From Thelephora terrestris (lineage: Eukaryota > Basidiomycota > Agaricomycetes > Thelephorales > Thelephoraceae): 64,000 bases of DNA. Each line of letters starts with the position of its first letter. The stretch's first letter is position 1. Where the stretch lies: positions 2,852,001 through 2,916,000 of the forward strand of contig WIUZ02000001.1 of assembly GCA_015956445.1 (NCBI GenBank). Direction: 5' to 3'. The translations under genes were made by a program, and so were the position numbers. Below are positions 1-64,000 of the stretch, one piece after another. Below the pieces are notes generated by a model, which worked only from the letters and a program-made list of their open reading frames with translations, was not told where the DNA came from and searched no databases.

Positions 1-860
1 TACCCGCCTCGATCCGGAGTATAACGCATGGGTTCTCAGAAGAAGGATGGCTAGAAACGGCCTAGGATAAGTGCTGAGGACAACAAATGAGACTCCATCG
101 CTGACATTCTGAGATGCATACACCGAAAACGGTGCCCCCTGTGCCAATAAGTGAGTACGACTTGGCTTCAGTGGTAGTTTTGTTCTCTTACAGGTGCTGA
201 TTTTGTAGATGGCGCTACATGTCTGTGGTGTTTCCGTTGGTCAACACGCAGTAAACACAAGGAACACACCCACATCGTAACTTAGCGTGCCGTATGGCGC
301 GGTCTGTACTGCAAAGAACAAAACAGAATCCTTGTCAGCATTCCATCAGTGGGCTTAAGAATTGAGTCCGACTCACAGACGAGTATCATTGGTATATCAA
401 GAAGCGTTCCATACCGCGATATGATATAGAGCACCTTGCCAATACTCCACTTGCGCCGCCAGACGTGCTCAACTTCGCGATCGAAAACGAGCAACCAGTC
501 GTACACCTTCAAGGGATCGGGCGGCCGTGCCGTTAAGTTGGGCGATCGTGATTGCAGTTAGCGAAGCGTCTCCTAACGCCACCAGTGCAGCGGAACAGAC
601 GGACTTACCATGAGCGTCAGCAAGGACACTTGAGGAATGAAGATTTTGCCGATCAAAAGATGAGAATTTTGGATGGGTTTCGAAGCGACTTACTGTGGGC
701 GTCCTGCAGGATCGAGTAGGCGTTTAGCAAAGGTCGTCGGAAGACGTTCCTTAGAGCTCCGGACGATAAATCATAGCGGAAACGGAACACTCACAGCGAT
801 GTCCTGCAACTGTAAAGCGACAGAGATCATAACCTCGAGACCCGCGGCAGTACTCGCCAT
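1..860 (-). CDS. DUF6533-domain membrane protein, copy A (3' part outside window)
   Basis: Multi-exon gene on the minus strand whose 3' part lies beyond the window start. The chosen ATG at 860 opens a short first exon (MASTAAGLEV...) that is shared by copies B and C and ends at a GTGAGTG donor. A later exon (about 531-330) carries the DUF6533 signature: V-Y-D-W-L-L, D-R-E-V-E-H-V-W, R-R-K-W-S-I-G-K-V-L-Y and S-R-Y-G-T. This domain is known from Agaricomycete proteins with several membrane helices and no established function. Near position 60 an ILLLRTHALYSGS stretch matches the R-T-(Y/H)-A-L/I segment that follows in the family. Exons between these blocks were not all resolved. Upstream, at 1135-1264, lies a promoter block almost identical to that of copy B. 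Confidence 0.65.
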
Positions 861-1134
861 CCCGTCCAAATCCAATCGAACTCTCCGGTCACGGAAGAAA
901 ACAGGGCGGGAGCAACTCCTATCCACGGCGAGGCGCAAACGCGAAGTGTCGGTACAGAGGTGCAGCTGTTGCTGTCGGGCGCGGCGGGATCCAAAAATTA
1001 GGCACTGACGAAACAGCTCCCGCTGACACCTCTTCAAGCGTTTGTACAGGTTTGAACGAAGACCGCCGGCGAGTCACCGTGTCTCAGGGGAGGTGGAGGG
1101 TCCAGGGCAGAGAGGGTCCCAGTCGCTGTCGAGC

Positions 1135-1264
1135 GCAGCGTTACTTATATCCTTTTTTGCACTTTCGTCCCGTTGGCCGCTTAAATATACCCCCCCATTC
1201 AACTCCCATTCAGATATTAAACATAATCCCGGCGGCATCAGAAAAACTGCACTTTTGTTTCCGT
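1135..1264 (-). promoter_or_regulatory. Near-identical promoter block of DUF6533 copy A
   Basis: A 130-bp block that differs at one base from 4262-4391 upstream of copy B, while flanking repeat sequence differs much more. On the minus strand it contains a TATA-like TATATTTAA at 1189-1181 and a long G/C tract next to it. It lies about 320 bp before the chosen ATG of copy A, so a 5' leader, perhaps with an intron, is implied. Confidence 0.6.
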
Positions 1265-2173
1265 GCCTCTCATGCTTGATTGGTGGGAAGGCAGGAAAGG
1301 CACCTCCTCGAAAGCACCATCGAAATCGAGACGCAAGCACCAGAAAGCTGGCAGGGCATCCGGGCACTGGCGCTGAACACGCACGAGAAAGATGCCGGAA
1401 TAGCCGACTTGGCGCCGGCAGAAACCTTGCTTGCCCAAATCAATGCGGTCAGCCCAACCACATTCGCACTTTCCAAGTGTACATAACACTAATAACTCGC
1501 TGAAATCCGCGGCACCTCCCCACCTCCCCTTCGGACTCCTCGGAGGATACCTTACGGTGAAGAGGGGATGGAAATGTTACACGTAATGTAGGTGATCACG
1601 GAATCATTAGTCATCCGCTGCTTGGTTTGGTCGGACTGAAAGATCCAAGATAAATCGTCGGTAGTGGCAGCGATTTCTTGTCCGGGAGCCGACCTTCTCT
1701 GCAGGATTTTCGAAGCTCGCGATGGTACGGTGCACCCGTCTCGGTCAATTTCGACCATACGTTCTTTCAACCGGTCAGGAAAGTCCATAGATGGGGTGTA
1801 TAGGTTATTGGGTAGGTATACGTGCATTGGTATATCCATCGTTGGACGGTACAAAAGCCCGCACGCTATCATAACCGGAAGCTACCGTGAGGTAGCGACA
1901 CTCAAGCGACGAGATCAGAAATAAAGGGAAAACTCTTGGGGGTTTCGATAAATATTGAAAGGGAAAAGACTGGAAAGACTGATGACTCTGCGGTCCTCTC
2001 ATCAGACTATATGTACTGCTCGTACACTTGAACCAAGATCCTTAAGCTTAAGGCCCTAAATAGGAAAAGCGTCCTCGAACGGATGTCGGTACGGTTGATG
2101 TCCCGATATCCCGACGGTCGATGTCGCGACGTCTCGAAGACCTTCCGTGTAATCTCTCAGGATTACAGAAACC

Positions 2174-4032
2174 TCACTCGACTTCTCCAACAGGACGATC
2201 TTTGTCCTGCGACGAAGTCCCCGCCATTTCACTCCCAAGATTCCGCTCGTCATCCCAGGAATTGCACCCTACCATCTGAATCGTTTCCCCTTGGCTGGTC
2301 TGTTCCCCGGGAGGAGTCGCGAACGACATGCCAGCAGAAATCGCGGTTGTACCGTTCGTCGGCATCGCTGCTTGTTTGATGTTTAGCAAGATTCGACAGC
2401 ATATGATGCTGTGGAACACGCGAGTGGCGGTGTTCGCGAGCGCGCCGTACTGAGGCTACAAGGATGTCATCGATGATGTCGGGGCCTTTTAGAAACCCTG
2501 CTCACTGGTGTCAACGCGACGACAAAGATCGTCGAAAAGGCTATAGCTAAATTCATCCTTGAGCATCAATTTCGCAGATTGACGGATCGCTTACCAAACA
2601 GAACAAGAAAGAAGGAGACACCTGACGGCAGATTTTGTCAGTGCGTCCTTGACGAGAGAGTGCTGGTGAACAGGCGTACTATCCCGGTAGACCACCCTCA
2701 TCAGCGGGGTGCCTGTCCTAACTGTGGTAGCTCCTGAGCATCACGGTTAAAAGAGAAGCGGTGGGGACATACAGTCGCGAAACCCCTTTCTAACCGTCAA
2801 GATTACAACAACTGTCGTCGAATTCGGTGAGTATGCATGGGATCGGAGGGCAAACTTATGCTAACCAAATTCGAACGTAAGGAGCAGCAAAGGGTCAAAG
2901 AAGACTATCGCGCCCTGCTGCGTGAGGTAACACCCCGTGAACAAGGGGCTGGGGGGTAGGCCGACTGATTTCGTTCTGTCGCATAAGTATGTATCGACCG
3001 CTCAAACTTGTAAATGGCTTACAGCCTATCGTGCGGAGATAACTCCAGGTGATTACGACCCCGGCCACCACCAGCACCTGGAAAAACGGTGAACCTCAGA
3101 CGTCCCCGACAATATTATCCCTGAGGCTTACCGTATAAAGAATCGATAGAGGGATTGTTACCCGCCTCGACCCGGAGTATACCGCATGGGTTCTTAGAAG
3201 AAGGATGGCTTGAAACGTCCTAGGATAAGTGCTGAGGACGAAAAATGACACTCCATCGCTGACATTCTGAGATGCATATACTAAAAACGGTACCCCCTGT
3301 ACCCGATCAATTGATTATGAAATGGCTTCAGTGTAGTTTTGTTCTCTTACAGGTGCTGATTTTGTAGATGATACTACATGTCTGTGGTGTTTCCGTTGGT
3401 CAACCCGCAGTAATTACAAGGGCTACACCCACATCATAACTTATCGCGCCGTATGGCGCGGTGTGTACTATAAACAAAAAACAGAATCTCTGTCAGCATT
3501 CTATCCGCGGGCGTCGTAAAGCCTTGAGGATCGAGTCCAACTCACAGACAATTATCAGTGGTATAGCAACAAGTGTTCCATACCGCGATATGATATAGAG
3601 CACCTTGCCGATACTCCACTTGCGCCGCCAGACGTGCTCAACCTCGCGATCGATAACGAGCAACCAGTCGTACACCTTCAAGGGATCGGGCGGCCAGCCG
3701 TTACGTTGCACGATCGTGATTACGGTTAGCGAAGCGTCTCCTGGCGCCGCCAGTGCGGCGGAATAGATGGACTTACCAGGAGCATCATCAAGGACACTTG
3801 AGGAATGGAGATTCCACCGATCAATTGAAGATGATTAGGTTTGGATTGGTTCCGAAGCTGAGGCCGAGGACTTACGGTGGGCGTACTGCAGGATCGAATA
3901 GGTGTTTAGCGAACGTCGGATGGCGTTTCGTAGAGCACTGGGTGATAAACTGGGAAATGGAACACTCACAGCGACATCCTGCAACTGCAAAGCAAGCGAG
4001 TTAACCTCGGGACCCGCGGCAGTGCTCGCCAT
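2174..4032 (-). CDS. DUF6533-domain membrane protein, copy B
   Basis: Second tandem copy. The start at 4032 gives the same short first exon as copies A and C (MASTAAGPEV...). The DUF6533 core lies at about 3700-3510 (VYDWLLVIDREVEHVW, RRKWSIGKVLYIISRYGT). The R-T-H-A-L-like part lies near 3215, a hydrophobic VVAGVVITW segment near 3070, and the 3' exon near 2419-2174 has the family's S-I-I-C-C-R-I-L-L-N tail motif followed by a polar, Ser/Thr/Glu-rich end and a stop at 2174. Introns interrupt the frame several times; for example a GTGGGTGTAG..TGTAG intron after TAPYGAISYD near 3420 fits. I did not resolve every exon and cannot say that the copy is fully functional. A paralogous array of predicted receptor-like membrane proteins is the likely context. 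Confidence 0.6.
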
Positions 4033-4261
4033 CCCGCCCAATCGAACTCGCTAGTCACGGAAGAAACGCGAAGTCTTTATGTTGGTGCGCGGGGTGTGGC
4101 TGTTACCGTATGGCGCGAGATCCCAAAAGTAGACTCTGACGAAACCGCTCCCGCCCCACTTCAAGCGCTTGTAAAGGTTTGAACGAAGACCGTCACCGGT
4201 GACGTTTCTCAGAGGAGGTGGGGGGTCCCGGTGAGAGAGAGGGACCCAGTCGCTGTCGACC

Positions 4262-4391
4262 GCAGCGTTACTTATATCCTTTTTTGCACTTTCGTCCCGT
4301 TGGCCGCTTAAATATACCCCCCCATTCAACTCCCATTCAGATATTAAACATAATCCCAGCGGCATCAGAAAAACTGCACTTTTGTTTCCGT
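4262..4391 (-). promoter_or_regulatory. Near-identical promoter block of DUF6533 copy B
   Basis: Same 130-bp block as 1135-1264 with one base changed. The TATA-like element is at 4317-4308 on the minus strand, about 280 bp before the chosen start of copy B. The downstream edge of the block, at TTCCGT, is exactly where an extra 94-bp segment begins in this unit. Confidence 0.6.
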
Positions 4392-4485
4392 CCTAGGCTG
4401 GAATCTATCCTCGAATTCAGAGGCGAGGAGGACGCGATTTAGAAAGTGACGATACCTAGGGGAACGACGCTTCTGCATATTCCGT
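4392..4485. repeat. Short insertion with flanking direct repeat
   Basis: Compared with unit 1, unit 2 has an extra 94 bp between two copies of TTCCGT (4386-4391 and 4480-4485), as expected of a small insertion with a 6-bp target duplication. Its first ~40 bp (TAGGCTGGAATC.. through TTCAGAGGCG) recur at 4809. No coding capacity. The element could equally be a local duplication with coincident flanks. Confidence 0.45.
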
Positions 4486-4808
4486 GCTTCTCATCCTTGG
4501 TTGGTGGAAAGGGAGGAAAGACACCTCCTTGATCAAGAGCACCATTGAAATCGAGAAAAGCGGGCAGTCCAGGAGAAAAATGCCGACATAGCCGACTTGG
4601 CGTCGGCCTTGGCTGCAGTGCCTGCCAAATCAATGCGGTCAGCCCGACCACATTCCCACTTTTCAAGTGTACGTACCCAGTGATTATAACCTGCAGCACC
4701 TCCCCTTCGGAGGACACTTTACGGTGAAGAAGGGATGGAAAACTTACACGTAAAGTAGATGATCACGCAGTCATTAGTCATTCACTGCTTGGTTTGGTCG
4801 GGGTTAAA

Positions 4809-4850
4809 TAGGCTGGAATCCAGCCTCGAATTCAGAGGCGGAGGAGCGGA
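4809..4850. repeat. Second copy of the ~40-bp inserted repeat
   Basis: TAGGCTGGAATCCAGCC followed by TCGAATTCAGAGGCGGAGGAG; the first part is an inverted repeat (GGCTGGA-A-TCCAGCC). The same sequence, slightly changed, starts at 4394. It lies at a point where unit 2 has bases missing from unit 1. Confidence 0.5.
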
Positions 4851-5082
4851 CACGGGTCGGTAGCTCAAAGGAGCGATTTCTTGTCGGGGGGCTCTGCAGG
4901 ATTTTCGAAGCTCTGGATGGCACGGTGTACCCGTCTCGGTCAATTTCGATCATACATTCTTTCAACCGGTCAGCAAAGTCCATAGATGGGGTAAATAGGT
5001 TATTGGGTAGGTATACGAAAGTTTTGGTGCATTGGTATATCCAACGTTAGACGGTACAAAAGCCCGGCACGCTATCGAAACC

Positions 5083-6962
5083 TCACTCGACTTCTCCTAC
5101 AGGACGACTTCTGTTCTGCGACGAAGTCCCCGCCATTCCACCCTCCTGGTTCCCCTCATCATCCCACGGACCTCGCGCTTCCAACTGGTTCGTCTCCGCT
5201 TGGTTCGTCTCTTCCCCAGGAGAGGTCATGAACGCGAGGCCAGTCGACACCCCTGTTGAAGTATTTTGCGGCGTCGCAGCTTCTTTGAGGTTTAGTAAGA
5301 TTCGACAACATATGATGCTGTGGGATACTCGAGTTGCGGTGTTCACAACCCCGCCGTACTGAGACTATACAGGAAATGATTTCAACGTTGGACCTGGGAG
5401 GATCAGAAGCCCTGCTTACTGGTGCTAGCGCGAGCACAAGAATTGTGGAAACAGTCATTGCTAAATTCTTTGTTTAGCGTCAAGTTCGCAAATTGACGGA
5501 CCGCTCACCGAATAAAACAAGAAAGAAGGAAACACCTGATTGAAGGTTTTGTCAATGAGTCCATGGCGAGAGGTGCTGGTGAATAGGCGTACTATCCCGA
5601 TAAACCACCCTCATCAGCGGGGTACCTGTTCTAACTGCAGTAGCTCCTGAGCATCACGACCGAGTGAGAAGCGGTAGGGACATACAATCGCGGAACCCCT
5701 TCCTAATTGTCAAGATTACAACGGCTGTCGTCGGGTTTGGTGAGTATGCATAGGCACCGAGGGCGAACATATCCTAACCGAGTTCGAACGCGAGAAGCAG
5801 CAAAAAGTCGAAGAAGATTATCACACCCTCCCGCACGAGGTAACACCCCTCAAATAAGGGGCTGGGGGGTGGGCCAACTGATCACATTCTGTCGCGTGAG
5901 TATCCGTCGACCACTCGAACTTGAAGATGGCTCACAGCCTATCGTGCGGAGATAACTCCAGGTAATGACGATCCCAGCCACCACCGACAGCTGGAAACAC
6001 GATGAACCTCAGAAACCTCCGTAAGATTACCCCAAGGGCTCACCGTATAGAAGATCGATAGAGGAATGGTCACCCGCTTCGACCCGGAGTATAACGCGTG
6101 GGTCCTCAGGAGAAGGATGGCTAGAAACGGCCTAGGATGAGTGCTGAGGACAACAAATGACACTCCATCGCTGACATTCTGAGATGGATATGCCAAAAAA
6201 GGTATTCCCTGTACCCGACCAATGGCGTTTGAATATGATTTGACTTCAGGGCCATTTCGTTCTCTTACAGGTGCCGATTTTGTAGATGGTGCTACACGTC
6301 TAAGGAGTTTCTGTTGGTCAGCCTGCCGTAACCTCCTACAAGGACTACACCCACATCATAACTGATGGCGCCGTACGGCGCAGTGTGTACTACAAAAAAA
6401 AAGCAGAATCCTCGTCAGCATTCCATCCGATGGCGTCACGATGGCTCAAGGATCAAGCTTCAAGTCCAACTCACTGACGAGCGTGATCGGTATATCGAGA
6501 AACGTTCCGTACCGCGACACAATAAAGAGTACCTTGCCGACACCCCACTTGCGTCGCCAGACGTGCTCAACTTCACGATCGAGGAGGATCAACCAGTCGT
6601 GTACCTTGGGATCGGGCGGCCAAGTCGAACGATCGTGATCATTGCGGTTAACTAACGAAGCGTCTCCTGACGCCACAAGCGCGGCGGAACGGATGGACTT
6701 ACCATGAACGTCAGCAAGGACACTTGAGGAACGAAGATTCCACCGATGAAATGATGAGAACTTTGGATTGATTCCGAAGCTGAGGCCTGAGGACTTACGG
6801 TGGGCGTACTGCAGAATGAGTAGGTGATTAGCAAACATCGTCGAATGAACTTTCTCAATATTCCGGGATATAAACTCATAGCGGAAACGAAACACTCACA
6901 GTGATATCCTGCAACTGCGAAGCGACTGAGATTACCTCGGGATCCGCGACAGTGCTCGCCAT
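5083..6962 (-). CDS. DUF6533-domain membrane protein, copy C
   Basis: Third tandem copy. Start at 6962 (MASTVADPEVISV...) ending at a GTGAGTG donor; DUF6533 core near 6645-6450 (VHDWLILLDREVEHVW, RRKWGVGKVLFIVSRYGT); next block near 6140-5940 with ILLLRTHALYSGSKRV, the best preserved R-T-H-A-L segment of the three; 3' exon near 5346-5083 with S-I-I-C-C-R-I-L-L-N-L-K and a polar tail to the stop at 5083. The family is known only as Agaricomycete multi-helix membrane proteins of unknown role. Similarity of this unit to the others stops at about 7172, just where the conserved promoter block of copies A and B would begin, so copy C must use a different upstream region. Exon limits are partial. 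Confidence 0.62.
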
Positions 6963-7172
6963 CCCGTCCAATAAAACTCTCCAGTCACGGAAGAAAAACG
7001 GGGGAGCAACTGTGGAGCACGAGAACTCTGGAAAAAGAGCAGGTCCCGTCAAAGTCCGCCTCCACGTTTCCTCAAGCGAGACTCGTACAGGTTTTGGACA
7101 AATGTGCCTGAACTCGTTCGTTGGCGACGTGTCTCAAAGGAGGTCGAGGGTCAAAGAGGTCGTTACTTATTC
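6070..7172. repeat. Tandem unit 3 (partial) of the ~3-kb direct repeat
   Basis: Third unit, covering the 5' half of copy C and its near upstream region. The match to units 1 and 2 ends after CGTTACTTAT at about 7172; beyond it the sequence is unrelated. Confidence 0.85.
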
Positions 7173-8617
7173 ACCTGCCATGCTCACACATGTTAGTCAC
7201 GCCCCCTTCGAGGGAAGCTCTTCTGTATATCAAACTCGCTGTATTAGATCACCGGATGAACTCATTGCCAGCGGGTATCATCTTTTGTGTTTGAATGGGG
7301 GTACATACGCGACCGATGGGAGAGGAATGCAAAAAGTAAAGCCTTTGAGATGTTCAAGAGGCGCAATTAAGTAACTAAATACGCACCGGGGATCCTTAGG
7401 TGAACGATGGAAGCCATGTAGCCAGAGTTGATTGTACGGTGGGGTATCATACTGAGGAGCACAATGTCGCTTGCGGGACAGAACGTCAGCCTGCGAGAAG
7501 GCCCGCAACGGATCGCCCGAACGTCTCGCGCCATCGGCCAGTAGAAATTCACAGTGAGCTTATTGAACCTACGCTTTTGAAGGCGCGGGTGGAGTAATTG
7601 GGCAGATGATCGCGGAACGCAGTGTGCCTCCGGGACGTGGCCTTCAATACTTGAAGCTTGACGAAGGGGTACCGCCCTCACTCGGCCTGACGCAAACCTT
7701 CGTCGCCGCGCCAACCCGGCCATCCTGTTGGAAGCACCAGGCGTTTCACTGAGAGCGGCGGCTTGGCGCAGGGAAGACGAAGCCTGCGGGTCACCGGGCC
7801 CACACCCGCGTTGTGTCATGGTGAGTTTACAAGAAGACGCAGTCAGAATCTCCGGTACAGTTCGGTCACAGGGAACGCACGATATCCATCCTCCATCGGC
7901 GGTTCACAGCGATGGGTGAGGAGGATCAGTGATCATTAAATTGCCTGAAAATGTTCCAAGAGACCGGTCGTTTACTGTAGGAAGGCAGCGTGGCTCAGGT
8001 TGTGGAGCGAACAGCATGCTCGCGGTATTCAAAGGCGCGATTGATCGCTTTTGAGAAGTGTGGGGTACGTAAAACTTGGAATCCTCCGAGTCTGGTAGCA
8101 CTGGGGCCCTACCTCTTTCTATCGCTCACGCTTCTATCACACATCTGCGCTGGTCTATTCCATTAGCTGTAGTTAGCTTTACTTACCAACCAGATGCACC
8201 GTCACCAGTGAAACAGCTTATCCTTATATTGGAGTACAACCAAGTACGTAGTGGGGCAGCTAGAGGGATGGACGAGACACGATTGGACGTCGCACCGACC
8301 ACCCCACACCCGGATGCCGATGACCAAATTGGTCCTGCAGGGTTTTGCTAGAACCTAGCATTCACAGTTCACGGCGTTGACCAGTCCCATCGAGAGCGAG
8401 GTATCTTGAAGGACAACCCCCTCGCCTGTGGTTCGCATCCCACATTGTCGGAATGTCGCATTGTTGCGGAACATCGCTTGGTCCCCGGCTTTCCACATTC
8501 CATGACGACCATTTTTCTTGAGTACTGGAGCAACGCTCTCGAGGAACAGGTCACCATGATGGTACGGGAAATACAATTCAGTGAGACCGCAGTGCTAGAT
8601 CCCTTGCGAAGATAACA
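7173..8617. other. Intergenic, nothing recognised
   Basis: About 1.4 kb between the DUF6533 array and SPC3. Several open frames up to 157 codons occur on both strands but none shows a domain, and they overlap each other in different frames. The left end should hold the promoter of DUF6533 copy C. Confidence 0.5.
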
Positions 8618-9354
8618 TCACAACTTCCCAACTTTAGGAGGGAATGGCTGTGGTTCTGTTCTTGCAGCCTCGCCGTACGTAAGTGCCCCTACGTATGGCA
8701 TCAAGTTATACTTCAGCGCAAACTGGACTGGCGAGGATTTCCTGTAAACAGCGTCAGGAATATTCAGCGAACAAGGAAGGAGAGGTGTACTTGAATGAAT
8801 ACCGCATATCGCGGAGTGGGTATTTGGGTGGGGCCACAACGTCTATCAGTGCATCCTCTTTGCGACGAACGATCCTATCCCACATCGTCACCTCGTTATG
8901 TGTCTGCAGTTGCCACGAAGGTTAGAAACCTGACGTCCCGGATCTGAAGAGTCATTGCGTACCCCATCAGAGTTGTTATATTCTGCAGTGACATAAATAA
9001 ACAGCTGTTTTGTGTTCCAATGGAAGAGCGGTGTAAGATCTGGGAAGGGTTGAGCTACGAGGGTTCCCGAGGGTATGAACGGAATGCAAACCTGCGGTCA
9101 GATTGAACCGCGCGAGTCCAATCTCTTGGAAGCGAGAATCCGCCTTTGCATCTGCACTGCTTCCAGTTGTCAGTGACTGGGCGGATCGTATATTGTGAAG
9201 CAGACGCATACACTTTGAAGTTAAAGATGGTGAGTTGTCCCTTCGGATCAGCAGTGAACAGAAACGAGGACAGCGCGATTGCAGCCAGCATTGCCATCAA
9301 GCAAGACGACATGAAAGCGAAGCCATTGTTCACTCGGGCGTATAGGCTGTACAT
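8618..9354 (-). CDS. SPC3: Signal peptidase complex subunit 3
   Basis: Small ER membrane subunit of the signal peptidase complex, which cuts signal peptides from secretory proteins; in yeast Spc3 is essential. The start at 9354 gives MYSLYARVNN followed by one N-terminal membrane helix and the family's S-S-F-L-F-T-A-D-P-K-G. Exon 1 is 9354-9212 with a GTATGC donor; the next exons read ADAKADSRFQEIGLARFNLTAD, then LTPLFHWNTKQLFIYVTAEY, then VTMWDRIVRRKEDA, and the last exon holds KYNLMPYVGALTYGEA and the stop at 8618. Four introns of normal size; the product is about 175 aa, the usual family length. It diverges from the GPAT gene across only 138 bp. No odd features. Confidence 0.94.
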
Positions 9355-9492
9355 CCCCTTCGAGCGGGTTCGTACGTGGTGGAAGTCTAAAGGTTCAGGC
9401 ACAGCACGTGACCTAATGGTGACTATTTCGGACACAACCCCTGCCGGAAACCGCTTAGAACGCTCCCTCTTTGACGAGTACCCTCATCAACC

Positions 9493-11634
9493 ATGACTGA
9501 AGCCTACGTCGCCCACAGGATCATTAGAAAGCTCGCCCACTGGGGTGTGTGGGCTTTCTTCACCAGATTCGAGGTCATCAATGGCGAGAATATGCCAGAT
9601 GGCGGTCCCGTCATCATGTGAGTTGCTCGTTAATGATTTACCTTCTGCTGATTCACGCAACGGTTTTAGCACTGCAACACATCATAACATGATGCTTGAT
9701 CCCGCCATACTATGTACGTTTTGTGGTGCTTAGTTTGTATCTTGCTAAACGGCGCTGCAGCTGCCTCTGTTCCCAACCAGCGCATCATGCATTATTGGAG
9801 CAAAGCTAGCCTATTCGCCAACCCGATTGCGAACTATGTCCTCACAAGTTCTGGTTGTATTCCTGTTGAGCGCAAGAGCAAGGACCGGATGGTCCTCTTC
9901 AAGGGAACTTTTGACACGCTCCGCAATGACAAAGCGGTGGCTCTCTTCCCCGAAGGGACAAGCTACACAGAACCGAAGATCATGCAAGTTAAGGATGGCG
10001 CCGCGTGGGCTGCCTTGGAATACGCCAAAATCCAACGAGAGCAACCAGCTGGCAACGGATCCAAGGGAATTGTGATTGTGCCGGTGGCTATCGTGTACAC
10101 CAACAAGCCTAAGTATCGTAGTGACGTGAGCCCCTGTTCACCGTAAGGAATGGTCCGCGCATGACTGACCGAAATGCTAGGTTCTGGTCAATTATGGAAA
10201 GCCCATCGTTGTCGACGATTACTTGGAGGAGTTTCTCTCTGAGAAAGAAGGGGCTGCAAGATCTGCCGCGAAACGCCTTACCCGTGACATTGAGGACTGG
10301 TTGATCAAGTCCACCATCAATGCTCCCGACTGGTTTGTTCCATTCTTGCCGGGGCTGTTGGTTTTTCTGACGTCTGTTTAGGGACACCCTGTATTCCGCT
10401 CGAATGGCTCGCGATTTGTTGTGGCCAAATGAAAAGTCCATCAACCTCAAAGATTTTGTGGATATATCCCAAACGTATGTTACCGAATTATTCCCACCAA
10501 TAGCTTTTTGACATTGTGTCACAGATTGGTCGACCTCCTTTCTAATCCCAATCTCACCCCAAACGCTCGAAACGTAAAAGAACGACTGCTGGAGTATTAC
10601 TCTCTACTAGAATCTGCAGGGTTGACGAACTCTGTCTTGTCATCCTTGCCACTTCCTCGTACACTGGATCCTAACCAGCCAGTCCCCCTGCCAAGCCGTC
10701 TCTACACCCTTATGGTCCTCCTGAGAGACACCCTGGCGCTGTCAATTCGGCTCCCATTCTTCCTCTTTCCCGTAATCGTCCATCTCCCGGTTTACATCTT
10801 GTCTAGACTCGGTGCTCAACTCGCCAAGGATGAAGTGGAGACACAGGCTCAGAACAAAGTCGTCGTCGGCCTCGTCTTGTCGGTCCTTTTTATCTATCCT
10901 ACCGCCTTCTTGCTTCTCTGGGCTTTCATGATGTACACCCCGCTCGGCGCCTTGATCTCTGCCGGTATCGTATGGCTTTTGGCTGTGTACCACAACAGGC
11001 TCATTTTGGGTGGGTTCCAGTTCTTGCCAAGTTTACTAGCTTACCATTGACAACACTAGATCATTATGAACGAGCCAAAAATCTGCTAGCTGCCTGGCGA
11101 GTGTTAGTCGGCGTATGGATCCCCAAGAGCTGGGATTTGTCTGGTTCCGCGCTCGGCCAGTACACCACTCCTTTCATCCCTCCGGAAAATCCATGGGTCC
11201 AACCACGGGCAAATTCCGACGAGCCTGCGCCAGCAGTGGCGCTTTCCCCCCCTCACAGAGGGAAGCACAGAAGGAAAGCCCCAAGCAGGAGGTTGATTCG
11301 TCACGTCCTTCGGGCTCGTGTAGAAGCAGTCAAGGCTCTCGTCTCATTCATTGCTCAGATTGAAAAGGGTGCACCGGTGGAGAGACGGGTCAAGGCCAGC
11401 AAGCATCTCGCCGAGCTGTATGGAAATGGTGAAGAAAAATGGAGGAATGGCAGGGAGGTCATTGCGTTCTTGAGGAAGAGGGGCGCAACTGTCGCTGGCC
11501 TCGAAGAAACCATTAGATTCGAAGGCGAATGGGTCGGAGAGGCGGCGAGCAGCGATTGGGAAGGGGAAACGAGCGATGCCAAGGAGGACGATCTCGTTTG
11601 GGTTCCTTCTTCTTCGCTCTCCAGTTCCAAATAG
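9493..11634 (+). CDS. Glycerol-3-phosphate / dihydroxyacetone-phosphate O-acyltransferase
   Basis: First step of glycerolipid synthesis in the ER: acylation of glycerol-3-phosphate (and DHAP). The gene matches the yeast Sct1/Gpt2 family. Seven exons (9493-9617, 9670-9710, 9761-10125, 10181-10332, 10382-10474, 10525-11009, 11060-11634) sum to 611 codons plus stop. Visible acyltransferase motifs are H-H-N-M-M-L-D-P (motif I, HxxxxD), a G-C-I-P-V-E-R-K segment, F-P-E-G-T-S (motif III) and V-P-V-A-I-V-Y (motif IV). Two hydrophobic stretches follow at about residues 300-400 (LSIRLPFFLFPVIVHLPVYI and VVVGLVLSVLFIYPTAFLLL), as in the family, then a basic and acidic cytosolic tail. The ATG at 9493 leads directly into the conserved N-terminal region. 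It is somewhat shorter than the yeast enzymes. Confidence 0.93.
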
Positions 11635-11843
11635 TTTTTTTGAGGCTATTTAGCGGGTGGTGCTAGACTAAACACGAGTAATGAACGTGACTCCTCATTC
11701 TCCTTAACCCACCAGCGCCTCGGGAATCTCGCCTGGGTTTGTTATCTACATGCGGGATGGTCACGCGGGCCGGGAGAAGAGGCTGCGTCACACGTGCAGT
11801 GGTGTGACACCCGTTTATCCCAAGGACTCTGCAACCTTCCGCA

Positions 11844-12554
11844 ATGACCACCCCATCCCCGTTCGCCCGCAGCAGCCTGTTCGATGAGTATCGGATCCCT
11901 GGTGGTCGGGAACAGACAGTAAGCTTTCTTTTGACGCTCATTCTATCCGCCCGAAGAGCGAACGGCATGAACAGGTTTCCCACTTTCTTTTGTCTTGCTG
12001 CAGATCGAGGAGATGTATAGCGTCCCAGAAAGTTTCTTGGAGATTGAAGTGAAGAACCCGCAAACGCACGGTACGTGTGGCCATCTCTCTCTCCCTCGGA
12101 ATGCGCCGACTCGAACTCACGCTGGGAGGGGACTTTTGTCCTTGGGTTCCGTAGGGTTCGGTCGCAAGATGTACACCGATTACGAGGTCGTATGCAAGAC
12201 CAACATCCCCGCTTTCAAGCTACGCCATTCCGTCGTCCGCAGACGCTATTCAGATTTCGAAGCCTTCCGGGACATTCTCGAGCGAGAGTCTACCAGGGTC
12301 AACATTCCAACGTTGCCCGGGAAGGTTTTCACAAACCGGTTCTCTGATGAGGTCATCGAGGCCAGGAGAGAGGGTTTGGAGCGCTTTCTGACCGTCGTCG
12401 CTGGACATCCTTTGCTACAAGTGCGTTCCTTCAGCGCTTCATGTCTTGTTTCTGTGATCAATCGTGCGGCTCATCGCTCATCCTGCAGACCGGGAGTAAG
12501 GTTCTGAGCGCATTCATTCAGGATCCAGCTTGGGACAAGGGGGCGTGGCAGTAG
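11844..12554 (+). CDS. SNX3: Sorting nexin 3 (Grd19/Snx3), PX domain
   Basis: Endosomal PX-domain protein that binds phosphatidylinositol-3-phosphate and works with retromer to recycle Golgi proteins. Four exons (11844-11918, 12004-12070, 12155-12420, 12489-12554) give exactly 157 aa, close to the ~160 aa of SNX3 proteins. Seen are [13 protein letters not shown], the R-R-R-Y-S-D-F-E motif that binds the lipid headgroup, L-P-G-K and the R-R-E-G-L-E-R-F-L segment, with the short D-P-A-W-D end typical of this subgroup. The start codon gives the expected short N-terminus before the PX fold. It converges on TRS65 with 111 bp between stops. Confidence 0.95.
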
Positions 12555-12665
12555 ATGTGTATTTCAGATCTGTTTTTTACTTTTTCCCCTACTCCGACTC
12601 TTCTCCCTTGCTGTTGCATGCTTTTTTGTAGTATATATATCACAAACTCTTTCACCGAATGAATT

Positions 12666-15548
12666 TCATGGTTCCAAGGGCTCATGTACCACAATATCTA
12701 CGACAGACCTGATATGAAATCTCACGTCAACGCACGCAGGATTCCGAAATGAAAGAACTGCGCACCGCAGGTTCACAGAATGTCCTGTTTCCACGTCAGT
12801 CAACGTTAATGTATCAACCGAGTGAACTCCCGGCATCAGCGCCAAGAAGTCCATGCGCACAGACTGGCATGTCGACGGGCGCAGAGGTCTATGAAGTACC
12901 GTCAAGTGATTCATTACAGTGATGATCAGGAGGACCACTCACCCGACTCTGATTCGGTTCTCCAAAGGTATTATTCCCAATCTTTTGGGTCCTACCTGGC
13001 CGCCTCCCTTCCTGCTTGCCCGGGAATCAGGATAAGCGACCTCAAATCGCCTCATCCACGATGACTTATTAAACACAAAGATGTCCAACGTGAACTTATC
13101 ATTCGGGAATATCAGGCTCTTACTCGAGCCTTGCCCAGACTCGTGTTTCTTGAAAGGAAGAACGCCGATGGAAACAACGATTGGTTCACCATCACTTTCT
13201 CCAGAAACTGCGCTGTCGAGGTTCTCGCCAGCGGTCCCTCCAAACACCCGTGTACTGCCCCCTCTCCGGATTTCCATACTTGGCCCAACAGAACTCTGGA
13301 ACCCATGTATGGGGCTCTGTGAGGTGGGTGTATGGACTCCAGAAGACGTCGGGAACGATGGATATGCGGGAGTGATCGGGGGTGGGGAAGTGAGGCCGAT
13401 GTCATCGCCAAACGGCGGGGCGATAGGAGGGGGAGTTCCAGATCTCGGTGTGTAAGCCGTCGGCGTCCTGGGACCCGACTGTGATTGCTGCATAACCACA
13501 GACGGCAGGATGAACCCACCACTGCCGGCGGGTGACAAGTGCTGTTGTGGATCCCGTTCGTTGATAAAAGCAGGATTCAACATCGCGGTGGAGGAGCGGT
13601 AGTTGACGGGCGGCTTGTGGATGCTGCGGGGGGCCATGCCAGTCGCGTCCATCGTGTGCCGTCTGCTCCCTGAGACCGCGGATAGTTTCTGATCATCCCC
13701 AGGTTGGATGGAGGCAGCGAGTAGCGTAGATGCCGAGTCACGGCCAGGGAAGGGCGAGGCAGGCGTGGGCAACGCATCCCGGTTAGCACTGTAGCTACCG
13801 TCGAGGGGAAGGTCCTTGTTGATGTTGACCCCAAGGTCAAGCACGCAATTCCACTTTGAAGAGAAGCTCTTGGTCGGGTATATCACGAGCGAGCCACGAT
13901 CCTCACGAGGCTTCCCGTTAATCGTAATCGACACAGACCTCTGCAATTCACCCGCCTGTTTCTTGCCGATGGAATTCACGCCGTCCGCGTCGGGGGGTTG
14001 GACGAAAGTCACGGCGTAAAGGAGGTTATACTGGGCCATGCTCGGGACCGGCAGAGGGAAGATATTTTGAGAATCTCCCCACTTGATCAACGTCGTCTTC
14101 GCCCCTTGACCGCTGATAAACACGTCCACGCCTTCGATCATGAACGTCATATCGGATTCACCGCAGTTTTCGATCTCCACGCAGAGCACAACCGTGCTTT
14201 CGTCATTCCCGGCTTCTCGTCGCTCGCGATCCCATTCTTCGGCGTTCTCGGCCGCCGAAACGTTCGATTCCCAGGGAACGTCGGCATCTGCTTCTGGAAA
14301 GAGCACGTAGGGAACGAGAACGGTGCGCATGCGGACTTTGAATCCAGACACGGTTCTGAGGGTTTTCCTGTGTGACTTTCGTAAGATCGGAACTGCGGAA
14401 CGAATCGTCGAGGTCGGTGAGGAAGCCGTCGTGGCATTTCCGGGAGAAACAGGTGGGAGAGAAAATGCCTCCCGGCGAGTAGGAGCCCCCAATCGGGTAG
14501 AAGGTAGATTGATGTTTTCGTCTCTGAACGTAGGCACTTCGAAGGAGTGTGAACACCCAGAAAAAGTAAGGTACCGATGATCGCCCACCTGAAGCGATTC
14601 CACCCAACAGATTTACTTCCTCCAGGCCTCTCGCCAGCTGCTCGGCCGGAGCTGTATTGTCGTCCGGGCCTCGTATTGGTGTAAGCGGAGACATGGGATC
14701 AGAGGGATCGCCTCCCGCTTCCGTGATCAAGTCAGCTAGGCGTTTTCTAGGCCCGGTTAACGGAATCGGCTTTTCTCGCAAGGTGGCTGATGCGGTTAGG
14801 CAAAGGAGCGGATCCTCAAAGTGCATTCGAACAAAAGCTACGATAGTACTAAGGCTCTGCAGCAAGGGGAGATGCGTTTCAGGAAGGGGCGCACCGACTG
14901 CTACTACGAGCTTGAACACTGCAACCCATGCTTTCTCCTTTCGCGACCAGAGTAGCTGGAACGCCTCATCGGGGTTATCACCCCAAATACCTGTCGTCAG
15001 GGGCGTGCCCTCGGACTTGACATACTTTCGATCGGCCTCTCCAGCCGAAGGAATGGGGTGTGGTGTGGTTGGAGGAAAGATCGAACGAGGCCGTCGTGAG
15101 GGGCCCAGTAGCGAAGTTGTCCTTGAGGTTGGAGGTGGAGAGATTGCCACATTTGCTTGCGGCTCCTCTACGATTGGAGCAGATGAGATGTATGCAGCGT
15201 CATAAGACACTTGGACATGCGCCAGGAACGCGAGTAGATGCGGGGGCGGTACGCGTCGTTCGTTCGCAAAACCGGGACCACCAGTGCCGGTATTAAAATC
15301 CGTTAGGTGCGCAGTAAGGTAATACTCCAGCTTCTCGTCTGGGCAGAGAACCTCTCAAGGAGTTGAACGTAATCCGATTTTTGGAGGGACCCACCGAAAA
15401 ACGCAACAGATCGCTCGACATCGGTGGATTTGAGAGCGGTGAGCCAATCGTCTCCCTGGATGTCATCGTCGTAAGGGAAGGCGATGGAGGTATCGGCTAA
15501 GACGACGTTAAGCGTCGAGTTCGCGAAGGCATCTTGAAACGAAATCAT
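12666..15548 (-). CDS. TRS65: TRAPPII-specific subunit Trs65
   Basis: Subunit of the TRAPPII tethering complex, a Rab exchange factor at the late Golgi. Five exons (15548-15395, 15338-14589, 14536-12943, 12888-12766, 12708-12666) sum to 887 codons plus stop. Features are an N-terminal conserved part (AFFDEKLEYYLTAHLTDF after joining exons 1 and 2), a long Ser/Pro-rich linker (about residues 430-650), beta-rich segments around GFKVRMRTVLVPYVLFPEAD and VVLCVEIENCGESDMTFMIE, and the C-terminal L-M-P-G-V-H-S-V-D-T-L-T-L-T-D followed by V-V-D-I-V-V-H-E-P, the most conserved stretch of fungal Trs65. The last exon is only 43 nt. The start at 15548 is the first ATG before the conserved part. Identification rests on the C-terminal motif and overall plan. 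Confidence 0.88.
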
Positions 15549-17361
15549 GGGACGATAGGCCGCCCGCGATCACTTCGACAAAGAGTCACGGCCACGCCTA
15601 GCCCCCAGCATCCATGTCACTTTAGCTGTCATACATAAGCCAGTTCCGCCCGCGATTTGGCTGTTCGACAGCAGAAAGAACCAAAGGTGATGCAAAGTTT
15701 GGGGTTACTTTGCTGGACAGCGACATTGACATGACCGCCGGACTCTTTAGATGCACCACATGCACCATTTTTCCCTTGTTGCCTGCTACTGGACCCATCT
15801 TTGCAAGGCTAGAACTGCCACATAAACAGAACAAAGAAAAAAATAATCTGGGACGTCGGTATGAATCCCAAATGAAACGGACTCCGGGGGTCGCGTTTCC
15901 AGGCCTAACGGAACCCAGCCTGACGTGGGACTTTCCCAGATATAAAACCGTCCTCGTGAGCAACGTGCATTGCACATCTTTGGTTAGAGCGTGGTGTACC
16001 TCTAATCATCCGAAAGGTCTAGGCGAATTTTAAGGATACCGGCGGTCATGGAAACTATACCCCCGAAAAGAAGAACCTTACGCCTTGGCCAATATCCCAC
16101 CCCTTTGGTCTACGATGAGTTAGGTAGCTTCCAAGGCTTGGATGAAAATTTATAAGCAAAAAATCACCAACTGCACGCTCTCTGGACCAAGGGTATACAG
16201 CACACGAGAAACATTCTGCCCCCAAGCACCCCCATTTTTCTACTTCTCCAAACCCAGCCTAAGCTGCAAAAGTGACATCAGATGTCCTGCCATGTCATGC
16301 CGACTTCGTCGCCATACCGCCCTAGGAAGCCCTCATCTAATTCCCACCGCCCGGGGCAATTGGGCGACATTACCCAACCCCAATTATCCAACCCTCGTAA
16401 CCTTTTCCGCCATGCCATGGCCCGAAAAGCGGGGGTGCGAGCGATGGGTTTTTTTTTGCTCAGGTCCAGCCCTCACGAGAGCATATACATTCGCGTACCT
16501 TATCACTGATCGAGATCGGCCGCATACATGGATCCGAAAAAGCTTTCTCAACATTTGGGCAAAGATCACCGAGGACCGTTATATCGTTTGCGGGTGAGTA
16601 AGCCCTCGGTGGTCGGCACCGTTCGCCTGCCCTCCCCTCACCCCTGAGAAATAGATTTTTTTTTCTCAGCCTCGCTCAACAAAGTATAAAGCCAGTTCCT
16701 AGTACCGGTCACCTTCGATCAGTCTTCCGATGGAGAAAGCGGTCTCGTATACCCAGCCCTGGTTCGGCAGATCAATAGTTCGCGGCAAGCCCTCTCTGGC
16801 TTCGGTTCTTCCGTTCCAGCCGTCACCCGTTTCCGGAACCTATTACGGCGCTCAGGGAATGAATCGTGAATATCTCACTGGTCCATGCGGGAATGGGGGC
16901 CACCGCTGACACCGGGGCTAGAAACCTTACGCGACCTTCCCATTTTTCTCTTGGGTGCTAACCTGAAACAACACGTTATTGCGTTCAGATACGGCATCTT
17001 TTTGAGGACTAGACCATCTCTGATCATTCTTTGCATTGCACATTTTATCGTTTTTTTCTGCATGTTTGATCTCACCTTAATCAGGCATAGCCCAACTAGC
17101 GCTCGGACTGTCCGGCACTGGGTGGCGCAGGCGAAACCGCCCGCCTTCTACCAGAATGGAATGTTTCACTCAGGAGGTGGACTTCGTGCATATGGGATGT
17201 CCCATGCGCACAACGAAGCGAAGAGGTGCTGCATGTGATACATTAGTTAGGAATAATTCAGCATAAATCACTAAGATGCGACAAAGAATACACGAGCGAG
17301 AGATGAATATTGACGAATAACAATAAAAAATAAGGGTCCGAGTGGGGAGTGCGAAAGCGTT
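15549..17361. other. Intergenic, nothing recognised
   Basis: About 1.8 kb between the start of TRS65 and the 3' end of the next minus-strand gene. It should contain the TRS65 promoter at its left end. Open frames such as 16142-16597 (+) have no domain and overlap frames on both strands. A TATA-like GATATAAAAC sits at 15945-15954 (+) without a recognisable gene after it. Confidence 0.45.
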
Positions 17362-19341
17362 TTAGGGAAGGTCCTCTGCGTCCCATCTGCTCCATTTTCC
17401 TAAAGGTTTCCAGTAGTACTGCTTATACTTCATGCTCTCGCTCCTCCTACCCGCGGCGCGAGGCATCATGTTCCTCAGGAGTGCTGCTCTCTCTTGGTCT
17501 ACGTCCCTCTCAGGTACATAAAAGTACCGCGGAGGCAAAGATTTCCCGCTATCATCCTAGAAGAAAGCACAGTAAGCACGGAGAGAAAAAGCCCGGAAAC
17601 TGGTGAAACGTTCCAACCTTGCCACTGGATGGGACCGACCCCAAAAATCCCGCTTTGGCTCCTGAGTCGAGAACCCCTAGGAGAATCTCCTTCAGCCGTT
17701 CCTTGGTGTGCTCCGTCTTTAGCGACGGTCGAGTCCCCTATCGATAAGGTGTGAAAATCGATGGCGAGATAGAACGGGAAAAAGTTGACATACCACAACA
17801 ATTTTGCGGATGGATTCCACGTCCATAGAACTCGCACGCGTCATCGCTAGAGCCTCGACGACCATTCCCATGAGACCCTGGTCCGTTGACCCCGAATCCG
17901 CAGCGTTGGGAGTTGCGGTCACATCCATAGACACCGGCGGAGAAGAGTCAGGGCAGGGAGAGGGAGATGAGCGAGCAGACTTCTTCCCAGCTTTCCTACG
18001 CGGTTTCGAAGCTGGCTGCTCTTCCGCTTTGATATCATCTGCGAAATCCACGGAGATCGTTTCCAGTCTGGACTTTTTTGAAGACCGAATATCAGCTTCT
18101 ACTATTGATCGACGTTTCGTCGACGCTTTGGTGGGTTTGCAAGTAGATTCCACGTCGGTGAAGTCTGACTCTGGGCTGGATTGTCTCGTCTCTTTTTCGC
18201 GTATCGGTGATGAAGAAAGACATGTCAAAGGCGAGGAAAGGAGGGAAGGGGAAAGCGATCTCGACCGTGATCTTGACATTGATCGCTTCGGCGTTTGCGG
18301 CGTTGACAAAGCAGAACCTGTGGCAACGGGAGATGCAGGAACAGCACCAGGAACTGTGGAAATGGGGTCTTCATCGCAGGTGTCGGTATGGAGCGAAGGT
18401 ATGTCATCTTCTTGAACCTTCTCGGAACCTGTAGCGGGGAGGGTGGAGATTGGTGAGGCGGCCGCCTTAGCAACTTCCTGTTGAGGACGAGTGAGACGCT
18501 GGGGGTCCTCATGAATCTCGTCAATCGGATCGGAAACGGGTGGGACTTGGGAAATGATTTCCGGTTCGGGAGGCTCATCCGATGGACACACCTGTCCAAT
18601 GTCGAATGGTCTTGAATCTGAGGGCATTTCGCCATCGTTCATTACGACGACCTAATCGGGAGATAATTAGTGGACGGGAAGAAGATGCAGCAAGATATCG
18701 CGTACCTCCTCTATCTTTACCCGGCGATAATCCACCAGGTCTGTCGACGAACGATCCGGGGTCATCGGAAACATGGTGGTTTCGTTTTCCGTCTCCGGAG
18801 AGATGGTAGTGACAAGATCCGGAGCAGAACGATCGGATGCAAAGGATGAGACTCTGGGGCGTGTTCTGAGATCCAACAGGCCGAGAATTGCCACCTCTTC
18901 GTGTTCGGAAGAGACAGATAGACGATGTGCTCTCTGTGGGCGATCAAATGAGATGTCTTCAGGTGGGGGAGAGTCTATTGGTACGGATGGAAGTCTATCA
19001 TCGGGGGTACCTGGATCCGAATAGTCGTATTCAGACTGGGTGTAGCCAAGATCTGAACTTGGTGGAACCTCGTCGTCAGATAGGCGAGAATCGAAAGAGA
19101 TTCGACCGAACGTTTCTTTGAAGCTTGGAAGGCGGTAAGCACGACGTGATGAATGGCGTGTGTCTGGGGAGCTAGGTGGGCCAAAACTTGGACTGGTAGG
19201 GGGTGAGCTTGACCATTGAGGACGATAGTATGGCGCGGAAGGCCTCAGAGGCGTCAAAGAGGTGGAAGGACGGGGCAAGGTGAGGCTCGCGAGTAGACTT
19301 CGAGCAGAGCTGTGTTCCGATTCACGTCGACCTGTGTCCAT
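17362..19341 (-). CDS. Unrecognised 602-aa low-complexity protein with conserved-looking C-terminus
   Basis: Four exons (19341-18706, 18651-17794, 17737-17618, 17556-17362), all in phase 0, sum to 602 codons plus stop. Most of the protein is Ser/Pro/Asp-rich and probably disordered, with basic clusters that could act as nuclear localisation signals (KPTKASTKRRS, KKSRLE, KPRRKAGKKSARS). The two short 3' exons look different and folded: TEHTKERLKEILLGVLDSG, then RYFYVPERDVDQERAALLRN, then R-S-E-S-M-K-Y-K-Q-Y-Y and W-S-R-W-D-A-E-D-L-P at the very end. The order suggests a disordered nuclear regulator with a short conserved interaction module. I do not recognise the family. Phase-0 joining of all exons and the clean C-terminus make the gene itself convincing. 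Confidence 0.75.
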
Positions 19342-20613
19342 TTTCAGTCGAGACCAACCAAAGAATTCACTGGTGAGGTGCGTGACCGTGACAATAAACC
19401 GTGACTTCTGACGTCCCCACTGTGATCACGTGACCGTTCTCTGGCCAAGAACCTGGGGGCGCAACTTGGGCGCAACGTCTCGTAAACACGTTTCAGGCGT
19501 AAAGTCATTCATTTTCGCAGGCTGTAAAGCAAGCGGGAGTCTGGCCCGCAGGTCTGATGGCACCCTCAGCATCGCTGCAGAGACCAGAAGGCGAGATATC
19601 CCCTTGGGATATCACGGCCGGACGTCTTGAGTCTTGCTGACCCCTCTCGGCTCCACAGGCTCATTCTTCGACTTCCCTCTCTCCTTCATGCGACTTTTGT
19701 ATCTCCCCCTCGTCAGTAAGACTGCCAATTCTTTCAGCGCGAGCTTAATTGCGCTGGGTGTCGGGCGGACGAATAGTTTATGTGAAAAATGGATGATCGT
19801 CACGATTTGAGGGTTCAATTGAAACGGTCGGGCGGGCTTTTTGCCTGCTTCCAAGTATACAGCTGTCAAACATATGTATGGCCCATCACGTGAGTCGGCA
19901 TCCTACGGTTGCTTCCGCATCCAATCACGGATGGCTGGCTGATCCCCTAGAAGCCAACATCGTTACATTCTTCCTTCGTCCCCTGGTACCTCGAAGCGAG
20001 ACGACCAAGGTGTCGTTCCTACACCCTCCCCGGTGGCCCTCCCCCCAGCCTGGAATATGAGAACCCTCGCTCGTGCTTTTTGAGCACTAGCCATCTCTCG
20101 AGCAGACCCGGGACAGAACACCCGCAGATTGGCTCCCCTCCAATCAAACCCTAGGTTGTAACCTTCTTTCTTGTTTGGGATTTAGGGTGCTTGGTTGTTT
20201 TGGCACGTTTCCACCTCGAAGAATCGATTTTATCAGAAAAATAATCCAAATTGCAATTCCCCCGCAGCAAAATAACGGAACAGCGCCGAATGGAAAAAAA
20301 TATTTCAAGTGAACTCCCATCCCCTGGTTTCGTAAGGCTTAAGGTTGACAAAATGTTTGTACGTTTATCGCTTATGAGAGAAGTTAGCCCTATTCGGATT
20401 CTTACCAGCGACCAGAAGATGATCTAGAATCACACTTCATTTCAATTCCCTTCCAACGTGGGGCTGTCATGCAACCATGCACCCTACGAGTCGCGTCAAT
20501 CACGCGATAGCCCAAAAGCCTCTTGGAAAACATTTCCCGCCCGGTGACTTTGTTATATAAACCGGTCGCTCTCGACCTCTTTCACCCCAATCTTCACCCT
20601 GATCTCAGCTGCG
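19342..20613. other. Intergenic, divergent promoter region
   Basis: About 1.27 kb between two divergent gene starts. The right end has a TATATAA at 20554-20560. The rest shows no gene: the longest open frame (19612-19869, minus) has no domain. Confidence 0.5.
20554..20560 (+). promoter_or_regulatory. TATA box of the Zn2Cys6 gene
   Basis: TATATAA placed 54 bp before the ATG at 20614, the usual place for a TATA box and short leader in these genomes. Confidence 0.6.
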
Positions 20614-21816
20614 ATGGACTCTCAAGCTGCTACCTCTGAGACTTCCTTCGTCAAGGAGTCCTATCGCCTTTTCGCCTACTATCATCCCCAGTACCAACCC
20701 GACTGCCCACCCCCCCAGGAAGATCAGTATGCTTCGTTCATCCTTGACGAGCAAGAGCTTCCTGTGGACCCAACGTACCATCCTCCAACGGTAAGTAACT
20801 TTTCATCGAATCGGCCTCTCAAGGCCCTCGACGCTGAGCGCTGATCAACCCAACAGGCAAGCTTCTCGTCTGCTTTCGACCCCAGTGTCGGATACTTAGT
20901 CCCAAGTATTCCCGAGTCACTCGAGCTCGACCAATTTTTCACCCAGCTGGGGGCCGTTCCACCCGGAAAGGTGTCGACCTATTCCGAACTGATGCCCCAC
21001 GTCGTAGCTCACAAGTCAGTGGATTGAATTCCATCAGCCGTGATCAATACAAACTAACCCCATTTTGTTTAGGACTATGGCAATGTTGAGACAGGATGCT
21101 AGGGTCGCAACGACGCCTCAGCCGTGTGTGAGCCCTGCCCTGTGCCAGGGTCACGCTGATCTTCCCGAATGCGCCGACATCGATTTCGACGATGAGCTCG
21201 ACTGCCCTGGAGAGCCGGCGGCTGATTTCTACGCAGAGTCTTCCGGTAAGTCAATATTCCCTTCTTATTGTATGCTCATTCCTCATCACGTCGTCTATCG
21301 GTAGATGTAGAAGAAGACCACGACCATTCACACCCCCCACCTCCTCCCTCTCCTTACTCCTCCCCCTCCCCCTCTCCCTGTTCATCTCGGTCTTCGTCTT
21401 TCGGCTCTTACGACCTCCACTCGGTCGTTCGTTCCGGTCGTGGCAAGAATCGCTATTCGCCAATAGAAGTCAAGCCTCCTTCACGAAAAGGAAGGTCGGT
21501 TACCAAACGGGTTTCCTGCGGCTCCGACGACGAAGAGCCCAGGAAGCCGAGGAAGCGACGGGAGGCAGTTAGCCTCGCGTGCTACTTCTGCCGCAAGCGT
21601 AAGATTGCATGTCGGCAACCACCCGCAGATAGCCCGGATCGGACCTGCAAGTCAGTCGCACTCCCTTCCGTTCTTTTGGTTTCCTTTACCAGAGAGATCT
21701 GACCCTCCATTTTTAGTCAATGCAAAATACGTGGAATAGACTGCCAGTACCCGACTGAGTCCCGACGTGGGGCACGCCGTAGGTCGGCTAGCACCCACGA
21801 AGACCACGAGCATTGA
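20614..21816 (+). CDS. Zn(2)-C6 fungal-type transcription factor with C-terminal finger
   Basis: Likely sequence-specific nuclear regulator. Five exons (20614-20790, 20857-21014, 21073-21245, 21305-21650, 21717-21816) sum to 317 codons plus stop. Near the C-terminus six cysteines read C-x2-C-x6-C-x11-C-x2-C-x6-C (ACYFCRKRKIAC ... TCNQCKIRGIDC), followed by Q-Y-P-T-E-S-R-R-G. That is a binuclear zinc cluster with a rather long 11-residue central loop. Upstream are a Pro/Ser-rich run (about residues 170-200) and basic stretches (KPRKRRE), and an acidic, aromatic N-terminal part. A C-terminal cluster ending in Y-P-T-E-S-R-R-G is typical of a group of Agaricomycete factors with unknown targets, unlike the N-terminal finger of Gal4. 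An intron splits the cluster between the fourth cysteine and the fifth. Confidence 0.87.
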
Positions 21817-22555
21817 ACGCTCCAGGGCGTTACTTCGTCCCATCCTTCGCATACACGCGCCGACTAAACCCCCCTTCTCATCTCGAATTTGCTCATCGCT
21901 TAACTATCGTTCGCCGTAATCTCAGCACACTGTGTTTTCGACCCTCAAAATGCTTTCCTCTCGTTTACTCGCCTACATCAAAAATATGCTTTTTTATTTG
22001 CTGTGTACCATACTCGCGCCTCCTATTACTCTCTGTTTCGAGTATCATCATTGCTTTACTTGGTTATAGCTTTCCAATGGTCGTGATGTTTTCTTCTTGT
22101 TTTTTTTTTTGCATTAACTCCCTGGTAGATATAGACTGAATTGTACTTACACGCGCGACGTTCCTGGCCTGTAACTTGCAGGCTCTCACCGGGCACCAAG
22201 TATTTGACCGCATTTGCGTTTCAACTTGCAATTAATCTCGTTGAAAATCTTTGCAAAATCTTCAGGGCCCCATTCCCACTGTATTTCCACCCTTCAGGTA
22301 CGGTGGGTGTACGTGATCCTGATGGCTCTCTTCGTTTCCTTACGCGGATAAAAGTAGGTTCGATTTCCATAAGAGCGTGAGAAACAGGTCAAATGGGCAT
22401 TGACTGATATATTGCCATGTGGACGAGGGAAACAGTGAGCAGATTATCTAGCGAGCTAAGACTACAGGGGATAGAAGATGGTGGGAAGAAAACAAGATTA
22501 GCCACATAACAAATGAGGAGCGTTCCAGGGAACGACGACAACACGATCACAAGGG
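21817..22555. other. Convergent 3' flanks
   Basis: About 740 bp between two converging stops (Zn2Cys6 factor and checkpoint kinase). T-rich tracts, including a run of 12 T near 22099-22112, suit 3' untranslated and termination regions. No gene seen. Confidence 0.5.
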
Positions 22556-25088
22556 TCAACGACGAGACTTCTTGGGAGAGGCAGTCTCTCGCATGACCTC
22601 ATCTTCCTCCTGGATGTCTGCAACCTTCCTACCGACACCTCGCTTCGTGCGCGCACCAGTCCCAGAAGCACCTTGTTTTCCGTGACCCCTGAGAGGCACG
22701 CTCTCAGGTTCTGCCCCCCGATTCGCCCTCTTGCTCCTCCTTACTCCATGTTCCGGCTCCCGTGGCTGTGAGCCGAACTTGGGCTCTTGCTGCTCGGAAG
22801 GATCGGACTCCTCGGGAACACCGGCAAGGTTCGACGCCCCTTCGTTATCCATCGAAACATCGCGGGTTTTCCCATCACTGGTCGATGGACCCACCACGTT
22901 TTCAGCGTTTGCTTTAGCGATCATCTCTTCCGGAACATCGGGGAGCTTCTTCCCGCTGGATTCAGCATCTGCTATCACCTTGCTTCTACGCTGAAGGCCA
23001 TGTTTGGTGCTCGTGTGACGGAAAGCACCTGGCATACGGTACGTTGGATTCTGTGACGGATTCGTGATCTGGGAAAAGGCACCTTGCTGCTGTTGCACGT
23101 CCTCCGCTGCCCCTCGTTGGTCGTCCAGGCTCATATCTGCTACGACTCCATTTCCCCCATGGTCCTGTAAGATGGACATGCTGACGTCAATCGAGTCCTG
23201 GCTCATCACACCGCGAGGGACAAGCGGTAGGGGCTCGGGGTACGGCACCCGTCCCTCGCGAACAGAAGCAAGTTCATCCCCAGCGCCGAGCAGCCATTGG
23301 TGGTCGAGGGATTCCTGAGCAGTCATTCGGATGTCGGGTCGGACCTCCAATAGCCGATGGATGAAATTCTGAACTGCGGGGGGCGCGTAAACAGCGACGT
23401 ACACACGAACGCCCATTGAATCCACTCACCGACATCACTGACGCCGCATCGATGTAACATAGACCAATCCGTAGTTCGAGTCTCGATCCGTACCCTGACG
23501 TCTGCGTCCTCATTCTCGATGAACGGACTCTGTAATGTCAACCTGGGGGATGATCAGAAAAGGGAGAACCTCATTTTGAATGAGCACCAACATGGAGAAC
23601 ACAATGACGCCAACGCTCCAACTGTCGACGCCGTGACCGTATCCATTCACGTTATTTTGAACGACCTCGGGCGCCAAGTAGCTAGGAGTTCCGCACATCG
23701 TCTGATGGAAAACAGTGTGTGTATCAGCAGGTGCCCCACAGGCGCGCGCTACTTCGTTCACACCTTTAGCATAGTCAAGCTATCAATATACTTGGCTAAT
23801 CCAAAATCAGCAACCTTGACCACCGGCGGATCGTCTTTCGTGAGGAGGACGTTCTGCGCAGGACGTAAGAATCAACACGCGTTACCGAAGTGCTCGAGGG
23901 GCCTCTTACCTCTGGTTTCAGATCGCGATGAGCCACACCTCGTCCATGGATGTATGCGAGGGCATCGCAGAGCTGGTACGTAATGAACCGCGATGCCGTC
24001 TCATCTAATCCATCGCGTTTCAGAATGTATTCGAGAAGGTCGCCCCCTTCGATTAGTTCCAGCACAATTGCTACGTAAACGGGGCGCGTGAGCGTCATAT
24101 CTCCAGGGAAGCCTTTACACTTACAGATCTCTGTCGTTGTCCAGAACGTTTCGATAAGTTGACAAATGTTTGGGTGACGAAGATCGCTCAGAATATTAAT
24201 CTCTCGAGCGAAGGAGGACGTGCGGTTATTCGTGGCTGCATTGACTGACCGATCCTCGTCCCGGTTCGGATCAGCGGGGAGAGGTGCGGCAAGTTTGTTC
24301 GACCGGATCATTTTCACCGCGACAAATTGTCCAGTGCGTCTGGAGAGGGCCTTGTGCACGGTTGCAAACGACCCGGTACCGAGCTCGTGGCTAACGTCGT
24401 AGTGCGCCCAGAGGCCATCACGAGCGGGACCAGAGGCCGTAAATCGAAACACGAATCCTGTTTGATACCACTCGTTCAATTCCTGTGTTGCATTTGACGC
24501 CGTGCATACACTCACGATAGTCCTCGAGAGCCTCTCCGTGCACCTGGGGCTGAAGGGAACCAAATGCGATTTCGCTTCCGTTGCCCAGGATTCTGCTCTG
24601 CCCGTGACCGATCTTAACGCCGTTGATCTGGGAAGGACCAAGACTTGCATCAGAAGACCGCACAGTAGTGTTCAGTGTCTAACGTACGAAGGTCCCATTT
24701 GTTGACAGGTCAGTGACCACGACCGAGTTGTCATCCTTCCCATCCCATCGGATGACGCAATGCTTGTTGCCTAAGACAGGGCGCGTCAGAGACGTTAGAA
24801 AACGCGCGTCAATGAACGCCGGCGAAGTGGTATTAACGCACTGATTCTCATTCCGGGCAAACGAATCGCATTATCTTGACCGCGGCCAATAGTATACGTC
24901 GGTTGCATCCTCCAGAAGTCGAGCTGCCTGAGCCTCGGACTACACGGAAGCAAAAACCCCCACAAGTGAGCATTGAGATCAGTAAGCTCCGCCGCCGTCT
25001 GCGAGTATTGCTGAGTGGACAATTGAGTTTGCTGAGTCTGCTCGAGCTCTTCTTCTTGAGGATCAGACTGGTGGCCAGGGCTCGACAT
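22556..25088 (-). CDS. CHK2: FHA-domain checkpoint kinase (Rad53/Cds1/Chk2 family)
   Basis: Serine/threonine kinase of the DNA-damage and replication checkpoint. The order is FHA domain then kinase. The FHA part, split over three exons, has T-I-G-R-G-Q-D-N, then I-S-N-K-H-C-V-I-R-W, then T-D-L-S-T-N-G-T-F and I-N-G. The kinase part has the loop G-T-G-S-F-A-T-V, V-A-V-K, H-R-D-L-K-P-E/N across an intron, D-F-G-L-A-K and A-P-E, with M-C-G-T-P-S-Y in the activation segment, so all catalytic residues are present. An S/T-Q-rich start (TQQTQLSTQQYSQ) looks like targets of Tel1/Rad3-type kinases. The C-terminal ~240 residues are disordered, with basic runs (RTKRGVGRK, SPKKSRR) that may direct it to the nucleus. 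The single FHA domain fits Cds1/Chk2 better than two-FHA Rad53. Start at 25088. Confidence 0.94.
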
Positions 25089-25705
25089 TGATTACTGGTG
25101 CTGGGAGGAAGATAACGGAGATGTGGCGATTGTGGCGATGGCTTGAGAGTACGGCGGAGCGTTGTCAGGCGACGGGGATGGATTTTTCCCGTTCCACTGT
25201 CGCGCTCTTATACAAACAAGTGGAAGAAAGGAAGAGACCAAGTTCGCTCGTATGCTTTGACCGAGAGCCGTGGTTTGGATCGAAGGTCAACTCAGGTGGC
25301 TCGTTTGATCGCAACTGGTGCGAACGAGCCGTGAGACATACAAACCGCGCATCATTCGCAAAATCGTAAAAAATTCATAAGAGTAATAGATAGAAATTAC
25401 AATCGACACAACGGCGTTCCCTCACCAAGCGGTGAACAAGGCGGAGATGCGTAGTCTGCAGCGTGCCAGTTTGGAGTCATAGTTCCGTTTACAAAGTCGC
25501 GGGCGCCGCCATCACCGGACCCAATATCCAACATACTGGCAGCTGACAATGACCATGCAACCCCCGGTGTCAACGGCGTGGTATCACGGATCTCCTAGAC
25601 AAAGCCACGGTTCGGCAGTCATCACTGATGAATGGGTAAGCTTCCATGCTATGGCTAAAATACGACAAGTATCACCGTGATTGAAATAGACGGAATGATC
25701 TGCGT
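25089..25705. other. Intergenic, promoter of the checkpoint kinase
   Basis: About 620 bp between the kinase start and the lipase stop. No gene or repeat recognised. Confidence 0.45.
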
Positions 25706-26952
25706 TTATTCCAGTAGAGGCTGGAGACAGGCATCAGCGTTCCGAGCCACTTGTGATTGTCTTTGGGGTGACGCACTTATGGAGCGGCTGCAATGACGAT
25801 CTTCGGATGACTCTGTGCATCTCCTGACGTGGGACGGTTTCGCCAGGTACTTGGTTTGCCAGTACTCGGTGAGGCTTCCAGCGATGATGTTAGACGCATC
25901 GTCGAAATGTTTTTGTAGGGTTAGAAAACTTACAAGTGGTGATATCCGAGGCGCCGTGGGATGATGGTTGGCACTCCATCTGCGACTCGTGAATAGAATG
26001 TCTCATGTTCTGCCGAAATTACTAACCATAGCGATGAACAGCTGAAGCAGGCATAAGTAAACCGAAGTGCCTCGAAGTGCTCAAAACTCACCACGGTATA
26101 TGTTGATAGGCCCAAGGAGCTCTTCAACAAATCGAGAAAAGGCGAGGTTTCCCGTTCTCGGCTGTCCTGCCCAAATACAATCGGTAAAGATGTGGAAAGC
26201 CTCGTCGCGAACTTATTACCGAAGGTAAACAACCTAATCCTGCCTGCGAGCCCAGGTATGTTCGAACGTAAGGTGACGGCCGCCAGAGCAGCAAGGGCGC
26301 CACCGAGAGAGTGGCCTTTGACACCAGTCAGCCATAGTCTACTCAGAAGCGGCGCTCGATCAGAGAGTACCTGTACAGACGAGACGGTAATTGGGGTAAA
26401 ACGTATACTGTTCCTCCATGATGGAGATCACGGTCTCTGCGACGGAGTTGAACGCCCGTAAGAAGCCCCAGTGTACCGCTGTGGTGTTGTCAGGCGGCGA
26501 TACACCGGGCGAAGAGAAAGGGGTCAGGATCATCATCGAGTCTTCTTTGAGATTAGCCGAATATTCGAGCCCCACGAGTCAACTGTAGCGGCTGACCTGT
26601 GAAATAATCCGCCAGGGTGTTGGCGTCCGACCCCCGGAACACGAGGACAGTCTCCTTGCGAAGGTCATCCCGAACAAAGAAACCGTTGGTGTGCGTGAGA
26701 ACCTCAGAAAACTAGTACCCCATATTCAAGACCCTGACCACGTTCTAGGAGGCCGTGGAGAACTCGCACCTGAGCAACGAGGGTGTTCCCGAGAGGCCGA
26801 GGGCATAACCCCTGGTAGACCGCAGAGGAGTACTTCGTGTACCGAACTAGATCATCATATACCTGCTGCTCAATGCCCTCTACGGGGAGACCGAGGACCA
26901 AGGGGAGCAGGAGAAGAGGTAGGAGGACCAACAAGAAGGTAGGTGAAAGCAT
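25706..26952 (-). CDS. Secreted class 3 lipase
   Basis: Predicted extracellular triacylglycerol lipase or feruloyl-esterase-like hydrolase of the Rhizomucor lipase family. The start at 26952 gives a strong signal peptide (MLSPTFLLVLLPLLLLPLVLG). Then come Y-T-K-Y-S-S-A-V-Y-Q, V-F-R-G-S-D (oxyanion region), V-H-W-G-F, the nucleophile elbow V-K-G-H-S-L-G-G-A-L-A, F-T-F-G-N, V-A-D-G-V-P-T (likely catalytic Asp) and L-G-Y-H-H-F-L-T-E-Y-W (likely catalytic His). The catalytic triad therefore looks complete. At least five short introns; the final part past E-Y-W is short and Ser/Arg-rich, to the TAA at 25706-25708. Length is near 300 aa, normal for the family. The 3' end choice is the least certain part. 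Confidence 0.88.
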
Positions 26953-28137
26953 TAACTCTGCGCCGGATCAACTCAAGGTCTGCTTCTGGATCGTGATCCG
27001 CCATTTCTGGACCCCAATAGGAGACTGAATCACGATCGTGGTAAAAAGCTTCCGTCAGGCTGCCCATCTCTTTGTTCCCGAATATAATTTCGTAGGTTTG
27101 CGCCCCACAGCAAAGAGCCACCGAATAGACCACCGACAACACCCGCGATGTCCAGGCGTTTTATTTTGGGCTGCAGAGTCATGGCTCCAGCGCTGCCCAC
27201 ACCTCCACATATCTAAACTTAAGACATGCAGGGTCTGAATGAATCAACTTGGAGAATGGGAAGACTCTGAGACAAAAGTTCAAAACCCCGAACCACCTGA
27301 CACCTAAGGTTTTGTCAAGGCTCGCTTTTAAGTGCAGCTTGAGTTACATAACTCTTTCACAACGGCCCAAAATCACCGTCTTCTGCCTCATATTCGCAAG
27401 TTTACGGCGTTTGCAACTCGGTTTCGCTATGGTGGACATTAGTTCAACGATATCCTCTTCTTCGCCTTCTTCTCCCCAACCAGTCAAAGGTAACGATCCC
27501 TGTTCCGTCCAGGCAGCAGTGACGATGATCTTCTCGGCTTGCAGTCCTTCTCAAACTTCCGCTTCCTGAACGCCACGTATCGCTAATCGTCGCAGTTTGT
27601 TGTGCACTGCGAAAACCCTTCAGGATCGGTGAGATTTCGATTTCATCCCGCTGGAAAGTCCGGAGCCTTCCCTGCATGCCTAGGACCGGGAAAGGTTCCA
27701 ACCAATAACGATACATCACCGAATATCACAAGACGAACAAAATATTTACTCTGGAAGTTTTCTGATATAAATCTGCGAGGACGATTCTACCATCAAACAA
27801 AGGGTGGTTTCTGCCTCAGAGGGGATAATTCGGTTCACTTCCGAGATTATACTCGAGTAATGCGGGCTCTCGTACTCTTAAGTGGCCCTCCCCACCTGAC
27901 TAGCGGAGAACGGGTATCCAGGATGCACAGCCACCCATTCGAATCAAAGATGCCATCATATCGACGTGGTGAGGAGAACAAAGGGTAGATCGACCGTTCC
28001 GTTTTTTCGCTTATCGCAGGCATTTTTAATCCCCCATAATCTCACCACCTGCGAGGAGAGGAGAGGTAAGGAAAACCTTCAGGGCCCTTCACTCGGATGT
28101 TGACCGCGCACAAAATCCGCATCCGTCCCACAGTCAC
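26953..28137. other. Intergenic, divergent promoters
   Basis: About 1.2 kb between the lipase start and the LRR-like gene start. One minus-strand frame at about 27570-27345 reads KIIVTAAWTEQGSLPLTGW, then an acidic G-E-E-G-E-E-E-D run and K-R-R-K, but it has no start codon or convincing splice context. No other gene seen. Confidence 0.4.
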
Positions 28138-29212
28138 ATGTCCAGCGAATCGGATCTGAATGCAACGTTGGCCCCTCACGAGATCGGGGAATGGCAAGCC
28201 TCACAAGCCTCTCACAGCTCGGTCAGGCGACTCACCCTCATGAGGGGAGAGGATTCGTACGATTGGCATGCAGATCAGGTTCTGGAGATAACGAAACACC
28301 TTTCGGAGGATCGTGGAGGCCTATTGGAATCCCTCGAGATCGCCCAATTCATTCCGGAAGCTGGGTCGACGGGGGAAGATCCACCTCCCATCGAAGAGGT
28401 CTTCAGACCGGTTGCGCACTCTTTGACGAGTATATGGCTGGACGTACCGAACGAGGTTGGATCGGAGACTCTCCTCGGTATCATGTACAGCTTGCCGAAA
28501 CTACAGGAGTTCACGGTCTACGCACCGACCATCCGGAGTTCCTCTTACGAAGGAGACATCAATCGGGGTGGTCCTTCTGGAAAGCTTGGTCTGTTCCACC
28601 TGGACGTGGGTGGGGACAATTTCATCAGGCAACTCCTCCAACACGACCCTCCCCAATATCATACGATAGGGCTCAGCCACAACAAACTCATCGATTCCTA
28701 TAATTCACTCATCAATGCGTCTGGCAGCACCCTGCGGAGTCTATCAATCAGAGATATCGGTAAGCACACCCGGATCCCAGTGGCGAATGCTCATTCCCGA
28801 ACCATGCACAGAGGAAGGTCACTTCAAGCGAGTGCACGACAACATATCCGTCGTCAACTGCCCCGAGCTTTCCGAACTCACATTCGGCGCAAGGGAAATA
28901 ACAGAAGCTAAGACGACGCGTATGATCGCCGCTGTGCTGTCCACTGTCTCCTCCACCTGCTTCGAGAAGCTCCGGATCTCGTACCAACTCACTCTTGACT
29001 CGGACGGCGTGACCGCGGAAGCAGATTCGCCTGAATGGGATGCGGTTGATGAGGAGTTGGTCAGGATAGCTGGTGGGTCGGACTGTCTGATCGAAGTGAC
29101 CTTCAACTCCCTCTGCGTGGGTGGAGGCGCTCCCATCCAAGCTTCCCGTTTCCTCTCCCGTTTCCAAGAGAAGGGTACTGTCAAGTTTACCTTCGAACCT
29201 GACCTCGCTTAA
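28138..29212 (+). CDS. LRR-like protein of unknown role (F-box-type family lacking a visible F-box)
   Basis: Two exons (28138-28759 and 28812-29212, GTAAGC donor, CACAG acceptor) give exactly 340 aa. The sequence has the rhythm of irregular leucine-rich repeats: S-S-V-R-R-L-T-L-M-R, L-L-E-S-L-E-I-A, L-P-K-L-Q-E-F-T-V-Y, S-T-L-R-S-L-S-I-R-D-I, C-P-E-L-S-E-L-T-F-G and F-E-K-L-R-I-S. Agaricomycetes carry hundreds of F-box/LRR proteins of this look; here no N-terminal F-box is seen, so it may be a derived member or lack its first exon. It converges on the ABC transporter with 206 bp between stops. Function not assigned. Confidence 0.68.
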
Positions 29213-29418
29213 ATCTACGATACCTTCTTACGCTCTTTTAGTCTTTGGGTTTGGTGTAATTTCTTGGTCAAGCTTCTCGTTGGGGTATATAAGATAGTCG
29301 GTTCCACACATTACGCACTCTGTATCATACATGCGCTTCTACGTACAAAGAGATTACGAACAGGCTTTAGCATACAACAATCGCTCTTACACAATCGATG
29401 GACCGTAAGGGATACATC

Positions 29419-32400
29419 TTACGCGGTGCTACGTTTCTTTTCTCCTCCGGCATCGGATCCCGTCTCTTGAGAACCACCGGATGTTTTTCTCTTGAAGATA
29501 GCAGGTGCTATCCACTTCTTCATGCGGAACAGATAGGTGAACGCGTATATACAGAAAATCTGAGGAGAGGTCAGCCCTCAGTGTGCGGCCGAGAAATGGG
29601 AGAGGCGCCTTACGTTGAAGGCGATAAACACGATAAAAATACCAACATTCCTCCAGCGATGTGAGTACCGTATATTGAAATTGTTGCCAAGATATTCATC
29701 CGCCGTGCGGTATTGACAAAATTGGCACTGAGAAGTCGCGCTTGGATTCAAGAGATATCCTCCGTTTGCGGAAATGTACGGTCCAAGGTATTGGGAGCAC
29801 GTCTGACCCGAGAGCGGACTGACAAGAGTGTACTCGATGTTGGAACACTCCACGTCTTGTCCACCGAGAGCTACAACGAGCAAGTTAAGGGCGTCAGAAT
29901 CCTGCACGAGAACACAGTGAACTTACTGTTGCCAGACAGGCCTTCGATGAGGTATGTGTACGGTGAGACCCTATACATCCACCGCCACCAACCCAGCGCC
30001 CGGAATGGCTGCAAGACTCCGTTACTACAACGCATAGTTAGTCACATTGCGGATCAACGACTCGGCGAATAACCTACAAAAGCAGCACGAAATTGAATAT
30101 CGAGGTGAATATCAGCGCTGCAACTTCAGCAGTCGGTGCCATCGATGCCACAGCCTGTCCAATGGTCGTGTAGTAGGTGGGTAGTAGCACAGAGAGCATG
30201 AGGTACGTGTAACCGGCCCGAGAGGTGGGATACCCCACCGTCCAAAACCAGCAGAAGAAAAATATGGTGCCGCAGAAAATGTTCCATGGTAACTCCATGA
30301 TGACCTGAGAAGTGACCCACGCGGACCAACTGTACATCTTGCTGGGTCGTTCACGGACCTCGTAAATACTCCTCATAGCGATGAAAGGCACCTGGAGTTG
30401 CTGTGACGCAGGAACCGACACAATCAACGCGGTAAACACAGAAAACAGCTTGTCTTGTGTGCCTTGCAAAGTATTCGGACTTTTCCAGAACGTGAATCCG
30501 ATGAGCAGTCCGCTCGTCACGTTTAGGAAAATCTTTGCAAAAATATAGATGGGGTCCCTCCACAGCGACCTCGCGTTTCTGACGATCAGGATCCGCACCT
30601 GATGGAACCAGGAAGTAGAGTATTCCGATTGAAATTCTTCCTTGACAGGTGGACGACTCCTGCCTTCAGTGTGAATCCGGTCGAGCTCTTCTAACACGGC
30701 TTTAGCCTCGGAAGATGTCTTCCACACGTCGTTATGCCAATCCCGGTCTGAGGTCGCGGCCGCGCCAGCGCCGATGACGTCAAGGATGAACTCCGCACTA
30801 GAGGTTTGATATCAATACAGGCGAATACTGCGAGACGGAACTTCACTCACGGGTTCTCTCCTGGAGCGCAAGGCCGAGATCCATTCCTCTCAAAGTACTT
30901 GATCAACGTCACCGCATTGTGTCCCAAATCGCCGAAGTAAACAGTCTCGCCTCCCTTTTGCAATAGCAGGATCCGGTCGAAGGATTGGAAGAGCTCGGCA
31001 GAAGGTTGATGAATAGTGCAGAGAATAGCTTGCCCTACTTCGGCGAGGGTGCGAAGGAACGCAACAATAGCCCAAGCACTCTGTGAGTCTAAACCAGAGG
31101 TCGGCTCGTCCAAGAACAACAGTAGCTTCGGCTGGAAACGTGTGCGGGTCAAAGAATGAAGGGTAACTTGTTACATACAGAATTTACCTTGGCGGCTAAT
31201 TCGACTGCAATGGTCAAGCGCTTCCTGTATTCAACCCCGAGGGAACTAACGATCACGTCCGCGAGGGCTTCCAACCCGCACATTAGAAGACATTTGTCGA
31301 CGCTGAGCCTTTCGCCTCAGCAAGCAATTAGCAGCGGCTGAGAACCGGAGTGCTTACTAGGCTTGCTTCTCTTCCATTGGTACGGACTGTGGCTGCCTCA
31401 GAACAGCAGAGAAAAGGACAGCCTCGCGTACAGTCGACCTGGGCTCGTGAGTATCCATTTGTTGGCAATATCCGCTTTGTGCTTGGAAGTCCGCAGGAAG
31501 CGCCTGGCCACTAACAAATTGGTCGCCCGTAATTACTCCGACATCGGCCCTATGAGCGAGCACGTTGAGCAGCGTTGTCTGTAATTATCAGGGTAAGCGA
31601 ACAGGCGAAAAGATATGCAGCAGCGAAGGAATACTAACCTTCCCTGCACCTGACTCCCCCATTAGAGCAGTCAACTTTCCAGGAACGACCCAACCGGTTA
31701 TATCGTTCAGCAAACGTCTCCTCTCCCCACCACCGACGGAAACGTGATAGGTGAGGTGTACCCACGACATGATATCCGTAGTCTTCAAGTCTTTTTTCAA
31801 CGAGTTTTCCACCTCGAGGAGGCTCTGTTCGTTCCTCCCTTCCGTCTGAGTGGCGACAGTATCGTCTCTGCTGTCAACGTCGACGTTGTCCTCAATATCC
31901 CGCGGGGAGGTGGTGGGTTTCGGGACGTTCTTTGCACCTCGTTTGAATTCCACAACCGAATGGAATTCGGCCGCGCCAGACATAATCTCGGTGAAGGAGA
32001 GGTAAGTGAAGAGGAAGAAGAGGCCAAAACCGACGAGAATGCCGAAGTTCCTCCACGTGTGGCTATAGGAGTACCCATACGACAGGTTGACGTATCGGGG
32101 TCCATCGACATAGGATTGGCCAGGGACTGCTCCCACGACAGCACAAGCCTGATTCTGGATGGGAGTTGCTTCGAACCCGGCGCCAGATGGAACAAGACTC
32201 GAACAGGATCCTTGCAGGGTACGAAATTCATTGGTCAGAATTGACTCGTAGGCGTATCTAATAGGCTGCAAACAAATCGTGAGTGCAAACAAGATATGTC
32301 ATTGAAGGCGAGATCTTACGTTGATGTATATGAGCCATCGCAAAGCACCTATCATCTCTGGAACCGGTATCTGATATCCAGTGTAGAGGACGAGGACGAG

Positions 32401-34523
32401 AAGGGTGATGCCAGCCACAGCCTGCGCTGGAGCAGGCTCCGAAAAGATGGAGGCAACGGTCCGGAAATAAGCCTTCATGACGAGAGAAATCGTGATGATA
32501 AACAGGTAGAACACGCTGTAAAACTGGTCAACCAATATGAATAGGAGAAGGATGAAAGTTTTGTACAAGAATTGACCGGCAGATGCTTGTAGGCCAACCA
32601 CGAAATACAGCACAACGGAGTAGGTTGTGAGGGTCACAAGGGTGATTGGAATGTCAGCGAGTGTCATGGCGAAGGCCTCGATGAACGGGTGATACATGGC
32701 GGCTTTTTTGTGCCGAAGCACGATGGGACGCTGTCCGAACAAGGTTGGGATCTCGGAAAGTGGAACTAAAGTGGTAAACAGGACGGCTAGAAAAAGGATA
32801 CCTCCGCGGGAGAAAAAAGCTGAGGTGCTTTCCGGTAGCCTCAAGAATACAGTGCCAATGATCACCGACATGATCAAGAAGGAGCTAGAGATAGTCGGTG
32901 AGTTGTGTTTGACTAGGGAGTAGGAAGGACTGACATGATCTGCGCTGCTTGCGGCGTTAGGCTGCCTCTCAAGATTTGGAAGCGTCGAAGTATGACTGCC
33001 CTAGTCTGCATCGGGATGGATACGATGTAGGGACTTCCTTTTCTCGCTGTCTTGGCATGCTCCTGCTTTACTTGTCGCGAGTAATCTTTGGCCAAATCTC
33101 CCCTTCCGACGAAATCTTTTCGATACGAGTCCATGTCTTGTTGGTTAATCGTAGAGATGTAACTTTCAAGAAACTTCCTTGCAAAATCGTCCGCAGTTCG
33201 AGGTGCCCGAGTTTCAAAGCCTTTCCGAACGCTACGAGCATTAGGGTCTGTGACGGCGACCAGGAAGTCAGGGGTGGTCTGACGATTGGCGGGTTCGAAT
33301 CCGAGATCGACGAAGTACTGGCGGGCGAGACTCGAAGGCCCAAAATATACCATGCGGCCTTCATAGATGAGACAGATCTTGTCATAGAGATTACACACGC
33401 TCTCGGAAGCTTGATGGGCGGTAAAGGCAGTGGCAATGGATCGGACTTCCGTTGCAACCCGTAGAGCGGTGACGAACTCCAAAGCCGTCGACGAATCTAG
33501 CCCACGGGTAGAACTGGGCAGTTGATTAGACACTGGGAAAGAAAGAGGGCGCAACGACCCACTTGTCCCAGCAATTGATCAGACCACGACAGGCAAGAGC
33601 CTCTGCAATAGACACCCGCTTCTTCTCCCCGCCAGATATACCACGGATGGTCTCGTCGCCAATCCTGGTATTCCGACAGTGGTTCAAACCGAAGACTGTC
33701 AACAAAGTGTTCGTGATGTGGTCTATGTGGTTTTTCCTAGATGTGCCAGCGATGCGAGTCTGAGGGGTGCGAGTCTTGGCAGCGAATCGGATAGTTTCTT
33801 CCACCGTGAGGGTGGGGAAATGGATGTCATCTTCAGGAATGAACTGTAGATCCAAATTATCAGATGGAGGAAAGGTGGATGAATCGAGGGTCGGACCTGC
33901 AAATCGCCACGATAGTGTGTTTTCATCTCTTCTGGGCTTAGGGAATTGAAGAAAACTTCGCCTTGTACGTCGCGATAGGTCTGGCGTTGGTTGGCAAGCG
34001 TCTTGAGGAAAGTGGTGCATCCTGATCCAGGACTACCAAGGACGACTATGGTGCAAGCTCCCATTTAATCCGAAATGATTCTTTTGGGAAAGGAAGACCT
34101 ACGAAGCATCTCGCCCGGCCTGACGACACCACTAAACCCAGATAGGATATCTCGTGTTTCGGGTCGTAGAAGACGACGAATATCATTGTAGGCGACCTTG
34201 GGGTTCAACCTGGAGCCTACGGTGCTTTGAAAGGAGGAAAAAGCGCCCGTTCCGATCACTCGCAGATCCTTGAAGTAGACTCCGAGGGTCCTAGGATTGA
34301 TACCAGATTCTTCCAGGCTGAGGGGTTGTGAATCACTATACGAGTAGCCAGAGAATTCGAGAACCAACCGTTTGAGTGTGTTGCGCATTGTCCTCTCGAG
34401 TGAAAATTCATTCTGGTCGCCGGGAAGAGTTGGTTCGGACACATCCTGAGAGGCTACGTCGTTGGAGTCTCTTGAATGCGGTCCTCCTTCTGCCGTGGGG
34501 CGAGGGGGCGAGGGAGAGTTCAT
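29419..34523 (-). CDS. PDR-type (ABCG) full-size ABC transporter
   Basis: Plasma-membrane drug and lipid efflux pump of the pleiotropic drug resistance type, domain order (NBD-TMD)x2. NBD1 has the fungal Walker [13 protein letters not shown], signature [13 protein letters not shown] and [13 protein letters not shown]2 has G-E-S-G-A-G-K-T-T-L-L-N, the degenerate signature [13 protein letters not shown] and L-D-E-P-T-S-G-L-D. This asymmetric pair is typical of PDR pumps. TMD1 lies at about 32920-31990 and TMD2 at about 30660-29600, with the large extracellular loops (cysteine-rich near 29850-29690). Start at 34523 gives a polar N-terminus; the gene has many short introns. The last exon, past [11 protein letters not shown], ends in a Lys/Gly/Ser-rich tail with TAA at 29419. 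Expected size about 1,400 aa. Substrate cannot be told. Confidence 0.95.
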
Positions 34524-35142
34524 GAGGAGAAGAAGGGCCAGGGGTGAGGTGGAAAGTCATGGGGAGTCGTATTTAACTCTTTTTTTTTTTGGATGTCCGA
34601 TGTGAATCCCTGATTTCCTGGAGAACGAGTGTTACAGGAGGGGATCGAACGGGATGACGAAGCGGAGATGACCGAGTACCGAGAAGGTCTGGTAAATCTG
34701 GCTGTGGAGCTCACGATAGTCAAGCGATAGCTTCGAAACCAGGGCGTTGACCCACATGAGCACGCGCACGATAAGCACGATGATAGGAGTTTGATGATTA
34801 GCAAGCCCTTGTACGGGACAAGACCCACTTGCCAGAAACATTTTTTCACGAGGTGCTGACGGATCCGGAGGAGTCGGTTTAGACTAGGTAGATATGTCGC
34901 TGACCTCGCATGAAGATCTGGAGGTGAAGGAGAAGGAGTGCCTGAGCGCTCCAGGATCGTATCGATGATCACTTTGATCGCGGAACGGCCGACGCCTGAT
35001 AACCTATCGCTGTGTAAGGCGATCCCCAGCGATTTTCATGACCCAGAGAGATACAGAAACAAGCTCTATGTAGGGAACAATAAGATACAGGACGAGATTG
35101 GGTAGACGGTAAAACAATGAATGCGTTCAGCATTTAGCGTTA
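34524..35142. other. Intergenic, ABC transporter promoter
   Basis: About 620 bp upstream of the ABC transporter and downstream of YPT1. A 150-codon open frame here (minus) is low in similarity to anything and includes a poly-T stretch, so it is not called. Confidence 0.45.
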
Positions 35143-36097
35143 TTAACAGCAACTGCCAGAGCTTTCCTGTTCTGGAGCGTCTCGACTGAGGGTCGTACCA
35201 GGTGGTGGGCCAGCCTTGTCACCACCATGCGTACCATTTTTCTCGGAACTGGAAGCCCGATCAGCCGTCACCCAGAAGGGGGGAAGGAAGACGTACCGTT
35301 GCTGAATCAGTCGGGTCATCGTGTAGAACATCTCATCGACGTTCGTGGAATCCTTGGCAGATGTTTCCAGGAAGGCAATGTTTAGAGAGTCAGCCAATTC
35401 CTGTTTTCAAGGACATGGGTATTCGGACGGTTAAGGAGAAAGCGGCGGGCCAAAGGCACACCTTGGCAATGCTATACTCCACGACCTTCTTAGCCACAAG
35501 ATCAGCTTTGTTGCCAATCAGGAGCTTCTCGACATAATCCGCTGCGTAGCGTTCAATCTCTTTCAACCACATCCTCACGTTTTCGAACGATTCTATGGGA
35601 GTGCAGCATGAGTTGTAGCAAATGTGCGAACGAAAGACGCGTACCGCTGTCCGTGACATCGTATACGACCACGATGCCGTGGGCACCTCGATAGTAAGCC
35701 GCAGTGATGGTGCGGAAACGCTCTTGACCTGCCAGAAATGTTGAGTGAGCGTTGCACTTCCTAGTTGACTTGAACAAACCTGCTGTGTCCCACTGAAAAT
35801 GAGGTACTCGATGTATTAGTGTTTGTGCGATATTTCTGGGGAGGGGCGTACGATTTGGAGTTTGATTGTCTTTCCGTCGAGGTCGATGGTACGTATCTTG
35901 AAGTCGACACCTATCGTGCTGAGGTAGCTTTCCGTGTAGGAATCCTCGGCGAACCGCAGGAGCAGGCACGACTAAATTCCCAGGAACGCTCAAAGACAAG
36001 TTCGTCAGGCACAACTGTGGCAGGAGATGCACACCTTTCCTACTCCAGAATCACCAATGAGAAGTATCTTGAAGAGAAAATCGTAGTCGTTAGACAT
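35143..36097 (-). CDS. YPT1: Rab GTPase Ypt1/Rab1
   Basis: Small GTPase for ER-to-Golgi and autophagy membrane traffic. The start at 36097 gives [20 protein letters not shown], then K-S-C-L-L-L-R-F-A, the Rab1 effector region [31 protein letters not shown] and E-T-S-A-K, ending S-G-S-C-C for double geranylgeranylation. All five G motifs are present. Introns include one inside the G1 loop (between G-V-G-K and S-C) and two that flank a 13-nt exon (35780-35792) coding W-D-T-A-G. An intron at about 35298-35251 fits in the hypervariable tail, since reading through would insert an odd Phe/Pro segment. Length near 200 aa. The N-K-A-D in place of N-K-C-D is normal variation. Confidence 0.96.
35780..35792 (-). 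other. 13-nt micro-exon of YPT1
   Basis: Exon TGGGACACAGCAG between a TTTTCAG acceptor and a GTTTGTT donor. It codes W-D-T-A and the first base of G of the switch II motif; skipping it would break the frame and the G3 motif. Confidence 0.85.
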
Positions 36098-37626
36098 TTT
36101 GGTCGAAGGTTCTCGTCGTGGTCTTGGAGATGTTACGTCCCGCACGGTCTCCTAAGTCAGTGTATGCTCCTCCGACCACCGCTCAACTGACCGCCCTCGC
36201 GGCCAAGCCGGGCAGTGCCGTGATGGCCGCTCGTACCCGATCGCGTGCGGCGTCACCCAAGCGTCACCATCGTTTTTTTCTCTCACTTCCACCTTGCTTC
36301 CACCTCTCTTCCACCGATGTACGATGTAAGTCGATATTGTGATTTTTTCTTGGGATGATTAAATCTCAGACCTGTACCGACCTCTTTTATGTGGTTAGAG
36401 GACAACCATAGATTGCCATTTCTTTCTGACCATTCGATAATCCGCCGCCATAACTCGAACTGACGCCCTTCTCTCCCTTGCAGGTAAAATGGATGACTGC
36501 ACGACATCCCCCTATGTCAACTGAGGTGAAAAAATGCTTTGGTCTTGGTCTGTCCTCTCGCAACGGCCACGATGATGTTTTTGGACAACATGGGCATGCC
36601 AAAACCGTCTGCTATATCAGGGTCACTGCGGGGTAGGGTCCGTCCGCGTTTCCTCGAGGTTTACAGGCACGAGAGAGGAGGCAACAGATTGCGAGAGTTT
36701 TGGGGGCAAGGAAGATTTGGGGAAATAGCCTGCCTCCCCCGCATTGCGCTCCTCGCGGTCTTCCGAAAAAATCAGCGGAGACATCGAGGATCCCGCAAAC
36801 GACTTGCATCATCAAGGTCCCGTTCCTCATGACATCCGCGACCTCCCTGGAATTTTGCCTAGGAGCCCTTCCAGATGGAGATGCAACCGGGACGTCTACG
36901 GACTCTCCCTCCCTCCTCCCACACATTCAGCCGACCCGCCACAGATTCTTATTGGCAGGTCCTCTCGCTCTGCAAGCAACTCAATAGGGTGCCGGGGGTG
37001 TATGTACCTTGATGAGGTACGGGTTTGTGAAGACACTACCTGTCTAATCAAGGACACAGCCTGGGAACTTGTACAAGATGTTTCACGGATTCGGGTAGGC
37101 AAGCGATCCCATGTTATTTATTAAACATTCACTGACCATTGCGCATAGTGAAATCACAACTGGGCATCCTCAGGAGACGGCGATCGCCAACTCGGACTGT
37201 AGTGACCGGGGAGAGGGCGGGACGGCGTTTCACGACTCGAGATATCAGTCTCCTTAATCACGTAGTGAAATAGAGCTCAACAAAAATGAAGAAACGAGAC
37301 AGTCCGCATAACTCAGGAAGGAATATCGCATTGCTGGAGGATGTCTCTTCAGATCTCCCTTGCATCCAAGAGACTCGCAACCTGTTGCCTCCACTTTCTC
37401 GTGCCTGGAAATCTTGAAGAAACGCCGACGGACTCTACTCCGCATTATTAGCCTTGACATATCGGACAGTTTTTACATCGAGATCTGTCAGTGTCAAAAG
37501 AAAGAAAGAAAGTTGGCGAGGACAAGGTTTTCCGAAACAGCTGTAGGGGATGCAGAACTGCTAAGTAACATCATCGTGCACGTAAAACCTCTTCCGTATC
37601 TGCCCCTTGTGAGCGCAACCTCTCAG
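36098..37626. other. Intergenic, nothing recognised
   Basis: About 1.5 kb from the YPT1 start to the 3' end of the next minus-strand gene. Pyrimidine-rich near 36270-36310 and several overlapping open frames, none with a domain. Confidence 0.4.
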
Positions 37627-38296
37627 TCATACGGAAAACTCGCCGCGCAGAAAGCCCATTTCCGCCAACACCCCGGAGAAGAGGTCCTCCAACCGCCCAG
37701 CCTGTGTTGTTTCGACATCCGTTCGCAAGGCCTCTATCCATTCCTCTAGCATTTCCGTCCCGGCGACCAACATGCTTTTCAATCGTGTGCGTTCTGTCTG
37801 CGATAGCGGCGTCGAACGGGTGCCGTCAGGAAGCTGGACGCTGGTCCCCGATCGTGTCGCCAAGTCCCATCCTCGAGACCGCAGCACCGCAAGCCAACCT
37901 CTATCCAGGTCCCGCAGCCAATCTAGCAATACCGAGAGCGATTGTTCGTCAGGGGTGTAGCCTGGGACGCTGTTGAACACCTCTCCCGTGAGGCGCAGGA
38001 GCAGTGTGCTCCGCAAGGAGGCTGATGGGTCGACGGGAGGTATTTGAAGGATCAGGTCAAGGATGCGCTGTGACGCGTCTAGATATGCTGGGAGTGTCGT
38101 GAGGTTACTTGATGGATGTGACCTACATACAGGGAGGCAAGGTGAACGCGGCGAAATCCGAAAAAAAAAAATAGTGGATTGACCGTTTCTTGTATCCTCT
38201 GGTCAGCTCTAAGAACTGTTCATCCAGATAGTCGAGCAGCCTACGTTCCTGTGTGGTCGATAGTGGTGTCGTCGTAGAAACATTAGAAGTAGACAT
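37627..38296 (-). CDS. Unrecognised 202-aa helical protein
   Basis: Two exons (38296-38184 and 38122-37627) sum to 202 codons plus stop. The start gives MSTSNVSTTTPLSTTQERRL, then L-D-Y-L-D-E-Q-F-L-E-L-T-R-G-Y-K-K-R. The rest is rich in Leu and charged residues with a helical pattern: LPAYLDASQRILDLILQIPP, L-L-L-R-L-T-G-E-V, V-L-L-D-W-L-R-D-L-D-R-G-W-L and E-M-L-E-E-W-I-E-A-L. No signal peptide, no membrane segment. The intron carries an 11-base T run before its acceptor side. The clean splice and uniform coding pattern argue for a real gene, probably conserved in related fungi, but I cannot give a family. Confidence 0.7.
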
Positions 38297-39768
38297 CCGC
38301 ATTTCTTATCGAGCTTCGTAAAGTGCCGTAAAGCGCCCACGTGCGATCATCAAGATTAACCACGTCAACCTTTCATTCCCATACCTCATCCTTCCGTTAT
38401 CGAAGATTCCAAATTCTTGACGTTTCTGAAGCGAAGACACGTTGTGGAATTTTGAAATCTCGGCCCCGTTTTCTGGGAACGTTGATCTTTTTACGGCCTC
38501 GCCATTCGTACGGCACGGGGGTAACATAGCTTGGGCCCAGGGTGTGAGGCAAATCTAGCTTATGGTTTCCTGATTCCAATAACCAAATTCCCTCTCTCGT
38601 CGCATTCACACACCGCGAGCAATCAAGATTCGCAGATCTCCCCATAGAGGATAGTGCATTGTCTTAACTGAAATGAAAAATTAAGCATGGATGGCCGTAC
38701 GTCGATCTGGAATGGAGAGGAGGAGCGCCTTATCCTTCCATATTCCATAACCTCCTGCCCCGATCTTAATATTTGAAGTGACCACCCGAGTTATTGTGGG
38801 CTAACCCATGATGATGACCTCATCGGTGCCGGACGGTACACATATCCCGGTGGGTCCAGTGATCGTCCTCCAAATTTCAGCAACGGAACCAGCTTTATAC
38901 GGCGCCGGAGTGTGGCGGTGTGTAATAGCTGGGCTCTCCAGCTGGCCTGGTTTCTTCTGTATCTGTCTGTGTCGGTTTTGTGAACGGGAGATGCACCAGG
39001 TATCGATCACGCTGCGTTCCTCCGCCTTCATAGCGTAACGGAGGCAATCTATTTTCTGGAGAATGGCGATGCGGTCTCGGGACTTCACTCCCTTCCGAGT
39101 AGACTAGCATCTCGCCAGGGTTCAACACCGAGCTCGGATGAGCCTCGAACGTCTCAGAACCCACTCGGGCCGAGGTGGCATTACATACCCTGCGCCCATC
39201 TGCCCATTCGTGGTTCACCGCTGCGGAGCTGGCCCTGGCTGTGTCGGTTAATGAATGCGGATCCTCTGGAGAAGCGCCCGACATTGCTGGAGATCTTTAC
39301 GTTACATTCATCACCTGTTCCGACTCCCGGGCTGCGTGCTATGTTCATACAAATAGTTTGCGACCAGGCACACATAACCTACCAAAGCACTAGCTGACAT
39401 AATGGGAGTCGTATGACTACAGTTCTCGTGGAATGTACATAGGAGGCAGAAATATGAATCCCTCACTGATTCCGAAGGACCGGACATTAACGATCTTCAG
39501 CTGACAAATCAACTCATATCCTCGAAAGGTCAGATATGGCGCACGCCCAACCTCACGTTTTTGGCATGGCTCTTTCCCTTCGTCATTGTCACCCTCTCCT
39601 TTGTTCACTGGTAAATGATAACGGACATATATTCGAGCATTGGTACACGAGTAACAAAATTTCTTAGAAGCCGGAATGTTGGGCAACTAAAGCCTGGTCC
39701 GCAAGTGTATTGGGATCATGCGACACTGAGAAAACAATCAACTGAGGAGCCACTTAAACTAGTGGCAC
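38297..39768. other. Intergenic, one weak minus-strand candidate
   Basis: About 1.5 kb. On the minus strand from 39284 an open frame (MSGASPEDPHSLTDTARASS) runs 130 codons and could be spliced near 39085 to a second frame, but neither part shows a domain and no splice choice is clearly better. It may be the decayed end of another gene. Otherwise nothing seen. Confidence 0.3.
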
Positions 39769-40464
39769 TCATTCTTGACCGTTGACGAGGCGGATGCATG
39801 GGACCCAGTAGCCAGCGCTGATGCGCTTGATGGATACCAACACGAGCTGTTCGACTACAATTCCACGTTGCCCGATGATCCACTCCGGCTGTGCTCCAAC
39901 GTTAACCTCTGCTGCATTCTTCGAAAGGCAAGGTCACGAATGAGGGATAGAGAGACCTAGTCGGGGCACTCACGACGAACGCGGCGACCTGCCTGCACAC
40001 GTTGCGCACCAGCTTCTCGACCGTAAATGTGGCTGTTGGCGTGTTCATCTATGTCGATGAAGGGTGATTCAGACAAAGACGTCTTACGCCGACTTCGGCG
40101 TTGACACTGACCTTTTTGTCTACTAGTATGTAGCCAGACAACTGTCAACACAAGTTAGTTGTGAGAATCTGACCACGGAGAAGTTACTGACGTCCAGCTT
40201 CAAGCGCATCGAATTAGCGGGAGGGTTTAGCTTCGCCAATTCATCACGCTCTACGAGGCCCTCGAGGTCGCCTCGTAGAACTCTGGAAAATGGGATCCCG
40301 CACGTCCTGGAGTTATCCAGGTTAAACCGGATGATTTTCTTCCCGTCACCGTTGTAGGTGCCGTTGACGGCAAACGGGACGAGTACTCCACAGTTTCCTC
40401 TTTCGCAGCAAATGTGGACATTGGGGTCGGTTACATAGCAGAGAGTTTCCTGATGATACGCCAT
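39769..40464 (-). CDS. WPGY-exon family member 1 (unknown function, 175 aa)
   Basis: Most diverged of the four members of a tandem array (39.8-45.7 kb). Exons 40464-40192, 40141-40112, 40048-39974 and 39918-39769 sum to 175 codons plus stop, with joints in phase 0. Exon 1 has a Cys-rich part (I-C-C-E-R-G-N-C) like member 4's, then I-I-R-F-N-L-D and G-L-V-E-R-D, ending M-R-L-K-L-D. Exon 2 is the 30-nt micro-exon, here L-S-G-Y-I-L-V-D-K-K. Exon 3 has F-T-V-E-K-L-V-R-N-V-C-R-Q-V-A-A-F-V. The last exon has V-V-E-Q-L-V-L-V-S-I-K-R-I-S-A-G-Y-W-V-P, matching the V-S-x-G-S-W-Q motif of the others. No signal peptide. A TATA-like element lies at about 40537-40528. Function unknown. Confidence 0.75.
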
Positions 40465-41197
40465 TTAGTTTGGACGAGGAGATGTGTGGATGTTGTGGGG
40501 AGGGTGGGGAGTGCTAATGCGCCAACCTCCTTTTATCCTCCGTGGAGAAACTCGTAGATATTTTCATTAGAACTGAGGTCAGGCAGAAACATGGGGTTGA
40601 TCAGCTGAGATTCGTGAATTGTGTGAAGCCTGGGGGGGACCCGCGCGTTTTCGATCACTGACTGATGCCGAGGCCCTAGGTCAATATGGAAGTTGGCGAT
40701 CCCCGGTTCGGGAATCGACTTTCCCCATGTCCCCTTTCTTTAAGGTGGCCATCCATCTTTTCCGCTCCGGATGTTCCGGCATTGCTTGCAGGCCGTTCTA
40801 CAATCAATAGGAACTCAGCTCGAGACTAAAACTGCGGACTCTTTTGTGTCCGCCACTGCTGCGACCATTTGTGGCGTCTTCAATAGCCCCGTGTCCGAAG
40901 CCATCGGATCGAGTCAAAGGTGAGCTAACTTCATCGAAGCGGCGATGATCTCGGACTCGGGGTATTCGCGTGGGGCACCTGGTGGAGAGGGGCTCAATTG
41001 TCACGCACCAAATCTAGAAAATGCCGGATGGAGGCAAGCTTAGACCCTGCGGCTTTGGGACGGTCTCCGGGGATCAAAGTGCAGCCACCGGGGCAAGTCC
41101 CATTGGCGCCAAATCCGCCACGCATTCGAAGTGTGGTCAGGCTGTAAGAATCCATTCAATACTGATGGGTAGGGAAAAACTAAAACAACTACAATGA
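40465..41197. other. Spacer between family members 1 and 2
   Basis: About 730 bp. A TATAAAA-like element (GGATAAAAGG on the minus strand, 40537-40528) stands about 65 bp before the member 1 start. The rest shows no gene; the 66-codon frame at 41004-40804 has no match to the family. Confidence 0.45.
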
Positions 41198-41972
41198 TTA
41201 CGCCAAGCATGGAGGGGGTCTGTACATTAGGTGTCGTTGCCACGAGCCCAGCGCGACACGCTCGAGTCCTACAATCACGATGTTCTCAAGCTGTATGCCA
41301 CCCTGAACTCCCGCTCGCCACCACCTAGTGCCTGGATCCACAGGCGTCGAACGACATTGCTGACATTGAATCATGAGATCACAGGGATCGTTGCGCTGGG
41401 TTGAACTTACTCGAAGGAATTTATCTAGACGCTTCGCAATCTCTGTTAAAAGTCTGCAACGTGTGATCTTATTGGGGGGTTCGTGCCAGTCTAAGGTTCG
41501 AATCTACACAGGTTGTAAGTCACGGTACCCGTAAAAATTTTCTGCGGGATTACCTGATCTGTCCAGGGTCCATAACCTGGCCACTCCACACCTGTTCGGC
41601 ACTCAAAATCTTCCCAAGAATTGAATTTAATGCCTACTTCAATGCGGAGGCTTATCGTTGAAGAGCATCCGTGAAACATTGTTTCCTCTCCTCGAAGGAG
41701 GCCATCAAGGCGCTCTCTGTGTGCGTCCATAGCGGAGATGAAGGAACCATTAGACATAGCGAAAAGGATCATTTCTGAATCGCCGCTTTCTTGAATCGAA
41801 GATCCTTGTGAAGGAATGTGGCGCCGTTGCGGGGCATACTGTTGAGGTGAGCACAATGAGGGTGCAGTGGAGGTGGGGGACTAACCACTTCGCGATTAGT
41901 TTGCCACCCTGGTAAGGCGATGTTGTGGAGCAGACGTCGGTAAACTGCTTCAAAAAAATCATCGGTCGCCAT
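41198..41972 (-). CDS. WPGY-exon family member 2 (unknown function, 190 aa)
   Basis: Exons 41972-41886 (29 codons), 41838-41638 (67), 41583-41554 (10), 41503-41411 (31) and 41359-41198 (53 plus stop), all phase 0, give exactly 190 aa. The N-terminus (DDFFEAVYRRL) parallels member 3 (EEFLDAVCDRL). Exon 2 has I-L-F-A-M-S-N-G-S-F-I-S-A and T-I-S-L-R-I-E; the micro-exon codes WPGYGPWTDQ; exon 4 has I-R-T-L-D-W and L-L-T-E-I-A-K-R-L-D-K-F-L; exon 5 has I-V-I-V-G-L-E-R-V-A-L-G-S-W-Q. No signal peptide or membrane segment. An intracellular protein of unknown role. Confidence 0.78.
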
Positions 41973-42095
41973 TTTGGATGGGTAGTGGTTCTGTGAAAGG
42001 CTCAGGAGCCACAATCGACCGTTTATGGTACCTCTGGGTCCATTGTACCGGGGTGCGCGAGAATGTTTGGGACAAAGGGTGAATCCTTCATTGAG

Positions 42096-42310
42096 TCACA
42101 TCAGAGAGTTCCGGACGGACAATAGTATCGGATCTCGAGAGATAACGCACCGCGCAGTCTGAATCAATGGAGCGGAACTTTGGCGTAAGATTGCCTCCGC
42201 GAGTGGCTCACAGCGCCCTCGATGGACAGTACCCATGAAAGAGGTCGAGCCATTTGCGGCGATCACAAACTCGTCCGGCAACGCACCAGGGACAGGGATA
42301 ATGTCCGAAA
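42096..42310 (-). pseudogene. Probable remnant of a further WPGY-exon family member
   Basis: The minus frame reads PDEFVIAANGSTSFM, then H-R-G-R-C-E-P-L, with I-S-R-D further on, the same order as the exon before the micro-exon in the intact members (I-x-F, N-G-S, G-R-x-x-x-L, R-D). It ends in a stop and is not followed by a WPGY micro-exon, the 31-codon exon or the last exon before member 2 starts. The 100-codon frame upstream (to 42525) may be its N-terminal part. A truncated copy left by unequal exchange is the simplest reading. Confidence 0.4.
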
Positions 42311-42663
42311 GGCTTCCGGCCGGTCGTACATACGATCATATCGACGAGAGGGACGAAAGGTAACCGAGGTGGTGGTCGCGTAGCAAAGAGATCAGATCGA
42401 TTGGAAACACGTGGCTGTGACGGAAGTAGAATGTACTGGACTCGGTCTCGGTCGCTTTTTGGGGACCCCCAAGTTATGACCTTGGTCCGCATGCCATTGT
42501 CTTCAAAGTCACATAACACGTTCACACTGCCGGAGACACCGCCTACAAGTACAAAGGCAGAAAAATCTCAATATGGGCTAAAATACGAACAATCTGATCG
42601 CACGATACTCGGTGGGGATAGTAGAAGCAAAAGAGGCAGATTACAGAGCTTGGAGAGAACGGG

Positions 42664-43578
42664 TTACGAGCTGCGGTGATAGTATAAACAAATCTGCCAG
42701 GAGCCACGCGACACCCTTTCCAGCGAAGCGATTTGAAGGTCACCCAGTTTAATGCCTCCCCGTCCGACTCTGAACTTCTCAAAGGCGGCGTCGATCTTAA
42801 CGGTCGCCTTGATCTGAGAACATGTTTTATATGTCGCGCAGGTTCTGGAAGAGGAGGGGTACAGACCTCGATGAATTTGTCCACCTGTTTCGCGATCTCT
42901 GTCGCTAACTTCGCGCGAGATATACTCTTCGGTTTCTCCTGGTAGTTCACGATTCGGATCTGGAAACAGTTTAATCAACCTGTTGATCTACGAGACACGA
43001 TGCTCACCTGCGCACCCCATCCGTCGTAGCCTGGCCACTATAGACACAGAGTTTGGGTGGAATATGACATGGGGATGAGAAAGAGGACGGTTACCTCGAT
43101 TCTTAAATTGAGGGTCTGACCCTGCTCAGTGAAAACTGCACTATCCCTGTCCACCAAAAGGTCGTATCGCCCGGCGAGCGCAGATTCTGCTGAAATGTGT
43201 CCGCCATCGGCCGTCACAAACTCGATAACCTGACGGGGTACGACATTTTGAGGGATGGAGGTGCCCTGACAGTAGAGGCGTTGTGGAATGACGGTGCCAG
43301 GGATAAGTTCCTGCTAAAAAAATCGTCAGAATTGAAGGGAGCAGAACATGGTGTCAAGCAGTTACAACTTGAGGCTCTGTTGCAACCTGGGGATATGTTG
43401 CAACCTGGTTGTATGTTGCGACCTGGGGATATGTTGCGACCTGGGGATATGTTGCGACCTGGGAATATGTTGCGACCTGAACGTCCTTTCCGCTGTCGAT
43501 AATTTCTTTCAAGCGGTCACAAACCGCGTCCAAGAATTCTTCCTTTTTCTGCGGAGCTTGGGTTCCTGTGTTGTCCAT
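42664..43578 (-). CDS. WPGY-exon family member 3 with hexapeptide repeats (232 aa)
   Basis: Exons of 70, 72, 10, 31 and 49 codons (first three at 43578-43369, 43310-43095, 43037-43008; stop at 42664) give 232 aa in a single frame. Exon 1 has EEFLDAVCDRLKEII and then six tandem hexapeptides of the type V-A-T-Y-P-Q. Exon 2 has L-I-P-G-T-V-I-P, V-I-E-F-V-T-A-D-G-G, A-G-R-Y-D-L-L-V-D-R-D and L-N-L-R-I-E. The micro-exon codes WPGYDGWGAQ; exon 4 has I-S-R-A-K-L-A-T-E-I-A-K-Q-V-D-K-F-I-E; exon 5 has I-K-L-G-D-L-Q-I-A-S-L-E-R-V-S-R-G-S-W-Q. A TATA-like ATATAAAG stands at 43663-43656, about 80 bp before the start. Confidence 0.78.
43369..43476 (-). repeat. 18-bp minisatellite (six units) coding VATYPQ repeats
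   Basis: Six contiguous 18-bp units, consensus GTCGCAACATATCCCCAG on the minus strand, that stay in frame within exon 1 of family member 3 and end at its donor site. Units differ by a few bases (VATYSQ, VATYPQ twice, VATYNQ, VATYPQ, VATEPQ). Confidence 0.9.
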
Positions 43579-44574
43579 GGAGAACGCTCAGGGTTGTCCT
43601 GTGATATCGACCTGGAGTGTGGTGACAGATCCCTCAACATGCCACCTCCCTTGGTCTTTATATCTGTGCATGCATCGCGGAGTCCATGTATCAATCAAAG
43701 GACCCAGAGGAAACCGCAGCTAGCTGAGTGTCTGGGCTCTCATGAAGTTTTGGGCAAACATTAGATGTCGGAGGGCCGAGGGGTTTCCTCAGGATGTGCT
43801 CCGGGTGATCTCAATTGTGTTTCTGAGCCAGAAGAAAGATGCTAGCTCTCATTGGGGATGATTATCGCTGGGCGTTCTAAGGGGTCCGTACAAGGTGAGG
43901 CACAAGTTCTGTGTTTCTGAAAAAGCGTCGCAGTAGGAGAACCAAAGACGGTATTGGCAGAGCATCAGCAAATGAAAGGATTTGGTCAGACGCGGTAGGG
44001 TCGGACACCTTAAAAGATCCACAAGACTCCCGATAGGACGGGCGCGATCGAGTAGGCTCATCAGCTTCTGTCAGACCCCCATTCAGTACCCCACGAGATT
44101 CTAAGCATCGAGGCTGCCATGCAACCCCGGATCTTTCAGGCCCCCGGGGAGATAACACAACGAGCTGACTCTATGGGCGTTCTGTGGTTGTGACTACAGC
44201 CAGTCACGTCACGCAGTGACGAGAGCGTTCAAACGCGTCAGATGAGTGTGCTCAGACGGAAACAGCCGCTCCATACGTAAAGGTAACGTGATGCCCCGAG
44301 ACGGACACCTCCACACGCGATGATCGATGATATCCTGAACGGTAGGCAGTATATTACAAGTCGCTTGTCTTCTGGACTATCGTACAACAAGCAGTCCGTA
44401 GACGAAAGTATAAACGAAAGGAAGTACCGAGGTTGAAAGAATTATCTGCTGCGATAAACGGCTGGATGGCATATATGGAATATAAAATGAATGGAATGAA
44501 CGATTATACCTACCAGTCAATGTCTAGATAATGATATGCTAGTAAAATCTACACGTGAGATGCGAAGGATGCGG
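43579..44574. other. Spacer between family members 3 and 4
   Basis: About 1 kb. It holds the promoter of member 3 (TATA-like at 43663-43656). The rest, including a 93-codon frame at 44158-43877, shows no family motif and no domain. Confidence 0.45.
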
Positions 44575-45717
44575 CTAAACGAAGCGGAGGTGCGGCTGCC
44601 AGGAAGCCAACGATACGTGCTCCAAGGCGACAAGGAAAATGCGGTCGAAGTCGACCCGGAAGGGAGGACTTGTGTCTCCCCGACGATTGCGGGCCATATC
44701 CTAGAAGGAGGGAAATGCCGTCTTTGAGTCTCAGAGTGATCCCGATCATTATGCACTCACCTCCAAGAAACGAAGCACTTTCTTAGAAACTTCAGTCGCA
44801 AGCTTGGATTTAGTGATAGGGGACGGCTTGCGTTTCCAATCTTTGGTGCGCATCTACACCATGGTCAGAGTAGGGTTCGGGAGATGAGCAGTGATACGAA
44901 CTTGCTGGGCCCACGACGAGCAATTTGGCCACTAAAGAAACGTTATTGATATCACTTTCCAGCCGTATGTGACTGGGTTTCGCACCTCTATTCTGATTGA
45001 TATCGAAGTCCGGCTTCCTACAAACATGGGATCGTCTCTGCCCGAGAGGCCGTTGTACTTGCAGCGGTAGGCGTCCCTCAAGCGCATGCCACATTGACCG
45101 TGGACTTGGAAGGTGATTAACTCGCCCCAGCGATCGTCCTCCAAGGGGTCACCCTTGGGACGACGGTACGGTCTCTGGATCAGGCAAGGGCCACCGCCGC
45201 ATCCGCAAATACAGGTTGGCCAGATCATCTACGAGGGGTTGTAGGTAAGCTCGCAATGGTGTTGGCAAGGCGATCTAGGTACTCACCTGGGGGATCGTGG
45301 CTGGCGAATCCGAAAGGGGTGGGGTGCTTACATCGTCGTATTCGCTTGCCGCAGAGCGGTAAGATGGGGGATAATCAGCCGCCGAAGGAGAGTGGGAGCC
45401 ATATAGGTGCTGGTAGGGGGTTAACAGGCGTACTGGTTCTCGGGAATGGTGGTTGGACTCACGGAATTGTGTTCAGCGACTTCACTGCCCAGAAAGGGCA
45501 GAGAGAATAGGTCTAGATCAAGTTCGTACGGGGGTCTATTGTCACCGTAGAAAGCTTCGCGCACAAGGAAATCCGCATCGAGTTTAAGGGTCTGAGCGGT
45601 CAGGGAAAGGATCTGGAATGGTTGAGGGGAACGAAGGCAAATGGTGGAATGGGAGAGAAGGGGACCTAAACTATCAGGCTGGGTATCAGTTGGCGACGAG
45701 TGGGGTGGTAAAGACAT
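44575..45717 (-). CDS. WPGY-exon family member 4 (unknown function, about 289 aa)
   Basis: Longest member. From an ATG at 45717 an 85-codon exon (polar, then acidic) and a 41-codon exon lead to the family core: exon 3 with a Cys-rich start (C-I-C-G-C-G-G-G-P-C) like member 1, then L-I-T-F-Q-V-H-G-Q-C-G, G-L-S-G-R-D-D and S-I-S-I-R-I-E; the 30-nt micro-exon at 44931-44902 coding WPNCSSWAQQ; a 31-codon exon (M-R-T-K-D-W, I-T-K-S-K-L-A-T-E-V); and a last exon with I-F-L-V-A-L-E-H-V-S-L-A-S-W-Q-P-H-L and the stop at 44575. A TATATAAA-type element at about 45768-45760 supports the long form. A shorter protein from an internal ATG in exon 3 cannot be excluded. Confidence 0.75.
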
Positions 45718-48445
45718 TGGGGAGAGAGATAGATACTCACGGACCAAGAATGCGCTGTGTATATAAAGTGCAGGCGAAGGTGGAAGGGAAACAATTATTG
45801 GCCTTGAGGCGTGTCACACCCCGCGCTACAGCCGCATCGGGGCAGCCAAATCTTGGGCTAAGGACGACGATTGGCAATCACCCGGACACAGCCTTCCGAC
45901 AATTCGTCGTGGATCCGTGAGTGGGAATTCTCGTCGCTGGTGTTGAGAAGCGAGCGGGTCAAGTCGCTCACGTGGCCCTCGCTCGTACTTGGTTTCCGCA
46001 AAACGCAAAAATCATCGATCACTTTATTCCCTCGAGCACAGGGACGCTTGACCTTGTCTGGTCCCCACGTTTTTTTGTGGATACAGTAAATTTCAGACTT
46101 GTCGACAACCTGTATCCTTACATGCGTTGTTTCCCAGGCCTGCAACCCGACGTGGTCCGACTGCTATCGCGTCCGCCCACAGCGCCCGATGACGCAGCAA
46201 TATGTCCACCGACAGGATTCCAGACGTTCCTCCACGAGTTGTGCGCATCCTCTTTGCCAGAAGGAATTCGGCTGTATTTATTCCGCAGCACGCACGTCTT
46301 CCTCCATCTTTGCCACGGGAACAGCTTGGGAAAATCTCGTAAGTGGCTTGACTCTCTGCACCATGGAGGGCTTTTTTGGTGGTCCCACGGACCACGGCCA
46401 AGCGAAAGCTGTACCCCTTGACTATTCCTCCGGGAACATCGGAGAGGGCAGGCTCATCACGCTCTATCCCCAAAACGCGGAAGGACGTAGGCATATGTGG
46501 AACCCATCATCGCCTCCAGAACTATATTTGCGTTGAGGGCTGCTTACTTAGTACAGACCCCACGGTCCGCTGATATCTTGCATCTCCTTCGGACTTTTCC
46601 GACATATTCCCTTGCTCGATAGAGTCCCGTTCATCACTTCCATCGAACCTTGACCTATGACCCTGTGCATCGCCCTGGGATTCCACCCATTCGTCTTCTG
46701 ATGGAAACCGTTTCCTTTCCGCGTTTTTACCCAGCGGCAACCAGTGCACAAGATTGGAGGTCTCTCACATGAAACTTTGAAGGCCAGACTAAATGGTGAG
46801 CATCCCTGATTAAATTTGGTTGGGGAACACCAAGGCCTTGACAGATGGGAATTGGTGGCATGCGAAATCCAGAATAAAACGTAAAGCCCGGCGAGCCCCA
46901 CAAAACGTTTTGATAACGGTCGCCTGTTCAATATTATCTTATCTCGGTATCCAGGACCCGAGGACTCCCGAACGCGTGCGGAGGCTCACTTTATTCGATT
47001 GCGGCTAGCGTACGTCGGGTCCTACAGGGGGGGTCTGCCTTTGTACCCCAGATATCTGCCGTACATTCGTGCCCCAGGCAGATGGCATTTAAGCACTCGT
47101 CACGTGGGCCTCTCCATGCGGGCGCTCTATGGGTACGTAATACTAATGGTGCCTCTCCGACGAGTCCCGGTGATTACGGCAGGCGCTGGTCCCGTCCTGG
47201 AGGCTCCATCAAAGCAGCTGCTTTGCAATGGATGTCGCGTCCTGAGTCAGAGGATTCCGGATCACGGAGCTCTCCACCAGCCACCCCACATGCGGCCAGC
47301 GTGCTACCAAAGTGCTCTGATGGGAAACTTCGACGTAGGCTCGTAAATTCAAATCTGAAACTATTCTCTCGCTCACAGGACAGAGCGCTTTCGTTCTGCC
47401 AGCAGACTCCCACATTGTACGCCCATGTGTGGAGTGCTCCGACCGTAGCATAGCACAGTTCGGTGATATGCGAAGCAATCACGACGGATATCTCGATCCA
47501 GTACGCAACGCAGCTTTGCTGTGGGGTGATGCGGCCTGTGCAAGAACAAATGCTACCGAAGTACTTTCGAAGGAAGTTGGCTGTAGAGGCCGCCCATATG
47601 CATAAACCTTCAATTGTGTAGAAGCATCGGATCAATCTGGTCGCGAGAAATTGTAGATATGATTGCAGACAAGTTATCTCCAGCATTAATGAAAGTGTTT
47701 CATCACGCTCTCATAGGCTCCACTTTGCCTGTTCCTTCCCCCGCGACACGTTGCCATCTAAATTTCCGCCACAACCTATTCATCCCTATGATTCTCATCA
47801 CTGCGACGGGTCAGGTTACTGTGCGTGGCGGCCTTGTAGCCAGGGATGTCATGTTTGGTATGGGCTTCGGCCTTGGCCCGAGCCGACCGTCAGCAACTAG
47901 TGCTGTATAAGGACGTTCCTTTGCCTCATCCGATGCACTTGCATCAGGGTCTAACGCGCTTGACAACAGCTGAGAATATGATATGATAGCGAATAATCAA
48001 GCACTGGATGATGTGGCTTTGTACCCATCAGTGTCGTAATTGCGAACTCCGTGAACGGGCACGTACTGTGATAATCCCCAGTGAGAACGGGGACTTCCTC
48101 TCCAGTTTGGTTGAGACGTTGGGTGGCGTTCATCTGCTTCTTCGGAGGCACAGGGTTTCGACGGCGACTTTGATGATGTGACGCCTGTTTGGGGGCACAG
48201 GGGTTTGAGGGCGCCTTTGAGGACATTAATGATGTGACGCCTGTGGGAGTCCGACGTCAATCGCAGGCGTAGCGCACGCATTGAGGGGTTGTAGACGAGC
48301 GGCGCTGGATTTGTTGCTAGAACATCCCTCCAGCTACATACAACGGTCGCAGGCAGAATTTCACCACGGAAGAACGCAGTCGGGGGAGTCGGTAATTGCT
48401 CCGCCAGGGAGCGGGACAGAAAGCATCGCGACCAAGTTGAGAAAA
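45718..48445. other. Large intergenic region, no gene supported
   Basis: About 2.7 kb, the longest gap in the window. Left end: promoter of family member 4. Open frames of 100-170 codons exist on both strands (for example 45921-46421 plus, 46494-46093 minus, 47686-47174 minus), overlapping one another, without domains or shared exon patterns. An imperfect short tandem duplication lies at 48144-48244. Confidence 0.45.
48144..48244. repeat. Imperfect two-copy tandem duplication
   Basis: GGAGGCACAGGGTTT...GATGTGACGCCTGT (48144-48188) is repeated, with extra bases, as GGGGGCACAGGGGTTT...GATGTGACGCCTGT (48191-48244). Non-coding as far as can be seen. Confidence 0.6.
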
Positions 48446-49783
48446 TCAGGCGAGAACATCGTCATGAAATATTGCAACTTTGGCGTCGCCGTCCTCCCCT
48501 ATCACACCTCTGTACATCCCCTCGCAGTTCATGGGCATCGCATCTGCGAAGATAGATCGCCTTTGTAGGATCGTGAGATAGAGCGCAAAAGCACTCACAG
48601 TTGCCACTTTCGTCGAGGACAATGACACCGCCTATGCCTCCATTTCTCCGTAAATCTTCAACGCACGCTTTGGACGCTGCTTTAATTGATTCCCCCTTGA
48701 ATCTTACACGTCGCGCAATCGTAGAACATGTTGCCAGCCGAATGAAATACTACATTATGAATTACTCAGTCATGAACGGGGAACGGTCAAAGTTGGGAGG
48801 GAGTTTACATCACCGTCGCCTGTCCCAGACGCGCCAATCGCGCGCCGTTGACGTCGGCCCTGGAGTTTGTTCAAAAACTTCTTGAAGAGGCGTTTCTCTT
48901 TCCACTCTTCCGCCCAGAAGCCAGATCCCATTTGTGGGGTATCACCGATACGTCCCACCATCTTGTTCGTTTTACCGCCTGTAGATGTGACGGAGGCGAT
49001 GCACCCACGACAATCCAATGCGACCGCCCCAACAGTGCCAGTCGGCATCTGGTCCAACTGCTCCAAAGGTTTGCCCTCCCCCGGGGTTTGGCCAGGAGGA
49101 TAAGGTCCATCAGGAAGCCCAAGTCCACGTCGGTGTTCCTTCCAGCGTTGTTCAGTGAAGAAGTACGAAGGGTCAACCGGTTGAACCCCCAGCTCTTCGC
49201 CGACAGACTCAGCCTCGTCGCCAGATAACATTGCGTGGGGAACGGCTTTAGGGGAAAGATACATAGCTCGGGCTAGTTGAGATGGGTTCCTTGTCCGGGT
49301 GAGTAACGTTAATGCAAATCCCCGTCTCGTGAAAGGCGTGTCAGGGTGGGACGCCGGTGGTTTGGACAGCATAACCGAAGACTCGAGTTCATTCTGTGTT
49401 GAAGGAGTGGGCGACCGGTTGAGAGCTGCTCTCTACTAAGTCGCACCTTCCCAGAGACATTGAAGACAGCTCCCTTCCCCGCGTTGAAGAGAGGACAATC
49501 TAAGCAAGCGCGTCACGAAGCTGCACTTCCACGCTTATCAGGAGCACCCACCTTCCAGAACAGTCACAGCTGCAACGGCTGCATCCATTGCTTCTCCTCC
49601 CTCACGAAGGACAGCATGCCCAGCGTCCAAAGCTGCTCTCAATGACGCCCTGTACAGCGCTTGCCTTTCTGGAGTAGCCGATGCCCGAGACATTGTACCA
49701 GCACCGCCATGAATGACAAGAACAACTTCCTGCCCCGGACGTGGCTTACGAGAGATCAGGGGGAGTTTCTCCTGTGTAGCCAT
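48446..49783 (-). CDS. Isoaspartyl peptidase / L-asparaginase (Ntn hydrolase, family T2)
   Basis: Plant-type asparaginase that removes isoaspartyl residues from small peptides and hydrolyses asparagine. The start at 49783 gives MATQEKLPLISRKPRPGQEV, then V-L-V-I-H-G-G-A-G-T, the hallmark N-terminal motif. Next come A-M-D-A-A-V-A-A-V-T-V-L-E, N-A-G-K-G-A-V-F-N, and after a longer linker the autoproteolytic and catalytic site G-T-V-G-A-V-A-L-D, with S-T-G-G-K-T-N-K-M-V-G-R-I-G-D-T-P. The last exons read G-G-I-G-G-V-I-V-L-D-E-S-G-N and A-M-P-M-N-C-E-G-M-Y-R-G. All key residues are present, so the enzyme should self-cleave before the Thr. Several introns, with the last exon ending at 48446. It diverges from a tRNA-Ser gene about 112 bp away. 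Confidence 0.94.
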
Positions 49784-49895
49784 GGCACCTTCGATGAGAA
49801 ATCCGGAGGGAAGTCCGATGAAGCGTTCCAAAAGAGGAACGGTGGTCTCCAGAGTTTACGATTCTGTGTAGGAAAAGTAACCACGACCCTTTACG

Positions 49896-49977
49896 GGCAC
49901 TTTGCCGGAGTGGTTAACGGGATCGCCTGCTAAGCGGTTGTGCATTGCACGCGTGAGTTCGAATCTCACAGGTGTCG
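49896..49977 (+). tRNA. tRNA-Ser (anticodon GCU)
   Basis: 82-nt cloverleaf without intron. Acceptor stem GGCACTT/AGGTGTC with G discriminator, D arm closed by CCG/CGG, anticodon stem ATCGC/GCGGT with loop CTGCTAA (anticodon GCT, reads AGC/AGU), a variable arm GTGC-ATT-GCAC as expected for a class II serine tRNA, and T arm GTGAG/CTCAC with loop TTCGAAT. A short T run (CTTTTTA) follows at once and fits an RNA polymerase III terminator. The internal A and B boxes (TGGTTAACGG region and GAGTTCGAATC) are in place. Confidence 0.95.
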
Positions 49978-49986
49978 ACTTTTTAT
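49978..49986 (+). terminator. RNA polymerase III terminator of tRNA-Ser
   Basis: Run of five T directly after the tRNA 3' end. Confidence 0.7.
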
Positions 49987-50255
49987 GCCCTCTCCTCGTC
50001 CCAATCTACAGACTACTGTGACCAGATCATGTCTGGTCAGACACTTACTGTTCCATCCGCGGGAATGCAATCCACTCTTAGTTGGGGTTCTTTCGTGTCT
50101 CAATTCATCTCTATTTAATTTATACTCGTGGATGCGCTGAATCCTAGGATTGAACAACATTGACCTTGGGCTCGATCTCCAATTATGGAAGCCTTCCCGG
50201 CGCACAAGAAAAGGATGGTGAATTACAACTCGTACAGACAAAGCAAAAAATACAA

Positions 50256-51819
50256 TTACGAATGCACAGAAGAACCAATCACGGCGGCTAATCGTTGCCG
50301 TATGCCCGTTCGCTCAATCTCGCTATCAATGCTGGGAAGGCGGTCAGAGACGGGAGGCGGTGAAGAAGATGAAGCAGATCTGGTCTGAGATGGTTTACGT
50401 TTGTGCGCGACCACCCCAACGTCTCCCGGACCCACAAGCTCGACAGTCTCTTTCAACACTGCTATTCGCGTCCACCTTCGATACCGCGTGTACTGCAGCA
50501 AATCACATCAGACCCACGTGAAGATAGCGAAGCGTGTACGGTACAGACCTTGCCCATGCCCCCCTTCTCGCTGCCTCCCTCCCACTTGTTGTCAGCATAG
50601 ATCCAGCCATCGGTGTCGGTGAGCGGCTCGTCGGATTCGGGATCTTCCTCCTCTTCCTTTTCTTTGTCCTTTTCGTGGCTTTGATGTGCAGTATCTTTCA
50701 GATCTTTCATCATCCCCGCGGCCTTTAGAAGGCGACTACTGTGTACTTCCTCCTTGAGACTAGGGAGTGGACGTTCGACCCGACTCGGAGATGAACCTTC
50801 GAGCCTCCGCAAGACCTTCCACTCATCCTCTTCCCAGGTCCAAGTTGCAGTATGCTTCGCTCTACCCCTCTCGTGTGGAAGGTACACAGTGGTGGGGGGA
50901 GGTAGAATAAAAGCGCTCGGAGGTGAGACGGGTTCTTCCGAGACTGTTGACCAGGCGGGTCGTTCTTGTGGAAGCAGTGCCGCAGTCCAATCCAACCCCA
51001 TCCACCACCTCTGGTTCTCGTAAACGGTAAACAGGAATCGCACGGGTTCCGCAGGTGTGATTGCTGCGCCGTCCATCTTCGAGCTTTTCTTGCTCTTGGA
51101 TTGCACAGCAACAGGATATTGTTGCGAGGGCGAAGGTAGAGGTTGTCCGGAGATGAAAGACCAGATGTGATACATTGTCCATCGAAACCAAGCACTACCC
51201 CACAAGCCTCTCCGAGCGGTAACCGCCCACGGCGCTCTCCATGTCAGAACGACAGTTCCGGTGACGGCAACAATGACACGTAGGCGTACAAGGAAAACGA
51301 GAATCGAGTACGGGATGTAGAAGACCGCGGTGACGCGTAGCAGGATGGGGAGGGGTGGGAGCATGACATTTCGACGTGTCGGTACCAACTCCTGAATCTT
51401 GGTGAGGTCCGAGATGATGAGTTGAATATGGTTTCCGGTGACCGGAGGTGGTTGTGAAAAGGGACGTGATCTCCATTTTAACCAAGCGAGTGCTACGCCG
51501 ACGAGCACAGGAATGACGTGCCTGACGTATGCGAACCAGGAAAGTGAGCACACGACCGGAAAACAAAACTTGACACGTACTGCTTCCCTATTCCTACAAG
51601 TAGACAGAGTGCCCACCAGGCAGCTACGAGAAGCCAGCTCTCCTCCCACGATGTTTTCCAGCTGAAGATTTCGATGGCCCTCCGGATCCAGGTTATGGAC
51701 GGGGAAAGGCGCACGAGGGCTGTTGTTAGCGGTGGCGGCACAGAGCTCACGAACCCCGCTAGGTCTATGGTCTCCCGTTCGGGGGGTTTCTTGGTAGATG
51801 CGAACGGCTGGTCCGGCAT
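50256..51819 (-). CDS. PEX30: PEX30/31/32-type peroxin with dysferlin-like domain
   Basis: Membrane protein at ER-peroxisome contact sites that controls peroxisome and lipid-droplet formation. The start at 51819 gives MPDQPFASTKKPPERETIDL, then helices around W-L-L-V-A-A-W and V-I-P-V-L-V-G-V-A-L-A-W, and another pair around AVFYIPYSILVFLV and V-I-V-A-V-T-G-T-V-V-L-T. The C-terminal half is the DysF module: F-L-F-T-V-Y-E-N-Q-R-W-W-M-G-L-D-W (DysF N) and D-G-W-I-Y-A-D-N-K-W-E followed after an intron by Y-T-R-Y-R-R-W-T-R (DysF C), with a charged Lys/Glu-rich insert before it. The tail past residue about 440 is Ser-rich. The first intron is the least certain; a GTGGGCAC donor gives the right phase. 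Assignment among PEX30, 31 and 32 is not possible. Confidence 0.87.
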
Positions 51820-51938
51820 CTTGTGAGATAGTGGGAAGTGTTGACTTCGTTCGTGCCGCCGCGGTGATGTTCTGCAACACTCGTCATGATCGAGGTACGG
51901 AAGGAGTCGACGCTCGTCGTTCTCAACCGCCGGTGACG

Positions 51939-53248
51939 ATGGCAAACGGGCAGAAAAAGCGACATCGCAAACAGCTGCTAATCTTCGCCTTGTCCGCTCA
52001 GGTCTTGATCCAACTCCTCATCTTTTTGTGCTCCTATCTTCCGTTATTCGACTCTTCACCCTGGGTGGTATGGGACAAATCGAATACTTGGTGGGCGACA
52101 GCATCCCTTCTTCGCTGGGATGTTTTTCACATAGGACTCGTCGCGGAGGAACGCATATACGAGCATCAGTGGGCATTCTTCCCTGGGGTACCAGGTTTTA
52201 TCAAGCTTCTGGGACATGTCACCCCCAACGACAGCTGGGCGACGTTGTTGCAAGAGGGCCTTATGCTCGCTATCGCATGCGACTCTACCCTGGTGCTGTA
52301 CGAGCTGAGCCTACGCCATCTTAAATCGCCATCCCTTTCCTTTCTATCGGCCATGCTATCTCTACTTCCCAGCAGTCCCGTAACCCTGCGGTATGCCGCT
52401 TATGCGGAACCATTCTTTACCTGGGCCTCATACAGAGGTTGTATTCGCTCTTGACTACATTTCACGCCAACTCAATGATCTCTCAGGCATGTTAGCATGT
52501 GTAGAGTCTCGGTGGGCTTTGGCTTCGGCTTATTTCACTCTCGCCGGGGCCTTCCGTTCGAATGGCATTCTACTCTCTGGATTTATACTCTGGGGGATAC
52601 TCGTCGAGCCGTTCCTTAACGCAAGAACCGTAAGTCCCTATTTCCCGTAGTGTACATTACTTGTGTTTACGATCGTCCAAGCTTGCAATCAATCGCATTA
52701 CCTACGCCCTGTTGTTGACCTCTTTGGTATTTTCGCCTATGGTTTACCACCAATACTCCGGATACCAAGCTTTCTGTCAAGATACCGAGGTACCCGCGCC
52801 GTGGTGCTCGAACTTTCCCCCTTCGATCTATACATTCGTGCAGTCCAAATACTGGAACGTAGGGTTTCTCCGGTACTGGACACTGCAACAATCTCCCAAT
52901 TTCCTGCTCGCCGCACCAGTCATCGCGCTATTGTCATATTCTTCCATCCGGTCCGTCTACTCGTTCGCAAGTCTTCTCGATAAGTCTCGCCCGCAAAACT
53001 TTTATCATTTCGAGTCCCAGTCTCTCATACCCCACTGCATTCACGCGTTAGTCTTCACGTCCATCCTCCTATTCGCTGCACACACGCAGATAATCCTTCG
53101 ATTTGCCGCATCGCTCCCGTTCACTTATTGGTCGGCGGCACGGTTAGTGGTCGAACATCCACAATTGGGCAAGTGGTGGGTGTGTTGGAGCGTTGTATGG
53201 GGAGCCGTTTCGCTGGTCCTTTGGTCGACATTCCTGCCCCCAGCTTGA
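51939..53248 (+). CDS. GPI18: GPI mannosyltransferase 2 (PIG-V)
   Basis: ER enzyme that adds the second mannose to the GPI anchor. Exons 51939-52437, 52487-52629 and 52682-53248 sum to 402 codons plus stop, the normal family size. Family signatures are W-D-V-F-H-I near residue 60, Y-E-H-Q-W-A-F-F-P-G, Y-A-E-P-F-F-T, R-S-N-G-I-L, and W-C-S-N-F-P-P-S-I-Y with V-Q-S-K-Y-W-N-V-G-F-L-R-Y-W, followed by N-F-L-L-A-A-P. Multiple hydrophobic helices span the sequence, with a lysine/arginine-rich N-terminus (NGQKKRHRKQ). The ATG at 51939 is the first that precedes the first helix closely. It diverges from the PEX30-type gene across 119 bp, so both ER membrane genes share one short promoter gap. Confidence 0.95.
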
Positions 53249-54161
53249 CGCACTGGTACTGATGTCGATCGTTGTTTGTCCGCTTCCAAAGCACAAACAT
53301 GGTCCGTGCACATGCAAGGGGTATATATCGTCGTTGCTAGCGGATGTGATTTCCTTACCACTCTGGCCTTTTGGCTTAGATCAAGTGTAGTATCTGTTCT
53401 TAATAGTTTAACCACTATTATGAAGGCACCGCCTTCATTATTGGTTATCTAATTTTTGCAGCCCTTGTCCTTCGAGCTCTGCTTGCAACTCGGGGGCGCG
53501 ATGACCTTGCTACTGCACTACTGGCTTGCGTCGTCGGGGGATCTCTCTCTTCTCTTTCTCACTCTTCTCACTGTTGTCAATTGGCAACATCTGGAGCTTG
53601 GGAAATGGAACAGTTCGCTTCTTACAGTATTTCTTAGCACCTCTCCCAGCCTCCCAATCAACTCTGTGAACTTCAAACGAACACAATCTGTATTCATTCG
53701 GGCGGAAGTCGACGTTGGCCAAGATGCTTCCTACTCTCACTTCGAGGCGATTTTCGCACGCTGTCGCTTCACAGAATTGAAAGGCTAAATATTTACCAAG
53801 CCACTCTCGTAACACATGAAACTCGATGCTAACAGTGCCTGACGCATATTCCTCGTCGCTGGACACGATGCATGACCTGTAAGAGGTCTTGGTAAATGCC
53901 TGGGCTCCCTCGAAGCAAGTTCTGGCTGAAATTCATCAAGATCCTGCTGGGAAACGATGCGGATGGACAAATGTACGTGGGACTCTAGAGTTGAGTGGTA
54001 TCTATTTATGGCTCTCCTTGCCTATAAAAAGAGGAAGAATATAAACACCGCGACCGTAGCACACCCGAGAGGGCGACGTTGACGTGCAACCGTTTGCCCG
54101 CCCTTCATAAAGGGCAACGAGCCTGATACCCCGACTTTTCACCTCCCCGCGCCCCTTACGA
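53249..54161. other. Intergenic, possible small minus-strand gene not resolved
   Basis: About 900 bp. On the minus strand a frame opens at 53970 (MSIRIVSQQDLDEFQPELAS) and another long frame lies at 53866-53510, but no splice joins them well and neither has a domain. TCATAAAG at about 54104 is a plausible TATA element for the gene at 54162. Confidence 0.4.
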
Positions 54162-54550
54162 ATGGATACAGTCGTTCCCCTCTTCCGTTTGATCGTGAAA
54201 ATCGCGACGGTGGAGGGCGTCGCACCTCAGCCGCATCTACGCCTCGACCCAATCCAAAGTGGAAGCGTGAGTACGCAAAATTACTTTCCCTGTGTCGATC
54301 TTGAATATTTGAATGGTCATTATAGGTTCGAGGACCCACCGGACATCGTCCATGCACCTTGCAATACCCCATCCTTGTCTTGGAGGTCCTTCTTAGCGGA
54401 ATCCTGGTGGTCTACGCTTCCATCGCATTGTCATATGCCCTTCAATTCTACAAGAAGTCACGCGGCTCCCCGAACCATCATACCCACGGCAAACCAACTG
54501 AAGACCACCACAGTCTCCTTTACACCGACACTCAAACCGCACATGTATAA
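54162..54550 (+). CDS. Small single-pass membrane protein, paralogue 1 (109 aa)
   Basis: Two exons (54162-54266 and 54326-54550, GTGAGTA donor, TTATAG acceptor) give exactly 109 aa. The N-terminus (MDTVVPLFRLIVKIATVEGV) is a weak signal peptide or signal anchor. A clear membrane helix follows at about residues 50-74 (VLLSGILVVYASIALSYAL) and then a short basic tail (QFYKKSRGSPN) and a His-rich end. The next gene, 360 bp downstream on the same strand, has the same plan, with matching E-G after the N-terminal helix and I-A-L-x-Y-A followed by basic residues and S-P. Function unknown; such small proteins are often cell-surface or Golgi accessory proteins, but nothing specific can be said. Confidence 0.65.
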
Positions 54551-54850
54551 TTCCAAGGTGATTTGTTGCGATGACATCAAGCCTTCTACCCATCTATACC
54601 ACGGAGATTCTACCCCTATCCTACCCCTCAAACAGCCGTGTCGGGCTGTAATACCGATGTATATACTTCGCTTTATTTCCTCAGCCTCCTGTGAATTGAT
54701 CGCTTGCCACATGCGAAAAGGGTGGCGTCGGTGAAGTCGGCATGAGGCCGACACTGCTTCTCGTGCTTTCTGTTTCATTGAATACCCTCCGAGCTCCATA
54801 AAGGGAGCAGAACAGCAAAGCCTAACTTCCTTTCCTCCTGCCAGCACTGC

Positions 54851-54857
54851 TTATAAG
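54851..54857 (+). promoter_or_regulatory. TATA-like element of paralogue 2
   Basis: TTATAAG about 52 bp before the ATG at 54909. Confidence 0.45.
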
Positions 54858-54908
54858 CACCCTCAGTCTTTCGCCACCCTCAGTTGTATCTATTGCAGGC
54901 CGATCGCC

Positions 54909-55359
54909 ATGCACTCGCTCTTCATGCTCTTACTCTTCTTCATCGCCCAGATTGCTGCTGCGGAGGGACTCGTACATGGGCGCTATCCGCGGTTCAACCA
55001 TGCCGACAACCCAAACGTTAGTGTCTCTATCTAGTTTCGAGGGTCTCACTGGAAGTGGAAACACACAGATCCAATGGATGATGAACAGCGTTCGCCATAC
55101 CCGCCATGGACCCATCTACCGATCCGTACCGGATCCCACTCCAAATAGCCAGGTTGCCTCCGCGTTTGACCTGAACGCCCTCAGGGACCCAACATTCATG
55201 TCGAAAGCCCTTATCAGCATCGTGTTATTGGCCTATTTTGCCATTGCGCTCGGGTACGCCATTCGATATCACAGGCGAAAGTCGCGCTCTCCCGGGCTCG
55301 AAGCTACCAAGTTCTCAACCTGTTGTGAATCTTCCTGTGCCAATCACAGCGAAGCCTAG
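54909..55359 (+). CDS. Small secreted-pathway membrane protein, paralogue 2 (132 aa)
   Basis: Two exons (54909-55016 and 55069-55359) give exactly 132 aa. A good signal peptide (MHSLFMLLLFFIAQIAAAEG) is followed by a short lumenal or extracellular part of about 60 residues with no cysteine, a membrane helix (ALISIVLLAYFAIALGYAI) and a basic tail (RYHRRKSRSPG), ending in a Ser/Cys-rich tip (FSTCCESSCANH). It is therefore a type I membrane protein. The intron falls in the same place as in paralogue 1, early after the signal region, and the helix plus tail are similar. A TTATAAG at 54851-54857 lies 52 bp before the ATG. Not a family I know. Confidence 0.7.
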
Positions 55360-55711
55360 CCACCCAGACCTCGCAGACTTGTTTCATTGCCGATCATTCT
55401 CTTTTGAATTTGATTGTTCGGACCCTTTTCTTTCTTTGCTTTGGACTCTTGCCTCCTTTATGAGCCTCCACACGCTCGCGGACATTAAATTGACAATCAT
55501 ATAGCTTTTCTGTGTGCAACTACCTGTTACTAATCCCCCGTGCCCACGTGTTTTACGAATACGTAGCATTCGACGACCTCGCCCATTCCATGTCCCGTTC
55601 ATTCTAATGACCTATCTTTCCAATGGACTCTAGCTCACCGCATAGCAATGGCATCTGCCCGGTGTATATGTACAATGTTAAAATCGTGGGGTATCCGTGA
55701 TCTAAGCAGCT
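55360..55711. other. Convergent 3' flanks
   Basis: About 350 bp between the stops of the small membrane protein and the MFS transporter. T-rich; no gene seen. Confidence 0.5.
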
Positions 55712-57611
55712 CTAGCAAACCTTAGAAAGCGATGGCTCCCTTTTGAACCTCGCTGAATCGACACCGTGAAGTTGTCAGGCGATGACTTGCAGAACGTAGG
55801 GCCTACATACCATACAATAGGGTTATGGCTCCCACAACCTGGACCGTCCCAGAAAACGCGATCACGCAATGCCAGCTCTTGGTAGCATCATATATTGCTG
55901 CAGTGATCGGAGGCCCCAGCAGCTCCCCTGTGGACATTGAGCGAACCAGGACGGATTCCGCGGGTCAATTCACTCACCGGGCGCGGCAAAAAGAAATATC
56001 AGTCCCGTTAGCCCAGCAAGGTTTTCTGTCCCGTAGAACCAAGCGGCTGTTACGGGATTTTTGTGTTGAATGATGAGGTAATTGGAATAGAAGGTACAGA
56101 CGAACCGACAGGTGTCGCCAAGGACCAGAAACATAACCCGAAGAAGCCGTACAAGACCGACATGGCCATCTGCGCATAGTTAGGCTGGGGGGTGACTCAT
56201 ATTTGGAAAGCCCTCACGATTCCAGGATAGTCGCTGACAAAGTTCCAGACAAGCAGTTGTGCAAGACCAGACATCAAGATCGTGAAAAAGATTGCGTTCG
56301 TGGGCCCGAACCGGTCAGCGAAGAATCCAGCGCAGCAGCGGCCGATAACCGATGAGATGTTTAAAATGGTGATAGAGAGGGCAGATAACTGTTGCGGAGG
56401 GTTAGCATCCCCGGTTGACCAAAGCACTAAAGAAGTGTGCACTAACCAGCTCGGGTAAATTTGGGATCTTCTGCTTTGCGAATGTTGGCAGGTAGAAGAA
56501 GGGTGCGGGGTATCCGAAGTTCGACAAACACACACACAAAGTAATGCTCCAGAAGGTAGGGTCCGCCAAGTACTTTTTGTCGTACCAGATGATTCTCGTC
56601 GAAGGTTTTCGCCGTTCTTTGATGAGGAGGTAGGCAGTCCCTAGGACGGCTACATCGATCCCGGTTTTTATCAACATGGTCTTTCGAAGACTGAAGTGTG
56701 AAAGCATCACTCTAACAATAGCGGAGGTTGCGGCGGCACCTAGGCTGGATAAGCACATGAATCATGACGCGCTGGGGACATGACAGCACCGAAGGGGCTT
56801 CCCGCCAAGACTATTCCTGTCGAGAAGGCACGCTTCTTGCGGAACCACTGTGAAGGAAGTGCAGCCTGTGGCACGCGTCGGTCGCGGCAGTGAGGCGAGA
56901 GTGGGTATAGCACATACGGAGATGGGAAAGATGAAACTTCCGGCGATGCCCTGCAAAACACCCTGCGTCAGCATGAAATGCCACAGTCTTGTGCTAAAGG
57001 CAATCCCGAGCATCGTGAAGAGCCAGAGAATGCAGCCTATGCCGATCATCGGTTTGTATTGGCTGCACGGTACTTCGTGAACGATGGTATGGGCCAGGAA
57101 AATGTTTGCTTACTAGCGATCTGCTAGTTTTCCTGTTACAACTGATAGCATCGTCATGAGCTGTGACCAAGCATCAGCGTCCTGGAGTCCCGAAGCGAGA
57201 TCCAAAATCCTACTGCGCCAGGTACGCTCCCCAAAAGACTCAGGGTGGAGGGGGGTGTTCCAGCCAAGATTCCTTCAGCATAGTAAGGTTGAAAGACACC
57301 CCATACCTGACGACAGAACCCCCATCAGCCATGAATAGCGGCGAAAATGTTTCTTATGTGGGAGCAACACTCACGAAGCTGGAGATGGGAGTGAGACGAC
57401 TGATGCAACGTTTGGAGCATTCGACTGGAAGGATCTACCAGAACCCAATTACAACCGAGTTGACGGAAAAACACCCAATGACCACGAGCCATGCTCTAAG
57501 ACCCCCGTCCGGAAAGAATTCTTCATCGTCGATCGCGTCCGTGGTGACCGCTTGGATGACGGCCTCGGCACCTTGGCCCTCCTGAGTCAGTTTTTCTTCA
57601 CCAGCAAACAT
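55712..57611 (-). CDS. MFS transporter, monocarboxylate (MCH/MCT) type
   Basis: Twelve-helix major facilitator, fungal MCT-like group, plasma or organelle membrane. The start at 57611 gives MFAGEEKLTQEGQ, then the group hallmark F-P-D-G-G-L-R-A-W-L-V-V-I-G, then V-W-G-V-F-Q-P-Y-Y and S-L-L-G-S-V-P-G-A. Helices continue through IGIGCILWLFTMLGIAFS, the Q-G-V-L-Q-G-I-A-G-S segment, W-F-R-K-K-R-A-F-S-T-G-I-V-L-A-G-S-P-F-G, R-R-K-P central loop, S-V-I-G-R-C-C-A-G-F-F-A-D-R-F-G-P, and the last exons E-N-L-A-G-L-T-G, L-L-G-P-P-I-T-A-A and L-L-Y-A-R-F-K-R-E. About nine short introns. Stop at 55712. True substrates in this group are often not monocarboxylates, so none is assigned. It diverges from dynamitin. 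Confidence 0.9.
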
Positions 57612-58086
57612 CACGGGAGGGGGAGGGGTGACAGGGGACGCTAGGCAGAGAGTTGGTCATGAAGTACCAGTGGATGCATCCGTTATCGGGGATGTGTCCA
57701 TTCCATCAGTCAGAGTTGAGGGTGGCAGTTCGCCTATAACGCCTTCAAACGTATGTACAAATGTGTAAAAGCCGGATGTGTCAGGAGAAATTCCACCGAG
57801 TTCAATGGGCGAGTTCAGACCACGTGGACGTTGCAATTGCTAACCAGACGAAAGCGATTGATTGCGACGTAAGAGGGCCAGGGTCTTGCGGACCAAGAGA
57901 GCCTCCGGCATCTAGACTCTCCGGATTCATGCAAACCGACGGGAAGACAAGTTGTCATAGTAGATTCAAAGAATTAACATGGGAATCCAGTGACCCAGCA
58001 CCGTAACCGTGATGGGGTTTCTGGATGAGACGTCGTGGGATTTTCCGTGTCGCATCAAACCTTGTACAGCCAGCTTTACACCGACC
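57612..58086. other. Divergent promoter region (MFS / dynamitin)
   Basis: 475 bp between two gene starts that point away from each other. No gene seen; a short upstream ATG at about 57660 (minus) is out of frame with the transporter. Confidence 0.45.
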
Positions 58087-59601
58087 ATGAGCGTAGCCAA
58101 GTACGCAAATCTGCCATATATCGTTCGTGGTCCACTCAGCACCGCGCTCGTTTCGCGTTTCGGCTGAAGTCGCTATAGGATACCGCTCCAGATGTTTACG
58201 AGACCGAAGACGTGTTTCCGACGAATGAGATAGACGTATGTTTGATCAACGGACTGCACATGCTCGTCGACCGCTGACTACATTCCGGATGCGTTTTGGT
58301 AGCGGGCAGAGTCTGAGGATGAAGATCAAGCAGGTGGGCCGCGTGACGACAAAAACGCCGATCCACTAGTGAGCAAGGAGGACTTGGATTCGAGCAGGCT
58401 CATGAGCGCAGTAGAGGCGAGCAAAAAGTTCAAACGTGCAGAGAGAAGAAGCGGTGAGTGCGTCACCCCATCATTGCAGATTTCATTGCTAAGGTGACTG
58501 TGTATAGAGCGGCATCGAGCGAGGACACGTTATGCGTACCCACCTTCCCCAACCTCATCTGACTCTCCGGAATCGCCGATACGAGGGCCTCCCCCTCTAT
58601 CTTATCGGCTACAAACGTTACAGGCAGAACTTTCTGCCCTGGAAAGAGACCTCTCTGACCCTACGAACCCTCTATTGGCCAATGAACAGGATTCCGGCAT
58701 TGATCCGGGAGAGCTCTTACGTGGTCTTGTCGATGTCCGAGGGCGTCTAGAAAAGATCAATGACACTAAGACGGGCAGAGGGAAGTTGGTTAATGTTGTG
58801 ATAGATGGCGGAAGGGCTGGCCCCCCTGATGCCAACCCGACCGAATCGACACCTGCTGGTAAAAAGGCCGAAAGACAGGTTGACCCTCAAGATCTTGCCG
58901 AACTAGACGAAAGGGTGGGGGAACTCGAGTCTGTGATCGGTTCTTCTACTGCGAGCTTGGATGAGGTCTGTACCTCGAATTTACCGGTCACCTCGTTGCA
59001 TTGACGTATTCCCTCCCAGTTGTCGCCGCTCCCACCCCCGTTACTGCCGTTGCTCACGCGGCTGAACACTCAGATGACAATCCTCACACAACCTCGTCAT
59101 ATTGACGCAATTTCTCGAAGATTGAAGTTGCTTTTGTCAGATCTAGAGAGGGCTCATCAACAGCAGCAGCAACCACAGCCTCATGTTCAGGCGGGTGGCA
59201 CACAGCGCAAACAATCTGTTGGACAATCAACGGCGACGCCTACTTCCACGGGTATCAGCCATCCCGCAACACCGCAAGCACTCGCGGAACAGCTAGCACC
59301 CCTTGTGACAAGGCTGGCGCCTTCGTTACCCCATATACCGCACCTGCTAAACCGTCTTCGAACTTTATCTGCCCTGCACACATCAGCTGCGGAGTTGGAT
59401 GGGACACTAGATGCCATGGAGAAGGAACAAAAGGCGACTAGGAGTAACCTGACCGAACTCAGTACCGCGATCGAGAACGTGGAGAAGAGTCTAGAGGACA
59501 ATCGGGGTGTAGTGAAGGGCAACGTCGAGTCTCTGGAAGGCAGGGTCGAGGAGCTCATGAATCGGATAAACGGTCTGAAAGGCGAAGATCGTGATAGATA
59601 A
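58087..59601 (+). CDS. DCTN2: Dynactin subunit 2 (dynamitin, p50)
   Basis: Subunit of dynactin, which links dynein to cargo and needed for nuclear and vesicle movement in hyphae. The start at 58087 gives MSVAKYANLPYI, then after an intron DTAPDVYETEDVFPTNEID, the conserved dynamitin N-terminus. Next are E-S-E-D-E-D, S-K-E-D-L-D-S-S and F-K-R-A-E-R-R, then a Pro/Ser-rich segment, and coiled-coil stretches: Y-R-L-Q-T-L-Q-A-E-L-S-A-L-E-R-D-L, ELDERVGELESVIGS, I-S-R-R-L-K-L-L-L-S-D-L-E, and the C-terminal heptads around ENVEKSLEDNRGVVKGNVES. A glutamine run (QQQQPQ) interrupts the middle. About five introns; total near 420 aa, usual for fungal p50. Confidence 0.93.
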
Positions 59602-59931
59602 GCCAGACCAGGGCTGGGGGGATCTCAGGTGAGACAACCTCTAGATGCAAGTCGCTAGATTCATTCCCGTAGTTCTGAAATGGCTATTCAGTGGCTCTCG
59701 GCTCTCTGTACACTAAAAGGCCGGAGCGAGCCTCGGGGTTCAATCTGATCTCTGTTCTCATCAACTGCTTTCAAATCCAATCTGACATCGGCTGCATTCC
59801 ACTTTGATGTGACGCGGGTAACGGCGATGTGACGCGGATGACCTTATATCTTGGCTCGCATCATTCAACTGTGAGTTGATCCTTCTGCGAGGTGCTTGCG
59901 GTTTGTCTCCGCCCTCTCTGGTTGTTGGAGG
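59602..59931. other. Short intergenic region
   Basis: 330 bp between dynamitin and the FAM72-like gene on the same strand. Contains the two GATGTGACGCGG-type direct repeats at about 59808-59839. No gene seen. Confidence 0.4.
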
Positions 59932-61078
59932 ATGAACTCACCTGGTGCTTCCCCACACTCACTTAACCCCCAAAACGATCCCGCGACATTCGAACCAAAC
60001 CCGCTGCCGGACACCTACCCTCGCCATCACTCATCCATGCCGCGGAACTCACATCCAGCATCCTACTCCTCACATACCATCTATGTTCCACCACAGCAAC
60101 TTCCGGCCCCGCAGTCTCACAAAGTCTGGATACTCGATTGCAACTCGTGTGGCACATTCTTCACCAACCGCGGCATGAAGGTAGGGTTGATCTTTGTCTC
60201 ATTTGAACAGCCGTAACCTCGTGTGTCTCAGGCTGTCCTCCTTCTCCGTCCGAATGTTCCGCTCTATTCAACGGATGCTCTTCCGGCAAATTGTTCAGCC
60301 TTCTCTCTGGATACCTCTGTCCCACCTCCTGCCAACATAATTGAGCCCATGCGAACATGCGAATGCCTCACTCAGTCCCTTTGCTGTCATGGATGTGGAA
60401 ATACAGCAGGTTATATGATTGTAGTCCCCGTGAGTAATTCAAATCCCGCTCACCGCCGACGTTTGAATTTACCTATTTCAATTTCCCCAGTGTCAGCGGT
60501 GTACATCCTCTATGTCTGCAAGCAACCGGTCAACAAATGGACATCGTTTTGTTTTCCACTCATTCGAGGTCGCCGCGTCGGAACGACATTATGTTGCCGG
60601 TGAACCTGGCGTGATTCCCCACCATCCACCACCACCCCCTCTTTGCCCTGCGGTGCGCATGATGCCGAGTTCCACGTACCCGTCGCCAGCTTCAATCAAC
60701 GGACAACCCATCCGTCTCTCCTATACTGATGAGTACCGTCCTGGTCATGAACAATACTCCGAGCATTTGCCGTCCTCTCCCAGCTCGGATTCGGAGGAGT
60801 GGGATCTTCGCGCTTTACCCCCGCCGCCGCCTCAGATTCAACAGCCAACACTCGTCTCGCGATCTCCATCCCCCGTAATGAAGCTCAAGGCGGGTGACAC
60901 ACTCTACTGGCACAACCTGTCGAGGCACGGCGAGATACCCGGAGTCCATGAAGACCCCCAGGCACGCGGAAAGGGGCTCCGACAGCGCTTATCTCAAGGC
61001 GCCATCCTAGCAGATGATGGATTCGATGATGATTCATCCCTTAGGGTAACGGGGATGACAGTGGTCTGTGGCCGATAA
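59932..61078 (+). CDS. FAM72-like zinc-binding protein
   Basis: Exons 59932-60180, 60232-60429 and 60491-61078 give exactly 344 aa. The core matches the FAM72 family: C-N-S-C-G-T-F-F-T-N-R-G-M-K then A-V-L-L-L-R, L-Y-S-T-D-A-L-P-A-N, C-E-C-L, C-C-H-G-C-G-N-T-A-G-Y, V-P-C-Q-R-C and N-G-H-R-F-V-F-H. Eight or more cysteines pair as C-x2-C units that should bind zinc. In vertebrates FAM72A binds and removes the uracil glycosylase UNG2; role in fungi is not known to me. The core (about 100 residues) is flanked by a Pro/Ser-rich N-terminus and a long C-terminal extension with K-L-K-A-G-D-T-L-Y-W-H-N-L-S-R-H-G-E-I-P-G, probably conserved in fungi. The ATG at 59932 is the first clear one. Confidence 0.85.
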
Positions 61079-61950
61079 ACGTTGCTTCGCAAGACCAGTG
61101 TCACCTCCATATTGTTGTCAGCTACTTATTTTTTTCTCTATTTCCCACCCTCGGAATGTTGTCCGCGTCCTCTCCTTGTTTTGTACCCCGACTCATGACC
61201 GAGCTTCACTTCCGACCACACTCAATCGATTCGAAATTGATGCCAGCCTTCCATCACTCTTGTCTTATCCACCGTTGTCTTGTTCTCGTTCAGACCTGGC
61301 ACCTGATTTCCAATATGTGCTCTTCGATTTGTTGTAAAGTTGTATATATCACCACCAGATGTCACCCTGCCGGGGTCCGCCCATTGTAATTCTATCATAG
61401 ATCATCCCATGATTGATAAAGTTTGGTGAATGAAAACCGACCGCAATTGGCACCGTCCATCAAGTTGCGTCGCGAGAAGGATAATTCTCGGAGCGGCATC
61501 AAGGGAAAGGACGGTCTACAGAAGTCCATCGTTTCTTTTCGAAGTCATGCAGACGCGGGTTGATCGCCCGGAGTAGCGTTGCCAGCGTTAATTTGCTGTA
61601 ACGACACATTGGCAAGACGCATCCAAGACCGCGTGCCGGAAGTGACGAGAGATAGGAGATACACTAGTCTGAGCGAGGAATTCGGGAGGAGGTCGGATCT
61701 TAGGGTGATAAACACTCCGGTCCCCACTCCTTCTCTCAAGCCCCCTCTCGCCTCGTCAGCGATGCCATTCGAATTCGCGAGGCGGCGCCACTCCCACAGT
61801 TAACTCTAAGCACTAATTGATTCAGAACTTCAGCGGATCAGCGGGCGTGATCACATGATCTTCCTGATCATCGATCACCCTCAATCAAAAGTTCGCCTCG
61901 GTCTCTCCCCAGAACCTCCGAACGGAACCTCCGCCTGAATTTTCACCACT
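61079..61950. other. Intergenic, nothing recognised
   Basis: About 870 bp between the FAM72-like gene and RRP17. Open frames of 60-75 codons overlap on both strands near 61545-61803 but have no domain. Confidence 0.4.
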
Positions 61951-62786
61951 ATGAGCTCTTCGAACACTACGGTGCTGACTAAGTCGCGCGTGGTTGCCGC
62001 GAAGAAGAGGAAGGCCAAGAGAGATGAGATACCAGAGGTCGTTTTTGATGATGAGGCACGTCGGTATGTAATCCAAAGTTGATCCTCTATCGTATCAACG
62101 CAGAGCAGAGGGTGAACTTAAGATGCATCCGCATTTGAAACTTTCAGAGAATTTCTGACGGGTTTTCGTGAGCGAAAGCGACAGCGTGTGGAGGAAAAGC
62201 AGGCTAAGCGGAAAGAAAGGGAAAAACGAGAGCGACTCGAGGCACGGAAGCAGGTTCGTTCTCATTCCGCTGAAAAGAACGGCGCATGAGACGCAGAACT
62301 GAGCTTATCTCTCGCCAGAATCGCCAATTGCTTGCGGAACGAGCTGCTGCGAATGCCGCCCAAGTAGAGGCCGCTTATGGTGGCAAGCCTGTGGACGCGG
62401 CAGATGCGTCAGGACCGGACTCCGAGGAAGACTTGATTCAAGAAGAATACGAGAACGAAGAACAAGTGGCGACGGTGACTGTCGTGGAAGATTTCGACAT
62501 AGACACGCTGGTTCCTGCTGGAGCTCCATCAGACCACATTCCAGACCCCTCGAATCAGGGTCAGGATCAAAACAGGCGTTCGGAACACCGCACCAAGGTA
62601 CCGAAACCTAACGCCGCTCCCAAAACACCAGCGACATCGAGGAAGAAAACCAGCTCGGCAAAGAAGATTAAATACGAGACAAAGGCAGCTCGGGTGGCGG
62701 AGAAGAGGAAACAACGGACGCGGAAGCTCGAGAAGGCTGCGCGGGCAGGTGGGAAACAATCACACTCTTCGAAGAAGCGAAAGTAA
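61951..62786 (+). CDS. RRP17: Ribosomal RNA-processing protein 17 (NOL12/Nop25 family)
   Basis: Nucleolar protein with 5'-3' exonuclease activity in yeast, for 5'-end maturation of 5.8S and 25S rRNA. Exons 61951-62063, 62148-62253 and 62319-62786 give exactly 228 aa. Signature at residues about 27-45: E-V-V-F-D-D-E-A-R-R-E-F-L-T-G-F, then a long Lys/Arg/Glu helix (RERKRQRVEEKQAKRKEREK, R-L-E-A-R-K-Q). The middle is acidic (EDLIQEEYENEEQ), with V-T-V-V-E-D-F-D-I-D as the second conserved block, and the C-terminus is strongly basic (KKTSSAKKIKYETKAARV, ending KKRK), a nucleolar localisation signal. It converges on the oxidoreductase gene 292 bp away. Confidence 0.92.
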
Positions 62787-63078
62787 ATTGGGGACGAGCG
62801 GTGGCTGCTTATCTTGCAGGGTTGAGCAAGCGTCTGATCTTAAGTGTCCTGGCGAACCTCATGTTGGTCGGCCGCCAGGATGACACATTTTGCTCGCTTC
62901 GTTTCATCAAATGAGGGGGTCTGCCTATCCGTTGCGCCATGTGCTGTTTTTGAGTGACGATACTTAGTCGTTAAGTAAATTATCGGGTGGACACACGCGG
63001 TCCCCCACGTCGCGCTGTTATACGACATGAAGTAGTACTGTTTGTACAGGTGTAATGTGTGTGGTCTGGATTGGATTT

Positions 63079-64000
63079 TCATAATTTCGCGGTGGGCGCA
63101 GGTTCGTCCTTAACCCGTACGACCACCTTACCCCAAGTCTTCCTGTTCTCCAAGGCTACGAGTCCCTCAGTGAGACGTTCGAGTGGGTATACCTCAGGGT
63201 AGATAACTGGAGTTACTTTCCCTGGTTGCAGCATGCTGGAACTAAAGTGAGAACTAGACGGTCCGTGAGGCAAACGTGACTTGCCCGAGAATTGCTTTAT
63301 ACACGGAAGGAATGCGCTCCGGTTCCTTGACTGAATGGAAGATAAGCACCTTCTGATACCGTCCTAGAAGGGTATTGAACACGCACTAGTATATGCACCC
63401 CAGTGGATGCCAGTAATTTCAATGTTCTTGAGAAGGACAAGATTCAATGGCAGCTGCGAAAGTTTGAGTACCAAACCTGGCTTTTTTAGAAGAGTGAGGA
63501 CCTGCTCAATTTTGCCACCGGCAAAGCCCACAACAACTGCCCTCCCCTTCCAAGCAATGCACTTGAGCGAGTCTATCAGCAAGAAACAGTAAGCATCAGT
63601 CACATGAAAAGGAGGTAACGAGGCGGTAGACCTTGAATAAGGCCTACTGGGTCGTAAACGACATCTACACCATGCCCGCCGGTAATTTTGAGGACTTCTT
63701 TCTGCCAACCTGGCTTCGTATAGTCTATAAGATGGTCTGCGCCGGCGTGTTTCCTGACTGCATCGAGTTTGGCCTGTGAGCCGGCAGCAGCGATAACCTT
63801 GGCACCCAAAGCTGGTACGACAGTGAAATACATCAGTCAGTGCGCACTTGACTGGACGCTAGGAATTTTACACACACCCTTGGCGATCTGCACTGCAGAC
63901 ATGCCGATACCACCAGCAGCGGCAGTGATAAGAACCCACTCTCCTAAATCATAAGGCAAGGTCTGAGAATCTACGCGGATAGCCCCAATGAAGCACCCGC
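63079..64000 (-). CDS. Quinone oxidoreductase-like MDR enzyme (5' part outside window)
   Basis: Zinc-free medium-chain dehydrogenase/reductase, NADPH-dependent. The window holds the Rossmann half and C-terminus; the start is beyond 64000. Visible are G-E-W-V-L-I-T-A-A-A-G-G-I-G-M-S-A-V-Q (nucleotide-binding turn A-A-x-G-G-I-G), A-L-G-A-K-V-I-A-A-A-G, H-L-I-D-Y-T, G-G-H-G-V-D-V-V-Y-D-P-V-G and W-K-G-R-A-V-V-V-G-F-A-G-G, then I-E-I-T-G-I-H-W-G-A-Y and, in the last exon, V-I-Y-P-E-V-Y-P-L-E-R-L-T-E-G-L and G-K-V-V-V-R-V. The last points match the QOR and NADPH:quinone reductase group. Frequent short introns. Stop at 63079. Confidence 0.9.

Follow-up and report, generated by a model that had tools for sequence, protein, structure and literature searches.

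Four micro-exon genes of Thelephora terrestris as probable members of a dispersed family allied to Pfam DUF6741

Results

The window, a stretch of 64,000 nucleotides from contig WIUZ02000001.1 of Thelephora terrestris (assembly GCA_015956445.1), carries four neighbouring genes on its minus strand between positions 39769 and 45717 (Table 1). A preliminary description of this DNA had given them one common plan, in which a core exon is followed by a 30-nt micro-exon, a helix exon and a last exon, all joined in phase 0. All four genes were re-read and this observation is confirmed as real: the micro-exons are spelled as they had been given, each lying between an AG and a GT, and the frames total multiples of three in members 1, 2 and 3, as described, and in member 4 as well, the 5′ part of which (exon 45717-45463) is unsure. 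Two introns of member 2, one of 54 nt that precedes the micro-exon and one of 51 nt that follows the helix exon, stay in frame and are stop-free. The helix exon has the 31 codons ascribed to it in members 2–4 and 25 in member 1, which departs from the plan in other details too. The described core-exon ending (M/I/L)R(L/I)(E/D) holds for the plan but not literally for member 1, which ends LKLD, and the last-exon motif, V(S/A)xxSWQ in members 2–4, is replaced there by ISAGYWV.

Table 1. Features of the four genes, in window positions
Feature	Position	Strand	Exons or basis	Length or product
m1 (member 1)	39769..40464	-	40464-40192, 40141-40112, 40048-39974 (helix exon), 39918-39769	175 aa
m1 micro-exon	40112..40141	-	AG before, GT after	30 nt; LSGYILVDKK
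m2 (member 2)	41198..41972	-	41972-41886, 41838-41638, 41583-41554, 41503-41411 (helix exon), 41359-41198	190 aa
m2 micro-exon	41554..41583	-	AG before, GT after	30 nt; WPGYGPWTDQ
m3 (member 3)	42664..43578	-	43578-43366, 43310-43095, 43037-43008, 42959-42867 (helix exon), 42813-42664	233 aa
m3 micro-exon	43008..43037	-	AG before, GT after	30 nt; WPGYDGWGAQ
Repeat in m3 first exon	43378..43479	-	repeat reading and translation	18 nt, 5.7 copies; VATYPQ units
m4 (member 4)	44575..45717	-	45717-45463, 45228-44986, 44931-44902, 44853-44761 (helix exon), 44700-44575	248 aa as read
m4 micro-exon	44902..44931	-	AG before, GT after	30 nt; WPNCSSWAQQ

Searched as a DNA pattern, WPGYxxWxxQ matches the genome at 12 places and the reversed pattern at none; AG precedes all 12 and GT follows ten, the other two continuing in frame into the next exon. 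A profile was built from 29 members outside the window, ten of them supplied by a spliced-block finder trained with members 2–4 and without member 1. It gave 62.7, 150.3, 179.5 and 156.4 bits for members 1 to 4, respectively, where the best of 200 shuffles reached 6.2, 0.7, 2.0 and 3.1 bits. Scanning the window, the finder itself scored members 2, 3 and 4 only at 14 bits or more, and missed member 1, whose helix exon has 25 codons. Positions 1426-1764 of the window gave a weak match (E 0.07) with stops inside, which the finder did not support and which was set aside.

Six protein searches of the 40.6-Mb home genome merge into 62 family places, 11 of which were not fetched. The finder read the core, micro- and helix exons in 31 members, 17 of them beyond its training set, and open frames and splice sites are intact in most; 15 finder rows are without any micro-exon. 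Read by hand, 25 loci have the same plan, two of them damaged. In 27 of the 31 finder members the micro-exon stands alone with a phase-0 intron on either side; these cases confirm the flanking splice sites and the sequence rather than a free length, the finder having been preset at 30 nt. The micro-exon is merged in frame with the next exon in the other four, from two lineages (C58:50k and C58:68k; C59:247k and C59:252k), and these fusions act as a natural check of the joint.

Family members cluster on C58, C59 and C12 as well as in the window, and their N-terminal tails do not align. Copy loss, suggested earlier, was seen as damage to some copies: a stop interrupts the last exon of the gene at C1:4444k near its start, and the gene at C12:1075k has AT in place of the expected donor GT. 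Stretches of at least 150 bases common to loci mostly overlap genes and span 0.2–1.9 kb; some outside genes are common to C12:2463k, C12:2474k and C12:1107k, and another set to C59:246k, C59:270k and C1:4350k. The comparison took in 9 kb of the window along with 35 loci of 2.1–9.5 kb, and no element was common to all.

The preliminary description had also called the four genes a tandem array. They do adjoin, but a local array of close copies was rejected because the tree separates them: the window genes need four label changes, three of which are forced by well-supported branches, and the closest kin of members 1, 3 and 4 lie on other contigs (member 1 groups with two C45 members, 87/82, on a long branch, its place being unsure). 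Judged by their sequences, the four are separate lineages. Strong divergence with a fixed exon plan, part of the same description, was borne out; the idea drawn from it, that the family is selected to vary, was not. Gene-wide dN/dS was 0.09–0.41 in nine pairs, which were hand-chosen, partly non-independent and in two cases contained a damaged member. Member 3, the sole window gene included in this comparison, which had been proposed as a check, is 67% identical to the gene at C12:2462k (dN/dS 0.14) and 75% identical to that at C12:2458k (0.10). Purifying selection is shown for the nine pairs compared, although a few positively selected sites may escape gene-wide values.

The closest catalogued relative is Pfam DUF6741 (PF20526; profile length 129, curated cut-off 27 bits). 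As whole proteins, members 1 and 2 gave no match, member 3 gave 13.2 bits and member 4 gave 16.8 bits (E 0.0081); because all four score below the cut-off, the window proteins are filed as a divergent sister branch. Viewed singly, two of 19 family members, neither in the window, pass the cut-off (C58:70k with 30.8 bits over profile positions 14-126 of 129, C58:45k with 31.8 bits), and matches at E ≤ 1 occur in 11 of 17 aligned members, the best at 3.6e-07. The reverse test agrees: the protein of the spliced DUF6741 gene on C9, which gives 163.8 bits to the Pfam profile, scored 31.3 bits (E 8.4e-12 for one sequence) against a family profile that held no window members.

Gene structure can be compared as well. 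By eye, the C9 gene has phase-0 breaks at MRIV/WTGY and FVQ/ (a slash marks the break), and the DUF6741 gene at C1:2135k has one at MHIS/WEGY; the family's intron sites and their phase 0 match both breaks in the former and the one in the latter. The order of core elements is colinear, running from GVxLxEAL through RI/W-x-GY, a helix and FVQ/ to GTWQP. The family branch differs in carrying an extra intron that isolates the 30-nt micro-exon, a segment that in the C9 gene is joined to the next exon, and in occupying about 60 places, whereas a genome-wide Pfam search with exons scored singly found two loci above the DUF6741 cut-off. From these comparisons, the family very probably attaches to DUF6741 as a divergent sister branch. 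The earlier label of an unnamed family is right in that this is one family without a name, yet it can be attached to DUF6741, itself of unknown function.

No known recognition or defence domain (HET and NACHT are fungal examples) was found in the members scanned against Pfam, the window four and others. PADLOC, which covers anti-phage defence only, gave one weak match, PDC-S58 (E 0.00095), in one of 17 members; NCBIfam gave nothing beyond four single-member matches at E 0.019 or worse, and a search of solved structures found no relative (best E 1.1). An AraC-type HTH match in one member (17.1 bits, cut-off 26.6) was dismissed as chance. DUF6741 and PF20526 were named in no paper found by the literature search, and among the papers listed on lineage-specific families of unknown role in Agaricomycetes, none was tied to the family by its title or the start of its abstract. 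The letters WPGY stand for a culture medium in PMC10341503, and a match to the motif in a fungal context was a PEP-carboxykinase study.

Discussion

The explanation that we favour, with a probability of roughly 0.55, is that the four window genes belong to a large, old family, a sister of DUF6741 dispersed over about 60 places in the genome, with a core that would bind a partner. The C-terminal core of roughly 150 residues, preceded by the non-aligning tails, would be a soluble intracellular domain of mixed strands and helix. With a crude propensity method, strands are predicted near RIE-WPGY, followed by a helix over ITRxKLATEIAKxVxxF and, at the close, further strands over LVxLExVSxGSWQPxL; the four window proteins have no membrane-like segment (top 19-residue mean hydropathy 1.13). 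The micro-exon carries a conserved segment of the core (W, GY) and would always be spliced in as part of the fold, set apart by two old introns, rather than act as a switch. Such a domain would most likely bind a protein or a nucleic acid, with paralogues serving different partners or conditions; this binding mechanism is the tentative part of the explanation.

The preliminary description had instead suggested a repertoire for self/non-self recognition, defence or symbiosis, under selection to vary. The high copy number, the clusters on C58, C59, C12 and in the window, the strongly diverged subfamilies with their non-aligning tails and the presence of at least two damaged copies are all features that such a repertoire might have. 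The low gene-wide dN/dS in the nine pairs argues against it, as does the search for recognition or defence domains, which returned only the weak PDC-S58 match in scanned members; furthermore, of the 20 neighbouring frames scanned, eight exceed a Pfam cut-off, and all eight are ordinary genes. We therefore regard this repertoire as unlikely. The damaged copies, the dispersal over about 60 places and the 15 finder rows without a micro-exon could also be taken as signs of a decaying family, mainly of pseudogenes or of cargo spread by a mobile element, and so could the few non-genic stretches common to loci on C12, C59 and C1. Purifying selection in the compared pairs and the open frames and splice sites of most of the 31 members speak against this reading, as does the position of the common stretches, mostly on genes, without an element present in all compared spans; we hold it highly improbable. 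That unrelated frames were fitted by eye has a negligible probability: member 1 alone is hard to spot by eye and escaped the finder, but the pattern counts of 12 against 0 and the profile scores of 62.7–179.5 bits, where no shuffle exceeds 6.2, speak against chance.

A different question is whether the 30-nt exon acts as an in-frame cassette under regulation, yielding two protein forms. Lying between two phase-0 introns, as in 27 of the 31 members read with the preset length, its skipping would remove exactly ten residues, and there is a precedent in a filamentous fungus: the transcription factor gene Xlr2 of Trichoderma is reported to have a regulated, alternatively spliced micro-exon (PMC11121469). 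The likeness lies in a very short exon within a filamentous fungal gene; a difference from the Xlr2 exon is that the family segment is continuous with the following exon in several paralogues. Skipping of the segment by itself could not occur in the fused genes on C58 and C59 or in the DUF6741 gene on C9, and the residues conserved within it suggest that skipping should harm the fold. A cassette is thus very unlikely, and a constitutive micro-exon within a dispersed DUF6741 sister family remains the preferred reading.

This reading may be carried one step further. A single conserved DUF6741 gene might have given rise to about 60 diverged copies of a small intracellular domain that together act as a repertoire, every copy reading its own partner in recognition, mating compatibility or development; we consider this unlikely and offer it as speculation. 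If true, this would be a new kind of repertoire in fungi, made up of soluble, non-secreted domains that lack NLR or HET architecture.

In conclusion, the annotation of this genome has a visible gap in a nameless family that occupies about 60 places. Very short exons readily escape notice, and the tie to DUF6741, together with the exon plan, helps gene finders to model an exon of 30 nt. DUF6741 is catalogued in Pfam but unstudied, and the same tie provides a lead for functional work on the family and on DUF6741 alike.

Results

The four minus-strand genes of the window (m1–m4; Table) lie where the preliminary description placed them, and their exons join as it stated. From the core exon onward every joint is in phase 0 with GT..AG introns of 48–63 nt, the micro-exon measures 30 nt in all four, and the frame of m4 as read is also a multiple of three. 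The helix exon, put at 31 codons in three members, has that length in m2–m4, and m1 has 25 codons. The 5′ exon of m4 is 234 nt away from its core exon, and an exon between them may be missing from the model. The core of m2 contains two introns (54 and 51 nt) that are in frame and free of stops, so that the frame alone is no proof of them; the alignment with the other family members favours them. As they are stop-free multiples of three, their retention would lengthen the protein and leave the reading frame intact. In m3 an 18-nt tandem repeat (90% matches over 5.7 copies) lies in the first exon and codes for VATYPQ units, and this tail may be variable in length.

Coordinates of the genes and related features (contig labels refer to the home genome)
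Feature	Location	Strand
m1	window 40464-39769	-
m2	window 41972-41198	-
m3	window 43578-42664	-
m4	window 45717-44575	-
m2 core intron region	window 41198-41503	-
m2 core intron region	window 41491-41880	-
m3 tandem repeat	window 43378-43479	-
Unsupported match	window 1426-1764	
L053 (C32:32k)	C32:30500-33500	
L054 (C56:146k)	C56:145000-148000	
DUF6741 locus L059	C9:823925-824408	
DUF6741 locus L060	C1:2135487-2135672	
Shared extragenic stretch	L044 6350-6825	
Shared extragenic stretch	L045 2678-3398	
Shared extragenic stretch	L069 3-337	
Shared extragenic stretch	L041 2622-2872	
Shared extragenic stretch	L042 277-498	
Shared extragenic stretch	L051 2293-2798	

The resemblance exceeds what chance would give. 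The micro-exon pattern WPGYxxWxxQ matched 12 times in the 40.6-Mb home genome, compared with 0 for the pattern read backwards. AG precedes all 12 matches, GT follows ten, and two continue in frame into the next exon. Against a profile of 29 members from outside the window, ten of which came from a finder trained on a set including m2–m4 and not m1, the window proteins scored 62.7 (m1), 150.3 (m2), 179.5 (m3) and 156.4 bits (m4); among 200 shuffled versions per protein the highest scores were 6.2, 0.7, 2.0 and 3.1 bits, respectively.

This finder, a spliced-block search with the micro-exon fixed at 30 nt, was trained on 16 members. In 31 distinct members, of which 17 had not been used for training, it located the core end together with the micro-exon and the helix exon; m3 and m4 were found beyond these in a scan of the window. 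One of the 31, C56:86k (contig and position in kb; WLASRGGKDK), is doubtful. The micro-exon is separate in 27 and fused in four, with introns of 43–96 nt. The helix exon was scored as 31 codons in 30 of the 31, by construction in the four fused members; its end was confirmed, by a donor and by placement of the last exon, in only 27, of which 26 have 31 codons and one has 28. Fifteen further rows hold the helix block alone, with or without a last exon, among them the doubtful C16:270k, on the strand opposite to its search match; C18:33k gave no block. The micro-exon runs intron-free into a 31-codon exon at C58:50k and C58:68k, and at C59:247k and C59:252k. These two fused lineages show that micro-exon and helix exon are adjacent in the protein and put their joint at the position originally drawn.

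Six protein searches, merged by a 900-nt rule, gave 62 places in the home genome, a count that fuses m1 with m2 and includes 11 places not fetched and one unsupported match in the window; the best E value typed was below 1e-2 in 49 and below 1e-3 in 32. Also counted is C32:32k, a copy of C56:146k (99.45% identity over 2909 aligned bases); the locus, on the 39-kb contig C32, may be a second haplotype. Models were written by hand for 25 loci, 21 of them outside the window, with exon gaps of 43–90 nt, except for 137 nt at C59:249k, where the micro-exon (WPGYQSKDYL, later added) had been left out. A typed exon edge missed the splice site in five of the 25. The finder, which demands GT/GC..AG ahead of the last exon, placed that exon in four of the five, the exception being C58:2008k, whose helix exon has 33 codons. 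Two copies are damaged, L050 (C12:1075k) by a changed splice donor and L043 (C1:4444k) by an early stop codon within its last exon.

Around the genes, 20 of 39 long open frames were scanned against Pfam and eight passed the cut-off: a Pex24p-type peroxin, an asparaginase, a PIG-V mannosyltransferase, dynamitin, a protein kinase and a PDR/CDR ABC transporter in three pieces. By our own grouping the home genome holds 12 STE3 pheromone-receptor loci, which we take to be consistent with a mushroom-forming basidiomycete. Members at C23:1487k and C45:313k lie about 5 and 23 kb from STE3 loci; given some 60 members, this proximity may be chance.

Discussion

The window genes had been described as a tandem array. 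On a 34-row tree they require four label changes, of which well-supported branches force three. Three C12 genes group with m3, whereas m4 falls with C12:1075k, C12:1151k and two C59 genes, and m1, on a long branch, with two C45 genes; m2 is basal to the m3 and C59/C1 groups. The cluster thus brings together separate lineages and is not a recent tandem array. DNA common to the copies mostly overlaps the genes, in spans of 0.2–1.9 kb. A few stretches shared outside genes (68–70% identity; Table, L044 with L045 and L069, and L041 with L042 and L051) adjoin three C12 loci, and two C59 loci and one C1 locus, and are possibly a repeat; no family-wide mobile element was seen in the compared loci, which were short. 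For nine pairs of our choosing, three of them sharing m3 and two C12 genes and two containing a damaged copy, dN/dS was 0.09, 0.10, 0.12, 0.14, 0.27, 0.37, 0.39, 0.40 and 0.41; m3 is the sole window gene among them, and both its pairs have dS of 1.6–1.8. The core is under purifying selection in the tested members, where a few sites may still vary.

A crude propensity method applied to the aligned columns suggests strands at (V/I)xF and GIpL followed by a short helix, then two more strands (SLRIE and QIRT), a long amphipathic helix (ITRxKLATEVAKxVxxFI) and closing strands. No membrane-like stretch was found in m1–m4, no relative among solved structures and no convincing match in NCBIfam. We propose, with low confidence, that the protein would be a soluble intracellular binding domain. 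Our search, which covered neither subscription papers nor fungal annotations, returned no paper naming DUF6741 (PF20526) or describing this family; the genes may well be recorded elsewhere as hypothetical proteins.

The nearest Pfam entry is DUF6741, a domain of unknown function. In the window m4 scored 16.8 bits (E 0.0081) and m3 13.2 bits, both below the cut-off of 27, and m1 and m2 gave no match in the Pfam scan. DUF6741 matched 11 of 17 aligned members at E≤1, and of 19 scored singly two passed the cut-off, C58:70k with 30.8 bits and C58:45k with 31.8 bits. An exon-by-exon search of the home genome put two DUF6741 loci, one on C9 and one at C1:2135k, above this threshold; 14 control genomes gave one match, below it. 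When its gene is spliced by the family rule, the C9 protein reaches 163.8 bits against DUF6741 and 31.3 bits against the family profile. Read by eye, its introns, between MRIV and WTGY and after FVQ, are in phase 0 as in the family, and the C1 gene has an intron between MHIS and WEGY; the C9 gene lacks the intron behind the micro-exon. Given the weak window scores, the two passing members, the C9 and C1 matches and the intron positions, we file the micro-exon family as a divergent sister branch of DUF6741, without calling its genes DUF6741 members. The C9 and C1 loci stand outside this expanded branch and are candidates for its conserved parent gene.
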